From an uncultured Bacteroidales bacterium (lineage in GTDB: Bacteria; Bacteroidota; Bacteroidia; Bacteroidales; Paludibacteraceae), in assembly GCA_949282265.1 (NCBI GenBank), contig CASDOZ010000004.1, forward strand, positions 62,001 to 126,000: a DNA stretch of 64,000 nt, given 5' to 3'. The notes below the pieces were generated by a model. That model did no database searches. It was not told the origin of the DNA and saw nothing but the letters and a program-made list of their open reading frames with translations. Shown piece by piece: positions 1 through 64,000 of this stretch (position 1 is its first letter; each line of letters begins with the position of its first letter). Both the position numbers and the translations under genes were made by a program.

Positions 1-818
1 GCACCTGTTGCTGGAGTTGAGCTTTTCAATAATAGTGATAGTATTAAAATAAGGATAAAACCAAGACCAAAGGGTGGGTTACCAAATTATATATTGAGAG
101 GTTATTATTTGACATTAGATCTATTTGACTGGCAGGGTGTTGTTATTGCTTGTATACAATTTTGTTGCCAACTATTGAACCAGGAGACGATACCATTGAG
201 TTTGGCAGGATATTAAGAAAGAAATATAAAAGGTGCGAGGTAGCTTTGCATTCTTCTCAGCATATAGTTATGTATAGAACACATATTGACTATTGTTTGC
301 CTTCAGCTCCTCATGTAGTCAATGTCGAGAGTGCAGGGGATGGATTTCGTATTTTCTTTGATAAGCACTATAATACGGATCAGTACATTGTGTCTTATGA
401 CTCTATTGAATCTATAGTTTATTCAGACTATTATTATACTTCGGATTCTTTTGGTAAAGGGATCGGAGAAATAAGTGTGGTCGCTATAAAATCATTAGGA
501 AAAAGTCGTCCGGTACGGATAAGTTTGAAAAATGATACTTCTATACTATTGCCACCCATGTTGTGGGCTGCTGAAGTTGTTGGAACCGATGTGGTCATTG
601 GTTATGAAACTCGAAAAGCCGATGTGGGATATTCTATTGTATGCGAAAGTAAATCAGATAAAAGAAGATTTGATTTTCCAGCAGTGCACGCGGGCTCATA
701 TCGTATAAAAGATTTACTTCCAGGACAATGTTATGAAATAAAAATTTCTCGTAATGCACATGAAAAACAAAGCTCATGGAGTCGTGGTATTAATATTACT
801 ATTCCATGCCGCCAATAA
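1..818 (+). CDS. Fibronectin type III repeat protein, C-terminal part, 5' truncated, apparent frameshift
   Basis: Two reading frames join here. Frame 1 is open from base 1 to a stop at 214-216 and reads like the first strands of an Fn3 domain. Frame 3 opens after a TGA at 126-128 and runs to the stop at 816-818. Frame 3 holds two further Fn3-like domains, the last ending in the typical YEIKISRNAH...WSRGINITIP pattern. The switch must lie between about 129 and 213 and needs one extra base, so this is a real frameshift or a sequence error. Without a repair, the frame 3 part could only start at a TTG near 150. The protein is probably the Fn3 tail of a large secreted glycan-active enzyme or adhesin. 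It ends 10 bases before the GH97 gene and is probably in the same locus. The catalytic part lies outside the window, so the product cannot be named further. Confidence 0.55.
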
Positions 819-828
819 TATAAAACTA

Positions 829-2700
829 ATGAAGAGGGTGTTATTATTCGTTATAGCCTATATGTGGTTATATTTCTGTTCTGTTTCATGCATTCCAACA
901 TGTACACAATTGGATTCGCCGAATGCGGTATGTTCTGTTTCATTGCTACCTGCAGATTCTTGCCTGCTCCTTAATGTTGCAAAAGAAGGTGTAAATGTAG
1001 CAGAAATAACTGTTGGGATGAAAACTAATAAATATATAGAGCGTTTTAGTCAGATAAGAATATCAGCAACAAATAGTAATTCTAGTTATAATGAATATGA
1101 AATATATTCTGATTTATCCGCTTTATTCTTGCAGTGCCGTTTGTATGATGATGCGATCGCTTTTCGCTATATTGACAATGTCAACGCAAATTTGCACATA
1201 TTGGACGAATTGACTACCTGGACATTACCGGAAGCAACAAAAGTATGGTATTTTGAACGTGAAAATCATTGGAAGCTGAAATCGTATGCAGGGCTATGGA
1301 GTTTCTGCGATATTTCCCAATTTGATACAATATCTTCTGGATCTAATATACAGGGAACACCGTTAATATTAGAGTATAAATTTGGCTTTAAGGGGTTTGT
1401 TTCAGAGAGTAATTTGTTGAATTATAGTGGGATGAGGTTGGAGGCATTTGGTGGTAATGCAATAAAAGTGAATTTTACAGAAGGAGCTGATGGCTTTGTG
1501 GTTAGAGGGAAGTGTATAACACCTTGGCGCGTATTATATATAGGAAATAATTTGGAGCAATTGGTTAACCAGGAAATTATCTGTGATTTGGCTTCAAAAC
1601 CTGATAGCTTGTTGTTTCCTGATTTGAATTATATCCAACCTGGTAAATCGGTTTGGCGTTGGTTTCCACAAGGTACAGGAGAATTTTCGGAAGAATTGTC
1701 GTATGTTGATTATGCAGCAAAATTGAATTTTGCATATACGACCATAGATGAAGGTTGGGAATTGTGGCCATCGTCTTGGGAAAAAATGGAGCAATTGGTT
1801 GATTATGCGAAAGAAAAGAATGTGAAAGTCATAGTTTGGAAAACATCCAAGGAACTTAATGATTCGACCAATAATTATAGTAAAATGCGTTTGTTTTTGG
1901 AGCGTTTGCATGATATTGGGGTTGCCGGTATCAAGGTAGATTTTATGGATAGCGAAGATTATGCGACTATTGGCTTTGATATTCGGCTTCTGGAGGAATG
2001 TGCCAGACGGAAATTGATTGTAAATTTTCATGGCTGCCAAGCACCTGCTGGTGAAGCATATACCTATCCGAATGAATTGACAAGAGAAGGGATCAGAGGC
2101 ATGGAGTTGAATAAAATGCAGGAAGGATATATTCCTGCTTGCCATAATGCAGCATTGCCGTTTACTCGTTTTGTGATCGGACATGGTGATTATACTCCAT
2201 TGAGTTTTTGTGTGCCAGGATCTACTACTTTTGCGCATCAATTGGCAACATTGGTTTGTTTTGATTCGCCTTTACAAACCATAGCGGAAGATCCAGCATT
2301 GTTTTTTACCGATTCGTGTATTATTCATGCATTGGATTATATTCGTGCGGTTCCGACTGTTTGGGATGAAGTTAGGGTACTTCCTGCGAGCGAGATTGGT
2401 AAATTGGCAATATTAGCAAAGCGTCGAGGGGAAGATTGGTATATTGGCATTTTGAATGGAGAATGTGTGAAAAAAAATGTCGATATTAATTTATCTGACT
2501 TTATACAAGAATCATCAAAGGTTATAGGGTATGTGGATGATTTGACAGCGGAAAAGATACGGCTATCTATGTTTGGGCATAGACCGGCATTAATGGAGCG
2601 CAATTTATCTATCCCGTTTCGTATAGAATATGATATTGATAGTTTATCGACTATTTGCTTGGCACCTTCAGGTGGAGCTGTCATTACAATTTTGAAATAA
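829..2700 (+). CDS. Glycoside hydrolase family 97 protein, probably a retaining alpha-galactosidase-type member
   Basis: A 623-residue GH97 enzyme, the family of SusB and the Bacteroides alpha-galactosidases. It should hydrolyse a terminal alpha-linked sugar in the periplasm. The N-terminal beta-sandwich is followed by the catalytic barrel, seen in the conserved SVWRWFPQG segment and in GIKVDFMDSED. Asp371 (VDF) and Glu426 (RGMEL) are 55 residues apart. As I recall, that is the spacing of nucleophile and acid/base in the retaining enzyme BtGH97b, so a retaining mechanism is inferred; inverting SusB uses other glutamates. The start at 829 is chosen because it begins a hydrophobic signal ending SVSC, possibly a lipoprotein signal; an upstream ATG at 754 would overlap the previous gene. 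The substrate is not shown by sequence alone. Confidence 0.88.
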   Translation: MKRVLLFVIAYMWLYFCSVSCIPTCTQLDSPNAVCSVSLLPADSCLLLNVAKEGVNVAEITVGMKTNKYIERFSQIRISATNSNSSYNEYEIYSDLSALFLQCRLYDDAIAFRYIDNVNANLHILDELTTWTLPEATKVWYFERENHWKLKSYAGLWSFCDISQFDTISSGSNIQGTPLILEYKFGFKGFVSESNLLNYSGMRLEAFGGNAIKVNFTEGADGFVVRGKCITPWRVLYIGNNLEQLVNQEIICDLASKPDSLLFPDLNYIQPGKSVWRWFPQGTGEFSEELSYVDYAAKLNFAYTTIDEGWELWPSSWEKMEQLVDYAKEKNVKVIVWKTSKELNDSTNNYSKMRLFLERLHDIGVAGIKVDFMDSEDYATIGFDIRLLEECARRKLIVNFHGCQAPAGEAYTYPNELTREGIRGMELNKMQEGYIPACHNAALPFTRFVIGHGDYTPLSFCVPGSTTFAHQLATLVCFDSPLQTIAEDPALFFTDSCIIHALDYIRAVPTVWDEVRVLPASEIGKLAILAKRRGEDWYIGILNGECVKKNVDINLSDFIQESSKVIGYVDDLTAEKIRLSMFGHRPALMERNLSIPFRIEYDIDSLSTICLAPSGGAVITILK

Positions 2701-2706
2701 TTTACA

Positions 2707-2743
2707 AAAAATCCTCTGTTTAGAGAATAAACAGAGGATTTTT
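2707..2743. terminator. Bidirectional intrinsic terminator between GH97 and fabG
   Basis: A 15-base stem (2707-2721 with 2729-2743, core ATCCTCTGTTT) with a 7-base loop. An A-run on the left and a T-run on the right let it end both converging transcripts. Confidence 0.92.
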
Positions 2744-2760
2744 GTATCATAAGTTTGGTT

Positions 2761-3507
2761 TTAGCAATTCATTCCGCCGCAGCAGTGGATAACTTGACCT
2801 GAAACATACGATGACAAGTCGGATGCGAGGAATAATGCCACTTTTGCAACTTCGTCTGGCGAACCGCCGCGACGCAAAGGAATAGTGTCTGTCCATTTTG
2901 CGCGTTGTTCATCGGACAGGGCATGTGTCATTTCCGTTTCAATGAAACCGGGTGCTATGGCATTGGCACGTATGCCACGTGAACCTAATTCTTTTGCGAT
3001 TGATTTGGCCAATCCTATCATGCCAGCCTTGGAGGCGGAATAGTTGGCTTGTCCGGCGTTGCCGCTGACACCGACAACGGAACTCATGTTGATAATGCTG
3101 CCGGATTTCTGGCGTATCATAATCGGCGTGCAGGCATGTATGAAGTTGAATGCGGATTTCAGGTTTACATTAATGACTGCATCCCATTGTGATTCGCTCA
3201 TGCGCATCATCAAGCCGTCTTTGGTGATTCCTGCGTTGTTTACCAAAATGTCTATGCTTCCGAATTCCTTTTGGATTTCGGTAACGACGGCATGGGTTTC
3301 TTCAAAATTGGCCGCATTCGAGGCATAGCCTTTGGCTTTCACTCCGTAGGATGCGATTTCTTTTTCAGTTGCCAAGGCGTTTTCGTCAATGACAAGGTCG
3401 GTAAATGCGATATTGCAGCCTTCTGAGGCAAAACGCAATGCCAAAGCCTTACCGATACCGCGAGCTGCACCGGTAATAATAGCAGTTTTTCCTTCAAGTA
3501 GTTTCAT
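2761..3507 (-). CDS. fabG: 3-oxoacyl-[acyl-carrier-protein] reductase FabG
   Basis: A 248-residue short-chain dehydrogenase, the NADPH-dependent ketoreductase of fatty acid elongation in the cytoplasm. It has the TGAARGIGKA nucleotide-binding loop, the NNAG motif and the Ser-Tyr-Lys active site (MSSVVG, then YSASKAG). It also has the PGFIETEMT segment and the family's usual length, with no gaps. The C-terminus is rich in cysteine (HCCGGMNC), where FabG proteins more often end in a VDGG motif; this looks lineage-specific. It is transcribed alone, converging on the GH97 gene and diverging from bcp. A paralogous SDR role cannot be excluded, but every FabG hallmark is present. Confidence 0.9.
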   Translation of the reverse strand: MKLLEGKTAIITGAARGIGKALALRFASEGCNIAFTDLVIDENALATEKEIASYGVKAKGYASNAANFEETHAVVTEIQKEFGSIDILVNNAGITKDGLMMRMSESQWDAVINVNLKSAFNFIHACTPIMIRQKSGSIINMSSVVGVSGNAGQANYSASKAGMIGLAKSIAKELGSRGIRANAIAPGFIETEMTHALSDEQRAKWTDTIPLRRGGSPDEVAKVALFLASDLSSYVSGQVIHCCGGMNC

Positions 3508-3575
3508 AAAAACATGTTTTAAATTGAACTTGTATTTTTGTGTGTTGTTGTGCGGTACACACTGTTTATGTTTGG

Positions 3576-3583
3576 CAAAGTTA
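3576..3583 (-). promoter_or_regulatory. -7 element (TAACTTTG) of the fabG promoter
   Basis: Minus-strand TAACTTTG matches the Bacteroidota -7 consensus TAnnTTTG and lies 69 bases upstream of the fabG start. No TTTG is present at -33. Confidence 0.5.
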
Positions 3584-3659
3584 CTATTTTTTAATGGTAT
3601 GCTAAAATTTTGTGGAAAAACACGTAACTTTATGCTCGAATTTCAAAATATAGAGAAAG

Positions 3660-4127
3660 ATGAAAATAGGCGATCAAGTTCCCGACATATTGGGCCGGGA
3701 TGAAAATGGAGTGCTAGTCAGCCGTAGCGACTATGCCGGCAGAAAATGGATATTATACTTTTATCCGAAAGACAATACAAGTGGTTGCACGGCTCAGGCG
3801 TGTAGCTTGCGTGACGGCTATGTGGAAATCCGCCGGTTAGGCTATGATGTGGTCGGCGTGAGCATAGACGGTCAGGAGTCGCATCGGAAGTTTATCCGGA
3901 AAAACAGTTTGCCTTTCCGTTTGATTGCGGATGAAAGCAAGGAACTTGTCCAGCAGTTCGGTGTATGGGCTGAAAAAAGCATGTACGGCCGGAAGTATAT
4001 GGGGACGTTGCGTACAACTTTTGTTATAGATGAGAATGGCTTTATAACTCACATTATGGATTCCAAGAATGTCAAGACGGCTACTCATGCTCAACAACTC
4101 TTGGCTTTAATTGCTTCCTTGGAGTAG
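3660..4127 (+). CDS. bcp: Thioredoxin-dependent peroxiredoxin, Bcp/PrxQ family
   Basis: A 155-residue thiol peroxidase that reduces hydrogen peroxide and organic hydroperoxides using thioredoxin. The peroxidatic Cys43 and resolving Cys48 are in the NTSGCTAQAC segment, the five-residue spacing of PrxQ-type enzymes. FYPKDNTSGCT is the diagnostic block. Length is normal for the family and the start directly precedes the conserved GDQVPD opening. Its last 47 bases overlap the end of the converging lptC gene, so there is no room for a terminator between them. No clear TTTG/TAnnTTTG promoter was found upstream. Confidence 0.92.
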   Translation: MKIGDQVPDILGRDENGVLVSRSDYAGRKWILYFYPKDNTSGCTAQACSLRDGYVEIRRLGYDVVGVSIDGQESHRKFIRKNSLPFRLIADESKELVQQFGVWAEKSMYGRKYMGTLRTTFVIDENGFITHIMDSKNVKTATHAQQLLALIASLE

Positions 4128-4794
4128 GGGAGGCAGAATTGCTTTCCGGTTTGTTACGTACTTCTGTTTCCCGTCGAGGCTGTTGTTTGGTCATTCTACG
4201 GGAGGTTGCAGAATCCGTGGCCATAGGTTCTGTGTTTGTCTGGATGCTGTCCTGTTCTTCCTTTACGGGAAAAATGCCTTGTGGTTTTCGTATGGTGTAA
4301 TTTGTCATGCTTTGGTTCGATTCAAATCCGAGTCCCCAAATGACAGAAGTGGCACGTGTAATGGTTATCATGCTATCTGAATAGATGCGTTCTGCTTTCT
4401 GGTCCCAGAACAATTGTTCTGTTTCAAACATTTCACCTTGCAGGTTAATGGCAACCACATTACCTGTCAGTTCCCATATTTGTGGGTTTTCCAGGAATTT
4501 GGCGTAATCGCTTTCGATACTTGCATCCACGTTGAGTTCCGTGTCGAAATTTTCCAATACGATTCCTTTGGGGAAATCCCAATAAGGTTCTTCGGCTTTG
4601 TCGTATATCAGCCATTCTTGTGTCGAGATTCGGTAACGTGTTATTCCAGAGTCGGAAATAACGGTTGTCACTTGAGTTGCATCCAAGCGTGGTATAGCAG
4701 TTCGGTCTTCAACTGCATCGATAGTTTCTGTTTCTTTTTTACCGTTACATGCAAAAAAAAGAAACATTATGACCATATAACTTATTACGGTCAT
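4081..4794 (-). CDS. lptC: LPS export ABC transporter periplasmic protein LptC
   Basis: An inner-membrane-anchored protein of the Lpt bridge that carries lipopolysaccharide to the outer membrane. The chosen start (4794) gives a hydrophobic N-terminus ending in FLFFACNG, a plausible lipoprotein or signal-anchor segment. The body holds the beta-jellyroll with the blocks DSGITRYRI, WDFPKGI and LTGNVVAINLQGE..ETEQLFWD typical of Bacteroidota LptC. An earlier ATG at 4854 would overlap the upstream TPR gene and push the signal inward. The C-terminal tail of about 60 residues is polar and rich in Gln, Arg and Pro, and probably disordered. It is the last gene of a leftward cluster with envelope genes, and its end overlaps bcp. 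Confidence 0.85.
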   Translation of the reverse strand: MTVISYMVIMFLFFACNGKKETETIDAVEDRTAIPRLDATQVTTVISDSGITRYRISTQEWLIYDKAEEPYWDFPKGIVLENFDTELNVDASIESDYAKFLENPQIWELTGNVVAINLQGEMFETEQLFWDQKAERIYSDSMITITRATSVIWGLGFESNQSMTNYTIRKPQGIFPVKEEQDSIQTNTEPMATDSATSRRMTKQQPRRETEVRNKPESNSASPTPRKQLKPRVVEHE

Positions 4795-4823
4795 AATGTT
4801 TCTTTTTATATGTAGTTGATGGA

Positions 4824-6227
4824 TTAACGGCATATTGTACTTTGTCCAATCCAACCGCCTACGGTAAACGGTTGTCCATCCTGCAATTCAGGTTGGAAGA
4901 ATATTTCCTCGGTTGTTGGGAAATATCTTGAATAAGTCGCTATCATTTGATTGGCATCTTCTTCGCAACTTGGATCGACTTGTTTAGCTTTTCTGAATTC
5001 ATCTACGGCTACCCAGAATACTGTTTTGTTCAGCACCGGATTATCATAGGGTTTTGATTGTGCATACAGCATGCCTATCAACAGGTAAGGTTTTCCTTGG
5101 TCTGGATTGTATTCTAACGATTTGCGTGCATGGCTGCGTGCAGCAGAGAAGTTTTTAAGGTCGTTCCCGTATACTTGGGCTATTTTGAAATGTTGTTCTG
5201 CTTTTTCCATGTCATCAGTCGACAACTGTATGGATTCTTCGTAATATGCGATAGCTTGTGTGAAGTCATTGCGCAAATAGGCCATTTCTGCGCAACCGTT
5301 AGCGGATTCTGATGACGGGGAAATTTTATGTGCTTTTTCAGATGCGGCGAAATAGATTTCCGATTTCGTACAACCTGTACGTTTATAGAATGCAATAATG
5401 CGGTTCAAAAATTCCAAATCACTGCTATTGGCAACTTCGTCCTTATATATATTGTCTAAAATTCCACAATCAGCCGCTCCGCTTTGTACAAACAAAGCAT
5501 CCAAACCGATCTTGATTTGTCCGGCCATTTCGGCATAGCGATTGGTTTCATCTTTGGCAATGACATCCAGATATTCTGTTGCTTTCAAGTAATCATTGAT
5601 GAATTTTTCTCCATGCTCGGGTCTGACTTTGTAGATATTTGATGACAAAACTACGAATTGCTGCAGGACTCCTACTTCTGATTCAGCTTTCATTCCATTG
5701 ATAGATTTTTCCAGCCATTGGTAGGCATTTTCTTTGAGGCTATCCTCAGGAAAGTATGTAATGTAGTCCAGTGCTTTCAATCCCAATATCCAGCTTGTAG
5801 GGTATTTAGGATCATCGCCAAAATATTTGATACGTTGGTCATACATTTTCATTAGACGTTTTCTGAGTGTATCGCGTTCAGCAGGATCAGTGGTTTGACT
5901 CAGTTGCCAGTGCAGAATATTACGCCCCTGAGAATAGATGACTTTGTTGCCGTTTGGGCATTCTTCAAAAGCAGCTAGCCAAGGTTCCACAGCATCTGCA
6001 AATTGTTTGTTTTTGGCCGATTCGTTGAATAAACTTATGTTGATAAGGCATTCTTCCGTTATCTCGGGAACAGCTTCAACTTCTTCAACAACATCTTCTT
6101 CTGCAATTTCAGTTGTTTGTTCTACTTCGGCTTTTTTGTCTTTTTTGTCTTTCCTGTCGGCTCTTTGTGCCAAACAATTAGTACTCAGGAAAGCAGTACA
6201 GATTGTGATTACAAGTAATGTTTTCAT
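4824..6227 (-). CDS. Secreted tetratricopeptide-repeat protein
   Basis: A 467-residue protein with a signal peptide (cleavage near NCLAQ), then a charged Lys/Asp/Glu-rich linker at about residues 25-60, then TPR-like helical repeats. The clearest repeat units lie in the C-terminal half (AEMAYLRNDFTQAIAYYEESIQL and KPYLLIGMLYAQS-type helices). It probably works as a periplasmic scaffold. It lies between the OMP gene and lptC with short gaps, an order I recognise from other Bacteroidota, which points to envelope biogenesis. No enzymatic motif is visible and the molecular role is unknown. Confidence 0.75.
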   Translation of the reverse strand: MKTLLVITICTAFLSTNCLAQRADRKDKKDKKAEVEQTTEIAEEDVVEEVEAVPEITEECLINISLFNESAKNKQFADAVEPWLAAFEECPNGNKVIYSQGRNILHWQLSQTTDPAERDTLRKRLMKMYDQRIKYFGDDPKYPTSWILGLKALDYITYFPEDSLKENAYQWLEKSINGMKAESEVGVLQQFVVLSSNIYKVRPEHGEKFINDYLKATEYLDVIAKDETNRYAEMAGQIKIGLDALFVQSGAADCGILDNIYKDEVANSSDLEFLNRIIAFYKRTGCTKSEIYFAASEKAHKISPSSESANGCAEMAYLRNDFTQAIAYYEESIQLSTDDMEKAEQHFKIAQVYGNDLKNFSAARSHARKSLEYNPDQGKPYLLIGMLYAQSKPYDNPVLNKTVFWVAVDEFRKAKQVDPSCEEDANQMIATYSRYFPTTEEIFFQPELQDGQPFTVGGWIGQSTICR

Positions 6228-6264
6228 AAATTAGTTGTGATTAGAAAGAAACAAATATTTTATG

Positions 6265-7524
6265 TTATAATTTTCGTTTGAAAAACCAATTCTCATTAAT
6301 ACATGCACTTATGGTGAATTTAAAATAGTCTTCACGCAAAAGGGGAGATGAACTGACTTTCCCATATTCAAAAGTCGTGTTTATGAGCGTGTTGGAATTA
6401 CGCAATGGAAATCCGACACCGACAGATGCGCCGATATTGTTTGAGAGGAAGTCCTTTTGCACTCCTGTAATATACGAGTTTGATATGTTCAGACCTGCCC
6501 GAAACGCCATCCGGTCAATATATTTTTGCCCCATGGGATTATGTCTGTATTCGGCTCCTATGGACACTTTCATCCGGTTTTGCAAACTGTCTGTCTTTCC
6601 AAAGTACTGGGCATTATTCCAATTTTGGAAGCTATAGTCAGCAGCAATTACCAAGCGATTGTCGTATGTGTATTGCATTCCAACACCATAGCACATGGGT
6701 AAATCGAAACCGTTCGATAATGTACTTGTTGTGTCGTATGTATTGGTTTCTATTTGTAAAAATTCACCGTTTAACTTGGATTTATTTTCAAAAGTTGCGC
6801 CAATTACGATATTGTGTTTCTTTGCAAAAGTATGATATGCTTGCAAGCCATATCGGAATCGGAAATCACTCACACTTATGTAATTTCTTTGTAAAACAGA
6901 GGTGTATTTACTTGAAGTGAAACTTAAGCTTCTCAAATTCTCTACTTTACCAAACATATAATATGCATTAGCTCCGATTGAAACATGTTTGAATAGTTCA
7001 AAAGACAATCCCATATAAACTTGACTGATACCACCTTCTCCATAAAAACTTTGAGTCCAGTATGCGTATGTCGGATTGCCGTTAACATCTACGTCTTTTG
7101 TTGGTAAGGAATCTGATTGTGTCATATTGTAACCAACCACAGAATAAGGTTGTAAGCCAGCACTAAAACCGATCCATTTTCCAATTGGGAATTGCATGGT
7201 AATGTATTCCAGATTTCCGTTGAATGTATTCCGATGTCCATTAGCATCAGCCAAACGTGACGCAAAAACACTCGCTCCTACATCAAACATGAATGTCATG
7301 GAATCAACAGCTGTATATGATGCTGGATTTACAGAATTAATGCTTTTGTTTGACCTTGTCGCAATGGATACGCCTCCCATAGCCCTTTGTTCTCCATTTG
7401 TGTTGTTACCGATATCTCCATATCCGAAACGTGTGTATGGGGAATTCGTGTTATTTTGCGAATTTGCATATTGGTAAACAGTACACGCCAACAAAAACAG
7501 CAACGTTATTTTAATCTTGTACAT
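6265..7524 (-). CDS. Outer membrane beta-barrel protein (Bacteroidota conserved)
   Basis: A 419-residue secreted protein with a signal peptide ending near YQYANSQ. It opens with the motif NSPYTRFGYGDIG, seen in a conserved Bacteroidota outer-membrane family. Many alternating aromatic/hydrophobic strands follow (GYNMTQSDS, YHTFAKKHNIVIGATF, AFRAGLNIS), and it ends ENWFFKRKL. FadL-like or PorV-like barrel topology is likely; the exact family was not established. Its start overlaps the coaX stop by 14 bases, which indicates translational coupling in the hisG-coaX-OMP-TPR-lptC operon. The cargo or partner is unknown. Confidence 0.72.
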   Translation of the reverse strand: MYKIKITLLFLLACTVYQYANSQNNTNSPYTRFGYGDIGNNTNGEQRAMGGVSIATRSNKSINSVNPASYTAVDSMTFMFDVGASVFASRLADANGHRNTFNGNLEYITMQFPIGKWIGFSAGLQPYSVVGYNMTQSDSLPTKDVDVNGNPTYAYWTQSFYGEGGISQVYMGLSFELFKHVSIGANAYYMFGKVENLRSLSFTSSKYTSVLQRNYISVSDFRFRYGLQAYHTFAKKHNIVIGATFENKSKLNGEFLQIETNTYDTTSTLSNGFDLPMCYGVGMQYTYDNRLVIAADYSFQNWNNAQYFGKTDSLQNRMKVSIGAEYRHNPMGQKYIDRMAFRAGLNISNSYITGVQKDFLSNNIGASVGVGFPLRNSNTLINTTFEYGKVSSSPLLREDYFKFTISACINENWFFKRKL

Positions 7525-8245
7525 TATATTCCAATATTCGGTTTAGGCCGATTAGTACTAAAAATATTTCTACAAAAGTCGTAATTTTTAGCCGATTATG
7601 AAAGTAATAAAGGTTTCCTCCTGTTAAAAAAGTCAAAACATTTGAATGTGAACGGCATAGATGTTTGTAATATCCCTCTATTTCGAATATTATTCCATTC
7701 ATAACGCCATTTGCAATGGCCTCTTCCGTATCTTGTCCAATTAGTCCATAATCAGGATGTTCTTTGATATTGACCAACGGAAGTCGTTGAGTGTAGGCAT
7801 GTAATGCATTTAGGCGCATTTTTACACCTGGGGCAATATTCCCACCTACATATTGGTTTTGTGCATTAACCAAATCGTATGTGATCGCAGAGCCGATATC
7901 AATAATGAGCAGATTTCTGTTGGGGTATAAAAAATTTGCACCGACAGCGGCAGCTAATCTGTCATTCCCAAGTGTATTAGGGGTTTTGTACAGATTTTCG
8001 ATAGGTAGTTTTACCGTGTGGTCTAACCAAATGAATGTTTTGACGCAGCTTTTGATATAATTGACCAGTGATGTATCTGTTTCGATGACGGATGACAGAA
8101 TGCAATGTCTTATGGCATAAGTTTGGAACAAGTCCGACAAGTCTTCCTTTACGAAATTTTTATATAATTTGTCGCATACCAGTTTGCCGTTGTCGAAGAT
8201 TCCGAGTTTGGTGCACGAATTTCCCTGATCAATACATAAATTCAT
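7511..8245 (-). CDS. coaX: Type III pantothenate kinase CoaX
   Basis: A 244-residue ASKHA-fold kinase that makes 4'-phosphopantothenate, the first step of coenzyme A synthesis from pantothenate. Its motifs are IDQGNSCTKLG (phosphate 1), TLGNDRLAA (substrate binding) and IDIGSAITYD (phosphate 2), with the GGNIAPGVKMR block. The start at 8245 places the first motif at residue 4, as usual in CoaX; the longer reading frame would add 27 residues from inside hisG. It begins 2 bases after the hisG stop, so the two are probably co-transcribed. panB, another pantothenate gene, is elsewhere in this window (51.8 kb). Confidence 0.93.
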   Translation of the reverse strand: MNLCIDQGNSCTKLGIFDNGKLVCDKLYKNFVKEDLSDLFQTYAIRHCILSSVIETDTSLVNYIKSCVKTFIWLDHTVKLPIENLYKTPNTLGNDRLAAAVGANFLYPNRNLLIIDIGSAITYDLVNAQNQYVGGNIAPGVKMRLNALHAYTQRLPLVNIKEHPDYGLIGQDTEEAIANGVMNGIIFEIEGYYKHLCRSHSNVLTFLTGGNLYYFHNRLKITTFVEIFLVLIGLNRILEYNVQD

Positions 8246-8247
8246 GT

Positions 8248-9099
8248 TTACAATATCATTTTTTCGATTGGAACAACCAATATGCCTTCTGCTCCTAACG
8301 ATTTCAATTTCCCGATGACTTCCCAAAAACGTTGTTCTTCTATAACTGCATGTAAAGAACTCCAGCCATCCTTTGCCAACGGTATGATGGATGGACTGCG
8401 CATTCCTGGCAAAACTTCAATAATTTGTTGCAAATTCGCAGTCGGAACGTTCATCAGCACATATTTTTTGCTTTCGGCTAATTGCACGGCGTTGAACCGG
8501 AACAACAGTTCGTCCAATATGTTTTTCTTGTTATTTGGGAGTCCTGGATGTGCTATCAATACAGCTTCTGACTGCATTATGACTTCGACTTCTTTCAGTT
8601 GGTTTGTGACCAATGTGCTGCCGGAACTGACAATATCGAAGATGGCGTCTGACAAACCAATGCCGGGTGATATTTCGACTGAGCCAGTAATAATGTGTAT
8701 GTCGGCTTGGATATTATTGGCTTGCAGAAAATCGGACAGGATTTTTGGGTAGGAAGTAGCGATGGTTTTCCCGTTAAACCAGCTTAATCCAGTATAATTT
8801 TCAGATTTCGGAATAGCCAATGACAAGCGGCATTTGCTGAAACCTAATTTTTTGATGACTTCGGCAGGCTGTCCTTTTTCCATGAATTCATTTTCTCCTA
8901 CGATGCCGATATCGGCGACTCCGTTAGCCACGGATGGCGGAATGTCATCATCACGTAAAAACAATATTTCAGCAGGGAAATTACGTGCCGCGACTAAAAG
9001 CAAACGGTTGCCTTTGTCTAATTTAATGCCTGATTCGGTGAGCAAGGCCATCGTTTCATCATAAAGCCTTCCTTTGGTTTGTACTGCAATACGTAGCAT
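8248..9099 (-). CDS. hisG: ATP phosphoribosyltransferase, long form HisG
   Basis: The 283-residue first enzyme of histidine biosynthesis, joining ATP and PRPP. It is the long form: a catalytic domain (MLRIAVQTKGRL, then GIVGENEFME and the ISPGIGLSDAIFDIVSSGSTL PRPP loop) plus a C-terminal regulatory ACT-like domain (about residue 210 on, ending GILVVPIEKMIL) for feedback by histidine. Start 9099 is chosen because MLRIAVQ is the usual N-terminus and a -7 promoter element sits 27 bases upstream. No other his gene lies downstream; coaX follows directly. No histidine-rich leader peptide was found, and the inferred 5' UTR is only about 20 bases. Confidence 0.94.
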   Translation of the reverse strand: MLRIAVQTKGRLYDETMALLTESGIKLDKGNRLLLVAARNFPAEILFLRDDDIPPSVANGVADIGIVGENEFMEKGQPAEVIKKLGFSKCRLSLAIPKSENYTGLSWFNGKTIATSYPKILSDFLQANNIQADIHIITGSVEISPGIGLSDAIFDIVSSGSTLVTNQLKEVEVIMQSEAVLIAHPGLPNNKKNILDELLFRFNAVQLAESKKYVLMNVPTANLQQIIEVLPGMRSPSIIPLAKDGWSSLHAVIEEQRFWEVIGKLKSLGAEGILVVPIEKMIL

Positions 9100-9125
9100 G
9101 TGGTTATTCCGTTGAAATTTCGCCG

Positions 9126-9133
9126 CAAAGGTA
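9126..9133 (-). promoter_or_regulatory. -7 element (TACCTTTG) of the hisG operon promoter
   Basis: Minus-strand TACCTTTG lies 27 bases upstream of the hisG ATG. No TTTG is found at the usual -33 distance. Confidence 0.55.
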
Positions 9134-9320
9134 AGATTTTTTTTCGTTAGTCGGGCAGGTGGTGATAACAAAAAAGTGCTGTATAACAAGTTTCTGAGAG
9201 TATTTTGTTTTGGAATATCGCTCGAAGTAATGTAGTAGGAATCAGATGCGAGAAATGAATATAACTTGTATTTTATTGATTATTAGTAATTTGTAATATT
9301 AAGTCCATTTCGTTTGGCAT

Positions 9321-9354
9321 AAAAAAACTGCCTGGATCAAATACCAGGCAGTTT
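9321..9354 (-). terminator. Intrinsic terminator of the small acidic lipoprotein gene
   Basis: Stem AAACTGCCTGG (9325-9335) with CCAGGCAGTTT (9344-9354), followed on the minus strand by a T-run from 9327 to 9321. Confidence 0.9.
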
Positions 9355-9377
9355 CTTATTCCTAAAAAATGTTGTTT

Positions 9378-9581
9378 TTATTCTGCAACGGTAGCTTCAG
9401 CAACTGTAACCGTATCGGCAGCAACAGAATCAGTAGCAACAGAATCAGCAACAACAGCTTCTTCTACAACAACTTCTTCTACAACAGCAGGTGCTTCCTC
9501 AGCAGCTTCGTTGGTGTTGGCTTTTTGGCCACATGCGGCAAATGCGAAAGCAACGGCAGCAAACAAAAATACTTTTTTCAT
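9378..9581 (-). CDS. Small low-complexity acidic lipoprotein
   Basis: A 67-residue protein. Residues 1-17 form a lipoprotein signal (AVAFAFAACG, Cys17 expected to be lipidated). The rest is almost only Ala, Val, Glu, Asp, Thr and Ser in short imperfect repeats (VVEE, VADSVATDSVAADTVTVAEATVAE). No folded domain is likely; it could be a surface or periplasmic acidic tether. It has its own -7 promoter element and a strong terminator, so it is a complete stand-alone gene despite its size. The function is not recognised. Confidence 0.75.
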   Translation of the reverse strand: MKKVFLFAAVAFAFAACGQKANTNEAAEEAPAVVEEVVVEEAVVADSVATDSVAADTVTVAEATVAE

Positions 9582-9630
9582 CGTCGTTTTAAATTTTAAA
9601 AATTGAACAATAAGGTTTTAAAAAACGCCG

Positions 9631-9638
9631 CAAAGTTA
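9631..9638 (-). promoter_or_regulatory. -7 element (TAACTTTG) upstream of the small lipoprotein gene
   Basis: Minus-strand TAACTTTG lies 49 bases upstream of the start. A TTTG (9663-9666) stands 24 bases away, longer than the 19-21 seen elsewhere in this window. Confidence 0.5.
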
Positions 9639-9725
9639 CAGTTTTTTTTCTTATGTTGTTATCAAAGCGTAATTTTTTTCTAAAAAATAATTTGAGAGTA
9701 TTATCTGTTTCTGTTTATCAGTAGG

Positions 9726-11513
9726 TTAATCTTTGAAACCAGTAGTGTAAAGATAGCGTTTTATGCTTTTCTTTGGCGTTTTTTCAAACTCATGCGGATA
9801 TAATTTTATTTTTGATATGTTTTCGTAAGCAGCCACCATGCTATTCAATGTTTTACGGTTTTCTTCCATCATTTCCTGTAATTGCGCTTGGTTGAGGTGT
9901 TCCGCATCTACAGCTTCATAGTCAGGGCATACGAGTGCAATCAGTTTTCCTTCATGTTGCATGACCAAACTTTCCATAACGTATGGTAGGTTATTTAAAC
10001 GCGCTTCGATTTCTTCCGGATAAATATTTTGTCCGTTTGCACCCAGAATCATGGTTTTATTACGACCACGGATAAAAATGTTTTTGTTTTCATCGATCGT
10101 GCCCAAGTCACCAGTGCGCAACCAGCCATCTTCTGTAAATATGGCTTTGGTCGCATCCGGGTTTTTGTAATATCCAGACATGATGTTTTCACCACGTACC
10201 AAAATTTCTCCTATACCGTCAGCATCGGGCGAATCAATTTTTGCTTCCATGTTGAACAACACTTGTCCTGCAGAGAAAGGAATAAATTTTTGCCATGGAG
10301 CGTATGAAATCAATGGTGCACATTCTGTCATGCCGTAACCAACCGTGAACGGGAATTTGATTTTATGGAAAAAATCTTCAACTTCCGCATTCAAGGGCGC
10401 GCCGCCGACAACAACTTCGACAAATTCACCTCCAAAGGCATCGATAAGTTTTTTGCGAATTTGGTTTAGAATCTGTTGATCAAGGAATGGGATACTTAAA
10501 ACCCACCGCATGGATGGCTTAGCCAATAATGGCAAGATTTGTTTTTTGTATATTTTTTCAATAATCAATGGCACACAAAATATGACGTGCGGACGAATTT
10601 CTGCAAAAGCTTTCAGCAAAATTTTGGCGGATGGTGTTTTGCCGATAAAATGGGTGTGTCCCCCAGCGCAGACGGAGGTTAGAAAATCGAAAGCGCAACC
10701 GTATGCATGTGCCAGAGGTAAAAAAGCAACAACTCGGTCGCCACGGCCGATCAAGTGTGTTGTGAATCCGAATGTAATATTGCCGGCAAGTGCGTTACCA
10801 CTTGTCATGACACCTTTGCTAAAGCCGGTTGTACCGGATGTGTAATTGATAGAAACGATTTCTGAGTTTGGCTTGTCTATATATCGGACACAGTCGCGAT
10901 GGAAACCGTCAGTATATTTTTCGGCAAATATTTTCTCAATATTCGGGCGGGAAATTTGCTCTAATGTAAATTGTGGTTCTTCGGCTATCAAATTTTCCAA
11001 TGCGGAGGGTTCGTTCTCGCTTGTCACTTTTTCAGCAACTTCTTCTGCAATTTCTTCAGCCAGTTCATCGTTTTTTAGCGCTTGTTTTTTATGTATAATG
11101 GTGATTGGCTTGCAAGTTGAAATAGAGAAGACGGCTTGAACTGTATTCAGACGTTCTTCTTCCAGATTTTCCCAGATATTGTCGCTGACAAATAAAAGTT
11201 TGGCTTCCGAGTGATTGACAATATGATGGATGTCGTTGGCGTTGAAGTCTTGCAATATAGGGACAATGATTGCGCCGTAAGTTACGGTTGCAATATAGGT
11301 GATTGCCCAATTGGCATTGTTACGGCCAACCAACGCGATTTTGTCGTTTGTCTGTATGCCGCATTGTTGGAACAAAATGTGTAACTTTTCTACATTTTCT
11401 GCAACTTGTGCATATGTGAAAGTGAGGTTTTCGCCATAATTTGTAAATGCAGGAAGTTCCCAGTTGGAACGGAAAGAATCTTCAAAAAGTCGGATGAAAT
11501 TTTCTTTAACCAT
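9726..11513 (-). CDS. AMP-forming long-chain acyl-CoA synthetase
   Basis: A 595-residue member of the ANL superfamily that activates fatty acids through acyl-AMP to acyl-CoA. Its motifs are INYTSGTTGFSKGVM (P-loop-like A3), VGYGMTECAP (A5) and DGWLRTGDLG (A7), and it ends KKSIKRYLY, holding the C-terminal lysine. An acidic insert of about 30 residues (AEEIAEEVAEKV...) lies near residues 165-200, before the ATP loop; it looks disordered and is not part of the core fold. Start 11513 is chosen because a consensus promoter lies just upstream and the longer frame would start inside a terminator hairpin. It is monocistronic. Confidence 0.87.
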   Translation of the reverse strand: MVKENFIRLFEDSFRSNWELPAFTNYGENLTFTYAQVAENVEKLHILFQQCGIQTNDKIALVGRNNANWAITYIATVTYGAIIVPILQDFNANDIHHIVNHSEAKLLFVSDNIWENLEEERLNTVQAVFSISTCKPITIIHKKQALKNDELAEEIAEEVAEKVTSENEPSALENLIAEEPQFTLEQISRPNIEKIFAEKYTDGFHRDCVRYIDKPNSEIVSINYTSGTTGFSKGVMTSGNALAGNITFGFTTHLIGRGDRVVAFLPLAHAYGCAFDFLTSVCAGGHTHFIGKTPSAKILLKAFAEIRPHVIFCVPLIIEKIYKKQILPLLAKPSMRWVLSIPFLDQQILNQIRKKLIDAFGGEFVEVVVGGAPLNAEVEDFFHKIKFPFTVGYGMTECAPLISYAPWQKFIPFSAGQVLFNMEAKIDSPDADGIGEILVRGENIMSGYYKNPDATKAIFTEDGWLRTGDLGTIDENKNIFIRGRNKTMILGANGQNIYPEEIEARLNNLPYVMESLVMQHEGKLIALVCPDYEAVDAEHLNQAQLQEMMEENRKTLNSMVAAYENISKIKLYPHEFEKTPKKSIKRYLYTTGFKD

Positions 11514-11560
11514 GATAATATTGTTATCAAAGAGGTTAGCCCTCTTTGGGTTTTCGGGCG

Positions 11561-11591
11561 CAAAGGTACGAAAAAACATGCACACTTCAAA
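11561..11591 (-). promoter_or_regulatory. Promoter of the acyl-CoA synthetase gene (TTTG-N19-TACCTTTG)
   Basis: The minus-strand -33 TTTG is at 11588-11591 and the -7 TACCTTTG at 11561-11568, 19 bases apart. The -33 box falls in the loop of the preceding terminator hairpin. Confidence 0.8.
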
Positions 11592-11610
11592 AAAAAGTGT
11601 GCATGTTTTT
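11571..11610 (-). terminator. Intrinsic terminator after the 126-residue membrane protein gene
   Basis: Stem AAGTGTGCATGTTTTT (11595-11610) with its complement at 11571-11587. On the minus strand it ends in a T-run, directly after the gene that stops at 11621. Confidence 0.88.
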
Positions 11611-11620
11611 GTCGTGTTGG

Positions 11621-12001
11621 CTATTCCTTTACACTGATAATTTTATCAACAACCAGTTTGCTGACGCCTCGCCAGGGTAAGATGCCGAGATATTCCTGAT
11701 AATGTAATTCCAGTGTTTTTCCGCTGCAACGCATGAGTGAATCAGCAACGGCTGGGTCTTGTACGGAAAATTTGAATTCATACGATTGGACGGTAGTGTT
11801 AGATCTTTTGGAGTTGAACCCGCTTTGTATCATTTTGCCTTCGTATGTTTTGAATACATAGCCTTTATGGGCAAAATAGTTTAATTCACCAGCGGCAACA
11901 CCTTCGCTGAAAACAAAACAAAATTTGAAATAAAATGCAATAGCCAGGCACACTATAATGATTGCGCCGGTTATGCTTAGGATTTTTGTTGTACGTGTCA
12001 T
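11621..12001 (-). CDS. Conserved hypothetical membrane-anchored protein
   Basis: A 126-residue protein with one N-terminal membrane segment (about residues 9-28, SITGAIIIVCLAIAFYFKF) and a soluble part of about 95 residues with mixed beta character (FAHKGYVFKTYEGKMI, ELHYQEYLGILPWRG). It shows no catalytic motif. Proteins of this kind are common in Bacteroidales, but I cannot name a function. It starts 24 bases after lutA stops, so the two are probably one transcript ending at the hairpin at 11571-11610. Confidence 0.65.
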   Translation of the reverse strand: MTRTTKILSITGAIIIVCLAIAFYFKFCFVFSEGVAAGELNYFAHKGYVFKTYEGKMIQSGFNSKRSNTTVQSYEFKFSVQDPAVADSLMRCSGKTLELHYQEYLGILPWRGVSKLVVDKIISVKE

Positions 12002-12025
12002 GTTTTTAATTGGGATATATAATTG

Positions 12026-12745
12026 TTAGAATGATGCGAGTATATCTGCTATGTGGATGGCTTTTATGGGCAAATTTTGTTTGGTGCAATAGCCGTTGAT
12101 GTTCATCATGCACGAGGCTTCGGTGGTAACGATATATTCTGCTCCTGTTTCCAGTGCGGAACGTACTTTCTTTTCCACCATGGCCGTGGAAATGTCCGTG
12201 AATTTGACGGAGAATGTTCCACCGAACCCGCAACAGCTTTCACATTCTTCCATTTCTACCAATTCCAGGTCTTTTACGTTGGAGAGTAGGGCGCGCGGTT
12301 CTTTTTTGATGCCGTATTCGCGGAGGGCGGAACAGGAATCGTGATAAGTTACCTTATGGGGAAATGTGGCATCGAAATCCGTAACGTGCATTTGGTTTAC
12401 GAGAAAGTCTGTCAGCTCAAACAGGTTGGCTTTCATGTTTTTGAAACGTTCCTGATATGCGGGATTCGTGGAAAGCACTTGTTCGTAATGCAGTTTCATG
12501 AAGCCTGTACATGAACCGGAAGGTGATACGATTGGCATCTGCTCTGAAAAATCGTTGATGAATTTTTTTGCGAGTTGTGCTGTTTCGTCCATGTATCCGC
12601 TGTTGAATGCGGGTTGACCGCAACATGTTTGTTCAGGGTTGTAATGAATGTTGCATCCGGCTTTTTCCAGCACTTTCCAGACATTCTTGCCAGTTTCAGG
12701 GTAAAGCTGGTCTATGTAGCAGGGAATAAATAGTTGTATGTCCAT
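12026..12745 (-). CDS. lutA: (Fe-S)-binding protein of the LutA/YkgE/LldE family
   Basis: A 239-residue protein with two cysteine-rich CCG domains: EQTCCGQPAFNSGYMD near residue 40 and CESCCGFGGTFSVKF near residue 170, as in the LutA subunit of lactate utilisation complexes and the C-terminal half of GlcF. It should accept electrons during oxidation of a 2-hydroxy acid. Start 12745 (MDIQLFIPCYIDQLYP) gives the standard LutA N-terminus; the longer frame adds a lysine-rich stretch with no homology signal. Its usual partners lutB and lutC are not next to it, so it may act with proteins encoded elsewhere. The symbol reflects family membership, not proven lactate use. Confidence 0.8.
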   Translation of the reverse strand: MDIQLFIPCYIDQLYPETGKNVWKVLEKAGCNIHYNPEQTCCGQPAFNSGYMDETAQLAKKFINDFSEQMPIVSPSGSCTGFMKLHYEQVLSTNPAYQERFKNMKANLFELTDFLVNQMHVTDFDATFPHKVTYHDSCSALREYGIKKEPRALLSNVKDLELVEMEECESCCGFGGTFSVKFTDISTAMVEKKVRSALETGAEYIVTTEASCMMNINGYCTKQNLPIKAIHIADILASF

Positions 12746-12768
12746 AAAATATGTCATAAAAATATGGG

Positions 12769-12776
12769 CAAATGTA
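12769..12776 (-). promoter_or_regulatory. -7 element (TACATTTG) of the lutA promoter
   Basis: Minus-strand TACATTTG lies 24 bases upstream of the lutA start; no clear -33 box. Confidence 0.5.
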
Positions 12777-12920
12777 CACAAATTTTGATGCATGATGTTG
12801 TTTTGGTGCCACTTTTTTTTGAAAAAAAACTTTTTGCTTGGGTTGTTTTTCTTGTTTTGCATTGTTCCTTGGTTTTGTATCGGCTTTTTGTTGGCAAACA
12901 GTGTTTTTTTTGCAAATAGA

Positions 12921-12952
12921 TTTGGTTTATAAAATAAACTTGTTTATATTTG
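12921..12952 (+). promoter_or_regulatory. Promoter of the DUF2141 gene set (TTTG-N20-TATATTTG)
   Basis: -33 TTTG at 12921-12924 and -7 TATATTTG at 12945-12952, 20 bases apart, giving a leader of about 90 bases. Confidence 0.8.
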
Positions 12953-13046
12953 CACCAAAATCAGTTGGAGTAAGGATTTGTGCACGGCCTTGCTTTATCT
13001 GGTCCGATCCGATTTCTTTTATTTATCAACTCTAATTATTAAACTT

Positions 13047-13442
13047 ATGAAATCAATTCGTTTTTTATTCGTGTCGGCGTTTTTTTTGATTGCGCCAACT
13101 TCTTTATTTGCTCAAAATGGCGGGCCGGTTATAATCAGAATCTCCAATGTTCCCGCTGATCAGGGAAAAGTGTTGCTAGCAACAGGAGATGGCAAGTATT
13201 ATGGTATGGCAGATGCAACATCAACTACGGTAGATATCAAATTGGATAATATTCCCGATGGGAAATATACGGTTTATGTTTTCCACGATGCCAATGGTAA
13301 TTATACAATAGACAAAGAGGGTGAGGTACCGATCGAATATTGCGCAACAGGGCATATTGATGTAAATGAGAATGACCGGTTTTTCGTAATAACTCTTGTT
13401 GATGTGAAGGAAAAGGTAAATGAAAAGCATGGAAACGGGTAA
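13047..13442 (+). CDS. Secreted DUF2141 family protein
   Basis: A 131-residue protein with a signal peptide (cleavage after SLFAQ, about residue 23) and one DUF2141 beta-sandwich domain. The block IPDGKYTVYVFHDANGNYTID is diagnostic: the acidic HDANGNYTID loop resembles a calcium-binding turn. It is periplasmic or surface-exposed, with unknown function. Start 13047 is chosen because it begins the signal peptide; the longer frame begins within 26 bases of the -7 box. The next gene overlaps its end by 23 bases, so the two are translationally coupled. Confidence 0.8.
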   Translation: MKSIRFLFVSAFFLIAPTSLFAQNGGPVIIRISNVPADQGKVLLATGDGKYYGMADATSTTVDIKLDNIPDGKYTVYVFHDANGNYTIDKEGEVPIEYCATGHIDVNENDRFFVITLVDVKEKVNEKHGNG

Positions 13443-14049
13443 AAGTAAACAACGATATCGTGCGGCATTTTGTTTATTGGCGGGAATTTCTGCGTTTATG
13501 ACATTCTTTTTAGTCATTTGGCATGTCAATAACCCTCGTGGGTTTGTAAGTTCTATTGGTATAAATAAAACAGCTTTGGGGATTCCTTGTGCTTGGGTAA
13601 TGGCGATATGTGTGGCGCTTGGTTATATTACATACACGGCTCGTGTGATACCCTTTGTCAGGAAGCATATTTTCAAGTTTAATGGACTTTTCAAATACGT
13701 TGGTATTTATGCTGCATTCACAGGGAGTGTTGTGGAGGAATTGGTGTTTCGGAAAATGCTAATGGATTGTTTGGACACTAATGGCATAAGTGTGGTTTTG
13801 CAAATTTTGGTTTCCGGCCTTGCTTTTGGTTTGGTCCATTTGTCGTGGCTCTTGTTTGGCTGGGACAAACGTATGGGGTTGGATGCTGCTATATCAACAT
13901 TGGTTCTGGGGCTTTTGCTGGCTATGGTTTACATTGTCGCAGAACGTAACGTGTTGCCTGCTATTGTTTCACATTTTCTAATCGATCTATTTTTGGAGCC
14001 GTGGCTGATATTGAATGCTATTGGATCTACAAAAAAAACTATAAATTAA
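13420..14049 (+). CDS. CPBP (Abi/Rce1-like) intramembrane metalloprotease
   Basis: A 209-residue integral membrane protein with several hydrophobic helices. The CPBP signature is complete: VVEELVFRK (the EExxxR motif), then FGLVHLSW (conserved His) and IVSHFLID (final His). Those residues place it among the glutamic/metal-dependent intramembrane proteases that include Rce1 CAAX peptidases; bacterial members have varied roles such as peptide processing and bacteriocin immunity. It overlaps the DUF2141 gene by 23 bases and precedes another membrane protein. An ATG at 13429 is an equally good start. The substrate is unknown. Confidence 0.83.
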   Translation: MKSMETGKSKQRYRAAFCLLAGISAFMTFFLVIWHVNNPRGFVSSIGINKTALGIPCAWVMAICVALGYITYTARVIPFVRKHIFKFNGLFKYVGIYAAFTGSVVEELVFRKMLMDCLDTNGISVVLQILVSGLAFGLVHLSWLLFGWDKRMGLDAAISTLVLGLLLAMVYIVAERNVLPAIVSHFLIDLFLEPWLILNAIGSTKKTIN

Positions 14050-14062
14050 ATTTGAATAGTAT

Positions 14063-14689
14063 ATGAATGACAATTTATTTTCGGAGAAAGACAGTTTGGA
14101 ACTGATTTCCCAAATGTTAAGGCAAACAAAGCGGAATATGGAAGTTGGAAGTGGCAATATTTTCCTGTATTATGGTTATTCCGCGTTTATAATTTCTATT
14201 GTTGTGTTTGTCGTGGTTTATTTCACAGCAAACCAAGTGTGGGCAGCCTTGTGGTTCTTAATGTTTGTCCCGAATATTGTAATACAAATCAAGAACAGAA
14301 AAGAAAGGCCTCCTGTGGTGACTTATATGGACAAGGCCATAGCGAATACTTGGTCTGTCATAGGTGCAATGTTCATGTTGACAATAATTGCAATAATTGT
14401 TTTTGGCTTTTATATTGGTTTCTGTAATTTTGCACTGATGCTTCCATTGAGTTTGCTTTATGCAGGAATAGGAACCGCCATAACTGGTGTCATTATGAAT
14501 GTAAAAGTACTGATTTATGCTCCTTTGATGGCTTTCTTTGTAGGAATTTACATGTTGGCAGTGCTTGTTTCGACTAATGAAGCCACTGTGTTTTGGCATT
14601 TGTATTTTGGACTCGCATTTATATTCATGATGATTATCCCGGGACACGTTATTAACAGAATATCTAAACAACAATGCTTAAAGAATTAA
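14063..14689 (+). CDS. Multi-pass membrane protein, unknown function
   Basis: A 208-residue protein with a short cytoplasmic N-terminus (about 30 charged residues, including SLELISQMLRQTKRNMEVG) and about six hydrophobic helices with small loops. It carries no transporter or enzyme motif I recognise. It lies 13 bases after the CPBP protease gene, and its end overlaps the start of a winged-helix regulator by 16 bases. Membrane protein plus small regulator pairs of this layout occur in Bacteroidota, where the regulator presumably controls the same operon; that is inference here. Confidence 0.7.
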   Translation: MNDNLFSEKDSLELISQMLRQTKRNMEVGSGNIFLYYGYSAFIISIVVFVVVYFTANQVWAALWFLMFVPNIVIQIKNRKERPPVVTYMDKAIANTWSVIGAMFMLTIIAIIVFGFYIGFCNFALMLPLSLLYAGIGTAITGVIMNVKVLIYAPLMAFFVGIYMLAVLVSTNEATVFWHLYFGLAFIFMMIIPGHVINRISKQQCLKN

Positions 14690-14961
14690 ATCCTCTTATT
14701 CATTCCCAATTAAGGCTGTCGATAATGACTCTGTTGCTTTCTGTGGATGAAGCGGACTTTAATTATTTGAAAGAACAGACTAATGCTACGTCTGGTAACC
14801 TCAGTGTCCAGCTTGACAAGCTGAATGAGGCGGGTTATATCACAATCGAAAAATCGTTTGTGGGCAAAAAGCCACGTACAGCCTGCCGCATTACGCAAGC
14901 TGGACAGAATGCCATGGCGGAATATGTAGAAACGCTGAAAACCTATTTTAAAGGGTTGTGA
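14674..14961 (+). CDS. Winged-helix DNA-binding transcriptional regulator (HTH_34/MarR-like)
   Basis: A 95-residue single-domain regulator. The helix-turn-helix is in DFNYLKEQTNATSGNLSVQLDKL (about residues 28-50), followed by the wing AGYITIEKSFVGKKPRTACRIT and a C-terminal helix ending YFKGL, probably for dimerisation. This is the compact type related to ArsR/MarR and labelled HTH_34. No metal-binding cysteines are present, so metal sensing is unlikely. It is the last gene of the set starting at 13047 and is probably its local regulator; no operator was identified. Confidence 0.82.
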   Translation: MLKELNPLIHSQLRLSIMTLLLSVDEADFNYLKEQTNATSGNLSVQLDKLNEAGYITIEKSFVGKKPRTACRITQAGQNAMAEYVETLKTYFKGL

Positions 14962-14976
14962 AAATCTTGCGGTTTT

Positions 14977-15009
14977 GCCGGACTGCTGTTAATGGCAATC
15001 CGGCTCATT
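14977..15009 (+). terminator. Probable intrinsic terminator after the winged-helix gene
   Basis: Stem GCCGGA (14977-14982) with TCCGGC (14999-15004) plus an inner GC pair, followed by a short T-rich tract. It is weak compared with others in the window. Confidence 0.5.
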
Positions 15010-15194
15010 TTCTTTCGATTTGCAATTTTTGTATCATTTTCGCTTTAATAACCCAATAATTTTTGCGTAATTTGCACAAAATTTTAGTGTAAAAATAGCT
15101 ACCTGATAGTCAGTCGTATAGTGCCTGCCAGAAATCATGGTGCTCATTGTGTGATTGCGTCGCTATGGTTTACAGCCTAAATAATTAAAAGATT

Positions 15195-17492
15195 ATGATG
15201 AAAATAACGAAAGAAGATGCGCTTCTGTATCATTCGGAAGGCAAACCGGGTAAGATTGAGGTCGTTCCGACCAAGCCTTACAGTTCCCAACGTGATTTGT
15301 CGTTGGCCTATTCGCCAGGTGTGGCGGAACCTTGTTTGGAAATAGAAAAAAATCCGCAAGATGCTTATAAATATACGGATAAAGGCAATCTGGTGGCGGT
15401 GATTTCAAACGGTACTGCTGTTTTGGGCTTGGGTGATATTGGTGCCATTGCCGGAAAACCCGTGATGGAAGGGAAAGGGTTGCTTTTTAAAATATATGCA
15501 GGTATCGATGTTTTTGATATTGAGGTCAACGAGAAAGACCCTGAGAAATTCATTCAGGCTGTTAAAGCCATTGCGCCGACTTTTGGCGGTATCAACCTGG
15601 AAGATATCAAAGCGCCGGAATGTTTTGAAATCGAGCGTCGTTTGAAGGAAGAACTCGATATTCCTGTAATGCACGATGACCAGCATGGTACGGCTATTAT
15701 TTCCAGCGCCGGTTTGCTCAATGCGCTCGAAGTTGCGGGCAAAAAAATAGAAGATGTGCGTATCGTTGTGAACGGTGCGGGGGCTTCTGCTGTTTCTTGC
15801 ACGAAACTGTATGTGGCGCTTGGAGCGCGTCTGGAAAATATCGTTATGCTTGACAGTAAAGGGGTTATCTCCAAAAATCGTACTGACTTGAACGAACAAA
15901 AACGTTATTTTGCAACCGACCGCACGGACATTCATACGTTGGAAGAAGCCATCAAGGGAGCGGATGTATTCCTTGGATTGTCGCGTGGCAATGTCCTGAC
16001 ACAGGACATGGTGCGCAGCATGGCGCCATCGCCCATCGTATTTGCGCTTGCGAATCCGGTTCCTGAAATATCCTATGAAGACGCGGTAGCTTCGCGTCCT
16101 GATGTATTGATTTCTACCGGCCGTTCCGACTATCCGAACCAGATTAACAATGTTATCGGTTTCCCGTATATTTTCCGTGGCGCTTTGGATACACATGCCA
16201 CCGCCATTAACGAGGAAATGAAACTGGCCGCTGTGCGCGCTATCGCCGAGTTGGCCAAACAGCCTGTGCCGGATGTGGTTAACGAAGCATATCACGTGAA
16301 CAATCTTACTTTCGGCCCATCCTATTTCATTCCGAAGCCGGTTGATCCACGTTTGATTACGGAAGTTTCCATGGCTGTGGCCAAAGCCGCGATGGAATCG
16401 GGAGTGGCGCGTAAGCAGATTGATGATTGGGATGATTACCGTTTGCATTTGAAAGAGCTGATGGGTTATGAATCGCAATTGACACGTCAGTTATTGGAAA
16501 CGGCCCGTCGAAATCCGCAGCGTGTGGTGTTCGCCGAAAGTATTCACCCGAATATGCTGAAAGCTGCTGTGGAGGCCAAAGCGGAAGGAATTTGCCATCC
16601 TATCTTGTTGGGAAATGATGAACGCATCAAGAAATTGGCCGATGAATTGGAGTTGAACCTTGAAGGCATTGAAATCATTAATTTGCGACATGACAATGAA
16701 GCGGAACGCCGTGAACGTTATGCCCGTATATTGGTTGATAGCAAAGCGCGCGAAGGTTACACTTTCGAGGAAGCCAACGATAAAATGTTCGAACGCAACT
16801 ATTTTGGCATGATGATGGTGAAAACCGGCGAGGCAGATGCGTTTATCACCGGTATTTATACGAAGTATTCCAATACGATAAAGGTTGCCAAAGAAGTCAT
16901 AGGCATTCGTCCGGAATACAAGCATTTTGGAACGATGCATATTCTTAATTCCAAGAAAGGAACTTTCTTCTTGGCCGATACACTTATCAACCGTCATCCT
17001 GATACGGAGACTTTAATTGATATAGCACGTCTTTCCGAGCAGACGGTTCGCTTTTTCAACCATGAGCCGGTAATGGCCATGTTGTCGTATTCCAATTTTG
17101 GAACGGATACGGCAGGCAGCCCGGTCAATGTGCATAAAGCGGTGGAATATATGCAGGAAAATTATCCAAAACTGGCCATTGATGGTGAAATGCAGGTTAA
17201 GTTTGCCATTAACGACCAGTTGCGCGATGCAAAATATCCGTTTACACGTTTGTTCGGCAAGGAGGTCAACACGCTTGTGTTCCCGAACCTGAGTTCGGCC
17301 AATGCCGGTTACCAGCTTTTGCAAGCAATGAACCACGATGACATGGAAATTATCGGCCCGATTCAGATGGGCTTGAACAAACCTATCCACTTCACGGATT
17401 TTGAAAGTTCTGTACGTGATATTGTCAATATAACGGCGGTAGCTGTGTTGGATGCCATTGTGGAGAAACAAAAACAAATTGAGCAGCAGTAA
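15195..17492 (+). CDS. maeB: NADP-dependent malic enzyme fused to a phosphotransacetylase-like domain
   Basis: A 765-residue MaeB-type protein. Residues 1 to about 420 are the malic enzyme (YSPGVAEPC, the MHDDQHGTA metal/substrate motif, the [16 protein letters not shown] site), making pyruvate and CO2 from malate. The C-terminal part of about 335 residues resembles phosphate acetyltransferase and in MaeB proteins acts in regulation by acetyl-CoA rather than catalysis. Length and domain order are normal. Two adjacent ATGs (15195, 15198) are equally likely starts. The 233-base gap upstream has no clean promoter match, only the AT-rich tract near 15045-15080. A strong terminator follows, so it is monocistronic. 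Confidence 0.95.
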
Positions 17493-17526
17493 GGCAGCAA
17501 AATTTTTGATAGAATGGAATAATGGG

Positions 17527-17558
17527 AAACGGCATGGCGTGAGCCTGCCGTTTTTTTT
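17527..17558 (+). terminator. Intrinsic terminator of maeB
   Basis: Stem AAACGGCA (17527-17534) with TGCCGTTT (17546-17553), an inner GGC/GCC pairing and a run of eight T. Confidence 0.93.
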
Positions 17559-17666
17559 ACATCCGGCTTACAGAAACGTTTTCAATTCGTATTCTTGTGT
17601 AATGGTCTGATATTGGATTGTTTGTCCAGTACTAGATGTAAAAATGAAATATGATGCATGTTCTTA

Positions 17667-17696
17667 TTGTTCAATGGCTGAAAAAAACTACCTTTG
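17667..17696 (+). promoter_or_regulatory. Promoter of the DUF2148 gene (TTG-N19-TACCTTTG)
   Basis: -33 TTG at 17667-17669 and -7 TACCTTTG at 17689-17696. The ATGs at 17644 and 17698 fall upstream of or at the expected transcription start, so translation should begin at 17722. Confidence 0.75.
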
Positions 17697-17721
17697 CATG
17701 ACAGAAAAACAAAGGGGAATT

Positions 17722-18258
17722 ATGCTTGTCAATGAACGGGAAAACAGGGCTGAACGTGTATTGGCGACAGCCAATGCTATGGCCACGGCGGCTCGTACTG
17801 CTCCTAAAGGGAAAGGGATTGATATCATCGAGATTGCCATAGCTACGGGCGATACGATTAAATCCATTTCGGATATGATGTTACAATTGAGTGAGGAAAC
17901 CGGTATGCATTTTTTGATACGTGATGCGGAAAATATCCTGCAAAGTGATGCCTTGTTGCTGATAGGCACCAGACAGCAGGTGCAAGGGTTGAACTGCGCG
18001 TATTGTGGTTTTTCAACATGCGAAGGAAAACCCGGTGCTGTGCCATGTGCCATCAATACAACCGATGTTGGCATTGCCATCGGCTCTGCATGTGCCATGG
18101 CAGCCGATTTACGGGTCGATACGCGTGTCATGCTTTCGGTTGGTTTGGCAGCCAGGCGTATGGAGTTGCTTCCAGGTTGCGAGACTCTCTATGGGATTGT
18201 AATTAGTTGTTCTTCCAAAAATCCGTTTTTTGATCGTAAATCTACAAAACCGCAATAA
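17722..18258 (+). CDS. DUF2148 ferredoxin-like domain protein
   Basis: A 178-residue protein with the DUF2148 signature NCAYCGFSTCEGK (about residues 93-105) plus PCAINTTDVGIAIGSAC further on; these cysteines probably bind an Fe-S cluster. The function is unknown; it is usually described as an uncharacterised protein with a ferredoxin domain. Start 17722 is favoured by the promoter position and by the purine-rich AAAGGGGAATT just upstream, a Shine-Dalgarno-like sequence that is rare in this window. The gene stops one base before the MFS transporter starts, so the two are surely co-expressed. Confidence 0.82.
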   Translation: MLVNERENRAERVLATANAMATAARTAPKGKGIDIIEIAIATGDTIKSISDMMLQLSEETGMHFLIRDAENILQSDALLLIGTRQQVQGLNCAYCGFSTCEGKPGAVPCAINTTDVGIAIGSACAMAADLRVDTRVMLSVGLAARRMELLPGCETLYGIVISCSSKNPFFDRKSTKPQ

Positions 18259-19470
18259 ATGTCGCTACCTAAATTATGGACCGGTAGTTATATAGCAGCG
18301 TGTACCGGTAACTTTTTAATGTGTTTTGCATTTTATCTGCTGCTGCCTGTCTTGCCGCTGTATCTTATGGATATGTTCCAAGCGACAAAGTCCGTTATAG
18401 GTATAGTTTTGTCGTGCTACACGGTAGCTGCTTTGTGTGTACGGCCTTTTTCTGGTTATATTTTGGACAAGTTCCGGCGTAAGCCTATTTATTTGGGCGC
18501 ATATTTGTGTTTCGTGCTGATTTTTGTGGGCTATGCAGAGGCAACTTTGCTGTTCATGTTTGTCTTGTTGCGTATTTTTCATGGTTTGACATTTGGATTG
18601 GTGACAACGGCTGGAAATACGATTATTGTTGATATAATGCCGTCTGAACGGCGTGGCGAAGGGCTTGGTTATTATGGGGTAGCCAATAATCTGGCGATGG
18701 CAGTCGGTCCAATGACGAGTTTGTTCATGGTGGCACATTGCAGTTATAATTTCGTGTTTTATTTTGCGTTTGCTTTGGGCGTGCTCGGATTTTTGTTTGC
18801 CTGTATGATTAAAATGCCTAATAAACCGCGCATTGCCGTGCCGGAAGACAGGCCGCTCCATTCGTATGACCGTTTCTTTCTGGTCAAGGGATTGCGTGCC
18901 GGTTTGTGCTTGTTGCTATTGGCGGTTCCGTATGGAATGACGACTAGTTACATCGCTATTTATGGGCGTGAATTAGGCATTGAAAGTGGACAAGGCATAT
19001 TTTTTTCACTGATGGCTGTCGGTCTGATTGCATCTCGGCTGTTTGCAGGAAAATTGGTGGATAAAGGAATGATAACCAAAGTTATTTCTGTTGGTAGTGT
19101 TATTTGTTGTATCGGTTTTTATATATTGTCAACTCTGTCATGGGTACATGGGGCGTGGGCCATTGCCGGCCTGATAGGATTTTTCATTGTTGCTACCATG
19201 TTAGGTGTCGGTTATGGTATGATGTTTCCTGCCTATAATACTTTGTTTGTGAATCTAGCACCCCATAATCGCCGTGCAACGGCAAGTTCTACATATCTGA
19301 CAAGTTGGGATGTTGGAATCGGCATTGGTTTGGTATTGGGTGGAAAAATAGGTGATACGTCTGGTGGATTAGCATTGTCGTATTTTACGGGGGCTGTGGC
19401 GGTAACCATTGCGGTTATCTTATTTGCGAAAGTGGCTGGCCCACATTTTAATGCGAATAAATTGAGGTAA
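18259..19470 (+). CDS. Major facilitator superfamily transporter
   Basis: A 403-residue inner-membrane carrier with about 12 helices. The loop 2-3 motif is seen as GYILDKFRRKP, and a second copy in the C-terminal half is AGKLVDKG. RIFHGLTFGLVTTAGNTIIVDIMPSERRGEGLGYYG is the conserved helix 4-5 region of drug/sugar-type MFS proteins; the full stretch spans roughly residues 98-135. The substrate cannot be read from the sequence. It starts immediately after the DUF2148 stop and is followed after 10 bases by a DUF456 membrane protein, so the three probably form one operon. Confidence 0.88.
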   Translation: MSLPKLWTGSYIAACTGNFLMCFAFYLLLPVLPLYLMDMFQATKSVIGIVLSCYTVAALCVRPFSGYILDKFRRKPIYLGAYLCFVLIFVGYAEATLLFMFVLLRIFHGLTFGLVTTAGNTIIVDIMPSERRGEGLGYYGVANNLAMAVGPMTSLFMVAHCSYNFVFYFAFALGVLGFLFACMIKMPNKPRIAVPEDRPLHSYDRFFLVKGLRAGLCLLLLAVPYGMTTSYIAIYGRELGIESGQGIFFSLMAVGLIASRLFAGKLVDKGMITKVISVGSVICCIGFYILSTLSWVHGAWAIAGLIGFFIVATMLGVGYGMMFPAYNTLFVNLAPHNRRATASSTYLTSWDVGIGIGLVLGGKIGDTSGGLALSYFTGAVAVTIAVILFAKVAGPHFNANKLR

Positions 19471-19480
19471 TTTCTTGAAT

Positions 19481-19978
19481 ATGGATATTTTTTTGATTAT
19501 TCTGGCAGGATTGTGCTTGTTAGTGGGTTTGCTCGGTAGCGTATTGCCGATTTTACCGGGTGCACCGTTAAGCTATGTCGGTATTTTGTTGCTTCATTTT
19601 ACAGAACGTGCCGAATTTACAACCAAGTTTCTGGTCTTTTGGCTTGTCATTGTAGTTCTGATTCAGGTGTTGGATTACATTATTCCGGCTTGGGGGACAA
19701 AAAAGTTCGGCGGTAGCAAAAAAGGAATCTGGGGCAGCATGATAGGCGTAGTTGTCGGTTTGTTTTTCGGGCCATGGGGTGTAGTGCTCGGCCCTTTTTT
19801 CGGTGCTGTCCTTGGCGAGCTTGTCGATGGAAAGCAAACAACTGCTGCCATACGTGCCGGTTTTGGCTCATTTCTTGGCTTTTTGATAGGGACGCTTTCC
19901 AAAATTATCGTGTGCGCTTTCCTTATCTATTATTACATAGATGCTTTGGCCAATCCGGTTGTTACATTGATTGTCTGA
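19481..19978 (+). CDS. DUF456 family membrane protein
   Basis: A 165-residue integral membrane protein with the DUF456 features: an N-terminal LLGSVLPILPGAPLSYVGI segment, the VLDYIIPAWGTKKFGGSKKGIWG loop and a glycine-rich VVGLFFGPWGVVLGPFFGAVLGE helix pair. The molecular role is unknown. The ATG at 19481 is taken over an upstream TTG. It is the last gene of the DUF2148-MFS-DUF456 set; pyrH follows with its own promoter. Confidence 0.83.
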   Translation: MDIFLIILAGLCLLVGLLGSVLPILPGAPLSYVGILLLHFTERAEFTTKFLVFWLVIVVLIQVLDYIIPAWGTKKFGGSKKGIWGSMIGVVVGLFFGPWGVVLGPFFGAVLGELVDGKQTTAAIRAGFGSFLGFLIGTLSKIIVCAFLIYYYIDALANPVVTLIV

Positions 19979-20003
19979 TTATTGGAAAGATGAAATTTCG
20001 GAG

Positions 20004-20035
20004 TTTGCATATTTCCTGCAAATCCGTTACTTTTG
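20004..20035 (+). promoter_or_regulatory. Promoter of pyrH-frr (TTTG-N20-TACTTTTG)
   Basis: -33 TTTG at 20004-20007 and -7 TACTTTTG at 20028-20035. Confidence 0.82.
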
Positions 20036-20066
20036 CGACATGCAATCAGAAAAAACATAATTTCTT

Positions 20067-20774
20067 ATGGATTACAAACGGATACTTTTAAAATTGAGCG
20101 GTGAGTCGTTGATGGGAGCCAAACAGCACGGCATAGATGAAACGCGCCTGGCGGAATACGCCATGCAAATCAAGGAGGTCGCCCAAATGGGCGTGCAAAT
20201 CGGCATTGTGATTGGCGGCGGCAATATCTTTCGCGGGCTGAGTGGCGCATCCAAAGGTTTTGACCGGGTAAAAGGCGACCAGATGGGCATGTTGGCCACT
20301 GTAATTAACAGTCTGGCATTAAGTTCCGCCTTGGAAGCCATTGGCGTAAAAGTACGTGTGCTGACGGCTGTCCGCATGGAACCGATAGGTGAGTTTTACA
20401 GCAAACAGAAAGCGATAGAAGCCCTTGAACGCGGTGAAATCGCCATTTTTTCGGCCGGGACTGGTAACCCGTATTTCACGACGGACACCGGCTCATCGCT
20501 GCGGGCTATAGAAATAGAGGCGGATGTGATGCTGAAAGGTACGCGCGTCGATGGCATATATACGGCGGATCCTGAAAAAGACCCGAATGCCACCAAATTT
20601 ACGGATATTACATACGATGAAATCTATAATCGTAATCTAAAAATTATGGATTTGACCGCTACGACCATGTGCAAGGAGAATAATATGCCGATTTATGTGT
20701 TCGACATGGATACGGTCGGTAATTTGAAAAAAGTTATATCGGGCGAAAAAATAGGTACGTTGGTACACAATTAA
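20067..20774 (+). CDS. pyrH: UMP kinase PyrH
   Basis: A 235-residue amino acid kinase-fold enzyme that phosphorylates UMP to UDP. The opening YKRILLKLSGESLMG, the GIVIGGGNIFRG block, the TGNPYFTTDTGSSLRA site and VDGIYTADPEKDPNA are all typical. Length is normal and no residue is missing. It is hexameric and GTP/UTP-regulated in the known members. It is the first gene of a pair with frr; unlike many bacteria, rpsB and tsf are not upstream but lie at 33.8-35.6 kb. Confidence 0.96.
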   Translation: MDYKRILLKLSGESLMGAKQHGIDETRLAEYAMQIKEVAQMGVQIGIVIGGGNIFRGLSGASKGFDRVKGDQMGMLATVINSLALSSALEAIGVKVRVLTAVRMEPIGEFYSKQKAIEALERGEIAIFSAGTGNPYFTTDTGSSLRAIEIEADVMLKGTRVDGIYTADPEKDPNATKFTDITYDEIYNRNLKIMDLTATTMCKENNMPIYVFDMDTVGNLKKVISGEKIGTLVHN

Positions 20775-20815
20775 GAAATTAAGAAAACAGAATAAACAAT
20801 ACAAACGTAACAATT

Positions 20816-21376
20816 ATGTTAGATGTAAAAACTTATTACGATCAGGCGTCCGAAAGCATGGATGCTGCTATTTTGCATCTGGATGATGCTTTGGCTCATA
20901 TACGTGCAGGAAAAGCCAATACACGTATCTTGGATGGAATTCGGGTTGATTATTATGGGAGCCAGACACCGCTAGCCAATGTTGCAACCATAACTACGCC
21001 CGATGCTAAGACCATATCAATACAGCCATGGGAAAAAAATATGCTGGCTGTTATTGAGAAAGCTATTATCAATTCGGAAATTGGCATCACTCCCGCCAAC
21101 AACGGGGAGGTGATACGTCTGGGCATTCCGCCGTTGACCGAGGAACGCCGTAAACAGTTGGCAAAACAGGCCCGTGCAGAAGGCGAGGATGCCAAAATCA
21201 GCATCCGGAATACACGCAGGGATATAATTGAGAAGTTGAAAAAACTTATCAAGGAAGGTTTACCAGAAGATGCGGAAAAAGATGCCGAAACCAATGTTCA
21301 GAAAATACATGACAAGTACATTAAGAAAGTGGATGAGTTGCTTGCTGCCAAAGAAAAGGAAATCATGACCGTTTAG
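20816..21376 (+). CDS. frr: Ribosome recycling factor
   Basis: A 186-residue RRF that splits post-termination ribosomes together with EF-G. It has the three-helix bundle sequence pattern (HLDDALAHIRAGKANTRILDGI, then IRLGIPPLTEERRKQLAKQAR) and the tip region NVATITTPDAKTISIQPW. Length and start are standard. It lies 41 bases after pyrH with no hairpin between and is closed by a strong terminator. Confidence 0.96.
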   Translation: MLDVKTYYDQASESMDAAILHLDDALAHIRAGKANTRILDGIRVDYYGSQTPLANVATITTPDAKTISIQPWEKNMLAVIEKAIINSEIGITPANNGEVIRLGIPPLTEERRKQLAKQARAEGEDAKISIRNTRRDIIEKLKKLIKEGLPEDAEKDAETNVQKIHDKYIKKVDELLAAKEKEIMTV

Positions 21377-21405
21377 GCTGGTACAAACTATTGAAAAGAA
21401 CATGG

Positions 21406-21441
21406 CAGGCAAGTTGCACAAACGCAACTTGCCTGTTTTTT
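21406..21441 (+). terminator. Intrinsic terminator of pyrH-frr
   Basis: Perfect 12-bp stem CAGGCAAGTTGC (21406-21417) with GCAACTTGCCTG (21424-21435), a 6-base loop and six T. Confidence 0.95.
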
Positions 21442-21456
21442 CTTGTTGCTTCTTGG

Positions 21457-21488
21457 TTTGTCCTATTAACGGAAAACCCGTATTTTTG
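21457..21488 (+). promoter_or_regulatory. Promoter of the surface-antigen OMP gene (TTTG-N20-TATTTTTG)
   Basis: -33 TTTG at 21457-21460 and -7 TATTTTTG at 21481-21488. It sits between the frr terminator and the TTG start at 21507 and so rules out the ATG at 21402. Confidence 0.8.
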
Positions 21489-21506
21489 CGGCAAAAACAG
21501 AATCTC

Positions 21507-22607
21507 TTGAAAAGAACAAAAATAATCTCCTTGTTTATATTGGCAGTCGCGTGGATACAGGTGGCTGTCGCGCAACCTGCTTCAACGGATACGACATTGA
21601 TACGTCGAAGCTGGTTTGTCGTCCCGATTCTGTCCTATCAACAGGAAACGAGTTTTGGGCCGGGAGTCGCTGGAGGGTTTTACTTCAAAAGCCACGACTT
21701 GAAACGTATAAGCAGTATTTCATATAGTGCTATATACACTTTCTTGAACCAGTTTACGGTTAATGTCAGTCCGAAAATATATATTGACAAGGAACATCGC
21801 TGCTATCTGTACTCCAATATGGGATTTAAAAATTATCCGAACAAGTTTTATGGGGTGGGGAATACGTGGTCTGGCCTAGAAATTAACTATACATCGCGGA
21901 ACGCGTACTTGAATTTGCAACCCCAGTACGAAATTTGTAAACATTTGTTTGTGGGAGCGCAAGTTTCGTTGCGCTATGAGAATGTGTTGTATCCCTCCGA
22001 ATCGGCAGCGGTGGTCGATTCGATAAAGCAGGTTCTTGGAGCAGCCGGATGGACGGAATACTTCCAAGCTGGCATAGGTGTCACGGCATCTTATGATACG
22101 CGCGACAATCATTTTTACCCGACAAAAGGACTGTTTGCCAAGGTTCTGGCTGTCTATTACCCGTCTTTTGTTAGTTCGTATCCAATGGGCAATGTTACGC
22201 TGGATTACCGCCAATATGTAACGACTTGGCATGGACAGGTTTTGGCGTGGCAGGTGTATGCCAATGGTGTATTCGGGCGGCAGATTCCTTTTGCTATGTT
22301 GCCGACGCTTGGCGGCAGTGATTTGATGCGCGGTTTCCGTGAAAACAAGTCTTCGGATATGTTCAGCTTTGTCGGGCAGGTTGAATATCGTGTGCCGTTG
22401 TTCTGGCGCCTGAAAGCCACTGCGTTTTGTTCGGCAGGTGATGTGTTGAATTGGCGGCAGCCGCATATCGATAAATTGAAGTTTGCCTATGGACTTGGCT
22501 TGCGTTGCCGCCTGAACGATGCGCGTGTGCATTTGCGCGTCGATGTGGCCATGAACAATTATGAACGCAAGCCGCAATTCTACATAACGGCAACGGAAGC
22601 ATTCTGA
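21507..22607 (+). CDS. BamA/TamA-like surface antigen outer membrane protein
   Basis: A 366-residue outer-membrane barrel of the surface antigen (D15/Omp85 C-terminal) type without obvious POTRA domains. The conserved pieces are [20 protein letters not shown] and [17 protein letters not shown] (the RGF motif of the inward loop), then the final strands. The start is taken as the TTG at 21507, which gives a signal peptide ([17 protein letters not shown]). The earlier ATG (21402) lies in the frr terminator and upstream of the promoter. No partner is encoded nearby; whether it assembles or transports anything is unknown. Confidence 0.78.
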
Positions 22608-22635
22608 TTATGAAATTCGATTTTTATCTGAAAAT

Positions 22636-23577
22636 ATGGAAGCAAACAGTGTTTCGAGTGGGTTAGTTGTTAAAAACACAGGTAGCAGCTATTTGGTGCG
22701 TACCGATGTGGGCGAATATGTCGAGTGCAAAATTAAGGGCAATTTCCGTATCAAGTCAATCCGCACGACCAATCCGGTGGCCGTAGGCGATGTGGTGCGT
22801 TTTGAGTTGAATCCGGATGGTTCAGCCTGGATTTATGAAATCCAAGACAGGAGGAATTACATTATTCGCCGTTCGTCCAATTTATCGAAACAGGCGCATA
22901 TTATTGCTGCCAACGTGGATTTGGCTGCCTTGATAGTAACTGTCAATTATCCGGAAACGTCATTGGTGTTTATTGACCGTTTCCTGATTACGGCAGAAGC
23001 CTATCGTGTGCCGGCTTGTTTGATTTTCAACAAAACCGATTGTTATTCCGGGGATGAAAGGGCATATTTGGAACAGATGCGTGTTTTGTACGAGATGTTG
23101 GGATATAAGACTTTTGCCGTATCAGCTTTGTATGATGCCAATCAAGACGAACTGAAAGCATATTTCTCCGGCAAGACTGTATTGCTTTCCGGAAATTCCG
23201 GTGTCGGCAAATCAACATTGCTCAATAACCTTATGGCCAAGGAATTGGCAAAAACAGGCGAGATTTCGGTGGCGCATAACAAAGGTATGCACACGACGAC
23301 GTTTTCAGAAATGTATGAACTGGCACAAGGCACATGGCTGATTGATACGCCGGGAATCAAGGGTTTCGGTACGGTTGATATGAAAAAAGAAGAAGTCGGG
23401 CATTATTTCAAGGAAATTTTTGCCATTTCTTCCGGTTGCCGTTTTAATAATTGTACCCATATACATGAACCGGGTTGTGCCGTGCTCGAAGCGGTAGGAC
23501 AACATCGGATTGCTTCATCGCGTTACCAAAGTTATTTGAGTATTTTGGAAGATATGGATGAAGGGAAATATCGTTGA
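22636..23577 (+). CDS. rsgA: Ribosome small subunit biogenesis GTPase RsgA
   Basis: A 313-residue circularly permuted GTPase involved in late 30S maturation. Domains in order: an N-terminal OB fold (to about residue 70), then the GTPase with motifs in permuted order G4 (FNKTD), G1 ([10 protein letters not shown]) and G3 (DTPGIKGFG). It ends with the zinc knuckle built from [14 protein letters not shown]. All catalytic motifs are present and length is normal. It begins 28 bases after the OMP stop, so read-through is likely. It converges with the araC-type gene. Confidence 0.95.
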
Positions 23578-23636
23578 ACAAGGCGGCTTTGTGGTTGTAC
23601 AGGTTTTGTACAAAAAGGAAAATCCCGGAGGAAAAA

Positions 23637-24539
23637 TTATCTTTTTAGGAGGCTTTCGCTGTATTCCGTAGGGGTCATTCCTGTCTGTTTTTTGAACATC
23701 CGGCTGAGGTGTTGCGGGTATTCAAAACCCAGATTATAGGCTGTTTGTGCTATGCCGGTCCCGTTTGCAAATTCATTTTTGGCTAATTGGACGACATATT
23801 GGCGGATATAATTGCTTGCCGTATCGCCGGTTGTTTTCCTGATTACATCCCCGAAATAGTTCGGGGACAAGCACAATTTGTCGGCACAATACTGCACAGT
23901 AGGTATGCCGAGTGTTGTTTGCAGTTTTTTTTCATAATAATCCCGCAGCAAGTTGTCGAATTTCATGAGTATATCCGAGTTTTCCAATTCCCGGGTAATA
24001 AACTGGCGGTTGTAGAAACGTTGGCAGAAGTTCAGTACCAATTCGATATATCCTATAATGATGGAGTCTTGTTGTCTGTCGTGTTTGTTTTGCAATTCCT
24101 CTTGTATTTGCCGCATCAGTGAAGACAAAATATTGTGTTCCTCATCGGTCATGTGCAGGGCTTCGTTGACACGGTAATCGAAAAAAGAATAATTTTTTAT
24201 GGATTTTTCCAGATGGGTGCCGTGCAACAGGTCCGGATGGAAAAGCAGTGCCCAACCCGTCAGCGTGACTTGTTCGCCATTGTCCTCTTTGCCTCCTATC
24301 TGGCCGGGGGCCACACAAATGACAGTGCCTTTTTTGTAATCATATTTGCCGCATCCGTATGACAGGTCAATATCTGCTTCATCGTGGAAAAATATGCCAT
24401 AGACGCTGTAATTGTTCAGGCAGTGGCGCACGGGCGATACTTCCGCATAGTCAATGACACAGACCAGCGGATGTCGGCCAGTGTGCCCGACATAGCGGCT
24501 GTAATCGCTCACGTTTCTTATTTTCATGATCTTGGCCAT
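23637..24539 (-). CDS. AraC family transcriptional regulator
   Basis: A 300-residue regulator. The first 190 residues form a cupin-like sensing domain (HCLNNYSVYGIFFHDEADIDL, KGTVICVAPGQIGG). The C-terminal 100 residues hold two helix-turn-helix motifs (TVQYCADKLCLSPNYFGDVI and IAQTAYNLGFEYPQHLSRMFKKQTG). This layout fits an activator that senses a small molecule. It is divergent from a small protein gene and the carboxymuconolactone decarboxylase/cupin gene, whose promoter lacks a -33 box; that gene is the likely target, by inference. Start 24539 or the ATG at 24527 are both possible. Confidence 0.87.
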   Translation of the reverse strand: MAKIMKIRNVSDYSRYVGHTGRHPLVCVIDYAEVSPVRHCLNNYSVYGIFFHDEADIDLSYGCGKYDYKKGTVICVAPGQIGGKEDNGEQVTLTGWALLFHPDLLHGTHLEKSIKNYSFFDYRVNEALHMTDEEHNILSSLMRQIQEELQNKHDRQQDSIIIGYIELVLNFCQRFYNRQFITRELENSDILMKFDNLLRDYYEKKLQTTLGIPTVQYCADKLCLSPNYFGDVIRKTTGDTASNYIRQYVVQLAKNEFANGTGIAQTAYNLGFEYPQHLSRMFKKQTGMTPTEYSESLLKR

Positions 24540-24565
24540 GGCTACCAGCGGAATAACTATCTGTG

Positions 24566-24573
24566 CAAAGATA
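24566..24573 (-). promoter_or_regulatory. -7 element (TATCTTTG) of the araC-type gene
   Basis: Minus-strand TATCTTTG lies 27 bases upstream of the start. No TTTG at -33. Confidence 0.5.
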
Positions 24574-24669
24574 CGTTTTTCAGCCGATTTTTTCAGCGCC
24601 GGTATGAAAAATCAGTAAAAACGGTATTAATATCCGCTATATTGGTACAAATGTTTTTGTGATACATGG

Positions 24670-24677
24670 TAATTTTG
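24670..24677 (+). promoter_or_regulatory. -7 element (TAATTTTG) of the 70-residue protein gene
   Basis: TAATTTTG lies 22 bases upstream of the ATG at 24699; an upstream ATG at 24666 is at or before this element and therefore unlikely to be the start. Confidence 0.5.
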
Positions 24678-24698
24678 CATTGTCAAAAAACAGAAACA

Positions 24699-24911
24699 AT
24701 GGAAGTTCGAATCGTTATTCCTGTCGGATTGTATGAGGATGAGGCCGTTTGCTTCATAGCAGGCCGCTATCATGTAAGCCCGGAAAGAATCGTGGCATGT
24801 TTTCTTGTACAAGAAGGGCTTGCATCAGAAGCGGAAAGAGAGTCCGGGATTTTCCCTTTGGAAGATAATGAAATGGAAATATTGCGGGGATTGGCATACA
24901 GGAATTTTTAA
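24699..24911 (+). CDS. Small hypothetical protein between AraC regulator and CMD/cupin gene
   Basis: A 70-residue protein, acidic, with no signal peptide or membrane segment. It appears to have one helix-rich core (FIAGRYHVSPERIVACFLVQEG) followed by a Glu-rich tail (MEILRGLAYRNF at the end). The YHVSPERIVACFLVQEG segment loosely resembles the helix arrangement of small bacterial antitoxin-like or HTH-like proteins, but no family is recognised and no toxin gene is adjacent. It has its own -7 element. It may be an accessory of the AraC/cupin module. Confidence 0.5.
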   Translation: MEVRIVIPVGLYEDEAVCFIAGRYHVSPERIVACFLVQEGLASEAERESGIFPLEDNEMEILRGLAYRNF

Positions 24912-24926
24912 TCATGGATTATATAC

Positions 24927-24975
24927 GGGATACAAAAAAATAAAGGGTATCTAAGGAGTTTGTCAAGTACTTTTG
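24927..24975 (+). promoter_or_regulatory. Activator-type promoter of the CMD/cupin gene with paired GGGATAC/GGGTATC sites
   Basis: The -7 TACTTTTG is at 24968-24975 but no TTTG stands at -33. Just upstream are two similar 7-mers, GGGATAC (24927-24933) and GGGTATC (24945-24951), 18 bases apart; GATAC/GTATC also form an inverted pair. This fits a binding site for the divergent AraC-type regulator, but the assignment is inference. Confidence 0.4.
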
Positions 24976-25024
24976 AAAAAATTATTTATTTAACCGAATC
25001 AATAACTTTATCCAATAAAAAACT

Positions 25025-25840
25025 ATGGACAGAATTATTTTAATTTCAGTATTTACCCTTTTTACATTTCATGTTATGGCACAGGAAAAAATTGTACAGA
25101 CGGCAGGGCGCGACCAATTGGGAGAGTTCGCCCCGAAATTTGCAGAACTCAATGACGATGTCCTTTTTGGCGAAGTATGGAGCCGCACCGACAAACTCGG
25201 ATTGCGCGACCGTAGTTTGGTAACGATTACGTCGCTCATTAGTCAAGGAATTACGGACAATTCGCTCGTATTTCACCTTCAGTCGGCAAAGAAAAACGGC
25301 ATTACCCGCACGGAAATTGCCGAGATAATCACGCACATTGGCTTTTATGCCGGGTGGCCGAAAGCCTGGGCGGCATTCAACCTTGCCAAAGGCGTATGGG
25401 CAGAGGATACAGCAGGAGAAGATGCAAAGGCTACTTTTCAGCGCGAGATGATTTTCCCTATCGGGGAGCCGAACACGGCATATGCCCAATATTTTATCGG
25501 CAAGAGTTATCTTGCGCCGATTTCACGCGAACAGGTGAATATTTCCAATGTTACTTTTGAACCTGGATGTCGTAACAATTGGCATATACACAAGGCAACG
25601 CATGGCGGCGGACAAATGCTCATTGGCGTGGCCGGCCGTGGCTGGTATCAGGAAGAGGGCAAACCAGCCGTAGAAATTTTACCGGGTACGGTCATTCACA
25701 TTCCTGCCGGTGTAAAGCATTGGCACGGTGCGGCAGCCGACAGTTGGTTTGCACACCTCGCTTTCGAGATAGCAGGAGAAAATGCATCCAACGAATGGCT
25801 CGAACCTGTGACAGACGAACAATACGGTATGCTTGAATAA
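25025..25840 (+). CDS. Secreted carboxymuconolactone decarboxylase-like and cupin two-domain protein
   Basis: A 271-residue protein with a signal peptide (cleavage after FHVMAQ). Residues 30-125 are a CMD/AhpD-like domain (LRDRSLVTITSLISQG, TRTEIAEIITHIGFYAGWPKA), here without the CxxC of true AhpD peroxidase reductases. Residues 150-250 are a cupin with the metal ligands in NNWHIHKATHGGGQ and IPAGVKHWHGAA. Proteins of this fused type are often named 4-carboxymuconolactone decarboxylase, though a role in aromatic catabolism is unproven and no such pathway is present here. A periplasmic redox or small-molecule role is possible. It is probably controlled by the adjacent AraC regulator. Confidence 0.82.
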   Translation: MDRIILISVFTLFTFHVMAQEKIVQTAGRDQLGEFAPKFAELNDDVLFGEVWSRTDKLGLRDRSLVTITSLISQGITDNSLVFHLQSAKKNGITRTEIAEIITHIGFYAGWPKAWAAFNLAKGVWAEDTAGEDAKATFQREMIFPIGEPNTAYAQYFIGKSYLAPISREQVNISNVTFEPGCRNNWHIHKATHGGGQMLIGVAGRGWYQEEGKPAVEILPGTVIHIPAGVKHWHGAAADSWFAHLAFEIAGENASNEWLEPVTDEQYGMLE

Positions 25841-25865
25841 TACAGACGATTTTGATTTGTTTATA

Positions 25866-25966
25866 TTGGCTCAATTGCTATACTTTCGATGGTGATAGAG
25901 CCAAGGAAAAGCGGTTGTGATTGCCCAATGTAACTTTGGTTTTACTTGGTGGTTTCCAACCGCTTT
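25866..25966 (+). other. Two consecutive hairpins in the intergenic region after the CMD/cupin gene
   Basis: Hairpin 1 pairs TTGGCTC (25866-25872) with GAGCCAA (25898-25904). Hairpin 2 pairs AAAGCGGTTG (25908-25917) with CAACCGCTTT (25957-25966), with a further CCAA/TTGG pairing in its loop. A T-rich tract follows near 25973. It could be a complex terminator or a small structured RNA; the 40-base loop of hairpin 2 is unusual for a plain terminator. Confidence 0.45.
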
Positions 25967-26058
25967 ATCGTTGTTTTTTTGCCGGTATATGTTTTTGAAT
26001 CTTTTTTATGGATTTCTTGCCGTCTTTTTTCCATTGCTATATTTTTTTGCACAAAAAG

Positions 26059-26089
26059 TTTGTTTTCATTCGAAAAAATTGTACTTTTG
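26059..26089 (+). promoter_or_regulatory. Promoter of the Lrp/AsnC-type gene (TTTG-N19-TACTTTTG)
   Basis: -33 TTTG at 26059-26062 and -7 TACTTTTG at 26082-26089. Confidence 0.82.
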
Positions 26090-26114
26090 AGCCGAATTAT
26101 AATTACAAAATATC

Positions 26115-26615
26115 ATGACACGGCAAATTGACAGGTTGGATAAAAAGATTTTACGTTTAATATCTCAGAATGCACGTATTCCGTTTTTGGAAGTCGCCCG
26201 CGAATGTAATGTGTCGGGTGCGGCTATTCATCAGCGTATTCAGAAATTGCAGCAAATTGGTGTTATCAAAGGTTCCGAGTTTATTGTGGATACTTATAAA
26301 ATAGGTTATCAGACATGCGCTTATATAGGCATAACATTGAAGGATATTTCCTGTTTCAACGATGTGGTGGAAGCTATCCGTGCCATACCTGAAGTAGTTG
26401 AATGCCATTATACGACAGGGCGTTACGCCATGTTCGTCAAGTTGTACGCTAAAGATAACAAGCATTTGTTGCAGATTATTTTGGATAAATTGTCTGTAAT
26501 TGAAGGTGTGGCGCATACGGAAACATTTCAAATGTCGTTGGATGAAATATTCCATCGTCAGTTGGCTGTGTTTGATACGGATGACGATGATATGGATGTT
26601 GTAGATGAAGAATAA
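26115..26615 (+). CDS. Lrp/AsnC family transcriptional regulator
   Basis: A 166-residue regulator with an N-terminal HTH (LDKKILRLISQNARIPFLEVARECNVSGAAIHQRIQKLQ, about residues 8-46) and a C-terminal RAM effector-binding domain (AYIGITLKDISCFNDVVEAI, VECHYTTGRYAMFVKLYA). It probably binds an amino acid. Two residues of note: the tail is very acidic (DTDDDDMDVVDEE), which is unusual for this family and may be lineage-specific. It is monocistronic with its own promoter and terminator. Targets are unknown. Confidence 0.9.
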   Translation: MTRQIDRLDKKILRLISQNARIPFLEVARECNVSGAAIHQRIQKLQQIGVIKGSEFIVDTYKIGYQTCAYIGITLKDISCFNDVVEAIRAIPEVVECHYTTGRYAMFVKLYAKDNKHLLQIILDKLSVIEGVAHTETFQMSLDEIFHRQLAVFDTDDDDMDVVDEE

Positions 26616-26638
26616 ATACTGTTTGTAACTGTTTTGAT

Positions 26639-26672
26639 GCCCATATCGGAAATTCTGGTATGGGCTTTTTTC
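26639..26672 (+). terminator. Intrinsic terminator of the Lrp/AsnC-type gene
   Basis: Stem GCCCATA (26639-26645) with TATGGGC (26659-26665), followed by seven T. Confidence 0.88.
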
Positions 26673-26703
26673 GATTTTATTTCAGAATTCAGTAATTATT
26701 TTG
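26668..26703 (+). promoter_or_regulatory. Probable autoregulatory site and -7 box of the response regulator operon
   Basis: ATTTCAGAATT (26679-26689) matches the tandem repeat found upstream of the PepSY-like gene at 28681-28702. It stands 6 bases before a -7-like TTATTTTG (26696-26703), the same phasing as at 28.7 kb. A degenerate partner starting TTTTC lies 11 bases further upstream (26668-26678). Binding by the encoded response regulator is inferred. Confidence 0.6.
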
Positions 26704-26710
26704 CAGCATT

Positions 26711-27391
26711 ATGAAAATATTGATAGTAGAAGATGAACCATCATTGTGTGAATTGATGCAGCGTTCTTTAGAAAAAGAACGTTATGTCATAGAAACTGCT
26801 TCTGACTTTGTGCATGCCGAGGAAAAATTAGGTGTGTATGACTACGATTGTGTTTTGCTTGATATAATGTTGCCGGATGGTAACGGGTTGAAATTGTTGG
26901 AAAAACTCAAGCAAATGCGGAAACGTGAGAGTGTGATTATTATTTCGGCTAAAGACTCGTTGGATGACAAGGTGCTCGGCCTTGACCTTGGCGCGGATGA
27001 TTATTTGGCAAAACCATTTCATTTGGCTGAATTGTCGGCACGTATAAAAAGTGTTTTGCGGCGTCACAACAACCAGGGCGATAACTTTATCACGTTCGGG
27101 AATATCAAGGTGCAGCCCGATAAGTTTCAGGTATGGGTTGCCGACCGGTTGCTGGAATTGGGACGTAAGGAATATGATATTCTGTTGTTTTTTATGTATC
27201 GTCCCAACCATCTGATTAATAAGGAGGTTTTGGCAGAAGCTGTTTGGGGGGATAACATCGACCAGGTCGATAATTTTGATTTTATTTATGCCCAAATAAA
27301 AAACCTGCGTAAAAAACTGAAAGATGCCGGTTCCACTGTTGAAATCAAAGCTGTTTATGGTTTTGGTTACAAAATGGTGCTTGTGGGATAA
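26711..27391 (+). CDS. OmpR-family response regulator
   Basis: A 226-residue two-domain regulator. The receiver has the acidic pair Glu7/Asp8, phospho-acceptor Asp51 (LLDIMLPDGNG) and Lys101 (YLAKPFHL). The C-terminal winged helix runs from about residue 130 (LELGRKEYDILLFFMYRPN, LRKKLKDAGSTVEIKAVYGFGYKM). It is encoded 11 bases before its histidine kinase. The ATG lies only 7 bases after the -7-like box, so the mRNA may be almost leaderless. The stimulus is not known; the PepSY-like gene downstream of the kinase is the likely main target. Confidence 0.93.
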   Translation: MKILIVEDEPSLCELMQRSLEKERYVIETASDFVHAEEKLGVYDYDCVLLDIMLPDGNGLKLLEKLKQMRKRESVIIISAKDSLDDKVLGLDLGADDYLAKPFHLAELSARIKSVLRRHNNQGDNFITFGNIKVQPDKFQVWVADRLLELGRKEYDILLFFMYRPNHLINKEVLAEAVWGDNIDQVDNFDFIYAQIKNLRKKLKDAGSTVEIKAVYGFGYKMVLVG

Positions 27392-27402
27392 TTATTTTTT
27401 GT

Positions 27403-28665
27403 ATGAAACTGATTTATCAAATTACAAGCCGCTTGTCGGTGGTATTGTTGGTGCTGTTGGCCGTGTGGGGTGTCTTGTTCTATGTTGCCATGCTGGATGA
27501 AGTGAATGATGAAATCGATGAGACCCTTGAAGAATATGCAGCACAGTTGATTGCACGTTCGTTGGCAGGTGTGGAAATGCCGACAGAGCCAGATGGCACG
27601 AATAACACGTATCGTATCAGGCCGGTTTCTAAAAATTATGCGCGTGAAAACAAGGGTATAAGCCATTGGGATATGATGATTTCCGTGCCAGGCAGCTACG
27701 AGGAGGAACCGGCTCGTGGCTTGACTACTATTTATAAGGATGATGAAGGGCAGTATTATGAGTTGATGGTAATAACTCCTTCAATAGAAAAACAAGATTT
27801 GATGCAAGCCATTTTGTCATGGAGCATTTGTTTATACGTAGGTTTGTTGCTTACCATAATTTTGGTGCATGTCTGGATTTACTACGGTTCCATGAAGCCT
27901 TTGCATAATTTGTTGCGCTGGTTTGATGATTATACGGTCGGATCACGCAAGGAACCTTTGAAAAATGATACTAAGGTAGTTGAATTTAGTAAACTGAATG
28001 AGGCTGTATTGCGTAGTACGGAGCGCTCGGAACAGTTATTTGAACAGCAAAAGCAATTTATTGGAAATGCGTCTCACGAATTGCAGACGCCGTTGGCTAT
28101 TTGCCAGAACCGTCTGGAAATGTTGTTGGACACCGATTTGTCGGAAGAACAGATGGGGGAAATTTTGAAAACAACGCAGACCTTGAAACAAATATCCCGT
28201 TTGAACCAGTCTTTGTTATTTTTGAGCAAAATAGATAACAGACAGTTTCCTGAAAATTCTCTTGTTAATTTCAACGCTTTGATAAAAACACAATTGCCTG
28301 ATTATTCAGAAGCCTATGCATACAAAAACATAATTTTGGATCTTGCAGAACCAGGTAATTTGGTTATCAATATGAATGAGTCGCTGGCGTTGGCTTTGGT
28401 TGTCAATCTGCTGAAAAATGCATACGTACATACACAAGCCGCAGGGCGGATTGAAATTAAGATACAAGATTTTGGATTAACGATAGCGAATAATGGTGAT
28501 GAACCTTTGGACAAGCGCATTTTTGAGCGTTTCTTTCAAGGAACAAAACAGAAAGGTTCGACCGGATTGGGTCTGGCCATTGTGGATGCGATATGCAAAA
28601 TGTATGGTATGGAGATAACATATTCCTTTGAAAATCGGATGCATGAATTTTTTCTGAAAAAATAA
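27403..28665 (+). CDS. Two-component sensor histidine kinase
   Basis: A 420-residue membrane kinase. Membrane segments at about residues 8-30 and 136-160 flank a periplasmic sensor of about 105 residues with no recognised domain. Then come a HAMP-like linker, the dimerisation/phosphoacceptor domain with His225 (IGNASHELQTPLA), and the ATPase domain with the N box (VVNLLKNAYVHT) and glycine-rich lid (GSTGLGLAIVDAI). The ATPase portion is compact: the stretch between the N box and the lid is short (ending TIANNGDEPL.. ERFFQG), as in several Bacteroidota kinases. It is co-transcribed with the preceding regulator. Confidence 0.92.
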   Translation: MKLIYQITSRLSVVLLVLLAVWGVLFYVAMLDEVNDEIDETLEEYAAQLIARSLAGVEMPTEPDGTNNTYRIRPVSKNYARENKGISHWDMMISVPGSYEEEPARGLTTIYKDDEGQYYELMVITPSIEKQDLMQAILSWSICLYVGLLLTIILVHVWIYYGSMKPLHNLLRWFDDYTVGSRKEPLKNDTKVVEFSKLNEAVLRSTERSEQLFEQQKQFIGNASHELQTPLAICQNRLEMLLDTDLSEEQMGEILKTTQTLKQISRLNQSLLFLSKIDNRQFPENSLVNFNALIKTQLPDYSEAYAYKNIILDLAEPGNLVINMNESLALALVVNLLKNAYVHTQAAGRIEIKIQDFGLTIANNGDEPLDKRIFERFFQGTKQKGSTGLGLAIVDAICKMYGMEITYSFENRMHEFFLKK

Positions 28666-28680
28666 TTGGAAAAAAATCAT

Positions 28681-28702
28681 ATTTCAGAATCATTTCAGAA
28701 TC
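28681..28702 (+). promoter_or_regulatory. Tandem 11-bp direct repeat, probable response regulator operator
   Basis: Two exact, contiguous copies of ATTTCAGAATC (28681-28691 and 28692-28702) replace the -33 box of the following promoter. Tandem direct repeats one helical turn apart are the usual target of OmpR-family dimers. A single close copy precedes the response regulator gene. Confidence 0.75.
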
Positions 28703-28708
28703 CGGCTA

Positions 28709-28716
28709 TACTTTTG
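28709..28716 (+). promoter_or_regulatory. -7 element (TACTTTTG) of the PepSY-like gene
   Basis: TACTTTTG lies 6 bases after the tandem repeat and 47 bases before the start. Lack of a -33 TTTG suggests activator dependence. Confidence 0.7.
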
Positions 28717-28763
28717 CACTGTGAAATTAATAATCAAGTATAACCCTAAAAAACATGTTAGTT

Positions 28764-29207
28764 ATGAAAAAAGCAATTTTAGTTACGTTGGTTACGGTAA
28801 CATTGTTCAGTTGCAAGGCATTTGCGGATGAAGACAAGATGGTCCAGTTCGAAGCATTGCCCGCACAGGTGAAAGAGTTTGTCAATACCCATTTTAAGGG
28901 AGTAGGTGTGGCATACGCCAAAGAAGAACGTGAAACGTTCGTGGTTACCGGTTATGAAGTGATGTTCACCACCGGGGAAAAAGTGGAGTTTGACCGTACT
29001 TGCGCTTGGGAAGAAGTCGATTGCAAATATTCAGCCGTACCGGCAAGCGTCATTCCTGCCCAAATCAAGGATTTCGTGGCACAAAAACACCCGGATGCGA
29101 AAATCGTGAAGATTGAGCGTGACCGTTGGGATTATGAAGTGGAACTGAATATCGGTCTGGAACTGAAATTCGATTTGCAGTTTAATCTGATAGGTTACGA
29201 CAGCTGA
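28764..29207 (+). CDS. Secreted PepSY-like (DUF2874/BLIP-like) protein
   Basis: A 147-residue exported protein with a signal peptide (cleavage after KAFA). It has two tandem repeats of the PepSY-like fold: LPAQVKEFVNTHFKGVGVAYAKEERETFVVTGYEVMF and IPAQIKDFVAQKHPDAKIVKIERDRWDYEVEL, each followed by a beta-hairpin with a Trp or Phe. This is the Bacteroidota PF11396-type family, periplasmic and of unknown biochemical role. ATG 28764 is preferred over 28755 because the signal then begins MKK. It is very likely the target of the adjacent two-component system, as shown by the operator repeats. Confidence 0.85.
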   Translation: MKKAILVTLVTVTLFSCKAFADEDKMVQFEALPAQVKEFVNTHFKGVGVAYAKEERETFVVTGYEVMFTTGEKVEFDRTCAWEEVDCKYSAVPASVIPAQIKDFVAQKHPDAKIVKIERDRWDYEVELNIGLELKFDLQFNLIGYDS

Positions 29208-29236
29208 TTTTCGGAAGTGCGCTTTGATAGCAATTG

Positions 29237-29273
29237 CGGGCAGTAAACACAGATGGGTTTATTGCCCGTTTTT
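29237..29273 (+). terminator. Intrinsic terminator of the PepSY-like gene
   Basis: Stem CGGGCAGTAAAC (29237-29248) with GTTTATTGCCCG (29257-29268), one G-T pair, then five T. Confidence 0.92.
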
Positions 29274-29349
29274 ATGTTGCAGGTAGTTGCAGGGGGATAT
29301 GTTTATAACTTTTCCTGTTTTTTGTTTTTTCCGGTTATGGTGTTTGTGT

Positions 29350-29357
29350 TATTTTTG
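29350..29357 (+). promoter_or_regulatory. -7 element (TATTTTTG) of the radical SAM gene
   Basis: TATTTTTG lies 24 bases upstream of the ATG; the nearest TTTG is 25 bases further up, longer than the consensus gap. Confidence 0.5.
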
Positions 29358-29380
29358 CGGTATATAAATCGAATTTGGAA

Positions 29381-30646
29381 ATGTTGAGTGAACAAGTCCT
29401 GGAAAAACTGAAGATATTGGCTGATGCAGCTAAATATGATGTTTCCTGTGCTTCGAGCGGCACGGTGCGCCGTAATCGTTCAGGAGGCTTGGGCAACACG
29501 GTAGGCGGGTGGGGTATTTGCCACAGTTTTGCTGAGGATGGGCGTTGTATTTCCTTGTTGAAAATCATGCTCACGAATGTTTGCATGTACGATTGTGCGT
29601 ATTGTATCAACCGGCGCAGCAATGATATTCGCCGTGCCACTTTCACGGTGGCGGAGTTGGTGGAACTGACCATTGAATTTTATCGTCGCAATTACATCGA
29701 AGGGTTGTTTTTGAGTTCCGGGGTCGTTCGCAATCCTGATTATACGATGGAACGTATGGTGGCTGTCGCACGTGAGTTGCGTACAGTACATCGGTTTAAC
29801 GGCTATATTCATTTGAAAAGTATTCCCGGGGCTACACAGGAACTTGTGCGTCAGGCCGGTTTGTATGCTGACAGGTTGAGTGTGAATGTGGAAATTCCTA
29901 CGGATGAACATTTGCGGCGGCTGGCGCCGGAGAAAAATCTGGAAAGTGTCTATCAACCGATGAAATATATCCACCAAGGTGTGTTGGAAAGCGTCGAAGA
30001 ACGTAAAAAGCACAGACACGCCCCTCGATTCGCACCAGCCGGGCAGAGCACACAAATGATAATCGGTGCAACTCCAGAAACCGATCAGGAGATTTTGCGC
30101 CTGTCATCGGCACTGTATCGCCGTCCGTCCATTAAGCGCGTATATTATTCGGGCTATGTGTCCATAAATACGTATGACAGCCGTTTGCCAGTGTTGAAGA
30201 AGCCGCCTTTGGTGCGTGAAAACAGGCTTTATCAAGCCGATTGGCTATTAAGGTTTTACCGCTTCAAGGTTGAAGAAATTGTTGATGAAACCAGTCCGAA
30301 TTTGGATTTGGAAATCGACCCGAAACTTGCATGGGCCTTGCGTCATCCGGAAGTTTTTCCTGTCGATATCAACCGTGCTGATTATGATTTGTTGTTGCGC
30401 GTGCCGGGCATAGGCGTCAAGTCGGCTAAACTAATCGTGGCTTCACGCCGCTTTTCCCGTTTGAATGCGACCCAATTGAAGAAAATGGGAGTCGTTATGA
30501 AAAGGGCGCAATATTTCATAACCTGCCGTGAATTGCCTGTTGCCGAAACTGTAAACGAGTTGAAGCCGGAAAATGTGCGGACGTTGTTAGTGCAATCTCC
30601 TCGGAAGACTGAAACACATGGACAATTAGCATTGAATTTCGGGTAA
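29381..30646 (+). CDS. Putative DNA modification/repair radical SAM protein
   Basis: A 421-residue radical SAM enzyme with the cluster motif CMYDCAYC (Cys residues near 66-73). The C-terminal part contains a helix-hairpin-helix (DYDLLLRVPGIGVKSAKLIVASRR) that would bind DNA. This combination is the family usually labelled putative DNA modification/repair radical SAM protein. In many genomes it is paired with a second DNA metabolism gene; here recQ follows 40 bases later instead. ATG 29381 is preferred over a TTG at 29375. The substrate is unknown. Confidence 0.87.
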   Translation: MLSEQVLEKLKILADAAKYDVSCASSGTVRRNRSGGLGNTVGGWGICHSFAEDGRCISLLKIMLTNVCMYDCAYCINRRSNDIRRATFTVAELVELTIEFYRRNYIEGLFLSSGVVRNPDYTMERMVAVARELRTVHRFNGYIHLKSIPGATQELVRQAGLYADRLSVNVEIPTDEHLRRLAPEKNLESVYQPMKYIHQGVLESVEERKKHRHAPRFAPAGQSTQMIIGATPETDQEILRLSSALYRRPSIKRVYYSGYVSINTYDSRLPVLKKPPLVRENRLYQADWLLRFYRFKVEEIVDETSPNLDLEIDPKLAWALRHPEVFPVDINRADYDLLLRVPGIGVKSAKLIVASRRFSRLNATQLKKMGVVMKRAQYFITCRELPVAETVNELKPENVRTLLVQSPRKTETHGQLALNFG

Positions 30647-30686
30647 GGAATGTAGTGTGGGTTCTGGCTTGTAAAATAGGAATTTT

Positions 30687-32588
30687 ATGGACAAATTTAT
30701 TTCCGTTCTGAAAGAATATTGGGGTTACGAAACTTTTCGCCCTTTGCAGGATGAAATTATTCATAGTATTGGTAGCGGCCGCGACACATTGGGCTTGATG
30801 CCGACAGGAGGCGGAAAATCATTGACATTCCAGGTGCCCACAATGGCAATGGATGGTTTGTGTTTGGTTGTTACGCCTTTGATAGCTTTGATGAAAGACC
30901 AAGTTTCTAATTTGCAGGAGCGAGGTATCAAAGCTGTGGCCATTTATGCAGGTTTGGACAATCAGACCATTTCTCGTTTGTTAGATAACTGTATTTATGG
31001 CGATTATAAATTCCTGTATGTTTCGCCGGAACGTTTATCGACGACATTGTTTTTGGAGCGTCTTCCTCATTTGCCGGTTTGCCTGATTGCTGTGGACGAA
31101 AGCCACTGCATATCGCAATGGGGTTATGATTTCCGTCCATCCTATTTGCATATTGCCGACATACGTGGACAACTGCCCAATGTTCCAGTACTTGCCTTGA
31201 CTGCCACGGCCACTCCGGATGTTGTGGATGACATACAAGACAAATTGAAATTCAGGGAACGGAATGTATTCCGGCAGAGTTTTGCCCGTCCTAATTTGGC
31301 TTATGTCGTTCGGCGTACGGAAGATAAAAATCGGCAATTGCTGAAAATCCTGCAGACTGTTCCCGGTACGTCCGTTGTGTATGTACGTAACCGGAAACGC
31401 ACGCGGGAAGTCGCCGAGTTTTTACAGCAAAATGGTATTTCCGCAGAACATTTTCACGCCGGCCTTTCCAATGAAGACAAGGATGCTAGGCAAGTACGCT
31501 GGAAAACGGATGTTACGCGGGTCATTGTCGCAACGAATGCTTTTGGCATGGGCATAGACAAACCGGATGTACGTACGGTTGTGCATTTGGATTTGCCGGA
31601 TACGTTGGAGGCTTATTTTCAGGAAGCCGGCCGTGCCGGGCGAGACAGAAATAAGGCTTATGCGGTGTTGCTTTATAATGACACAGATGCCGTCAAAGTC
31701 AAGAAACGCATAGCCGACAATTTTCCAGACAAAGAATTTATCTTGCGTGTATATGATGCGTTAGGAAATTATTTCCAAGTTGGTGCAGGGTCGGGACTTG
31801 ATAAGATGTTCGCATTCGATATGGGCGATTTTTGTCAGAAATTCCATTTTCCCGTTTTGCCAGTTTACGGAGCGTTGAAAATATTGCAGCAAGCAGGTTA
31901 TTTGGAATTGACTGATGAACAGGATGCATCCTCGCTTGTCATGTTCAAGTTGGACAAAAATGAGTTGTATTCCTTGCATAATACGGAATTGCAGGATAAC
32001 TTGATTAAAATATTATTGCGTTCCTACACTGGTATGTTTGCCGAGCCGGCGCGTATTCATGAAGAAACTATCGCGCAGCGTATGGGCATAAGTGTCAGTG
32101 TTTTGCACGAAAATTTGTTGGCATTGTCTAAGGGTGGTGTTATTAGTTATATTCCGCGGCGCAAAACGCCTTATTTAGTCTTTTTACAGGAACGTGAATT
32201 ACTTAGAAATGTCGTATTGTCGCATGATGTGTATGAAAAACGCAAGGAACGTTATGTCAGTCGTCTGCAAAGCGTGTTGGAATATGCACAGCAACAGGAT
32301 TTTTGCCGAAGTCAGTTATTGCTTTCATATTTTGGAGAACAGGATGCACCTTGTTGTGGCGTTTGCGATGTGTGCCTGTCCAAGCGGGAACATTTGTATG
32401 ACGATGAATATGAACGCATACGACAAAAAATAATATCGTTGTTGCAGCAACGACCGATGGCCATGCGTGCGTTGTTGGATAAAGTTGGTATGCCGGAATC
32501 CAAGATGTTGAAAATCATACGTCTGATGCAGGATGAGGGCGAGTTGTATACTGATGAATCCTGCCGCTTTATATGGAATGGCAAGTAG
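30687..32588 (+). CDS. recQ: ATP-dependent DNA helicase RecQ
   Basis: A 633-residue 3'-5' superfamily 2 helicase for recombination and fork repair. It has motif I PTGGGKSLTFQVP, motif II VDESHCISQWGYDFRPSY with the RecQ-specific aromatic loop, motif III LTATATPDV and motif VI QEAGRAGRDR. The RQC zinc site is CRSQLLLSYFGE..PCCGVCDVC and a winged helix follows. The HRDC domain is absent, so the protein is shorter in its tail than the longest RecQ types, which is common in Bacteroidota. Some Bacteroidota carry a second RecQ. It lies 40 bases after the radical SAM gene, which suggests a DNA repair pair. Confidence 0.94.
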   Translation: MDKFISVLKEYWGYETFRPLQDEIIHSIGSGRDTLGLMPTGGGKSLTFQVPTMAMDGLCLVVTPLIALMKDQVSNLQERGIKAVAIYAGLDNQTISRLLDNCIYGDYKFLYVSPERLSTTLFLERLPHLPVCLIAVDESHCISQWGYDFRPSYLHIADIRGQLPNVPVLALTATATPDVVDDIQDKLKFRERNVFRQSFARPNLAYVVRRTEDKNRQLLKILQTVPGTSVVYVRNRKRTREVAEFLQQNGISAEHFHAGLSNEDKDARQVRWKTDVTRVIVATNAFGMGIDKPDVRTVVHLDLPDTLEAYFQEAGRAGRDRNKAYAVLLYNDTDAVKVKKRIADNFPDKEFILRVYDALGNYFQVGAGSGLDKMFAFDMGDFCQKFHFPVLPVYGALKILQQAGYLELTDEQDASSLVMFKLDKNELYSLHNTELQDNLIKILLRSYTGMFAEPARIHEETIAQRMGISVSVLHENLLALSKGGVISYIPRRKTPYLVFLQERELLRNVVLSHDVYEKRKERYVSRLQSVLEYAQQQDFCRSQLLLSYFGEQDAPCCGVCDVCLSKREHLYDDEYERIRQKIISLLQQRPMAMRALLDKVGMPESKMLKIIRLMQDEGELYTDESCRFIWNGK

Positions 32589-32667
32589 TTAGTAATAAGC
32601 ATATTTTTATTTTTGGGCGTTTGTTGAAAAAAACATTTCGTTTTCTTACAAAAAAAACTCCTGACTA

Positions 32668-32698
32668 TTTGTAAGTTAAAATAAATGTTGTATCTTTG
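32668..32698 (+). promoter_or_regulatory. Promoter of rplM-rpsI (TTTG-N19-TATCTTTG)
   Basis: -33 TTTG at 32668-32671 and -7 TATCTTTG at 32691-32698. The leader to the GTG start is about 130 bases. Confidence 0.85.
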
Positions 32699-32704
32699 CA
32701 GTCC

Positions 32705-32835
32705 GTTTATTATCCCAGTGAACAGGGTATTCGTTGTTTCGTAATCTCTTGATTTTGTTCCGATTAGCCTCTTTCAAAACAAGCGATAGAAACTCCGGGT
32801 GCTTATTGATTAACTAATTAATAAAACAAATAAAG
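32705..32835 (+). promoter_or_regulatory. Candidate ribosomal protein L13 leader (5' UTR)
   Basis: A 130-base untranslated leader between a consensus promoter and rplM, long for this genome. Short CCC/GGG pairing is visible near 32714-32728. A leader class for L13 operons in Bacteroidia has been described, and this is a candidate by position. No confirmed structure was derived by eye. Confidence 0.35.
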
Positions 32836-33291
32836 GTGAATACTTTAAGTTTTAAGACCGTTTCTGTGAACAAAGCAACGGCACAGAAAGAATGGGTTTT
32901 GGTCGATGCGACCGATCTTGTTTTGGGACGTATGTGCTCGAAGGTGGCAAAATTGCTGCGTGGCAAATACAAACCGAGTTTTACTCCACATGTTGATTGT
33001 GGCGATAATGTCATCATTATCAATGCTGACAAAATCCAGTTGACCGGAAACAAATGGACGGGACGTGTTTATGTGCGTCATACAGGTTATCCTGGCGGAC
33101 AACGCGAATTTACGCCGGCAGACTTGTTTGCCAAATCGCCGGAGCGTTTGGTAAAGAAAGTGGTGAAAGGTATGCTGCCTAAGAACCGTCTTGGAGACAA
33201 ACTGCTTGGCAATCTGTATGTGTTTGCCGGTTCGGAACACAACATGCAAGCCCAACAACCCAAACAAATCGATTTAAATTCACTCAAATAA
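32836..33291 (+). CDS. rplM: 50S ribosomal protein L13
   Basis: A 151-residue L13 with the family blocks WVLVDATDLVLGRMCSKVAKLLRGK, GDNVIIINADKIQLTGNKW and GMLPKNRLGDKLLGNLYVFAGSEH. It starts with GTG at 32836 (next residues NTLSFKT); no ATG is available nearby in frame. It is the first gene of the rplM-rpsI-rpsB-tsf translation set, 9 bases before rpsI. Confidence 0.95.
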   Translation: MNTLSFKTVSVNKATAQKEWVLVDATDLVLGRMCSKVAKLLRGKYKPSFTPHVDCGDNVIIINADKIQLTGNKWTGRVYVRHTGYPGGQREFTPADLFAKSPERLVKKVVKGMLPKNRLGDKLLGNLYVFAGSEHNMQAQQPKQIDLNSLK

Positions 33292-33300
33292 TTTAGAAAC

Positions 33301-33687
33301 ATGGAAGTAGTAAATGCCATAGGAAGAAGAAAAGCGGCAGTTGCCCGTGTTTTCGTTAGTGAAGGGAATGGTAAAATCACCATTAATAAACGCGACCTCG
33401 CAGTTTATTTCCCATCGCCTCTTTTGCAATATGTAGTAAAACAACCGTTGGAAAAATTGGGCGTTACGGAAAAATATGATATTAAGGTTAATTTGAATGG
33501 CGGCGGCTTTAACGGTCAAGCTGGTGCTTTGCGTCTGGCCATAGCCCGTGCTTTGGTGAAAATCAATGCAGAAGACAAGCCAGCTTTGAAATCGGAAGGC
33601 TTCATGACGCGTGATCCGCGCGAAGTGGAACGCAAAAAGCCGGGTCGTCCAAAAGCACGCAAACGCTTCCAATTCTCCAAACGTTAA
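33301..33687 (+). CDS. rpsI: 30S ribosomal protein S9
   Basis: A 128-residue S9 with the RRKAAVARVFV opening, NGGGFNGQAGALRLAIARAL and the basic tail GRPKARKRFQFSKR, whose Lys/Arg end reaches the P-site tRNA. Length and start are standard. It is co-transcribed with rplM. Confidence 0.96.
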   Translation: MEVVNAIGRRKAAVARVFVSEGNGKITINKRDLAVYFPSPLLQYVVKQPLEKLGVTEKYDIKVNLNGGGFNGQAGALRLAIARALVKINAEDKPALKSEGFMTRDPREVERKKPGRPKARKRFQFSKR

Positions 33688-33766
33688 TATCATTTCCAGT
33701 ACATTCCTGTTGCTGCATAACCTGCACGACGGATGGAATTGGGAGAAAAAGCAAGTTTAGTATCTA

Positions 33767-33806
33767 AATTGCACAGACTTCCTTGTTGGGGAACTACCGT
33801 GCAATT
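33767..33806 (+). promoter_or_regulatory. Structured intergenic element before rpsB
   Basis: Outer stem AATTGCAC (33767-33774) with GTGCAATT (33799-33806) encloses an inner TTCC/GGAA stem. No T-run follows, so it is not a terminator. It lies in the 155-base rpsI-rpsB gap, 36 bases before rpsB, and may be an S2 autoregulatory leader; a processing site is the alternative. Confidence 0.5.
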
Positions 33807-33842
33807 GATTTCACAGAATGTAAACATTAATAAATAAGAAAA

Positions 33843-34700
33843 ATGCCAAGAACAAATTTTGAACAATTGTTAGAAGCAGGTTGTCATTTCGGACACCTGA
33901 AACGTAAATGGAATCCAGCTATGGCTCCTTACATTTTCATGGAACGTAACGGAATCCATATCATCGATTTGAACAAAACTGTAGTTAAGATTGATGAAGC
34001 AGCCGCAGCTGCACGCCAGATTGCAAAATCAGGACGTAAAATATTATTTGTAGCTACCAAAAAGCAGGCAAAGGATGTCGTGGCTGCCAAAGCTGCTGAA
34101 GTTGGAATGCCGTATATTACCGAGCGTTGGGCCGGTGGTATGTTGACCAATTTCCCGACCATCCGCAAAGCCATCAAGAAAATGGCTACTATCGACAAGA
34201 TGACTACGGATGGTACTTTTGACAATATCTCCAAACGCGAGAAATTGCAAATCACCCGTCAGCGCGAAAAGCTGGAGAAAAACTTGGGCTCTATCGTTGA
34301 TTTGACCCGTCTGCCTTCCGCTTTGTTCATTGTGGATGTGATGAAAGAAAATATCGCGGTCCGCGAAGCGCAACGTCTGGGTATTCCGGTGTTCGGTATC
34401 GTAGATACGAACTCCAATCCGAATGGTATCGACTTTGTTATCCCTGCCAATGATGATGCAACCAAATCGGTGGAAGTTATCTTGACTGCCATTATGGAAG
34501 CCATTAAGGAAGGCCTCGAAGAACGCAAGATTGAGCGTGCCGATGCTGAAGCAAATGCGGAGTCGGAAGAAATGCCGGCTGAACACAAGGAACGCAAGCC
34601 ACGTGCAGCCAAACGGATTAAAGTCCGCAAGGAGAACAAGGAAGAGGAAGCGGTAGCAGAAGAACCTGCCACGGAGCCGACCGCCGAAACGGCTGAATAA
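33843..34700 (+). CDS. rpsB: 30S ribosomal protein S2
   Basis: A 285-residue S2. The core is standard (QLLEAGCHFGHLKRKWNPAMAPYIF, VATKKQAKDVV, ERWAGGMLTNF, GIPVFGIVDTNSNP..DFVIPANDDA). The last 60 residues form an extra tail that is alternately basic (ERKPRAAKRIKVRKENK) and acidic (EEEAVAEEPATEP), longer than in Proteobacteria. It is followed by a terminator-like hairpin, then tsf. A structured element precedes it. Confidence 0.96.
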   Translation: MPRTNFEQLLEAGCHFGHLKRKWNPAMAPYIFMERNGIHIIDLNKTVVKIDEAAAAARQIAKSGRKILFVATKKQAKDVVAAKAAEVGMPYITERWAGGMLTNFPTIRKAIKKMATIDKMTTDGTFDNISKREKLQITRQREKLEKNLGSIVDLTRLPSALFIVDVMKENIAVREAQRLGIPVFGIVDTNSNPNGIDFVIPANDDATKSVEVILTAIMEAIKEGLEERKIERADAEANAESEEMPAEHKERKPRAAKRIKVRKENKEEEAVAEEPATEPTAETAE

Positions 34701-34731
34701 TAAATAAGTAAACCAAAAAACAAGAAATAAA

Positions 34732-34771
34732 CCAAGAGTTAAGTCCATAATAGCCTTAACTCTCGGTTTTT
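34732..34771 (+). terminator. Terminator-like hairpin between rpsB and tsf
   Basis: Stem GAGTTAAG (34736-34743) with CTTAACTC (34755-34762), flanked by CC(A)A/(T)CGG pairing and five T. tsf starts only 24 bases later without its own consensus promoter, so this is probably a partial terminator that lowers tsf relative to rpsB. Confidence 0.75.
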
Positions 34772-34794
34772 AATAACAACAAATACAAAAAATT

Positions 34795-35613
34795 ATGGCT
34801 GTAACATTAGCAGATATTTCGAAATTGCGCAATATGACTGGTGCCGGCATGATGGATTGCAAAAATGCACTGAACGAGGCCAATGGCGATTTCGAAAAAG
34901 CAGTAGAAATAATTCGTAAAAGAGGACAGGCCATTGCCGCAAAACGCAGTGACCGTGAGGCATCGGAAGGTTGCGTATTGGCAAAGGCCGAAGGCGGTTT
35001 TGCCGCAGTGTTGGCACTGAAATGCGAAACAGACTTCGTTGCAAAAAATGAAGATTTCATTGCTTTGACCAAATATATTCTGGACATTGCAATGACCGAC
35101 AAACCGGCTTCATTGGATGCTTTGAAAGCGATTGTACGTGAAGGACGGACGGTTGCAGACATGGTTACCGAACGTTCCGGTATCACGGGCGAGAAAATGG
35201 AACTTGATTATTATGAGTTTGTAAATGGTGGTACGACTACGGCTTATATACATCCGGGTAACAAGTTGGCTACAATTGTTGCTTTCAAGGAAGAAAATGC
35301 CGATTATGAAACCATTCACGGTGTTGCCATGCAGGTTGCTGCCATGAATCCGGTTTCGTTGGATCGTGATTCCGTTCCTGCTAAAATCATTGAAACCGAG
35401 TTGGAAATTGGACGCGAAAAGGCTCGCCAGGAAGGCAAACCCGAAAACATGCTGGACAAGATTGCCCAAGGACGTTTGAACAAATTCTTCCAGGAGTCGA
35501 CTTTGCTGGAGCAGACTTATATCATGGACAATAAAACCCCGATTAAGGATCTGCTGAAAGCCAAAGGTATTACGGCAACTGATTTCAAACGTGTAACGTT
35601 AAACCAGGAATAA
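34795..35613 (+). CDS. tsf: Translation elongation factor Ts
   Basis: A 272-residue EF-Ts, the nucleotide exchange factor of EF-Tu. It has the N-terminal UBA-like LRNMTGAGMMDCKNALNEANGDFEKAV, the core ALKCETDFVAKNEDF (the TDF contact with the EF-Tu G domain) and the dimer domain. Length is typical. It follows rpsB across a terminator-like hairpin and is closed by its own strong terminator. Confidence 0.96.
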   Translation: MAVTLADISKLRNMTGAGMMDCKNALNEANGDFEKAVEIIRKRGQAIAAKRSDREASEGCVLAKAEGGFAAVLALKCETDFVAKNEDFIALTKYILDIAMTDKPASLDALKAIVREGRTVADMVTERSGITGEKMELDYYEFVNGGTTTAYIHPGNKLATIVAFKEENADYETIHGVAMQVAAMNPVSLDRDSVPAKIIETELEIGREKARQEGKPENMLDKIAQGRLNKFFQESTLLEQTYIMDNKTPIKDLLKAKGITATDFKRVTLNQE

Positions 35614-35635
35614 TTAATTTCTTCATAAATGAATG

Positions 35636-35670
35636 AAGCGCAACCGCCAAATTTGGTGGTTGCGCTTTTT
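35636..35670 (+). terminator. Intrinsic terminator of tsf
   Basis: Stem AAGCGCAACCGCCA (35636-35649) with TGGTGGTTGCGCTT, one G-T pair, then a T-run to 35670. Confidence 0.94.
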
Positions 35671-35883
35671 ATTTGTGTATTCATATAGTTAAATTGCAGG
35701 GTGTTTTATGAAATAGAAGTTTCTTGGAGGGTAGTTTTGTACTTGGGCTGAAGAAAATGTTTAATGCCTTTATTTTTAAATGTAGAGTTTTGTTCGTTGA
35801 TAATAGGGTAGGGAGCTGTGAAACGAGAATTATGCTTTTCCGAGGGTTATGACATTTGTTATATTTATTCTCATGGCATTGAT

Positions 35884-35917
35884 AAAAAAGCGGCAGACAT
35901 GTGACATGCCTGCCGCT
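35884..35917 (-). terminator. Intrinsic terminator of the secreted protein gene
   Basis: Stem GCGGCAG (35890-35896) with CTGCCGC (35910-35916) and inner CATG pairing, T-run on the minus strand (35889-35884). Confidence 0.88.
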
Positions 35918-35940
35918 AATGTGGAATGTTATAACTGCTG

Positions 35941-37137
35941 CTATCTCATCATTTTGATAGCATTGCTTGTGCCGTCGGTATATCTTACCACTTTTATGCA
36001 CATGCCTTTCGTCGTGTCATCCAAAACGATACGGCGACCCGACAAATCATAATACTCTGTGGAAGCAACTACCTTGTTGCCGGCTTCTACGGTATTGATG
36101 GCAGTTGGTGTCGGTGTGATAACCATGTCAGAACATATTTCAATTGTATAAAGTTTTTCTGCTGAATAAATATGTGATGACATATATACTCCATCAGGTG
36201 ATGAATATGAATTATCCGTGTTATTATATAACAGCGTCACGCTATCTATGTAATTAGCTTCATCTCTAAATATAGCTGCAACATCATCATCTACTATTTG
36301 ACCTGAATACAATATAATATTATTATCAACAACTTCTCCTATCATCCAACTATTTGAATGGTTATAAGGAAACAACCCTTTTATATAAACAAGAAAATCC
36401 ATTATAATAATATCTACTGTAGACTCATAATCAATTCCATCCTGATTTTTATTATTATAATTATAACAGTTATAATCATATGTTACAGGTTCCACAAATA
36501 AGTTCGCCGGAATATATTTCATAAAGCTACAATATGAATATAAAGTTGTTTTTGTTCCATCGTTTTCATAAAGCCCTAAACACAATGATTTATCTGAATA
36601 AATAATACCATCTTGCGGGTCAATAGCAAACTTGAAACAACTGGATAACAATGGATTACCAGAGTTCGTATCTAAATTGCAGATATAATACTTACACTCA
36701 GTACCATCATTATAATTAATTGTCCCCAACAATTGATTATTGTCAATTATAATTGAATCTTTTGTCCCATTCAATGTTCCTGTTATGTATAGGTTATCCC
36801 CAAACATATAGTCATTAGTAAAAAACATATTGGAGATATACACTTTTCCATTTTCTGCAATGATTATATCAGAAGCAACATGAGGTCGCATGTAAGATCC
36901 TATTTCATAAGCATAATCATAATAATCCAAAAAATAAGAAGTCTTCGTTCCTTCCGGCTCGGTAACCGCCTTGGTTTGCATGCTTGGTTTCAGCTGGCTG
37001 AAATCAATGCGTTTGGCCATTTCAAATTTAGGTTCTGCTTTGGGTTTGAAACCTTCAACAGGTTTCATCGTACCAATGTGCTGTGCAATACCGCTCATTG
37101 AGAAAACGGTGAATGCAAAAAGTAAAACTTTTTTCAT
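35941..37137 (-). CDS. Secreted protein of unknown function with a C-terminal sorting-like domain
   Basis: A 398-residue exported protein: signal peptide ending SGIAQ, a charged linker (residues 20-60), then a long Tyr/Asn/Asp-rich beta region with no recognised catalytic motif. The last 60 residues (YYDLSGRRIVLDD...GMCIKVVRYTDGTSNAIKMMR) resemble the C-terminal domains used for surface sorting or carbohydrate attachment in Bacteroidota. The middle of the gene (about 36150-36900) is visibly more AT-rich than its neighbours, which hints at a foreign or fast-evolving segment. The gene stands alone with a minus-strand terminator. Confidence 0.65.
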   Translation of the reverse strand: MKKVLLFAFTVFSMSGIAQHIGTMKPVEGFKPKAEPKFEMAKRIDFSQLKPSMQTKAVTEPEGTKTSYFLDYYDYAYEIGSYMRPHVASDIIIAENGKVYISNMFFTNDYMFGDNLYITGTLNGTKDSIIIDNNQLLGTINYNDGTECKYYICNLDTNSGNPLLSSCFKFAIDPQDGIIYSDKSLCLGLYENDGTKTTLYSYCSFMKYIPANLFVEPVTYDYNCYNYNNKNQDGIDYESTVDIIIMDFLVYIKGLFPYNHSNSWMIGEVVDNNIILYSGQIVDDDVAAIFRDEANYIDSVTLLYNNTDNSYSSPDGVYMSSHIYSAEKLYTIEICSDMVITPTPTAINTVEAGNKVVASTEYYDLSGRRIVLDDTTKGMCIKVVRYTDGTSNAIKMMR

Positions 37138-37234
37138 TAATTAAAGTTTGTCTGAATTAGAGTCCTGTTTTTCTTAATTTGAGGCAGGAAAAAGCATCAG
37201 AACTCATATATACCTTTCCTGTCTATTTACGTGG

Positions 37235-37242
37235 CAAATTTA
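37235..37242 (-). promoter_or_regulatory. Possible -7 element (TAAATTTG) of the secreted protein gene
   Basis: Minus-strand TAAATTTG lies about 98 bases before the start; no -33 box. Apart from this and the next gene's terminator, the 325-base gap 37138-37462 shows nothing else I can support. Confidence 0.4.
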
Positions 37243-37392
37243 CAGAATAATCTTCAAACCACATACTTTTTTACATATTTTATTTTCAAAAACTGTCATT
37301 TTGTACAAGGTACATTTTTATTGGCTACAGTTCTGTCAATAAGCACATTCCGGGTTCCTGAAAAAAGATTTGCGCTCGCGTATCTGTCCCCA

Positions 37393-37435
37393 AAAGAAAA
37401 TACGCGGGGCATGTCATTGAGGACATGTCCCGCGT
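37393..37435 (-). terminator. Intrinsic terminator of the DHOD-like gene
   Basis: Near-perfect 14-bp stem (ACGCGGGGCATGTC at 37402-37415 with 37422-37435) and a minus-strand T-rich tract to 37393. Confidence 0.9.
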
Positions 37436-37462
37436 GTTGTTCCGTTTGCCTGAAATGTCTTT

Positions 37463-38440
37463 TTATTCCCTGGTTGCAAAATACTTCAGGAACTGCGTAC
37501 GGAGCCAGAAATCCGGATTTTCCGTACCGGAAGCATTCATTTTGCCTTTATACTCGGCAATTGCCTTGTACTGGTGTTTTTCCTGCCATTGTTCCAGTTC
37601 ATTCAAAGTGTGTCTGAACCATTCATTTCCGTTTTTATATATGGCACTCGATACCTCCACGGCCGATGCGCCAGCCAGCAGTGCCTTCACGACTCCTGCA
37701 CCATCGTGCACTCCTCCCGAAATGGCAATGTCCATGCCGTGCACTGCAGCGGAAACAATCGCCGTCCACCGCAACGGCTCTGCCAGCCCGTTTTCCGAAC
37801 TGAAAACCTGTCCAACGGTAAACTGCATGTTATCAATGTCTATATCCGGCTGATAAGGACGGTTGAACAAAACAACGGCATTTGCACCAACGGATTTCAG
37901 CTGGTCAACCAGCCAAACCGGGTTGGATATGTTCTGGCCGAGCTTCACAATGAGCGGGAATTTGACCATGTTCCTGATGGAACGTACAATATCAAGATGC
38001 ATTTGCTCAAAACTCCCGTTTACATAATCTTTGCTGGTAGCTATGCTCATGATATTCAGCTCCAATGCATCTGCACCTGCATCTTCCGCCATACGGGCAA
38101 ATTGTGCCCACTCGCCTGCCGAATGACAGTTTATGCTGGCTATGACGGGAATCGAACACAAGCGCTTGGTGTCCTTGATTAATTGCAGATATTCGCTCAT
38201 GGCATGCGACCGAATATATCCATGCATATAATCGGCACTCTCGGAATGATCCGTACTCTGGTTCAGATGCTCGGTTTCGCGCGTGATGTTTTCTTCAAAC
38301 AATGATTTCAGCACAATTGCTCCTGCGCCGGCATCTTCAATCGCCTTATTGTTGGCAGCCTTTGCCGTGCGGCCGCAGCTGCTCATGATAATCGGGTTTT
38401 TCAAGGTCAGACCCGCAAATTTTGTTTCCAGAATGTTCAT
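37463..38440 (-). CDS. Dihydroorotate dehydrogenase-like flavoprotein
   Basis: A 325-residue FMN-binding barrel related to PyrD and PreA. The start NILETKFAGLTLKNPIIMSS, the FMN region PLIVKLGQNI and the end AISGGVHDGAGVVKALLAGASAVEVSSAIY are typical. The family is conserved in Bacteroidota as a DHOD-like protein beside the true PyrD. The catalytic-base region (IASINCHSAGEWAQ) has Cys/Ser rather than the standard NxSCPN motif, so the substrate need not be dihydroorotate. It is monocistronic. Confidence 0.82.
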   Translation of the reverse strand: MNILETKFAGLTLKNPIIMSSCGRTAKAANNKAIEDAGAGAIVLKSLFEENITRETEHLNQSTDHSESADYMHGYIRSHAMSEYLQLIKDTKRLCSIPVIASINCHSAGEWAQFARMAEDAGADALELNIMSIATSKDYVNGSFEQMHLDIVRSIRNMVKFPLIVKLGQNISNPVWLVDQLKSVGANAVVLFNRPYQPDIDIDNMQFTVGQVFSSENGLAEPLRWTAIVSAAVHGMDIAISGGVHDGAGVVKALLAGASAVEVSSAIYKNGNEWFRHTLNELEQWQEKHQYKAIAEYKGKMNASGTENPDFWLRTQFLKYFATRE

Positions 38441-38475
38441 AATTTTAGCGTGTAATTAAACTATCCATGTTCGCG

Positions 38476-38483
38476 CAAAGGTA
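38476..38483 (-). promoter_or_regulatory. -7 element (TACCTTTG) of the DHOD-like gene
   Basis: Minus-strand TACCTTTG lies 36 bases upstream of the start. The nearest TTG is 23 bases further upstream. Confidence 0.55.
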
Positions 38484-38574
38484 CAGATAATTATCGAAAA
38501 AAAGCACAATTTGCATAAAAAATAAGAGAAAAGATGGTCAGGTAAAAATGCCGTCCTGTCCGGCCCATTGCATA

Positions 38575-38623
38575 AAACGCCTTTCCCGCATTTATGCCAC
38601 AGACAAATGCGGGAAAGGCGTTT
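38575..38623 (-). terminator. Intrinsic terminator of uxaB-uxaA
   Basis: Perfect 19-bp stem (38575-38593 with 38605-38623, core CGCCTTTCCCGCA) and a short minus-strand T-run; among the strongest hairpins in the window. Confidence 0.92.
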
Positions 38624-38646
38624 ATTTCCTTGATTGGGTACCAAGC

Positions 38647-40134
38647 CTACAATGTTACCCCGGTTTTGAATATTGCTGTTTCGCGATAACCCTTACGCTC
38701 ATTATTGACATATTCCCCACTTGCCACACAGATTACATAATCCGTAAATCGTTTGCAGGTCTGTTCCATTGGTTCATCCTCCACAATAACGCCGGCATTA
38801 AAGTCAATCCAATCCGGCTTGTTTTGGGCCAGGGCCGTATTGGTCGATATTTTCATGGTTGGTACATAGGTTCCGAAGGGTGTGCCACGTCCTGTCGTGA
38901 ACAGCACCATATGGCAGCCGCAGGATGCCAATGCAGTGGCCGCCACCAGATCATTCCCCGGAGCCGAGAGCAAGTTCAAACCTTTTACATGGAGACGTTC
39001 GCCATAGGCCAAAACACCACGAACTGAACTTTTTCCGCATTTCTGCGTGCAACCAAGGGCTTTTTCTTCCAACGTGGAAATACCTCCGGCTTTGTTTCCC
39101 GGCGATGGATTCTCACCCACCGGCTCGCCGTGTGACAGAAAATATTCCTTGAAATCGTTGATGAGCCTGACTGTCTGGCCAAACAATTGTTCATTTTCGC
39201 ACCGGTTCATCAGAATTGTTTCTGCACCGAACATTTCCGGCACTTCCGTCAACACACTGGTTCCTCCCTGTGCAACCAGAAAGTCGGAAAACATTCCCAA
39301 GAGCGGATTTGCCGTAATTCCGGAAAAGCCGTCCGAGCCCCCACATTTCAATCCTACACGCAATTCGGACAACGGTATTTCCGTCCGCACATCGGTTCTG
39401 GCCTTATCGTACAATTCATGCAACAACGCCATTCCATCGGCAATTTCGTCATGTGTTTTCTGGGCAACCAGAAATCTGACACGCTCCTTGTCGTATCCGG
39501 CACAGAATTGTTCAAACACATCCGGCTGGTTGTTTTCGCAACCCAGTCCGACAACCAGGACTCCGCCAGCATTGGGGTGCATAACCATGTCACGCAGGAT
39601 TTTTTTCGTATTCTCGTGGTCATCGCCCAACTGCGAGCAACCGTAGTTGTGTGGAAAAGCAACAATGGCGTCAACCCCCTGTCCGGCCGTTTCCTGACGC
39701 AGTTTTTCCGCCAACTGGTTTACAATTCCATTTACGCAACCTACAGTCGGTATAATCCATATCTCGTTGCGGATTCCGACATCGCCGTTAGTGCGTCTGT
39801 AGCCTTTAAATGTCAGATTCTGTTTTGGCAAATCAAGTTTCGGTGAAGTCGGATGATAGCTGTATTCCAACAAGCCGGCCAAATTGGTCTTTATGTTGTG
39901 TTCGTTGAGCCATGCTCCTTTGCGTACATCTGCGGTAACATGCCCGATGGGATAGCCGTACTTGATTACATTTTCACCCGGGACAAAATCTTTCAAAGCA
40001 ACTTTATGTCCGGCCGGAATGTCTTCAAGCAGAGTGATTTCATTTCCTTCGACCTGAATGAGATTGCCGGCTTTCTGTGCGACAATGGCGACAGCAACAT
40101 TATCTGACGGATTGATTTTTAAAACGGAAGTCAT
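38647..40134 (-). CDS. uxaA: Altronate dehydratase
   Basis: A 495-residue single-chain UxaA: a small N-terminal SAF-like domain (residues 1-90, ILEDIPAGHKVALKDF in part) and the large C-terminal catalytic domain (GYRRTNGDVGIRNEIWIIPTVGCVN, FPHNYGCSQLGDD, LKCGGSDGFSG, with conserved Cys and His probably binding iron). It dehydrates altronate to 2-keto-3-deoxygluconate in hexuronate catabolism. It is 12 bases after uxaB in the same operon and closed by a strong terminator. No uxaC or kdgK is in the window. Confidence 0.94.
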   Translation of the reverse strand: MTSVLKINPSDNVAVAIVAQKAGNLIQVEGNEITLLEDIPAGHKVALKDFVPGENVIKYGYPIGHVTADVRKGAWLNEHNIKTNLAGLLEYSYHPTSPKLDLPKQNLTFKGYRRTNGDVGIRNEIWIIPTVGCVNGIVNQLAEKLRQETAGQGVDAIVAFPHNYGCSQLGDDHENTKKILRDMVMHPNAGGVLVVGLGCENNQPDVFEQFCAGYDKERVRFLVAQKTHDEIADGMALLHELYDKARTDVRTEIPLSELRVGLKCGGSDGFSGITANPLLGMFSDFLVAQGGTSVLTEVPEMFGAETILMNRCENEQLFGQTVRLINDFKEYFLSHGEPVGENPSPGNKAGGISTLEEKALGCTQKCGKSSVRGVLAYGERLHVKGLNLLSAPGNDLVAATALASCGCHMVLFTTGRGTPFGTYVPTMKISTNTALAQNKPDWIDFNAGVIVEDEPMEQTCKRFTDYVICVASGEYVNNERKGYRETAIFKTGVTL

Positions 40135-40146
40135 CGCTATGCACTT

Positions 40147-41586
40147 TTACAAGATGGTCTTGACGGTTTCCAACATGCCTTTGGACTGTATTTCGTCCAA
40201 AAATCCGACAACCATATCGGTCAGTCCCGGAATCCGGTTCAGGTCTTCGTTCCAAATGAATTTTGCGCCCAACACTCCTTCGGCAACAGTTTTTGTATTG
40301 CCCGTAGCCCAAAGCCGTTTGAGCAGGTCCATGATTTCCTGTGCATCGTTCGGAACGATTTCGGCACCATCCGCCCGTTTTCCACCTTTGTAGTATGTGA
40401 TAATCGCGGCCAGCCCGAGCACCAGCCCTTTCGGTAATTCGCCCTTGCGTTCCAGATAGGTTTTCAGGCCCGGCAAATCGCGTGTTTCGTATTTCGGGAA
40501 GGAATTGAGCATAATGCTTGTTACGGCATGGTCCACAAACGGGTTGTTGAAACGCTCCAGCACATCCGTGGCAAATTGTTGCAATTCCGCCTTCGGCAGA
40601 TTCAGGGTTTCCATCAACTCATCAAACATTACTTTGTGGATATATTTTCCGATGACTTCGTGTTGGCAGGCATCACGCACGATGTTTATGCCCGACAAAT
40701 AGGCCACCGGCGACAATACGGTGTGCGGACCATTCAGCAAGGTAACCTTACGTTCATGATAGGGTGCCTCGCTTGGCACGAACAATACATTCAAGCCGGC
40801 TTTGTCTGCCGGAAATTCTTTGGCAATTTCCTGCGGGGCCTCTATCACCCACAAATGGAATATTTCCGCTTGGACAACCAGGTTGTCGTCATATTGCAGT
40901 TTTGCTTTGATGTTGTCAATGTCTTTGCGCGGGAAGCCGGGAACAATACGGTCAACCAGGGTGGCATATACGCCGCAGGCTTCTTCAAACCAGGTTTTGA
41001 ACTCGCTGCCGAGATTCCACAAATCGATATATTGATAAATCGTTTCTTTCAGCTTGTGCCCGTTCAGGAAAATCAACTCACATGGGAAAATAATCAGCCC
41101 TTTGCTTTTGTCGCCGTTGAACGTCTTGAAACGACGGTAGAGCAGTTGGGTCAGCTTGCCTGGATAGGAGGAAGCCGGTTTGTCTTCCAATTTGCAATTG
41201 GGGTCAAAGGCTATGCCTGCTTCTGTCGTGTTGGAGATGACAAAGCGCATGTCAGGATTATCTGCCAATTGCATGAACTCATCATTTTGCGTGTATGGGT
41301 TCAAGGAACGGCTGATTACGTCGATCAACTCCAAACTGTTTACCGTTTCGCCTTTATCCAATCCCTGCAAGTTTACATGGTACAAGTTGTCTTGGGCATT
41401 CAGCATGTCTATCATGCCTTTTTCGATAGGTTGGACGACAACGACACTGCTGTTGAAATCCGTCTTGTTATCCATGTTCCAGATAATCCAATCGACGAAT
41501 GCACGCAAGAAATTTCCTTCACCAAATTGAATGATACGTTCCGGACGTTGTGTTTTTGTTGCTGTTTTGCTGTTTAATGCTTTCAT
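40147..41586 (-). CDS. uxaB: Tagaturonate reductase (altronate oxidoreductase)
   Basis: A 479-residue member of the long-chain mannitol dehydrogenase family that reduces tagaturonate to altronate with NADH. It starts with RPERIIQFGEGNFLRAFVDWI (nucleotide-binding fold) and holds VISNTTEAGIAFD, the active-site lysine region LLNGPHTVLSPVAYLSG and ERFNNPFVDHAVTSIMLNS. Length matches UxaB. It is the first gene of uxaB-uxaA, with a consensus promoter and a perfect palindrome between promoter and start, so substrate-responsive repression is likely. Confidence 0.94.
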   Translation of the reverse strand: MKALNSKTATKTQRPERIIQFGEGNFLRAFVDWIIWNMDNKTDFNSSVVVVQPIEKGMIDMLNAQDNLYHVNLQGLDKGETVNSLELIDVISRSLNPYTQNDEFMQLADNPDMRFVISNTTEAGIAFDPNCKLEDKPASSYPGKLTQLLYRRFKTFNGDKSKGLIIFPCELIFLNGHKLKETIYQYIDLWNLGSEFKTWFEEACGVYATLVDRIVPGFPRKDIDNIKAKLQYDDNLVVQAEIFHLWVIEAPQEIAKEFPADKAGLNVLFVPSEAPYHERKVTLLNGPHTVLSPVAYLSGINIVRDACQHEVIGKYIHKVMFDELMETLNLPKAELQQFATDVLERFNNPFVDHAVTSIMLNSFPKYETRDLPGLKTYLERKGELPKGLVLGLAAIITYYKGGKRADGAEIVPNDAQEIMDLLKRLWATGNTKTVAEGVLGAKFIWNEDLNRIPGLTDMVVGFLDEIQSKGMLETVKTIL

Positions 41587-41648
41587 GATTTACCGTTTAA
41601 TTTGTTTGTTATAATTTGATTGTCAATAAATTTTTCATATTAAAAAAC

Positions 41649-41666
41649 TCCGTGTGCGCACACGGA
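41649..41666. promoter_or_regulatory. Palindromic operator of the uxaBA promoter
   Basis: TCCGTGTGCGCACACGGA is a perfect 18-bp palindrome centred on GCGC, 63 bases before uxaB and within about 10 bases downstream of the -7 box. The TGTGCGCACA core resembles LacI-family operators. Placement fits a repressor roadblock; the repressor gene is not in the window. Confidence 0.75.
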
Positions 41667-41676
41667 ACAACCACTG

Positions 41677-41708
41677 CAAAAGTAATTCTAAATTTTAAAT
41701 TTGACAAA
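41677..41708 (-). promoter_or_regulatory. Promoter of uxaBA (TTTG-N20-TACTTTTG)
   Basis: Minus-strand -33 TTTG at 41705-41708 and -7 TACTTTTG at 41677-41684. Confidence 0.83.
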
Positions 41709-41803
41709 CAGAAAATCAACTTCATTTAGGGAAATGTGGTGCTGTGCGTTTTAAATATTTGATAATCAATCTGTAAAAAATAGATGGGGTGTTTTTTCAA
41801 GTA

Positions 41804-41838
41804 CAAAAAAAGCTGTACGAAAAAGAATCGTACAGCTT
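41804..41838 (-). terminator. Intrinsic terminator of trpB2
   Basis: Stem AAGCTGTACGA (41810-41820) with TCGTACAGCTT (41828-41838), minus-strand T-run 41811-41805. Confidence 0.92.
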
Positions 41839-41856
41839 CGTGTGATTGATTTTGTT

Positions 41857-43221
41857 TTAGACCAATGTTTCAATCTGATCCAGATTTTTTTGGATTTCCT
41901 CGTCTGTCATGGCATAATTAACCAAGTTGCCTGACAAATATTGGTCGTAAGCCGACATATCGACCAAGCCGTGTCCGCTCAGATTGAATAAAATGGTTTT
42001 TTTCGTGCCTTCTTCTTTGGTAATGTTTGCTTCACGGATTGCCGCTGCAATGGCATGGCAGCTTTCCGGCGCAGGAACGATACCTTCGCAACGTGCAAAT
42101 AAGACACCAGCTTCAAACGAGTCTAACTGCTTGATATCAACGGCTTCCAGCCGGTTTTCTTTCAGCAACTGACTGACAATGGTACCCGCACCGTGATAGC
42201 GCAATCCACCTGCATGGATGTTAGCCGGGGAAAAATTGTGTCCGAGTGTAAACATTGGTATCAGAGGCGTATAACCGGATTCATCCCCAAAATCGTACTG
42301 GAATTTTCCGTGTGTCAATTTTGGGCATGAGGCCGGTTCGGCCGCGATGAAACGCGTTTTTTTACCATTCAGAATATTGTGCCGCATAAATGGGAACGAG
42401 ATGCCGCCAAAGTTGGAGCCGCCACCGAAGCAACCGATAACAATGTCGGGATATTCGCCGGCCATTTCCATTTGTTTTTCTGCTTCCAGTCCGATGATTG
42501 TCTGGTGCAGGGTTACATGGTTCAGCACGCTGCCGAGTGCATAACGGCAGTTCGGCGTCTGCATGGCCAGTTCCACCGCCTCCGAAATGGCAGTGCCGAG
42601 CGAGCCTTGGTAATTGGGGTGGTCGGTCAGGATTTTGCGGCCGGCTTTCGTGCTCATGCTGGGTGAAGCTATGACTTGCGCGCCCCATGTCTGCATCAAC
42701 GAGCGGCGATATGGTTTTTGCTCGTAGCTGATTTTCACCATATAAACCGCCAGTTCCAGGCCAAATGCCTTGCTGGCGAACGACAAGGCAGTTCCCCATT
42801 GTCCTGCCCCTGTTTCGGTTGTTACATTCGTTATGCCATCTTGTTTCAGATAATAAGCCTGTGCCAAAGCCGAATTGAGTTTATGTGAACCTACCGGGCT
42901 TACGCTCTCATTCTTGAAATAGATATGTGCCGGGGTGTCCAATGCTTTTTCTAATTCGTAGGCACGTACCAATGGGGTCGAACGGTAGATTTTGTATTTG
43001 TCGCGTACCTGTTCGGGGATGTCAATCCAAGCATCGGTTTCGTTCAATTCCTGGTCGGATGCGCCTTTGGAAAACAACGGATACAAATCTTCGGGTTTCA
43101 GAGGCTGTTTTGTCCCCGGATTCAGCATTGGCATGGGTTTGGTCGGCATATCAGCCACAATATTATACCATTGGGTCGGTATTTCCTTTTCGGGAAGCAG
43201 AAATTTTTTTGTCTTGTCCAT
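41857..43221 (-). CDS. trpB: Tryptophan synthase beta chain-like PLP enzyme (TrpB2 type)
   Basis: A 454-residue stand-alone TrpB of the TrpB2 subgroup, longer than TrpB1 and with the characteristic N-terminal region (PTQWYNIVADMPTKPMPMLNPGT). The PLP lysine is in SPVGSHKLNSALAQ, the activation motif is TETGAGQWGTALSFA, and the phosphate-binding loop is GCFGGGSNFGG. It condenses serine with indole to give tryptophan, without a TrpA partner. No other trp gene is adjacent. A leader peptide with a WWW run and a terminator upstream show that it is controlled by tryptophan attenuation. A role in indole salvage is plausible. Confidence 0.92.
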   Translation of the reverse strand: MDKTKKFLLPEKEIPTQWYNIVADMPTKPMPMLNPGTKQPLKPEDLYPLFSKGASDQELNETDAWIDIPEQVRDKYKIYRSTPLVRAYELEKALDTPAHIYFKNESVSPVGSHKLNSALAQAYYLKQDGITNVTTETGAGQWGTALSFASKAFGLELAVYMVKISYEQKPYRRSLMQTWGAQVIASPSMSTKAGRKILTDHPNYQGSLGTAISEAVELAMQTPNCRYALGSVLNHVTLHQTIIGLEAEKQMEMAGEYPDIVIGCFGGGSNFGGISFPFMRHNILNGKKTRFIAAEPASCPKLTHGKFQYDFGDESGYTPLIPMFTLGHNFSPANIHAGGLRYHGAGTIVSQLLKENRLEAVDIKQLDSFEAGVLFARCEGIVPAPESCHAIAAAIREANITKEEGTKKTILFNLSGHGLVDMSAYDQYLSGNLVNYAMTDEEIQKNLDQIETLV

Positions 43222-43283
43222 AACTTTGTTTTTTAGATGTTACTTGATTTGCTTTTATGTTTGTTTTTATATCCGGATAATAA

Positions 43284-43321
43284 TAAAAAAAGCTATTGTC
43301 CAACTGATAAACAATAGCTTT
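43284..43321 (-). terminator. Attenuator terminator in the trpB2 leader
   Basis: Stem AAAGCTATTGT with ACAATAGCTTT (plus-strand positions 43289-43299 and 43311-43321), 11 bp, followed on the minus strand by seven T. It lies 63 bases upstream of trpB2, after the leader peptide stop. Confidence 0.92.
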
Positions 43322-43369
43322 GAATTTTATGTGTAGTCCTATTATGAAAAATACATACCTTGCAACGAC

Positions 43370-43435
43370 TCAACTCCATTGTTTATCATCGAAGTTGCGC
43401 CACCACCAATTGTTATTGAATCGAATGAATTGCAT
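43370..43435 (-). CDS. Tryptophan leader peptide (21 codons) of trpB2
   Basis: ATG at 43435 and TGA ending at 43370 give 21 residues with Trp at positions 10, 11, 12 and 20 (the core reads NNNWWWRNFDDKQWS). Four Trp codons in a 21-codon reading frame is extreme by chance. It starts about 25 bases after the expected transcription start of a consensus promoter and stops 48 bases before an intrinsic terminator. Its codons 16-20 form the antiterminator half. The peptide probably has no function beyond ribosome pausing. It is analogous to TrpL of enterobacteria but unrelated in sequence. Confidence 0.88.
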   Translation of the reverse strand: MQFIRFNNNWWWRNFDDKQWS

Positions 43436-43466
43436 GTATGTACTTGTTGTGTTCCTAAAACCGCGG

Positions 43467-43497
43467 CAAATATACGGATTATTTCTAAACCGACAAA
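43467..43497 (-). promoter_or_regulatory. Promoter of the trpB2 leader (TTTG-N19-TATATTTG)
   Basis: Minus-strand -33 TTTG at 43494-43497 and -7 TATATTTG at 43467-43474, just after the folC stop. Confidence 0.83.
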
Positions 43498-43523
43498 TTT
43501 TTTATCGAAAAAATGTGATTTTA

Positions 43524-44798
43524 TTATTTTTCCGCCGAATCTGTTTCATTCCGAAAGTATTCTTGGCTATCTGCCAGAAATTCACCGACCACAAAATTAC
43601 TGCCGCCGACAAACACTAGGTCATCCCGCGTCGCCGCCGATACGGCTTGCCGGCAGGCTTCGGAAACGCTATTGAATGCAGTACCATGTAAATCTGCTTC
43701 TACCGCCATTTGCAGTAAGGTCGTTGCTGGCATGGCGCGTGGTGTCTGGGCTTGCGTGAAATAATAAACGGCCTGCGGAGGCAACAACTTCAATACGTCG
43801 GCAATGTCTTTGTCGCGCACCATGCCCAGCACGACATGCAATGTGCGGCAAGGATATTGTTTCAACTGTTCGGCTACGTAACGTATGCCATGTGCATTAT
43901 GTCCCGTGTCGCAAATGATGGCAGGATTTTCATGCACCAATTGCCAGCGTCCTTGTAGGCCGGTCAATGTGCAGACATGCGCATAACCATCCAGCAACGC
44001 ATCATCAGAAACCAAGAAACCTGTTTCACGCAACACCCGAATGGCTGTATAGACGGTTTGTTTGTTTTTTTGCTGGTATATGCCATGCAATTCACAAGGG
44101 AAATCAGGACATGCCGGTTCTTGGTCGGCAAAAAGAATGCGGCTGTTGCAATCGGCTGCCTTCTGCAAAAAAACAGGAGCTGTTTCCGGCTGTGTCTCAC
44201 CGATAATGACTGGTACGCTTGGTTTGATGATGCCGGCTTTTTCACTTGCAATTTTTTCCAGCGTATCGCCCAGAAATTCGGTATGGTCAAAACCGATATT
44301 CGTAATGACGCTCAACTCCGGCATTATGACATTGGTGCTGTCAAGGCGGCCGCCTAATCCTACCTCAATGACAGCAATGTCCACTTGCTGCGTGGCAAAC
44401 CAGGCAAATGCCATGGCCATGGTACACTCGAAGAAAGAAGGTTTCACTTCATCCAACAGACACCGATAACGTTCCACGAAATCAATCACATAACCGGGGG
44501 CTATTTTTTGTCCGTTTATCCGTATGCGTTCCCCGAAATCAACCAAATGTGGCGACGTGTAAAGTCCTGTCTTGTAGCCAGCTTGCTGTAAAATGGCCGC
44601 CAATAAATGAGATGTGGAACCTTTTCCGTTTGTTCCAGCCACATGGATGCTTTTGAAACGCCGGTGTGGATTGTCCAGCGCAGCCAATAGTTTGTTCGTA
44701 TTCTCGAATCCTGGTTTGTATGCTGCTTGTCCGACCAGATGGAACGCAGGTTGCGAAGCATATAAATAATCGAGTGTTTCCTGATAGGTCATATTCAA
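43524..44798 (-). CDS. folC: Bifunctional folylpolyglutamate synthase/dihydrofolate synthase
   Basis: A 424-residue Mur-ligase-fold enzyme that adds glutamate to dihydropteroate and folates. It has the ATP loop HVAGTNGKGSTSHLLAAIL, the SPHLVDFGERIRING block, the VGLGGRLDSTN omega-loop and ICDTGHNAHG of the C-terminal domain. Length is normal for FolC. It starts MNMTYQETLDYLY; the second Met (44792) is an alternative. It is divergent from prmA and ends 27 bases before the trpB2 promoter. Confidence 0.94.
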   Translation of the reverse strand: MNMTYQETLDYLYASQPAFHLVGQAAYKPGFENTNKLLAALDNPHRRFKSIHVAGTNGKGSTSHLLAAILQQAGYKTGLYTSPHLVDFGERIRINGQKIAPGYVIDFVERYRCLLDEVKPSFFECTMAMAFAWFATQQVDIAVIEVGLGGRLDSTNVIMPELSVITNIGFDHTEFLGDTLEKIASEKAGIIKPSVPVIIGETQPETAPVFLQKAADCNSRILFADQEPACPDFPCELHGIYQQKNKQTVYTAIRVLRETGFLVSDDALLDGYAHVCTLTGLQGRWQLVHENPAIICDTGHNAHGIRYVAEQLKQYPCRTLHVVLGMVRDKDIADVLKLLPPQAVYYFTQAQTPRAMPATTLLQMAVEADLHGTAFNSVSEACRQAVSAATRDDLVFVGGSNFVVGEFLADSQEYFRNETDSAEK

Positions 44799-44827
44799 AT
44801 CGCTATAAAATAATCTGAAATCGGGTG

Positions 44828-44835
44828 CAAAAGTA
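44828..44835 (-). promoter_or_regulatory. -7 element (TACTTTTG) of folC
   Basis: Minus-strand TACTTTTG lies 30 bases before the folC start; no TTTG at -33. Confidence 0.55.
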
Positions 44836-44856
44836 CGGAAAAAGAAAAATAAACAC

Positions 44857-44864
44857 TACATTTG
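44857..44864 (+). promoter_or_regulatory. -7 element (TACATTTG) of prmA
   Basis: TACATTTG lies 128 bases upstream of prmA, back to back with the folC element. No -33 box. The leader would be about 120 bases. Confidence 0.5.
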
Positions 44865-44991
44865 CAGAAAATCATGAAAGGAAACTCCGCACGCACAACA
44901 ACATGGCAACAGGCTTGTCCTGAATTGACCTCAATAATGGTTTGTCCGGCTGTAAAAACGTACGGAATATAAATTTATCATCAAAAAAATC

Positions 44992-45837
44992 ATGCAATAC
45001 ACAGCCGTTCATTTTAAATTTGCATTTGCAGAAGATTTTGCCGCTGATATTTTTGTCGCAGAATTGGCCGAATTAGGTTTTGAGAGCTTTGAGAATGATG
45101 CGGAAGGCATTATAGCTTATATACCAAGCGTCAATTATCAGGAACAACTGTTGGCCGGACTGATAGAAACTTTTCCCTATGCCGGTGCGGAAATAAAAGA
45201 AACGCTTACGATAGCTGACCAAAACTGGAATGAAGAATGGGAAAAGCATTTTTTCCAGCCTATCGTTATCGATGACAAATGCGTTATCCATAGTTCATTC
45301 CATACAGACATACCGTCTATGGAATATGATATTCTGATTGACCCGAAAATGGCGTTCGGCACAGGACATCATGCAACGACAAGCCTGATTGTTAGCGAGC
45401 TTTTGCAGTTGGATATGCGTGGAAAGTCGCTGCTGGATATGGGCTGTGGCACGTCCGTGCTGGCCATTCTGGCATCCAAGCGCGGTGCTGATCCGATTAC
45501 GGCCATTGACATAGACAATTGGTGTACGGAAAACTCGCTGGAAAACATAGCGCTGAACCATGTGGATAACATTGAGGTGTTGCAAGGAGATGCAAGTTTG
45601 CTTCCGGGACGTCATTTTGACATTGTGCTGGCCAACATAAACCGGAACATCCTGTTGGCTGACATGCACTTGTATGCCGATTGCCTGCCGCAAGGCGGAA
45701 TATTGTATATGAGCGGATTTTATACGGAAGATGTACCGCAAATAGAGGCGGAAGCCGTCAAATTGGGATTCCGCATGACAGCTTGCCGTGAAAAGAACAA
45801 TTGGGCGGTTGTCAGAATGGAAAAAATTGAAGAATGA
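44992..45837 (+). CDS. prmA: Ribosomal protein L11 methyltransferase
   Basis: A 281-residue PrmA that trimethylates L11. The N-terminal substrate-binding domain (residues 1-100, ELGFESFENDAEGIIAYIP) is followed by the SAM-binding Rossmann domain with KMAFGTGHHATTSL, LLDMGCGTSVLAILASKRG and VLANINRNILL. Length is slightly short for the family but all motifs are present. It is alone, closed by a hairpin shared with the next minus-strand gene. Confidence 0.93.
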   Translation: MQYTAVHFKFAFAEDFAADIFVAELAELGFESFENDAEGIIAYIPSVNYQEQLLAGLIETFPYAGAEIKETLTIADQNWNEEWEKHFFQPIVIDDKCVIHSSFHTDIPSMEYDILIDPKMAFGTGHHATTSLIVSELLQLDMRGKSLLDMGCGTSVLAILASKRGADPITAIDIDNWCTENSLENIALNHVDNIEVLQGDASLLPGRHFDIVLANINRNILLADMHLYADCLPQGGILYMSGFYTEDVPQIEAEAVKLGFRMTACREKNNWAVVRMEKIEE

Positions 45838-45845
45838 CAAAAATG

Positions 45846-45880
45846 GATTGTGCGGCTTTCAGTTTTCAAACCGCACAATC
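45846..45880. terminator. Bidirectional hairpin between prmA and the 685-residue protein gene
   Basis: Perfect stem GATTGTGCGG (45846-45855) with CCGCACAATC (45871-45880) at converging gene ends; T-runs are weak. Confidence 0.65.
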
Positions 45881-45896
45881 AACTTGTCATTTGTTT

Positions 45897-47954
45897 TTAT
45901 TGCCGTATAGAAGTTATTTTTACCTCGCCCTTGTCGGAAACGATGGTCAACTGCAATTTGTCTTGTGCATCACGGGTGAACAGACAAATGTCTTGCGCGG
46001 AAGCCCTGAAAATCCTATCAAGCGTCAGCCCGGCAAATCCGATATTGCTTACCTTTCCGATGCTGCCGTCATTGTTGATCCGCCCGCACACAATTCGCCC
46101 CTTATTGTAACCGACGACAAGTATCCCGTCTGCAACTTCGATAATGTTTTCTATGCGTTCGAATGATTTCAAAACGACGGTCCATACGTTCACCTCGTCA
46201 ATCCGGCAGAGCTTGGTTCCGCCATCGGCTCCGTTATATGCGACATAAGTGATATTTGCCAATTCATCATAGTCCACAACTGCGGGAACGTTTTCGTTGC
46301 TGCTAATTTTGCGTATTTCCTTGCCGCCTTGGTTCATATAGACAATTGCAGATTGGCCGTTTTGTTTGGCTGCCAACACGCAGCCTGAACCATTGACCGA
46401 CATGTTGTAAATCTGTTCCGTATTTCTCAGTTCGGCCAGCCAGATCGTAGCATTCTTTTCGTCTATTTTGGCCACAAACGCCACATTTCCTGCATTTTTT
46501 TTGGTTCCGGCCACATATTCAGGGTTGCCTTGCAAATTGTAATATATATGTGTGGTAATATATGGACCTTTGAGTGTTGGCAAATCATTTTCTTTCACGA
46601 CCCACAATGGCACGGAAGAACCTTTGCCCCGGACGCTGTATGCAGGTTTGTCGCGTTGTCTTTCTACATTTCGTGTATAACTGGCAAAGTTGGCAAGCAC
46701 CTCGCTGAATATCTTATCAAGAAATGCTGTTTCTGTGGATACATATTTTTCCAGGCCTTGCGTACCGCCGTAGTTTTTATTGAAAAATTCGGAAAAACGG
46801 GCTATGCGGTCAGGTGTCAGCGAATTTCCGACAGCCTCCAACGCCTTTTCCGTTTCACCAAGTTGTTCCGAGAACCTGTATATGTGGCGCATTTTGCGGT
46901 TCAATAGCACGGCTGATGTATCGAACGGCAATGCGAGGCTGTCATGTGCCATGAGCATAAGTTGCCGGCGGTCATCAAGGTAGCTGAAAAGTTCCCGCAC
47001 AAGCGAATTGTTGTCATATTTGCCCAGTTGGAATATGAACAATTCATCGTAGGCTTCTTGGGCACCCGCGGCAAACGGACTGTTGTTTTCATATTCCTGT
47101 TTGCCTTGTTCATATTGCCGGTTTATGTCATCAATGCGTTGTCGAAGCGGCAAGATATCGGTCGCAAGCGTCTGGTTCACATCGTCTATCCATTTGCGGT
47201 AATCCCACATGCTGAAACGATCCATATAGAAATCGCTGTTGGTCAGGCCGTCAAGCCGGAACGTTTCTATGGGCTTGAATTCGTATGTTTGCCGGTAATC
47301 GCGTATCGGATATGCTTCAAGTGTTTTTTTGTATCGTGCAAATGCTTCGACACAATGGTCGATGTCGGAACCAAGCGTGTCAAGGATGTTTTTGAGCGTG
47401 GCATTGTGCCGCAACAGCATGTCATTGAGGTTGCCGTAATTATCGCAAATCGATTTGAAAGTACCGATGCATTTGTTGTAATAGCCTTTTGATTCTTCGA
47501 GTGCTTGATAAGCCATGGTTACCGAATCGCGGAAGTTTTTGCAGAACCGTTGGTGTTTTGCTACAAATGTTTTGATATCAGCATCTTGTATGCGTCCTCC
47601 GGACGCAGGGATGTCAAGATTCTGGTAAAATTCGCTGTTGGTCCTGGCATCGCCTTCGGAATAGAATACGCCAAAAGTATCGAAAAACAGTTTGGCGTTG
47701 TCTGCCCAATATTGGGCCGTCTGGATGTCGCGTAATGGGTCGGTTTCTATTAGTTTCTTTTCGCATATCATGCCCAATTGCAAATAGGTATTGGCCCAAT
47801 GCGGATTTGCCCGCTGGTATTCCATCAGTATGCTGTAAGCCTGGTCAAGTGTCTTGTCTGGCAAACTGTTGTATATTTCGGAGTATTTTTGTGCTTTTGC
47901 TGCGGCGAAAAAGGCAAATGCAAATGCGATGGCAAATATTTTATGTTTATTCAT
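45897..47954 (-). CDS. Large secreted protein of unknown function, partner of the OmpA/PD40 protein
   Basis: A 685-residue exported protein (signal ending AAAKAQ). Its first 450 residues are helix-rich, starting with a TPR-like repeat (TLDQAYSILMEYQRANPHWANTYLQLGMICE) and long coiled stretches (DILPLRQRIDDINRQYEQGKQEYENN). Its last 230 residues look like a beta-propeller of short repeats (GNVAFVAKIDEKNATIWLAEL, ITYVAYNGADGGTKLCRID, ILVVGYNKGRIVCGRI). The order TPR/coil then propeller suggests a periplasmic scaffold. It starts 24 bases after the OmpA-family gene stops, so the two should act together. I do not recognise the family. Confidence 0.7.
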   Translation of the reverse strand: MNKHKIFAIAFAFAFFAAAKAQKYSEIYNSLPDKTLDQAYSILMEYQRANPHWANTYLQLGMICEKKLIETDPLRDIQTAQYWADNAKLFFDTFGVFYSEGDARTNSEFYQNLDIPASGGRIQDADIKTFVAKHQRFCKNFRDSVTMAYQALEESKGYYNKCIGTFKSICDNYGNLNDMLLRHNATLKNILDTLGSDIDHCVEAFARYKKTLEAYPIRDYRQTYEFKPIETFRLDGLTNSDFYMDRFSMWDYRKWIDDVNQTLATDILPLRQRIDDINRQYEQGKQEYENNSPFAAGAQEAYDELFIFQLGKYDNNSLVRELFSYLDDRRQLMLMAHDSLALPFDTSAVLLNRKMRHIYRFSEQLGETEKALEAVGNSLTPDRIARFSEFFNKNYGGTQGLEKYVSTETAFLDKIFSEVLANFASYTRNVERQRDKPAYSVRGKGSSVPLWVVKENDLPTLKGPYITTHIYYNLQGNPEYVAGTKKNAGNVAFVAKIDEKNATIWLAELRNTEQIYNMSVNGSGCVLAAKQNGQSAIVYMNQGGKEIRKISSNENVPAVVDYDELANITYVAYNGADGGTKLCRIDEVNVWTVVLKSFERIENIIEVADGILVVGYNKGRIVCGRINNDGSIGKVSNIGFAGLTLDRIFRASAQDICLFTRDAQDKLQLTIVSDKGEVKITSIRQ

Positions 47955-47978
47955 TGTCTTTTTTTATTAATCGGTAAG

Positions 47979-50036
47979 TTATTGTTGTATGTTTTTCGTT
48001 GCCAATACCACAAATTCCACACGTCGGTTTATGGCACGGTTTTCTTCGCTGTCGTTGGGAACCAAAGGCTTGCTCATTCCGTATCCTTTTGATTGCAAAC
48101 GGCTTTGCGGTATGCCGCTTTCCACAATATAGTTGACAACCGACTGTGCGCGGCGTTCAGAGAGTATGATGTTATAGTCGGCATTGCCCACGTTGTCGGT
48201 GTGGGCCGAAATTTCGATTATCAAATCCGGATTGTCGTGCATAAGTTGGACAACACGGTCAAGTTCGAAATACGAATCCGGCATTATTTCAGCCGAACCG
48301 GTAGCGAAATTGATGTTGTAAAGTTGCAGTGAAGCATTTATTTTCAGCGGAACAAGTTCTACCGCGATTTCATCGGTGTTTTGTTTTTTCAGGTCGATAA
48401 TGCCATTGTGGAATGCGTAACCATCCACGCCATCCACTGTCATGTCGTATTGGTCATTGTCCCGCAATTTGACGACAGCTTGCCCGTTAATCATTTGGGA
48501 TGGTTCAATAATACATTCTTCTTCACGGTTACGGTTGTCAAAAAACACATGGGCGGCAAGTGGCTTTTTTGTTTCTACATCGCAAACATTCACTTTTATA
48601 TCGCGTTTGAACGGTTCCAAGGGGAGATTACGTTCAAAATAGGAGAACACAATATCACCTTCGAGTTTGAATAAGAATTTATTTTCGGCAAAGCCTTTGG
48701 CCGTAGCTGCGATGTCGTAGTTGCTGCCCAAAGGCAAAGCCAGTAGATATTTGCCATCGGCATGGGCTTGGGCGTGGAAAACGCTTTTGTCGGATGTGCG
48801 CACGGCAATAACCTCGCCATCAAGCGGGCGGAATATCTCGCTGTCATAAACGCTTACGGACAGTTGCACTGTGTCGAAAAGCTCGATGACATCGGGCATT
48901 TCCGGTTTGGAAGAGTTACGGTAATCGAGCATATAGCTGGCAAATGAATAATCGGGATTACGCACATCCACAATGTATTGCGAGCCGGATGTATTTGTCA
49001 GGTCGTAACCGCCTTCCCATTGGTCGCTCTGATAGCGGCCAAGGACTTTGAGTGTTGTCGGGTTATAGACTGTTACATCGGCCGCGATGGGTTTATGCGA
49101 GGCAAGGGTCTGGATATTGCCTTTTTCCGTGACCACGGTGCGTGGCATGGATTCTTTGCCGGTCATTCTCATGCGGGCAATACGGCCTTGGCGCAATTGT
49201 TTTTTGTTGTTGGCATGGACAAAATAAAGCCATTTTCCGGCATAGCGGGGTGAATAAAAGTCATAACCCGATTCGTTTTGTGTAAGTGACGAAGGCAAAA
49301 GCCATGAATTGCTCCACAGCAAGCGCGCGAACATCATTTGCGTGGTTTCTTTGCGTTCGGATCGTATCGTATAATAGACTGTCCGCGCGTCGGAGGCTAC
49401 CGTGACATCCTGCATGTAACCAGAGTTGATCACATTGTCAACCGGTTGTGGTTCCTTCCATGTCCCATGCGGGTCACGGTCGGAGGTGTATATGCTCATT
49501 TTGTCAGCATCTTTTTTTTCTATTTTGGGGTCATTATTTTTCTGGTGTTTGAGGAAATAAATGGTTTCATCACCGGGAATCAATGCCGGATAAGTTTCGT
49601 TTTCGGCTGTATTGATGCCATCCAGAAGTTGCGGCTCGCTCCAACCTTCGGGTTGCTTGTCGCTGTAATAGATGTCGAATCCGCCGGCACCACCGGGATA
49701 ATTGGCATGAAAATAAAGCCTCCGTTCGTTATCGGACATAAATGCGCCGCCGACCGATGCCGTATCGCCAGCATGGCGATTGATGATTCCGATAGGTTCG
49801 GCTTCGCTCCATTGGCTGCCGGAGAAAAAAGATTCGTATAACATGGTACGGCCCGCAGCATTGACGAGTGTCATGACAAGGTGGTTTTCGGAGCGGTTTA
49901 TGGAAAAATCGACTACATTTTCCCACGTGCCGACTTTGTCAAATGTACCTGAAATATCGGCCGCATAGGTTTCAAAACACAATAGAATGGAAAACATGCT
50001 TGCCATCAAGCGGACTTTCCTGCATAAAAAATTCAT
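47979..50036 (-). CDS. OmpA family protein with WD40-like (PD40) repeats
   Basis: A 685-residue envelope protein. Order: signal peptide (ending FETYAA), PD40 propeller repeats at residues 40-290 (FMSDNERRLYFHANYPGGAGGFDIYYSD, YPALIPGDETIYFLKH), a carboxypeptidase-regulatory-like beta domain (about 300-460), then a C-terminal OmpA peptidoglycan-binding domain (INFATGSAEIMPDSYFELDRV, EISAHTDNVGNADYNIILSERRAQSV). This resembles the PD40-OmpA proteins linked to gliding or type 9 secretion, but lacks their TPR part, which may be supplied by the next gene. An alternative start is Met11. Confidence 0.84.
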   Translation of the reverse strand: MNFLCRKVRLMASMFSILLCFETYAADISGTFDKVGTWENVVDFSINRSENHLVMTLVNAAGRTMLYESFFSGSQWSEAEPIGIINRHAGDTASVGGAFMSDNERRLYFHANYPGGAGGFDIYYSDKQPEGWSEPQLLDGINTAENETYPALIPGDETIYFLKHQKNNDPKIEKKDADKMSIYTSDRDPHGTWKEPQPVDNVINSGYMQDVTVASDARTVYYTIRSERKETTQMMFARLLWSNSWLLPSSLTQNESGYDFYSPRYAGKWLYFVHANNKKQLRQGRIARMRMTGKESMPRTVVTEKGNIQTLASHKPIAADVTVYNPTTLKVLGRYQSDQWEGGYDLTNTSGSQYIVDVRNPDYSFASYMLDYRNSSKPEMPDVIELFDTVQLSVSVYDSEIFRPLDGEVIAVRTSDKSVFHAQAHADGKYLLALPLGSNYDIAATAKGFAENKFLFKLEGDIVFSYFERNLPLEPFKRDIKVNVCDVETKKPLAAHVFFDNRNREEECIIEPSQMINGQAVVKLRDNDQYDMTVDGVDGYAFHNGIIDLKKQNTDEIAVELVPLKINASLQLYNINFATGSAEIMPDSYFELDRVVQLMHDNPDLIIEISAHTDNVGNADYNIILSERRAQSVVNYIVESGIPQSRLQSKGYGMSKPLVPNDSEENRAINRRVEFVVLATKNIQQ

Positions 50037-50064
50037 GGCTGTTTAGATATTTGATTATGGAGCA

Positions 50065-50094
50065 CAAAAATATCGCAATTATTATAATTGACAA
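50065..50094 (-). promoter_or_regulatory. Promoter of the OmpA/PD40 gene (TTG-N19-TATTTTTG)
   Basis: Minus-strand -33 TTG at 50092-50094 and -7 TATTTTTG at 50065-50072. Confidence 0.7.
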
Positions 50095-50181
50095 TAGTTT
50101 GATGAATCTATTTGTTTTTTTCGTGTTTCTTTTTGTCGGTTGTTTCAAATTTGTTGCTTAAGATGCGCTGCGTAGCAATAA

Positions 50182-50208
50182 AAAAAACCGGCATTATGCC
50201 GGTTTTTT
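50182..50208 (-). terminator. Intrinsic terminator of the tandem lipoprotein genes
   Basis: Perfect 13-bp stem (50182-50194 with 50196-50208, AACCGGCAT core) with a one-base loop centre; its T-run overlaps the stop codon of the second lipoprotein gene. Confidence 0.9.
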
Positions 50209-50710
50209 ATCTTTCATAGTCAAATATTGATTTTATCGTCCAACCCTGTTTTGTAATCCACAGGCTATCTTCTGGAATTGGGTGTATACCCTCTGGATGA
50301 AAATAAAATGTTCCCTTGCCACGCATTTTATCAGAAAAACCCATTACAGGTTTGAGGTGTTGTTGTACCATAGACTTTATTGTGATATAATTATAATTTC
50401 CAAAAGAGTCGTCCCCAACAACCATATATATATATCTGACATCGGGCATTGAATCATAATGCATAAGTTCTGGTGAATAATAATAAAGAAATCCATTATC
50501 ATAAGTTAAAAATTGTTTATAAGAATCGTCATAGGCAGAATAAAATAATTCAATGTCACGATATTGAATTGTATCGGTGGGTTTCACAGAATCGGTTGGT
50601 GTTATTGGATTCGGATTAATAACAGGTTCGTCGCGTTCGCACGCACTGAACATGCTGGCACCCGCCAAACCTAATGCGAAAATCAATGTTATTTGCTTAA
50701 TCTTTTTCAT
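50207..50710 (-). CDS. Lipoprotein, tandem paralogue 2
   Basis: A 167-residue lipoprotein (LGLAGASMFSACE lipobox, Cys about residue 24), then a Pro/Thr-rich linker (NPITPTDSVKPTDTIQYRDIELF) and a single domain of unknown fold. It shares N- and C-terminal blocks with the preceding gene (YDSMPDVRYIYMVVGDDSFG, RGKGTFYF, DSLWITKQGWTIKSIF) but differs in the middle. Many Tyr residues suggest a beta domain. It is 31 bases after its paralogue, and the stop sits in the terminator. Function is not recognised. Confidence 0.72.
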   Translation of the reverse strand: MKKIKQITLIFALGLAGASMFSACERDEPVINPNPITPTDSVKPTDTIQYRDIELFYSAYDDSYKQFLTYDNGFLYYYSPELMHYDSMPDVRYIYMVVGDDSFGNYNYITIKSMVQQHLKPVMGFSDKMRGKGTFYFHPEGIHPIPEDSLWITKQGWTIKSIFDYER

Positions 50711-50741
50711 GTCTTATGTGTTTTTTTTGTTTTTCCGGTTT

Positions 50742-51257
50742 CTATTCTTCGTATTCAAATATTGATTTTATCGTCCAACCCTGTTTTGTAATCCACAGGC
50801 TATCATCTGGGAGTTTGGATATTTCAGAAGGATAAAAATAAAATGTTCCCTTACCTCGTATTTTTTTTGAGAAATTTATTACCGGTTCACATGTCCCTGT
50901 TACAAGGTGATGTATTCCTAGCGACGATAATCTTCCAAAAGAATCATCTCCAACAACCATATATATATATCTGACATCGGGCATGGAATCATAACGTATT
51001 AAGGTCGGAGAAAATAACCTATTGCCATAATAATCATGTACAAAAAAACTGTCAATAGAATTATCTTTTCTAGAAAAAAATAACTCAATGTCACGATATT
51101 GAATCGTATCGGTGGGTGTTACGGAATCTGTTGGTGTTATTGGATTCTGGTCATCCACAACCGGTTCATTACCTCCACATGCACAGAACATGCTGGCACC
51201 CGCCAAACCCAAAGCAGGTATTAATGTTTTTAGATAGGAAAATGACATGTTTTTCAT
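50742..51257 (-). CDS. Lipoprotein, tandem paralogue 1
   Basis: A 171-residue lipoprotein (LGLAGASMFCACGG lipobox). It has the same layout as the next gene: a PITPTDSVTPTDTIQYRDIELF linker, then a Tyr-rich domain ending DSLWITKQGWTIKSIFEYEE. DNA identity between the two is very high in short blocks (for example around 50225-50270 and 50759-50805) and low between them, so duplication is recent or the ends undergo gene conversion. It is divergent from the XRE regulator, a possible controller. An ATG at 51248 is an alternative start. Confidence 0.72.
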   Translation of the reverse strand: MKNMSFSYLKTLIPALGLAGASMFCACGGNEPVVDDQNPITPTDSVTPTDTIQYRDIELFFSRKDNSIDSFFVHDYYGNRLFSPTLIRYDSMPDVRYIYMVVGDDSFGRLSSLGIHHLVTGTCEPVINFSKKIRGKGTFYFYPSEISKLPDDSLWITKQGWTIKSIFEYEE

Positions 51258-51322
51258 TTTTTGTTGATTAATTTTGTTTCCACCTGCAAATAAACACTAT
51301 TTTTCTGACATAGACAAATAAA

Positions 51323-51353
51323 TTCTTTCAATTTGAAAAATAATTTCTTTCAA
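51323..51353. promoter_or_regulatory. Candidate operator between lipoproteins and XRE regulator
   Basis: TTCTTTCAA occurs twice (51323-51331 and 51345-51353), 22 bp apart, about two helical turns. The first copy is part of the palindrome TTTCAATTTGAAA (51326-51338). It lies in the shared divergent region, a plausible site for the XRE protein. Confidence 0.45.
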
Positions 51354-51396
51354 ATGGTATTATATGTGTAAGTAAATATGTGTAATTTAGCACATT

Positions 51397-51705
51397 ATGA
51401 AAAAGGAATCAATACATATAGGTAGTTTGATTGAAAAATATATTAGACAAAACGGTATTAACGCATCGGAGTTAGCGCGTAAACTTGGCATGTCCCGCCA
51501 GAATATTTACGATATATATAAGCGCGATGATTTGGGTGTCAAGGAAATTTTGTCAATTTCCAAGGCTTTGGATCATGATTTTTTGCGTGATATTTTGGAG
51601 GATTTCGGATATGTCGATATGGACAAATTGTTCGATGTGATGAAGAAAATGTTATATGACAGATTGCAGGAAGAATTGCACGAGTCGTGCATGGCTGGGA
51701 AATAG
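51397..51705 (+). CDS. XRE-family helix-turn-helix regulator
   Basis: A 102-residue protein. The N-terminal Cro/C1-type HTH is clear (SLIEKYIRQNGINASELARKLGMSRQNIYDIYKR, residues 9-43). The C-terminal 40 residues are helical and acidic (DFLRDILEDFGYVDMDKLFDVMKKMLYDRLQEELHE), probably for dimerisation. No toxin or phage gene is adjacent, so a housekeeping or local regulatory role is more likely than prophage control. It is divergent from the tandem lipoprotein genes. A strong terminator follows. Confidence 0.85.
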   Translation: MKKESIHIGSLIEKYIRQNGINASELARKLGMSRQNIYDIYKRDDLGVKEILSISKALDHDFLRDILEDFGYVDMDKLFDVMKKMLYDRLQEELHESCMAGK

Positions 51706-51740
51706 AAGTAAAACGTTCCTATATTGGTATTATATATGAA

Positions 51741-51769
51741 AGAATCCGGCAGACTTGCCGGATTCTTTT
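51741..51769 (+). terminator. Intrinsic terminator of the XRE gene
   Basis: Perfect 11-bp stem AGAATCCGGCA (51741-51751) with TGCCGGATTCT (51756-51766), tetraloop GACT, then T-run. The A-rich left flank may also serve panB from the other side. Confidence 0.93.
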
Positions 51770-51796
51770 GTTATTTATGTTTCCGATATTATCGTT

Positions 51797-52615
51797 TTAA
51801 TATTGCTCCTGTTCGTTCGGGAAATCGCATGATTTCACATCGCTGATATAATGTCTCACTGCATTTGTCATGGTTTCGTGCATATTGGCATAGCGGCGCA
51901 GGAAACGCGGTGAGAATCCGTTGGCCAGGCCGAGCATGTCGTGCAACACCAGAACTTGCCCGTCTACACCGCTGCCGGCACCTATGCCTATAACGGGTAT
52001 TGAAACCTCGCGGGCAACTTGTTCGGCCAATTTGGCCGGAATTTTCTCTAATACAAGTGCAAAACAACCAGCTTCTTCCAGCAGTTTTGCATCGCGCAGC
52101 AGTTTTTCGGCTTCGTTTTCTTCCTTGGCGCGTACGGTGTATGAGCCATATTTGTTTATGGATTGGGGCATTAGGCCCAAATGGCCCATGACGGGTATGC
52201 CTGCGCATAAGATGCGTTTGACGGATTCAATGACCTCTTCACCGCCTTCCAACTTCAGGCAGTCGCAATGCGATTCTTTCATAATGCGTATGGCTGAGGC
52301 GAGCGCTTCTTTTGAATTGCCTTGGTAGCTTCCAAAAGGCATATCTACGACAACCAATGCGCGTTTGGTGGCACGGACTACGGCTTTGGCCAGAAAAATC
52401 ATTTGGTCCAAGGTTATTGGCAGGGTGGTCGTGTTGCCACAAACAACGTTGCTGGCCGAGTCGCCGACCAGAATGACATCAATGCCGGCGCCATCCACAA
52501 TGCTGGCCATTGTGTAATCGTATGATGTGAGCATACTGATTTTTTCACCGCGGGCTTTCATTTCTTGTAACCGTTGGGTGGTTACCCTGCGTGTATCATC
52601 GCTATGTACTGACAT
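51797..52615 (-). CDS. panB: 3-methyl-2-oxobutanoate hydroxymethyltransferase
   Basis: A 272-residue PanB making ketopantoate in the pantothenate pathway. It has the opening [21 protein letters not shown], metal/substrate motifs [14 protein letters not shown] and [11 protein letters not shown], the KLEGGEEV block and [23 protein letters not shown]. Length is normal. It is the only panthothenate gene here besides coaX at 7.5 kb. It is divergent from the sugar dehydratase gene. Confidence 0.95.
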
Positions 52616-52643
52616 TTTCTTCTTCTAAAGAGTTAATCGGCCG

Positions 52644-52651
52644 CAAAGGTA
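52644..52651 (-). promoter_or_regulatory. -7 element (TACCTTTG) of panB
   Basis: Minus-strand TACCTTTG lies 29 bases before the panB start; no TTTG at -33. Confidence 0.6.
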
Positions 52652-52673
52652 GGCCTAATTTTTATCATTCATG

Positions 52674-52704
52674 TTGTTTTTGTTATATTTTAACCTTACC
52701 TTTG
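52674..52704 (+). promoter_or_regulatory. Promoter of the sugar dehydratase string (TTG-N20-TACCTTTG)
   Basis: -33 TTG at 52674-52676 and -7 TACCTTTG at 52697-52704. This excludes the upstream ATG at 52591 and supports the start at 52732. Confidence 0.75.
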
Positions 52705-52731
52705 CAGGCACAATCTGTAAAAAGGGAAAAG

Positions 52732-54696
52732 ATGGGTAAATTTGTACGTAAGCTAAATGAACGGATAAAGGACAATAAAGTTCTTTCGCATATTGTGACC
52801 ATGCAATATTTGCCACGATGGACTGTTTTCTTGTTGGATGTTTTTTTGAGTATTGTGGCGTATGCCATTTCACATTATCTGTCATTTGCTTTTCTGGATG
52901 GTGCTACCGTTGCGGAAACGGTTAGTTCTGCAAAGTACCGTATCCTGATATTTATTTTTGTCCAAGCATTGTCCTTTATTGTCTTCCGTACTTATTCAGG
53001 TGTATTGCGATACTCTGGTTTTGTTGATGCTTACAAGGTTTTGTCTTCTGTCTTGTTCACGGTTGTAGTTTTGTTTCTGATAAATCTTGTATCATGGAAC
53101 TCCTACGGGATGACGTTTTTTTATACCCGAGATGTCATTATTTATTTGTTTGTGGCTTTTGTGTTGTTATTCTCTTTGCGTATGTTTGTCAAGACTTTGT
53201 TTGAGTTATTCGTTATGAATGTGGCTTCGGCAAAGAGGGTAATGATATATGGGACGAAGTCAGCGGGGGTGGCAATTGCAAAAATGTTGCGTTCTTCAGT
53301 CGATGAACGTTATAAATTGGTCGGTTTCATTGATGATTCTGAAGATTTTGTTCCACGGGTTATTTTGGGTGTCCGTGTCTATAAGTTAGACAGCGAATTG
53401 TTGCCGCGTATGCAAAAGCTTGGCGTGGAAAGCGTCATAGTTTCACCCATGAAGATGCAGGAAATCAACCCGGCTGTCGATTTGGATATTTTCCTGAATA
53501 ACAATATCAATATATTATCCGCTCCGTATGTGAGTATGTGGAAGCATGTTACGGATAACGAATCGCCCAAGATAAGTGAGATTAAGTCCGTAGAGATAGA
53601 AGATTTGTTGGAGCGTCCTGCTATCCATATTGATTTGGAGAATCTGGAAGCCTTTTTGAAGGAAAGTGTGGTTTTGGTCACAGGAGCGGCCGGTTCCATT
53701 GGTAGTGAATTGGTTCGTCAGATAATCAAATATTCGCCCCGTCTTATTGTGTTGTTGGATCAGGCAGAATCTCCGCTGCATGATTTTATGCAAGACTTGT
53801 TGCATACTTACCCGAATCATAAATTTACTTCGTGTATTGCGGATGTACGTAACCGTAAACGGATAGATGATGTTATGGACTTGTACCGTCCTGATGTTAT
53901 TTACCATGCTGCAGCCTATAAACATGTGCCGTTGATGGAGGACAATCCGAGTGAAAGTATCCAAGCCAATGTCATGGGTACGAAAAACATGGCGGATATG
54001 GCTGTCAAATATGATGTGAAACGTTTTGTTATGGTTTCTACCGACAAAGCGGTGAACCCGACCAATATCATGGGAGCATCCAAGCGCATTGCGGAAATAT
54101 ATGTGCAGTCCTTGTATAATCATTTGGTGAAGAAAAATCCAAATTGCACCAAATTTATCACAACCCGTTTTGGCAATGTGTTGGGCTCCAACGGTTCCGT
54201 TATCCCGTATTTCAAAAAACAGATAGAGCAGGGTGGCCCAGTTACAGTTACGCATCCTGAAATCATACGTTATTTCATGACTATTCCGGAAGCATGTCAG
54301 TTGGTTCTGGAGGCAGGCTTAATGGGTAATGGTGGCGAAATATTTATTTTCGATATGGGCAAACCGGTCAAGATACTGGATTTGGCGAAAAAGATGATAC
54401 GTCTTGCCGGATATAAACCAGGTGTAGATATAAAAATAGCCTTCACAGGACTTCGTCCAGGCGAGAAGCTGTATGAAGAGCTCTTGAACAAGAAAGAAAA
54501 AACTATGCCGACAAGCAATGATAAAATAATGATAGCCAAGGTACAGGAATTTGACTATAACCTAATAAAAGATGAAATAAATTTGCTGATTGAGTACAGT
54601 TATTTGGGCAAAGATTTTCTGACGGTTTCGCAAATGAAAAAAATAGTGCCGGAATTTATCAGCAAAAATTCACCGTACGAAAAATTGGATATCTAA
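52732..54696 (+). CDS. Membrane-bound nucleotide-sugar 4,6-dehydratase (CapD/PglF-like)
   Basis: A 654-residue enzyme. An N-terminal membrane region with four helices (residues 15-150) precedes a first Rossmann-like domain (MIYGTKSAGVAIAKML) and then the SDR catalytic domain with VTGAAGSIGSELVRQI, DVIYHAAAYKHVPLMEDNP and MVSTDKAVNPTNIMGASKR. The Tyr of the usual YxxxK is Met here and STDK is present, as in PglF, which uses Thr-Asp-Lys instead. The substrate is probably UDP-GlcNAc, leading to a bacillosamine- or FucNAc-type sugar. Overlap by one base with the next gene suggests coupling to a WecA-type transferase for surface polysaccharide synthesis. Confidence 0.9.
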   Translation: MGKFVRKLNERIKDNKVLSHIVTMQYLPRWTVFLLDVFLSIVAYAISHYLSFAFLDGATVAETVSSAKYRILIFIFVQALSFIVFRTYSGVLRYSGFVDAYKVLSSVLFTVVVLFLINLVSWNSYGMTFFYTRDVIIYLFVAFVLLFSLRMFVKTLFELFVMNVASAKRVMIYGTKSAGVAIAKMLRSSVDERYKLVGFIDDSEDFVPRVILGVRVYKLDSELLPRMQKLGVESVIVSPMKMQEINPAVDLDIFLNNNINILSAPYVSMWKHVTDNESPKISEIKSVEIEDLLERPAIHIDLENLEAFLKESVVLVTGAAGSIGSELVRQIIKYSPRLIVLLDQAESPLHDFMQDLLHTYPNHKFTSCIADVRNRKRIDDVMDLYRPDVIYHAAAYKHVPLMEDNPSESIQANVMGTKNMADMAVKYDVKRFVMVSTDKAVNPTNIMGASKRIAEIYVQSLYNHLVKKNPNCTKFITTRFGNVLGSNGSVIPYFKKQIEQGGPVTVTHPEIIRYFMTIPEACQLVLEAGLMGNGGEIFIFDMGKPVKILDLAKKMIRLAGYKPGVDIKIAFTGLRPGEKLYEELLNKKEKTMPTSNDKIMIAKVQEFDYNLIKDEINLLIEYSYLGKDFLTVSQMKKIVPEFISKNSPYEKLDI

Positions 54697-55781
54697 TGCA
54701 GTCCTCTTTGAGTCAATTTATTTTTACATATCCGTTTGCTATTCTCCTTTTTTCTTTTTTGATAGGCGGAATGTGTATGCCTATGGTGTTGAAAATAGCA
54801 CGGGCGAAACATTTTGTAGTAAAACCGAATAAACGTATGTCTCATACGGGAGAAGTTCCCAATATAGGCGGTATAGATATTTTTGTTTCATTTGTATTGA
54901 CATATTTGCTCTTTGAGTATGACCACATGCAATATGCACAATATATTTTTATTGGCATATTTTTGATTTTGATGGTCGGTTTTGTTGATGATTTGATTGA
55001 TTTGGCACCGCATTGGAAGCTTTCCGGCGAATTGTTGGCTGGCTTTTTCCTGATTGTTGCGTCTGGTGTTCGAATTACTCATTTACATGGCTTTATGGGT
55101 ATAAATGAAATCTCAGATGCGGCTAGTTATTGCTTATCCTTTTTTATTTACATTGGTATTATCAATGCTTTGAATCTGATAGATGGTGTGGATGGTTTGG
55201 CATCCGGTCTGGGAATAGTGTATTGCTTGTTTTTTGCGTTATATTTCCAGTTGATAGGTGAAATCCATTTGTCAGTGCTTGCTTATTGTCTGATAGGATC
55301 ATTGTTGGTCTTTTTCCTGTATAATGTATTTGGTCGCAGTCGTCGTAAAATTTTTATGGGTGATTCCGGTTCCTTGCTTTTGGGCTATATGATTACGCTT
55401 TTTGTTTTTCGTTTTTGCGAGATGAACGCATATCACTATGGTCCTGAAAAATACCATATGGCAGCTGCGCCAGCTGTGGCTATTTGTGTATTGGCTGTAC
55501 CGCTTTTTGACACATTGCGAGTTATGTGTACACGTATAAAGAAGGGTGTTTCACCTTTTTCGGCGGATAAAAATCATATTCATCATTTGTTGTTGCGAAT
55601 AGGATTGTCGCATATTCAGGTTTCCATGGTTCTGATATTTTTGACTATTTTGTTTTCTCTATTGGGGATAGCATTACGTAATATTTCCATAGGCTATCTT
55701 ATTTGCATTGTTTTTGCTATTTGCTGTATATTGGTTTATATTTTATGGCGAATAGTCGATAGAAAAAGTAAGTCCGAATGA
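54696..55781 (+). CDS. WecA/MraY-type undecaprenyl-phosphate sugar-1-phosphate transferase
   Basis: A 361-residue integral membrane protein with about 11 helices. Key cytoplasmic motifs: FVDDLIDLAPHWKL (Asp pair), NLIDGVDGLASGLG, FMGDSGSLLLGY and KNHIHHLLLRIGLSH (His motif of WecA/TagO). It probably starts O-antigen, capsule or teichoic-like glycan chains by loading GlcNAc-1-P onto undecaprenyl phosphate. It begins on the last base of the preceding dehydratase stop and overlaps the next ABC-F gene by 4 bases. Confidence 0.9.
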   Translation: MQSSLSQFIFTYPFAILLFSFLIGGMCMPMVLKIARAKHFVVKPNKRMSHTGEVPNIGGIDIFVSFVLTYLLFEYDHMQYAQYIFIGIFLILMVGFVDDLIDLAPHWKLSGELLAGFFLIVASGVRITHLHGFMGINEISDAASYCLSFFIYIGIINALNLIDGVDGLASGLGIVYCLFFALYFQLIGEIHLSVLAYCLIGSLLVFFLYNVFGRSRRKIFMGDSGSLLLGYMITLFVFRFCEMNAYHYGPEKYHMAAAPAVAICVLAVPLFDTLRVMCTRIKKGVSPFSADKNHIHHLLLRIGLSHIQVSMVLIFLTILFSLLGIALRNISIGYLICIVFAICCILVYILWRIVDRKSKSE

Positions 55782-57703
55782 TTTCTGTAGAACAACTCAC
55801 TGTTGAGTTTAGCTCAATACCTCTTTTTAACGAAATATCTTTTTTAATTAATCCGAAGGATAAAATTGCCTTGGTCGGGAAAAATGGTGCTGGAAAAACG
55901 ACACTGTTAAAGTTGTTGGCTGGCAAAATGCAGCCTACGCGGGGGCATATTTCAGTTCCTTCGGGCTTGACAATCGGTTATTTGCCACAACACATGATCC
56001 ATGCTGAAGGGACGACGGTCATGGAAGAGGCGCGCAAGGCTTTTGAGCAAATTATCACTTTGCAGGAAAAGACCGAAAAATTGGGGCTTGAACTGGCTAA
56101 TCGTACTGATTATGAATCGGATGAATATCAGCAACTGATAACTCAATTGGCGCATGACAACGAAATGTTGCAGATTCTGGGCGGGCACAACTTTGAAGGC
56201 GAAGTGGAAAAAACATTGCTTGGATTGGGCTTCCGGCGTTCAGATTTCGGACGGCCATGTTCCGAATTCAGCGGAGGTTGGCGTATGCGCATTGAGCTGG
56301 CTAAAATCTTGTTGCAGCATCCGGATGTCTTGCTTTTGGATGAGCCGACCAATCATCTGGATATAGAGTCTATCCAATGGCTGGAAAATTTTTTGTCAGG
56401 CAGTAACGGTGCGGTTGTCTTGGTGTCGCACGACCGCGCATTTATCGATGCCGTAACGAACCGCACGATAGAAATCTCGCTTGGGCGGATATATGACTAT
56501 AATGTGAATTATTCGCGCTATGTCGAGTTGCGCAAGGAACGGCACGAGCAGCAGGTGCGCGCTTATGAAAACCAGCAGAAAATGATAGCGGAAACGGAAG
56601 ATTTCATTGAGCGTTTCCGCTACAAAGCAACCAAAGCCGTGCAAGTGCAAAGCCGCATAAAGCAATTGGCAAAACTGGAACGTATTGAGGTGGATTTGGA
56701 AGACAATTCGCGCTTGAACCTGAAATTTCCGCCGGCTCCCCGTTCGGGTGATTTCCCGCTGATGATAACCGATTTGTCGAAGGCATACGGTGACCATATT
56801 ATTTTTGAACATGTCGATATGACTGTGAAGCGCGGTGAAAAAGTCGCCTTTGTCGGCCGTAATGGCGAGGGAAAGACAACTTTGGTCAAATGTATCATGG
56901 GGCAGCTCGAATATGCCGGCAATTTGAAAGTGGGGCACAATGTCAAGATTGGATATTATGCCCAGAACCAGGCTTCGTTGCTTGACGATGAACTGACTGT
57001 TTTTGAAACCATCGACCGCGTTGCGGTGGGCGACATACGCACGAAAATCCGCGATATTCTGGGCGCGTTCATGTTTGGCGGCGAGGCATCTGACAAAAAA
57101 GTCAAGGTACTCTCCGGCGGCGAACGGAGCCGTCTGGCCATGATTCGGTTGCTGTTGGAGCCGGTCAACCTGCTGATTTTGGATGAACCGACGAATCATT
57201 TGGACATGCGCAGCAAGGATGTCCTGAAAGCGGCTTTGCAGGATTTTGGCGGCACGGTGATTGTCGTATCGCATGACCGTGATTTTCTGGATGGCCTGGT
57301 TTCCAAGGTCTATGAGTTCGGTAACCGCCAGGTCAAGGAGCATATCGGCGGCGTGTATGATTTCCTGCGTGCCAAGAAGATGGAAAATTTGCAGGAACTG
57401 GAAATTTCCCAAACGCCCAAAACGGTAGTTTCCAAGCAGGAATCGGCCAACAAACTTTCATACGAAGCGCGCAAGGAACAGCAAAGGCAATTGCGGAAGC
57501 AGGAAAAAATGGTCGAGGAGGCAGAAAAGCAGATTGCTTTGCTGGAAAATGAGATTGCGGAAATAGAAAACATGTTGCAAGATCCGGCAAAAGCTTGTGA
57601 TGCTGACTTATACACACGCCATCATAAAAAGCAGCATGAACTGGAACAGAGAATGTACGAGTGGGAGATTTTGAGCGAACAATTGGAAAAAATGAAGTCA
57701 TGA
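55778..57703 (+). CDS. ABC-F family ATPase
   Basis: A 641-residue soluble protein with two ATPase cassettes: Walker A VGKNGAGKTTLLKLL and VGRNGEGKTTLVKC, signatures FSGGWRMRIELAKIL and LSGGERSRLAMIRLL, Walker B LLLDEPTNHLD twice. Between them is the roughly 80-residue linker (about 230-310, RYVELRKERHEQQVRAYENQQ) that reaches the ribosomal P-site in this class. A C-terminal coiled coil (about 550-640) is present. It has no membrane segment, so it is a translation factor or resistance-type ABC-F rather than a transporter; a Uup/YheS-like housekeeping role is more likely. The start ATG overlaps the previous stop. Confidence 0.92.
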   Translation: MISVEQLTVEFSSIPLFNEISFLINPKDKIALVGKNGAGKTTLLKLLAGKMQPTRGHISVPSGLTIGYLPQHMIHAEGTTVMEEARKAFEQIITLQEKTEKLGLELANRTDYESDEYQQLITQLAHDNEMLQILGGHNFEGEVEKTLLGLGFRRSDFGRPCSEFSGGWRMRIELAKILLQHPDVLLLDEPTNHLDIESIQWLENFLSGSNGAVVLVSHDRAFIDAVTNRTIEISLGRIYDYNVNYSRYVELRKERHEQQVRAYENQQKMIAETEDFIERFRYKATKAVQVQSRIKQLAKLERIEVDLEDNSRLNLKFPPAPRSGDFPLMITDLSKAYGDHIIFEHVDMTVKRGEKVAFVGRNGEGKTTLVKCIMGQLEYAGNLKVGHNVKIGYYAQNQASLLDDELTVFETIDRVAVGDIRTKIRDILGAFMFGGEASDKKVKVLSGGERSRLAMIRLLLEPVNLLILDEPTNHLDMRSKDVLKAALQDFGGTVIVVSHDRDFLDGLVSKVYEFGNRQVKEHIGGVYDFLRAKKMENLQELEISQTPKTVVSKQESANKLSYEARKEQQRQLRKQEKMVEEAEKQIALLENEIAEIENMLQDPAKACDADLYTRHHKKQHELEQRMYEWEILSEQLEKMKS

Positions 57704-58407
57704 AACTCTACTTGATTCCGAATACTTTGGGCGACAGCCCGATAGAAAATGTGTTGCCGGCATATAACCGGACGATAATTGCAGGTATCAAACATTTCAT
57801 AGTGGAAGATGTCCGTACGGCACGCCGTTTCTTGAAAAAGGTCGATGCTGGCATAAATATCGATGAACTTTCATTTTATGTGCTGAATGTCCGCACAGGT
57901 CCGGAAGAGATGCAGGCGTGCCTGAAACCGCTGGCGCAAGGGTTTGATGTCGGTGTCATTTCGGAGGCGGGCTGTCCGGCCATAGCTGACCCCGGTGCCG
58001 ATGTCGTGCGCATTGCCCAGCAGAAAAACTGCCAGGTGGTGCCGTTGGTTGGCCCTTCATCCATTCTGCTTGCTTTGATGGCCTCCGGGTTCAACGGGCA
58101 GAGTTTTGCGTTTGCCGGTTACCTTCCAATCAAGCAACCGGAACGCTCGGCTGCCTTGAAACGGTTGGAAACAAGGTCGTTGGCCGAAAACCAGTCGCAG
58201 ATATTCATAGAAACGCCCTATCGGAACATGAAAATGCTTGAAGATATAATTGCTGTCTGCCAAGCGGATACGAATCTCTGTGTTGCCGCGGACATTACGC
58301 TGCCGACGGAATTTATAAAAACCCGCACCCTTAGGGAGTGGAAAAAAAGTTTGCCCGACCTGAACAAACGTCCTTGCATTTTTATTTTGTACCGTTCTCC
58401 CCGCTGA
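57700..58407 (+). CDS. RsmI-like SAM-dependent methyltransferase
   Basis: A 235-residue tetrapyrrole-methylase-fold enzyme. It has the blocks NTLGDSPIENVLP, VGVISEAGCPAIADPGADVV, QVVPLVGPSSILLALMASGFNGQSFAFAGYLP and IFIETPYRNMKMLEDII. These match the shorter branch of RsmI, which 2'-O-methylates 16S rRNA C1402, though the canonical RsmI is longer at its C-terminus. Start 57700 overlaps the ABC-F stop by 4 bases (ATGA). It converges with dnaB; only 14 bases separate them. Confidence 0.87.
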   Translation: MKLYLIPNTLGDSPIENVLPAYNRTIIAGIKHFIVEDVRTARRFLKKVDAGINIDELSFYVLNVRTGPEEMQACLKPLAQGFDVGVISEAGCPAIADPGADVVRIAQQKNCQVVPLVGPSSILLALMASGFNGQSFAFAGYLPIKQPERSAALKRLETRSLAENQSQIFIETPYRNMKMLEDIIAVCQADTNLCVAADITLPTEFIKTRTLREWKKSLPDLNKRPCIFILYRSPR

Positions 58408-58421
58408 TTTTTTTTGCATTG

Positions 58422-59975
58422 TCAAAACGGTGTTCCCTCGCGGTTGGGTGTTTCGGGCAATTGGTTTCCTGTCTGCAACGGTGCAGAGTCTGCATAAAAC
58501 TTATTCTCCAGTTTCGTGTGGTTCATTTTTGAGCCGATGGTTATATTGTCGGTTTCTTCCGTGTCTTCTTCCAGGTTCATGAATTTTGCAAACACGTTCT
58601 TGAACCTCAGCCGGATATCGCCGGTGGCGCCGTTACGATGTTTGGCCACAATGATTTCGGCTATGCCGATTAGCGAATTTCCTGCCTGGTCTTCGGTGAT
58701 GTGGTAGTATTCCGGCCGGTGAATGAAACAAACCATGTCGGCATCCTGCTCAATGGCTCCCGATTCACGCAAGTCGCTCAGCTGCGGCCTCTTGCCTTCA
58801 ATGCCGGTACGTCCTTCCACGCCGCGGTTCAGCTGCGACAAGGCTATAATCGGGATGTCAAGTTCTTTGGCCAGACCCTTCAGCGAGCGTGAAATCATGC
58901 TGACTTCTTGTTCGCGGCTGCCGTAATTCATGCCGCTTGCGTTCATTAGTTGCAGGTAGTCGATAATGATGCATTGTATTTTATGTTCCTTGACCAACCT
59001 TCGCGCCTTGCTACGCAGTTCAAAGACTGACAGGCTCGGTGTGTCATCCACATAAATGGGAGCACCGTATAGGTTCTTGAGCTTGTAGTCAAGCTGTGTC
59101 CATTCATATTCTTGCAGGTTTCCGTTCTTGATTTTTTCGCTTTCTATCTCGCAGACATTCATAATCAGACGATTAACTAATTGTACGTTCGACATTTCGA
59201 GCGAGAAAAGTGCGACTGGCGTGTTGTAATCCACAGCCATGTTTTTAGCCATGGACAGCACGAAAGCTGTTTTTCCCATGGCAGGACGCGCCGCAATGAT
59301 AATCAAGTCTGATTTTTGCCAGCCGGAGGTTATTTTGTCCAATGCGTGGAAACCCGTCGGGATGCCGCTTGCGCCTTGTTTGCTATATGCGGCTTGTATA
59401 CGCGCGATTGATTCTTCGATAACGGGGTCTATTTGCGTCACTTCGCGTTTCAGGCTGCGTTGCGAAACCTCGAACATCATGCCTTCGGCTTCCTGCATTA
59501 GGTCATCCACATCTATGCGCTCGTCGAATGCCTTGGTCTGGATTTCGGAAGACACACGTATCAGTTCGCGTGCCAGGAATTTTTGCGCGACAATACGCGC
59601 ATGATATTCCACATGTGCGGCTGTAGAGACTTTGGCTGTCAGCAAGGCAATGTAATATGGCCCGCCTATATCGTCCAAAGTACCGTCCTTGCGCAACTGT
59701 TCCGTCACGGTGTGCATGTCTATCGGCTCTTGCTTGATGGCCAGGTGCACGATGGCTTCGTATATTTTCTGGTGCGCTTCTTTGTAAAAACACTCCGGTT
59801 TCAATATCTCGGATACGGTCAAGTAAGCATCCTTTTCAATCATGATGGCACCTAAAACGGCTTCTTCCAATTCAATGGCTTGTGGTGGAAGTTTGCCATA
59901 TTCATTGGGCCCGATGGGAGCGTATGCTGCTTGTCTGTTTTTTCTGGAATAAGTCCTTTTTGTTTCTTCTGCCAT
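58422..59975 (-). CDS. dnaB: Replicative DNA helicase DnaB
   Basis: A 517-residue hexameric helicase. The N-terminal domain (residues 30-130, PPQAIELEEAVLGAIMIEKDAY) binds primase; the RecA-like domain holds Walker A AARPAMGKTAFVLSMA, Walker B IIIDYLQLM and the motif LSQLNRGVEGR. A short acidic C-terminal extension (EEDTEETDNITIGS...) is lineage-typical. No intein is present and length is normal. It converges with the RsmI-like gene and is divergent from ispE. Confidence 0.95.
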   Translation of the reverse strand: MAEETKRTYSRKNRQAAYAPIGPNEYGKLPPQAIELEEAVLGAIMIEKDAYLTVSEILKPECFYKEAHQKIYEAIVHLAIKQEPIDMHTVTEQLRKDGTLDDIGGPYYIALLTAKVSTAAHVEYHARIVAQKFLARELIRVSSEIQTKAFDERIDVDDLMQEAEGMMFEVSQRSLKREVTQIDPVIEESIARIQAAYSKQGASGIPTGFHALDKITSGWQKSDLIIIAARPAMGKTAFVLSMAKNMAVDYNTPVALFSLEMSNVQLVNRLIMNVCEIESEKIKNGNLQEYEWTQLDYKLKNLYGAPIYVDDTPSLSVFELRSKARRLVKEHKIQCIIIDYLQLMNASGMNYGSREQEVSMISRSLKGLAKELDIPIIALSQLNRGVEGRTGIEGKRPQLSDLRESGAIEQDADMVCFIHRPEYYHITEDQAGNSLIGIAEIIVAKHRNGATGDIRLRFKNVFAKFMNLEEDTEETDNITIGSKMNHTKLENKFYADSAPLQTGNQLPETPNREGTPF

Positions 59976-60020
59976 GTTTTTTCAATTTATTTTTTTTCCG
60001 TTTTCGATTCAATGCGGGTA

Positions 60021-60053
60021 CAAAGGTATGGCTTTTTGCGGCCTCTTTCCAAA
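60021..60053 (-). promoter_or_regulatory. Promoter of dnaB (TTTG-N21-TACCTTTG)
   Basis: Minus-strand -33 TTTG at 60050-60053 and -7 TACCTTTG at 60021-60028. Confidence 0.7.
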
Positions 60054-60118
60054 ACAATATTTCAACAAAAAACTGTTGATAACCGTTGCCGGATGATGGC
60101 AGAGTGGGGATAATTTCG

Positions 60119-60126
60119 TATCTTTG
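60119..60126 (+). promoter_or_regulatory. -7 element (TATCTTTG) of ispE
   Basis: TATCTTTG lies 21 bases upstream of the ATG at 60148. The in-frame TTG at 60124 falls inside this element and so cannot be the start. No -33 TTTG. Confidence 0.55.
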
Positions 60127-60147
60127 TCCACGGAAACGAAATCAGCT

Positions 60148-60972
60148 ATGCTTTTATATCCGAATGCGAAAATCAATCTGGGCCTGAATGTCGTCGGGCG
60201 GCGCGCCGATGGCTATCATGATATAGAGACGGTTTTTTATCCCATTCCTTTGCATGATGAGTTGGAGCTGGAGCGTATCAATGCGCCGGACTGTCGTTTT
60301 GAACAATCTGGAATTGTGTTGGATACGCTTCCTGGGCAGAATCTGGTCGTAAAAGCATATCGCCTGCTGCAACGTGATTACGGCTTGGGCGGTGTGTCTT
60401 TCCGCTTGCGGAAAAATATCCCGTTCGGTGCCGGGCTTGGCGGCGGCAGTTCGGATGCCGCATATACCTTGTGCGGTTTGAACCGTCTTTTCGGTCTGGG
60501 CTTGTCGCCCGATTGTTTGAAAAAATATGCGGCCATGCTGGGAGCGGATTGCGCCTTTTTTGTGGAGAACAGGCCGGTGTATGCTGAGGGTATAGGCAAT
60601 ATCTTTTCGCCGCTTTCGTTGAATCTGGGCGGTTGGCATTTGTTGCTGGTCAAGCCGGACATTTATGTTTCTACGGCTGATGCTTATGCCGGCGTGGCAG
60701 TCGGGAGGCCGGAAATTCCGCTTGCCGATGCCATTCGGAATCTGTCGCCGGATAAGTGGCGGGGAGTCGTGACCAACGATTTTGAAAAATCCGTTTTTGC
60801 CCGTTTTCCGGTGATAGGCAGTATCAAAGACAGGTTATATGGAATGGGAGCCGTTTACGCTTCCATGTCGGGTTCCGGCTCATCTGTATTCGGTTTGTTC
60901 CCGTTCCAGCCGCCGGAAGTTGATTTTGACGGTTGTTTTGTGTACGAAAATAAGCTTTCCGTTTTTTCTTGA
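60148..60972 (+). CDS. ispE: 4-diphosphocytidyl-2-C-methyl-D-erythritol kinase
   Basis: A 274-residue GHMP kinase of the non-mevalonate isoprenoid pathway, phosphorylating CDP-ME. It has the N-terminal YPNAKINLGLNVVGRRADGYHDIETVF, the ATP loop PFGAGLGGGSSDAAYTL and SMSGSGSSVFGLF. Start 60148 gives the conserved N-terminus and lies just after a -7 box. Length is normal. It is separated from gyrA by 151 bases with a separate promoter. Confidence 0.95.
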   Translation: MLLYPNAKINLGLNVVGRRADGYHDIETVFYPIPLHDELELERINAPDCRFEQSGIVLDTLPGQNLVVKAYRLLQRDYGLGGVSFRLRKNIPFGAGLGGGSSDAAYTLCGLNRLFGLGLSPDCLKKYAAMLGADCAFFVENRPVYAEGIGNIFSPLSLNLGGWHLLLVKPDIYVSTADAYAGVAVGRPEIPLADAIRNLSPDKWRGVVTNDFEKSVFARFPVIGSIKDRLYGMGAVYASMSGSGSSVFGLFPFQPPEVDFDGCFVYENKLSVFS

Positions 60973-61057
60973 TGTACGAATGCTCCTGTCAGGTTTTTAT
61001 GAGATAGTGTTTAGCTGGCTTTTTGTTGAAAACTTCCTTGAAAAAGCGCGGAAAACA

Positions 61058-61089
61058 TTTGTCCATGTGCGGGAAAAGTATTATTTTAG
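61058..61089 (+). promoter_or_regulatory. Probable promoter of gyrA (TTTG-N20-TATTTTAG)
   Basis: -33 TTTG at 61058-61061 and a -7 box TATTTTAG at 61082-61089 with one mismatch to TAnnTTTG. Confidence 0.55.
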
Positions 61090-61123
61090 CGTGTTTTTTT
61101 GAAAGAAATTAATTTATATTTAA

Positions 61124-63679
61124 ATGGTTGAGAACGATAGAATTATAAAGGTAAATATCGATGAGGAAATGAAATCTTCCTACATCGACTATTCCATGTC
61201 GGTAATTGTGTCGCGCGCGCTTCCTGATGTGCGTGATGGCTTTAAGCCGGTACATCGTCGTGTCCTCTTCGGAATGAATGAGTTGGGTAATACGTTCGAT
61301 AAGCCGACTAAAAAGTGTGCACGTATTGTTGGTGAGGTAATGGGTAAGTATCATCCGCATGGCGATTCGTCCATTTACGGAACTTTGGTCCGTTTGGCAC
61401 AGCCGTGGGCCATGCGTTATCCGTTGGTGGATGGTCAGGGAAACTTCGGTTCGGTCGATGGTGATAGCCCTGCTGCCATGCGTTATACGGAGGCGCGTCT
61501 GGCCCGTCTTGCCGAAGAAATGTTGCGCGACATAGAGAAAGACACGGTCGATATGCAACTGAACTTCGATGATACCTTGCGCGAGCCGGTCGTTTTGCCG
61601 ACACGAATACCGAACTTGCTGATGAACGGTTCGTCCGGTATTGCCGTCGGCATGGCAACAAACATGGCACCGCATAATTTGCGTGAAGTAGCTGATGGCA
61701 TCGTTGCATATATAGACAATCCGGAACTGGAAATATCGGAACTGATGAAATATATCAAAGCCCCCGATTTTCCGACAGGAGGAACCATTTACGGATATGC
61801 CGGTGTCAAGGAAGCCTTTGAAACGGGGCGCGGACGTATCGTAGTCCGCTCCAAAGTGGAGATAGAAACCGAACCGAACGGACGTGAACGTCTGGTTGTC
61901 TGCGAACTGCCATATCAGGTCATCAAATCGGATTTGGTTAAGAACATAGCCGCTTTGGTGAACGAAAAGAAAATTGACGGTATTTCAGATATATCCGACC
62001 AGTCAAAACGCGATGTGCGCATCGTAATCGATATTAAGAAAGATGCCAATGCGAGCGTAGTGTTGAACAAACTGTACAAATACACCGCCTTGCAGTCATC
62101 TTTCAGCGTCAATAACATTGCGTTGGTACATGGCCGTCCGCGCCTGCTGAATCTGAAAGATCTGGTACGTTATTTTGTGGAACATCGTCTGGATGTCGTA
62201 ACCCGCCGCAGCCAGTTCGAGCTGAAAGAGGCTGAAAAACGCGCTCATATTCTGGAAGGTCTGATTATCGCTGTTGACAATATTGACGAGGTTATCCGTC
62301 TTATCAGGGAATCCCGCACGGTTGAAGAATCGCGTGCACGCTTGATGGAGCGTTTCGACCTGTCGGAGGTGCAGGCCCGTGCGATTGTCGAGATGCGTTT
62401 GCGCCAATTGACGGGACTGGCAATCGATGACCTGCGGGCGGAATATGCTGAAATCTTGAAAACCATCGAATGGTTGAAGGAAGTATTGGAAAAAGTGGAG
62501 CTTCGCATGAACATCATCAAGGAAGAAATGCTGGAAATCAAGGAGAAATATGGGGACGAACGCAAAACGGAGATCGTTTATGCTTCGGAAGAATTCAATC
62601 CGGAAGATTTCTATTCCGATGATGACATGATTATCACCATTTCGCACATGGGTTATATCAAACGGACGGCTTTGACCGAGTTCCGCGCGCAGGGCCGTGG
62701 CGGAGTAGGCAGTAAGGGCGGCGACACGCGCGATGATGATTTCATTGAATACATTTATCCGGCGTCCATGCACAATACAATGCTGTTCTTTACCCAAAAA
62801 GGGCGTTGCTATTGGCTCAAAGTGTATGAAATACCGGAAGGTTCCAAGAATTCGAAAGGTCGTGCCATCCAGAATTTGCTGAATATTGATTCGGACGACA
62901 AAGTGAATGCTTTCATTCGTGTGAAAGGCTTGAACGACAAGGAATATATTGATTCCCACTATCTGATATTTGCGACCAAGCAAGGTATTATCAAGAAAAC
63001 ATCGTTGGAAGCCTACTCGCGTCCGCGCCAGAATGGTGTAAACGCCATCATTATCCGCGAGGATGACCAGGTAATCCAAGTCCGTCTGACGGATGGCGAT
63101 TCTGAAATCGTCATGGCTAATAAAAATGGCCGCGCCATTCGTTTCCATGAATCTAAAGTGCGGCCAATGGGACGTATGTCTACTGGTGTGCGTGGTATGC
63201 AATTGGATGAAGATGGACAGGATGAAGTGGTGGGCATGATTTGCATAGACAAGCAGGCTGCTGCCGAAAGCACAATCATGGTTGTTTCACAGCAAGGCTA
63301 CGGTAAACGCACCAAACTGGATGATGAAGATGGTGAACCGGTATATCGTGTAACGAACCGTGGAGGAAAAGGTGTGAAAACGCTGAATATAACGGATAAG
63401 ACTGGTAAACTGGTTGCCATTAAGAGCGTTACGGATGACAATGATTTGATGATTATCAATAAATCAGGTGTCGCCATTCGTCTGAAAGTTGCCAATATAC
63501 GTGTGATGGGACGTGCCACCCAAGGTGTCCGGCTTATCAATCTGGAAAAGCGTAACGATGAAATCGCTTCTGTATGCAAGGTAGCTTCCGAATCGGAGGA
63601 TGAAATGGCGGAAACTGCTGTCAACCAAGAAAATGTAGTAAATGAAGATATAATGGAAGAAACTCCAAAGCAAGAATAA
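61124..63679 (+). CDS. gyrA: DNA gyrase subunit A
   Basis: An 851-residue GyrA. The catalytic Tyr121 is in AAMRYTEARLARLA; the quinolone-resistance region reads HPHGDSSIYGTLVRLAQPW, with Ser82 at the E. coli Ser83 position (unmutated) and Gly86 where E. coli has Asp87, which I believe is usual in this phylum rather than a resistance change. The C-terminal domain holds the GyrA box QGRGGVGSKG (about residues 525-534) and beta-pinwheel repeats. The last 35 residues are acidic. A TPR protein gene follows 22 bases later, probably on the same transcript. Confidence 0.97.
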   Translation: MVENDRIIKVNIDEEMKSSYIDYSMSVIVSRALPDVRDGFKPVHRRVLFGMNELGNTFDKPTKKCARIVGEVMGKYHPHGDSSIYGTLVRLAQPWAMRYPLVDGQGNFGSVDGDSPAAMRYTEARLARLAEEMLRDIEKDTVDMQLNFDDTLREPVVLPTRIPNLLMNGSSGIAVGMATNMAPHNLREVADGIVAYIDNPELEISELMKYIKAPDFPTGGTIYGYAGVKEAFETGRGRIVVRSKVEIETEPNGRERLVVCELPYQVIKSDLVKNIAALVNEKKIDGISDISDQSKRDVRIVIDIKKDANASVVLNKLYKYTALQSSFSVNNIALVHGRPRLLNLKDLVRYFVEHRLDVVTRRSQFELKEAEKRAHILEGLIIAVDNIDEVIRLIRESRTVEESRARLMERFDLSEVQARAIVEMRLRQLTGLAIDDLRAEYAEILKTIEWLKEVLEKVELRMNIIKEEMLEIKEKYGDERKTEIVYASEEFNPEDFYSDDDMIITISHMGYIKRTALTEFRAQGRGGVGSKGGDTRDDDFIEYIYPASMHNTMLFFTQKGRCYWLKVYEIPEGSKNSKGRAIQNLLNIDSDDKVNAFIRVKGLNDKEYIDSHYLIFATKQGIIKKTSLEAYSRPRQNGVNAIIIREDDQVIQVRLTDGDSEIVMANKNGRAIRFHESKVRPMGRMSTGVRGMQLDEDGQDEVVGMICIDKQAAAESTIMVVSQQGYGKRTKLDDEDGEPVYRVTNRGGKGVKTLNITDKTGKLVAIKSVTDDNDLMIINKSGVAIRLKVANIRVMGRATQGVRLINLEKRNDEIASVCKVASESEDEMAETAVNQENVVNEDIMEETPKQE

Positions 63680-63701
63680 TCACAACTAAAAAACAGAATT
63701 T

Positions 63702-64000
63702 ATGAAAAAAGTAATTGTATTATTATCGATTGTGCTTGTGAGTGGCGCTATTTTCGCCCAGAAAGCAAATGTTTCAAAAGCTAAGAATAAAGCTTTGTCA
63801 ACAGAAAGCCCTGACTTTGCCGGAGCGCGCGAAGCTATCAAATTGGCTTTGGAAGACCCGACCACCAAAGATTTGGCAAATACGTGGTATGTAGCCGGTT
63901 TGATTGGTTATAAAGAATGCGAGTCGTTGTATTTTCAAGCTCAGATGGGTCAAAAGGTCGATGAAGCTGTGAAAGGCGAGGCCGTAATGGAATCCATTGG
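63702..64000 (+). CDS. Secreted TPR-like protein, 3' truncated by the window end
   Basis: An open frame from ATG 63702 to the window edge, 99 complete codons. It begins with a signal peptide (MKKVIVLLSIVLVSGAIFAQ), then a helix-rich segment (AREAIKLALEDP, LANTWYVAGLIGYKECESLYFQAQMG) with TPR spacing. Gene order gyrA followed by a secreted TPR protein is common in Bacteroidales. The rest of the protein and its role cannot be judged. Confidence 0.75.
   Translation, partial: MKKVIVLLSIVLVSGAIFAQKANVSKAKNKALSTESPDFAGAREAIKLALEDPTTKDLANTWYVAGLIGYKECESLYFQAQMGQKVDEAVKGEAVMESI

Follow-up and report, generated by a model that had tools for sequence, protein, structure and literature searches.

A probable ribosome-mediated tryptophan attenuator upstream of a stand-alone trpB2 gene in Bacteroidales

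In a Bacteroidales genome, sequence comparison and predicted RNA folding indicate that a ribosome-mediated tryptophan transcription attenuator very probably lies on the minus strand in the gap separating folC from a stand-alone trpB2 gene. Within the 64,000-nt stretch of DNA analysed (the window), this gap reads as a Bacteroides-type promoter, a 21-codon reading frame and a terminator, and all elements named in the original prediction are present on the minus strand: promoter, 21-codon frame with Trp codons at positions 10, 11 and 12 (43408-43400) and 20, terminator, and trpB2. The features are as follows.

43497-43494, minus strand: putative -33 promoter element TTTG, read from the sequence
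43474-43467, minus strand: putative -7 promoter element TATATTTG (TANNTTTG), read from the sequence, 19-nt spacer from TTTG
43435-43370, minus strand: leader open reading frame MQFIRFNNNWWWRNFDDKQWS, 21 codons from the ATG at 43435 to the end of the TGA at 43370, from sequence and conservation
43397-43371, minus strand: predicted region 1:2 hairpin CAACUUCG...UGGAGUUG, from the MFE fold
43388-43376, minus strand: region 2, the predicted antiterminator strand TGATAAACAATGG, a 13-bp complement to region 3
43317-43305, minus strand: region 3, terminator 5' arm and loop CTATTGTTTATCA, from duplex energy and covariation
43321-43285, minus strand: predicted intrinsic terminator, stem 43321-43289 and T-tract to 43285, from hairpin prediction and covariation
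43221-41857, minus strand: trpB2, encoding a TrpB-like PLP enzyme of 454 aa, from profiles NF009057 and TIGR01415

TTTG and TATATTTG are presumably promoter elements, as they match the Bacteroides promoter consensus. Tandem codons for the end product lie in a short open reading frame upstream of the gene, and an intrinsic terminator separates the two, at the end of a 48-nt linker. The terminator stem has 11 Watson-Crick pairs, or 14 if G-U is counted, with T at 43291-43285; the 11 bp originally proposed are confirmed, and of the seven T proposed to follow them, three fall inside the stem if AAA:TTT pairs are counted. The gene looks monocistronic, since folC, upstream on the same strand, ends at 43524 and a second hairpin with a T-tract lies 3' of trpB2 (about 41838-41805). 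Elsewhere on the minus strand (41684-41609), a promoter-like TACTTTTG (41684-41677) stands upstream of a tagaturonate reductase gene, and a perfect hairpin TCCGTGTGCGCACACGGA (41666-41649) with a T run, then a 9-codon frame MKNLLTIKL, lies 5' of that gene; this is possibly another early terminator or leader.

The element had been called a complete attenuator on the strength of the parts named above, a description that did not include the antiterminator. It is the presence of this pairing, TGATAAACAATGG with CTATTGTTTATCA, that completes it: 43388-43376 is complementary to 43317-43305 over 13 pairs, one of them G-U, with a predicted duplex energy of -15.6 kcal/mol (1/200 shuffles as stable). 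The classic set of four regions can be assigned, with region 1 directly 3' of the Trp codons, region 2 at the leader end, region 3 in the terminator and region 4 as its 3' arm. In the MFE fold of the untranslated RNA, the region 1:2 hairpin sequesters the antiterminator strand.

These elements suggest the following mechanism. Transcription would start at about 43460, with a ribosome trailing RNA polymerase through the 21-codon leader. When charged tRNA-Trp is ample, the ribosome would get to the stop codon and mask region 2, the terminator at 43321-43289 would form, and transcription would end. When charged tRNA-Trp is scarce, the ribosome would stall at codons 10-12, its footprint covering region 1 and leaving region 2 (codons 16-20) free to pair with the terminator 5' arm and loop, so that no terminator would form and trpB2 would be transcribed. 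On this model trpB2 is probably switched on only under tryptophan shortage.

The distribution of the element was assessed in sequences of at most 450 nt upstream of trpB2, 181 in all, consisting of 80 named loci, the locus described here and 100 others of one family; dropping 7 duplicates left 174, among which two short sequences, L156 (200 nt) and L166 (266 nt), were scored as misses. Four of the family's 105 trpB2-type matches (G002, G035, G132 and G136) were omitted, being near contig ends. The family is probably Paludibacteraceae, given that loci named Paludibacter sp. and Paludibacteraceae have 200-nt upstreams identical to those of its members. Under a rule specifying a frame that starts with ATG and has 8-50 codons, a pair of Trp codons no more than 2 apart, and a terminator-like hairpin within 130 nt, the element was called in 53 of the 174 non-duplicate upstreams, so the search proposed at the outset, for a Trp-rich frame before a terminator upstream of trpB2, does find it recurring. 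Ten rounds of shuffling all 174 sequences gave no calls, and the rule applied to other amino acids gave 0-29, the next best being Asn (29) and Leu (22). Nine further leaders, picked by eye under relaxed conditions (a lone Trp, Trp codons further apart or GTG as the start codon), bring the total to 62/174. The remaining 112, including all those named Bacteroides or Parabacteroides, fit the rule in neither its strict nor its relaxed form, and the element is therefore not obligatory. Across other families of the phylum, the rule called 6 of the 29 trpB2 loci scanned, of 70 trpB2-type places listed; one of the 29, L252, is only 81 nt long. These six leaders (L249, L250, L251, L257, L258 and L262) are of the WWW or WW type, and four end in LP-containing tails (ALPLR, SLPA, SLPLF and SLPS).

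Upstream of the leader ATG, TANNTTTG occurs within 70 nt in 31/53 loci (mean 4.0 and maximum 9 in 50 shuffles). Within the leaders, W-W-R with TGGTGGCGC recurs in relatives, and it occurs in E. coli TrpL too; the peptide had been considered unrelated in sequence, which is true of the peptide as a whole but not of this motif. Seven loci (L004, L037, L115, L116, L119, L178 and L181) are down to one Trp codon, with Arg after it (W-R), and keep the terminator, possibly representing a weakened or decaying switch. Elsewhere in the genome described here, four weaker calls (scores 18.0-18.2) at L109, L110 (two) and L111 have tails without a T run longer than 3, and the L109 call and one of those at L110 are the same frame.

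The trpB2 locus is the sole Trp-pair leader with terminator called by the rule in the window. When the entire window was dinucleotide-shuffled 20 times, a WWW case never arose and Trp-pair cases numbered four altogether. Among the 30 TGGTGGTGG sites of the genome, only the trpB2 leader precedes a hairpin with a clear T-tract, and the genome's trpS locus (L264) has no Trp-pair frame by the rule. The leader RNA itself has a fold z of -4.56, with none of 200 shuffles equally stable. On the plus strand of the window, a short frame with four Ile codons is followed by a strong terminator (50057-50161); this may be chance, or the transcript end of a neighbouring gene.

The capacity for switching was modelled with transcripts truncated ahead of the terminator 3' arm and an assumed ribosome footprint of 12 nt. 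Averaged over the 53 loci, predicted pairing of region 3 with upstream sequence is 0.95 for a ribosome stalled on the last Trp codon and 0.62 for one that has reached the stop, as against 0.72 and 0.66, respectively, with shuffled linkers. For the locus described here the predicted values are 1.00 stalled, 0.11 at the stop and 0.82 untranslated, the last of which means that a simple basal-off state is unsupported. The stall-minus-stop difference exceeds 0.2 in 33/53 loci, and in only 21/53 are there no more than 4/40 shuffles with one as large. Several loci show no difference (e.g. L022, L047, L141, L157, L189 and L212), and L074 goes in the opposite direction (0.81 stalled versus 1.00 at the stop).

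The antiterminator duplex itself is predicted to be more stable than expected over the 53 loci (mean -14.9 versus -9.6 kcal/mol shuffled; Wilcoxon p = 3e-10), with no more than 10/200 shuffles as stable in 37/53, while that of L123 is no better than shuffled (107/200). By a cruder count, the longest single helix averages 7.3 pairs versus 5.5 shuffled, the excess being slight or nil in roughly one third of the loci. The free strand of many other relatives (GGTGG, GGAGGG or ATGGG) is predicted to pair with the loop and top of the terminator in addition to the 5' arm.

Covariation was counted in an alignment (A1) of 12 hand-chosen loci resembling the one described here, whose own sequence supplied the structure; a second alignment (A2) of 27 hand-chosen loci is excluded from the figures. 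For the antiterminator (10 pairs counted, 3 of 13 left out), 95.8% of cells are paired and covariation is 0.292 versus 0.152 shuffled. For the terminator, 100% are paired and covariation is 0.412 versus 0.243. In each case 0/500 shuffles, made without correction for shared ancestry, reach the observed value, and both signals drop away in slid controls. Two of the five covariation measures are less striking, namely the number of antiterminator pairs changed on both sides, which is 3 and unexceptional (61/500 shuffles reach it), and the terminator pair-type count (356/500). As antiterminator and terminator both covary, one strand appears to retain two alternative partners, and it is folding prediction and covariation that point to a mutually exclusive antiterminator set by ribosome position. 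In comparison with the sole congener, L113, whose TrpB2 is 96% identical, the best-kept parts are the leader (63/66 nt identical) and terminator (29/31), relative to the linker (34/49), the sequence before the leader (41/60) and that after the terminator (53/68). The covarying switch pairing and the recurrence in relatives bear out the proposal that a stand-alone trpB2 is under Trp attenuation.

Some other leader peptides act via translation or Rho, and it is conceivable, if unlikely, that this leader likewise acts on trpB2 translation, RNA stability or Rho access and not through intrinsic termination. The terminator lies 117-245 nt ahead of trpB2 in 10 of the 53 called loci, which is in keeping with such a role. 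However, all 53 have, as part of the rule, a hairpin with a T tail after the leader; in the 12 aligned loci this hairpin shows helix covariation, and here trpB2 starts 67 nt past it. Less likely still is that the terminator merely closes the folC transcript, the Trp-rich frame being a chance ORF. Intergenic terminators are ordinary and folC does end upstream on the same strand, but a promoter-like site and the leader intervene, and we reject both the chance ORF and the folC terminator readings on the recurrence of leader and terminator before trpB2 in 53/174 loci and on the joint covariation of their strands. Sensing of tryptophan by a T-box, TRAP-type or riboswitch element, as controls trp genes in other phyla, is barely credible and was rejected, since what is conserved is a frame with Trp codons, and since Rfam gives no match in the window at gathering and none in 43200-43560 even at E values as high as 1.

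Attenuation of transcription being the preferred reading, the locus was compared with the Rfam family Bacteroid-trp (RF01692), classed there as a tryptophan peptide leader, which marks canonical trp operons in Bacteroidetes. A WWW or WW leader with terminator is found in 14 of 20 canonical trpB1 upstreams fetched, from at least 45 trpB1 places; the peptides of these leaders (L215, L217, L218 and L224-L234) are unlike those of trpB2. The upstreams without a leader are L222 (159 nt only) and L216, L219, L220, L221 and L223, all genus g27. Two of the trpB1 leader loci, L224 and L226, were scanned with RF01692, which matches one of them. A more strictly filtered scan of 150 family genomes, in which 20 candidates per genome were scored and the cut-off was 49 bits, gave 16 matches, of which 13 lie no more than about 700 nt upstream of trpB1, two are on a trpA contig and one is unplaced. 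None lies at a trpB2 locus and none is in the genome described here; five genomes have sub-threshold matches at trpB2 leaders (28.9-34.0 bits). Direct scans of trpB2 loci gave 0/12 at gathering and 0/9 at E up to 0.1. Direct membership of the trpB2 locus in RF01692 was rejected, with nothing in the window or its genome reaching 49 bits.

The trpB2 product scores above the curated cut-offs of both TrpB2 profiles (NF009057, 702 bits versus 366; TIGR01415, 594.5 versus 518.85) and would use serine and indole to form tryptophan. In the genome (89% complete), nothing reached cut-off as canonical trpB, as trpA or as a chorismate-binding (TrpE) gene, and that of the congener (99% complete) likewise has no trpA above cut-off. 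Given the absence of the former genes, TrpB2 is probably the sole tryptophan-synthesis gene and fed external indole, which would presumably be scavenged, no other gene for tryptophan synthesis having been found in the genome. We take BT_RS23500, by its tag, to be a gene of B. thetaiotaomicron. This TrpB2 relative aided growth of an E. coli trpA mutant beside the wild type, in the authors' reading through the use of secreted indole (PMC11535334). Taken together, the missing genes and the related enzyme suggest that the bacterium is probably a tryptophan auxotroph in which TrpB2 serves for indole salvage.

Of 101 family genomes examined, 43 have the attenuator before trpB2, comprising 26/41 without trpA and 17/60 with trpA (Fisher p = 9e-4, ignoring relatedness and genome incompleteness). 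This difference is consistent with a broader reading that we favour, if by a modest margin over doubt: that there is a second Bacteroidota Trp attenuator class, outside Bacteroid-trp and dedicated to trpB2, kept as a starvation switch for the use of neighbours' indole in lineages without tryptophan synthesis. Amino-acid attenuation would then act on an apparent one-gene salvage step and not on a biosynthetic operon, in hosts that appear dependent on the indole or tryptophan of others. This would give a testable tie, within communities of Bacteroidota, from a lack of tryptophan to the use of indole. The 21-codon leader gene is likely to be overlooked by annotation, and its relatives offer dozens of natural variants for studies of RNA switches in Bacteroidota.

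Bacteroid-trp appears in Table 1 of Weinberg et al. 2010 (PMC2864571). With RF01692 listed since 2010, the suggestion that such a system is undescribed for this lineage was overstated, even though the family has no match here. A Flavobacterium psychrophilum transcriptome gives strong clues to leader-peptide attenuation ahead of amino-acid operons (PMC9723704), and short ORFs resembling leader peptides are noted in a map of B. thetaiotaomicron (PMC7366714). Our search of open-licence literature did not find a trpB2 attenuator class outside RF01692. Vitreschak (2004) reportedly mentioned attenuators in Bacteroidetes/Chlorobi, and trpB2 attenuators may therefore already have been predicted in print. 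Trp leaders in the Bacteroidetes lineage are already known, and the new part, well supported by comparison and modelling, would be a trpB2 class outside Rfam with an unusual single target. Predicted Trp leader attenuators are also described from actinobacteria, one of them before trpB2A in Corynebacterium diphtheriae (PMC1262725); these belong to another phylum, and by that account their trpB2 shares an operon with trpA. Bacteroid-trp and the element described here are alike as Trp peptide leaders of Bacteroidetes, and differ in that RF01692 sits at canonical trp loci while the latter sits at trpB2. The E. coli trpL attenuator (Rfam Trp_leader, RF00513) controls trpEDCBA by means of tandem Trp codons and alternative helices. 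The element shares with it these codons, the predicted 1:2, 2:3 and 3:4 helices and the terminator, whereas it precedes the single gene trpB2 and its antiterminator, over the 53 trpB2 loci, is predicted to lie partly in the terminator loop and not the arms (205/668 pairs).
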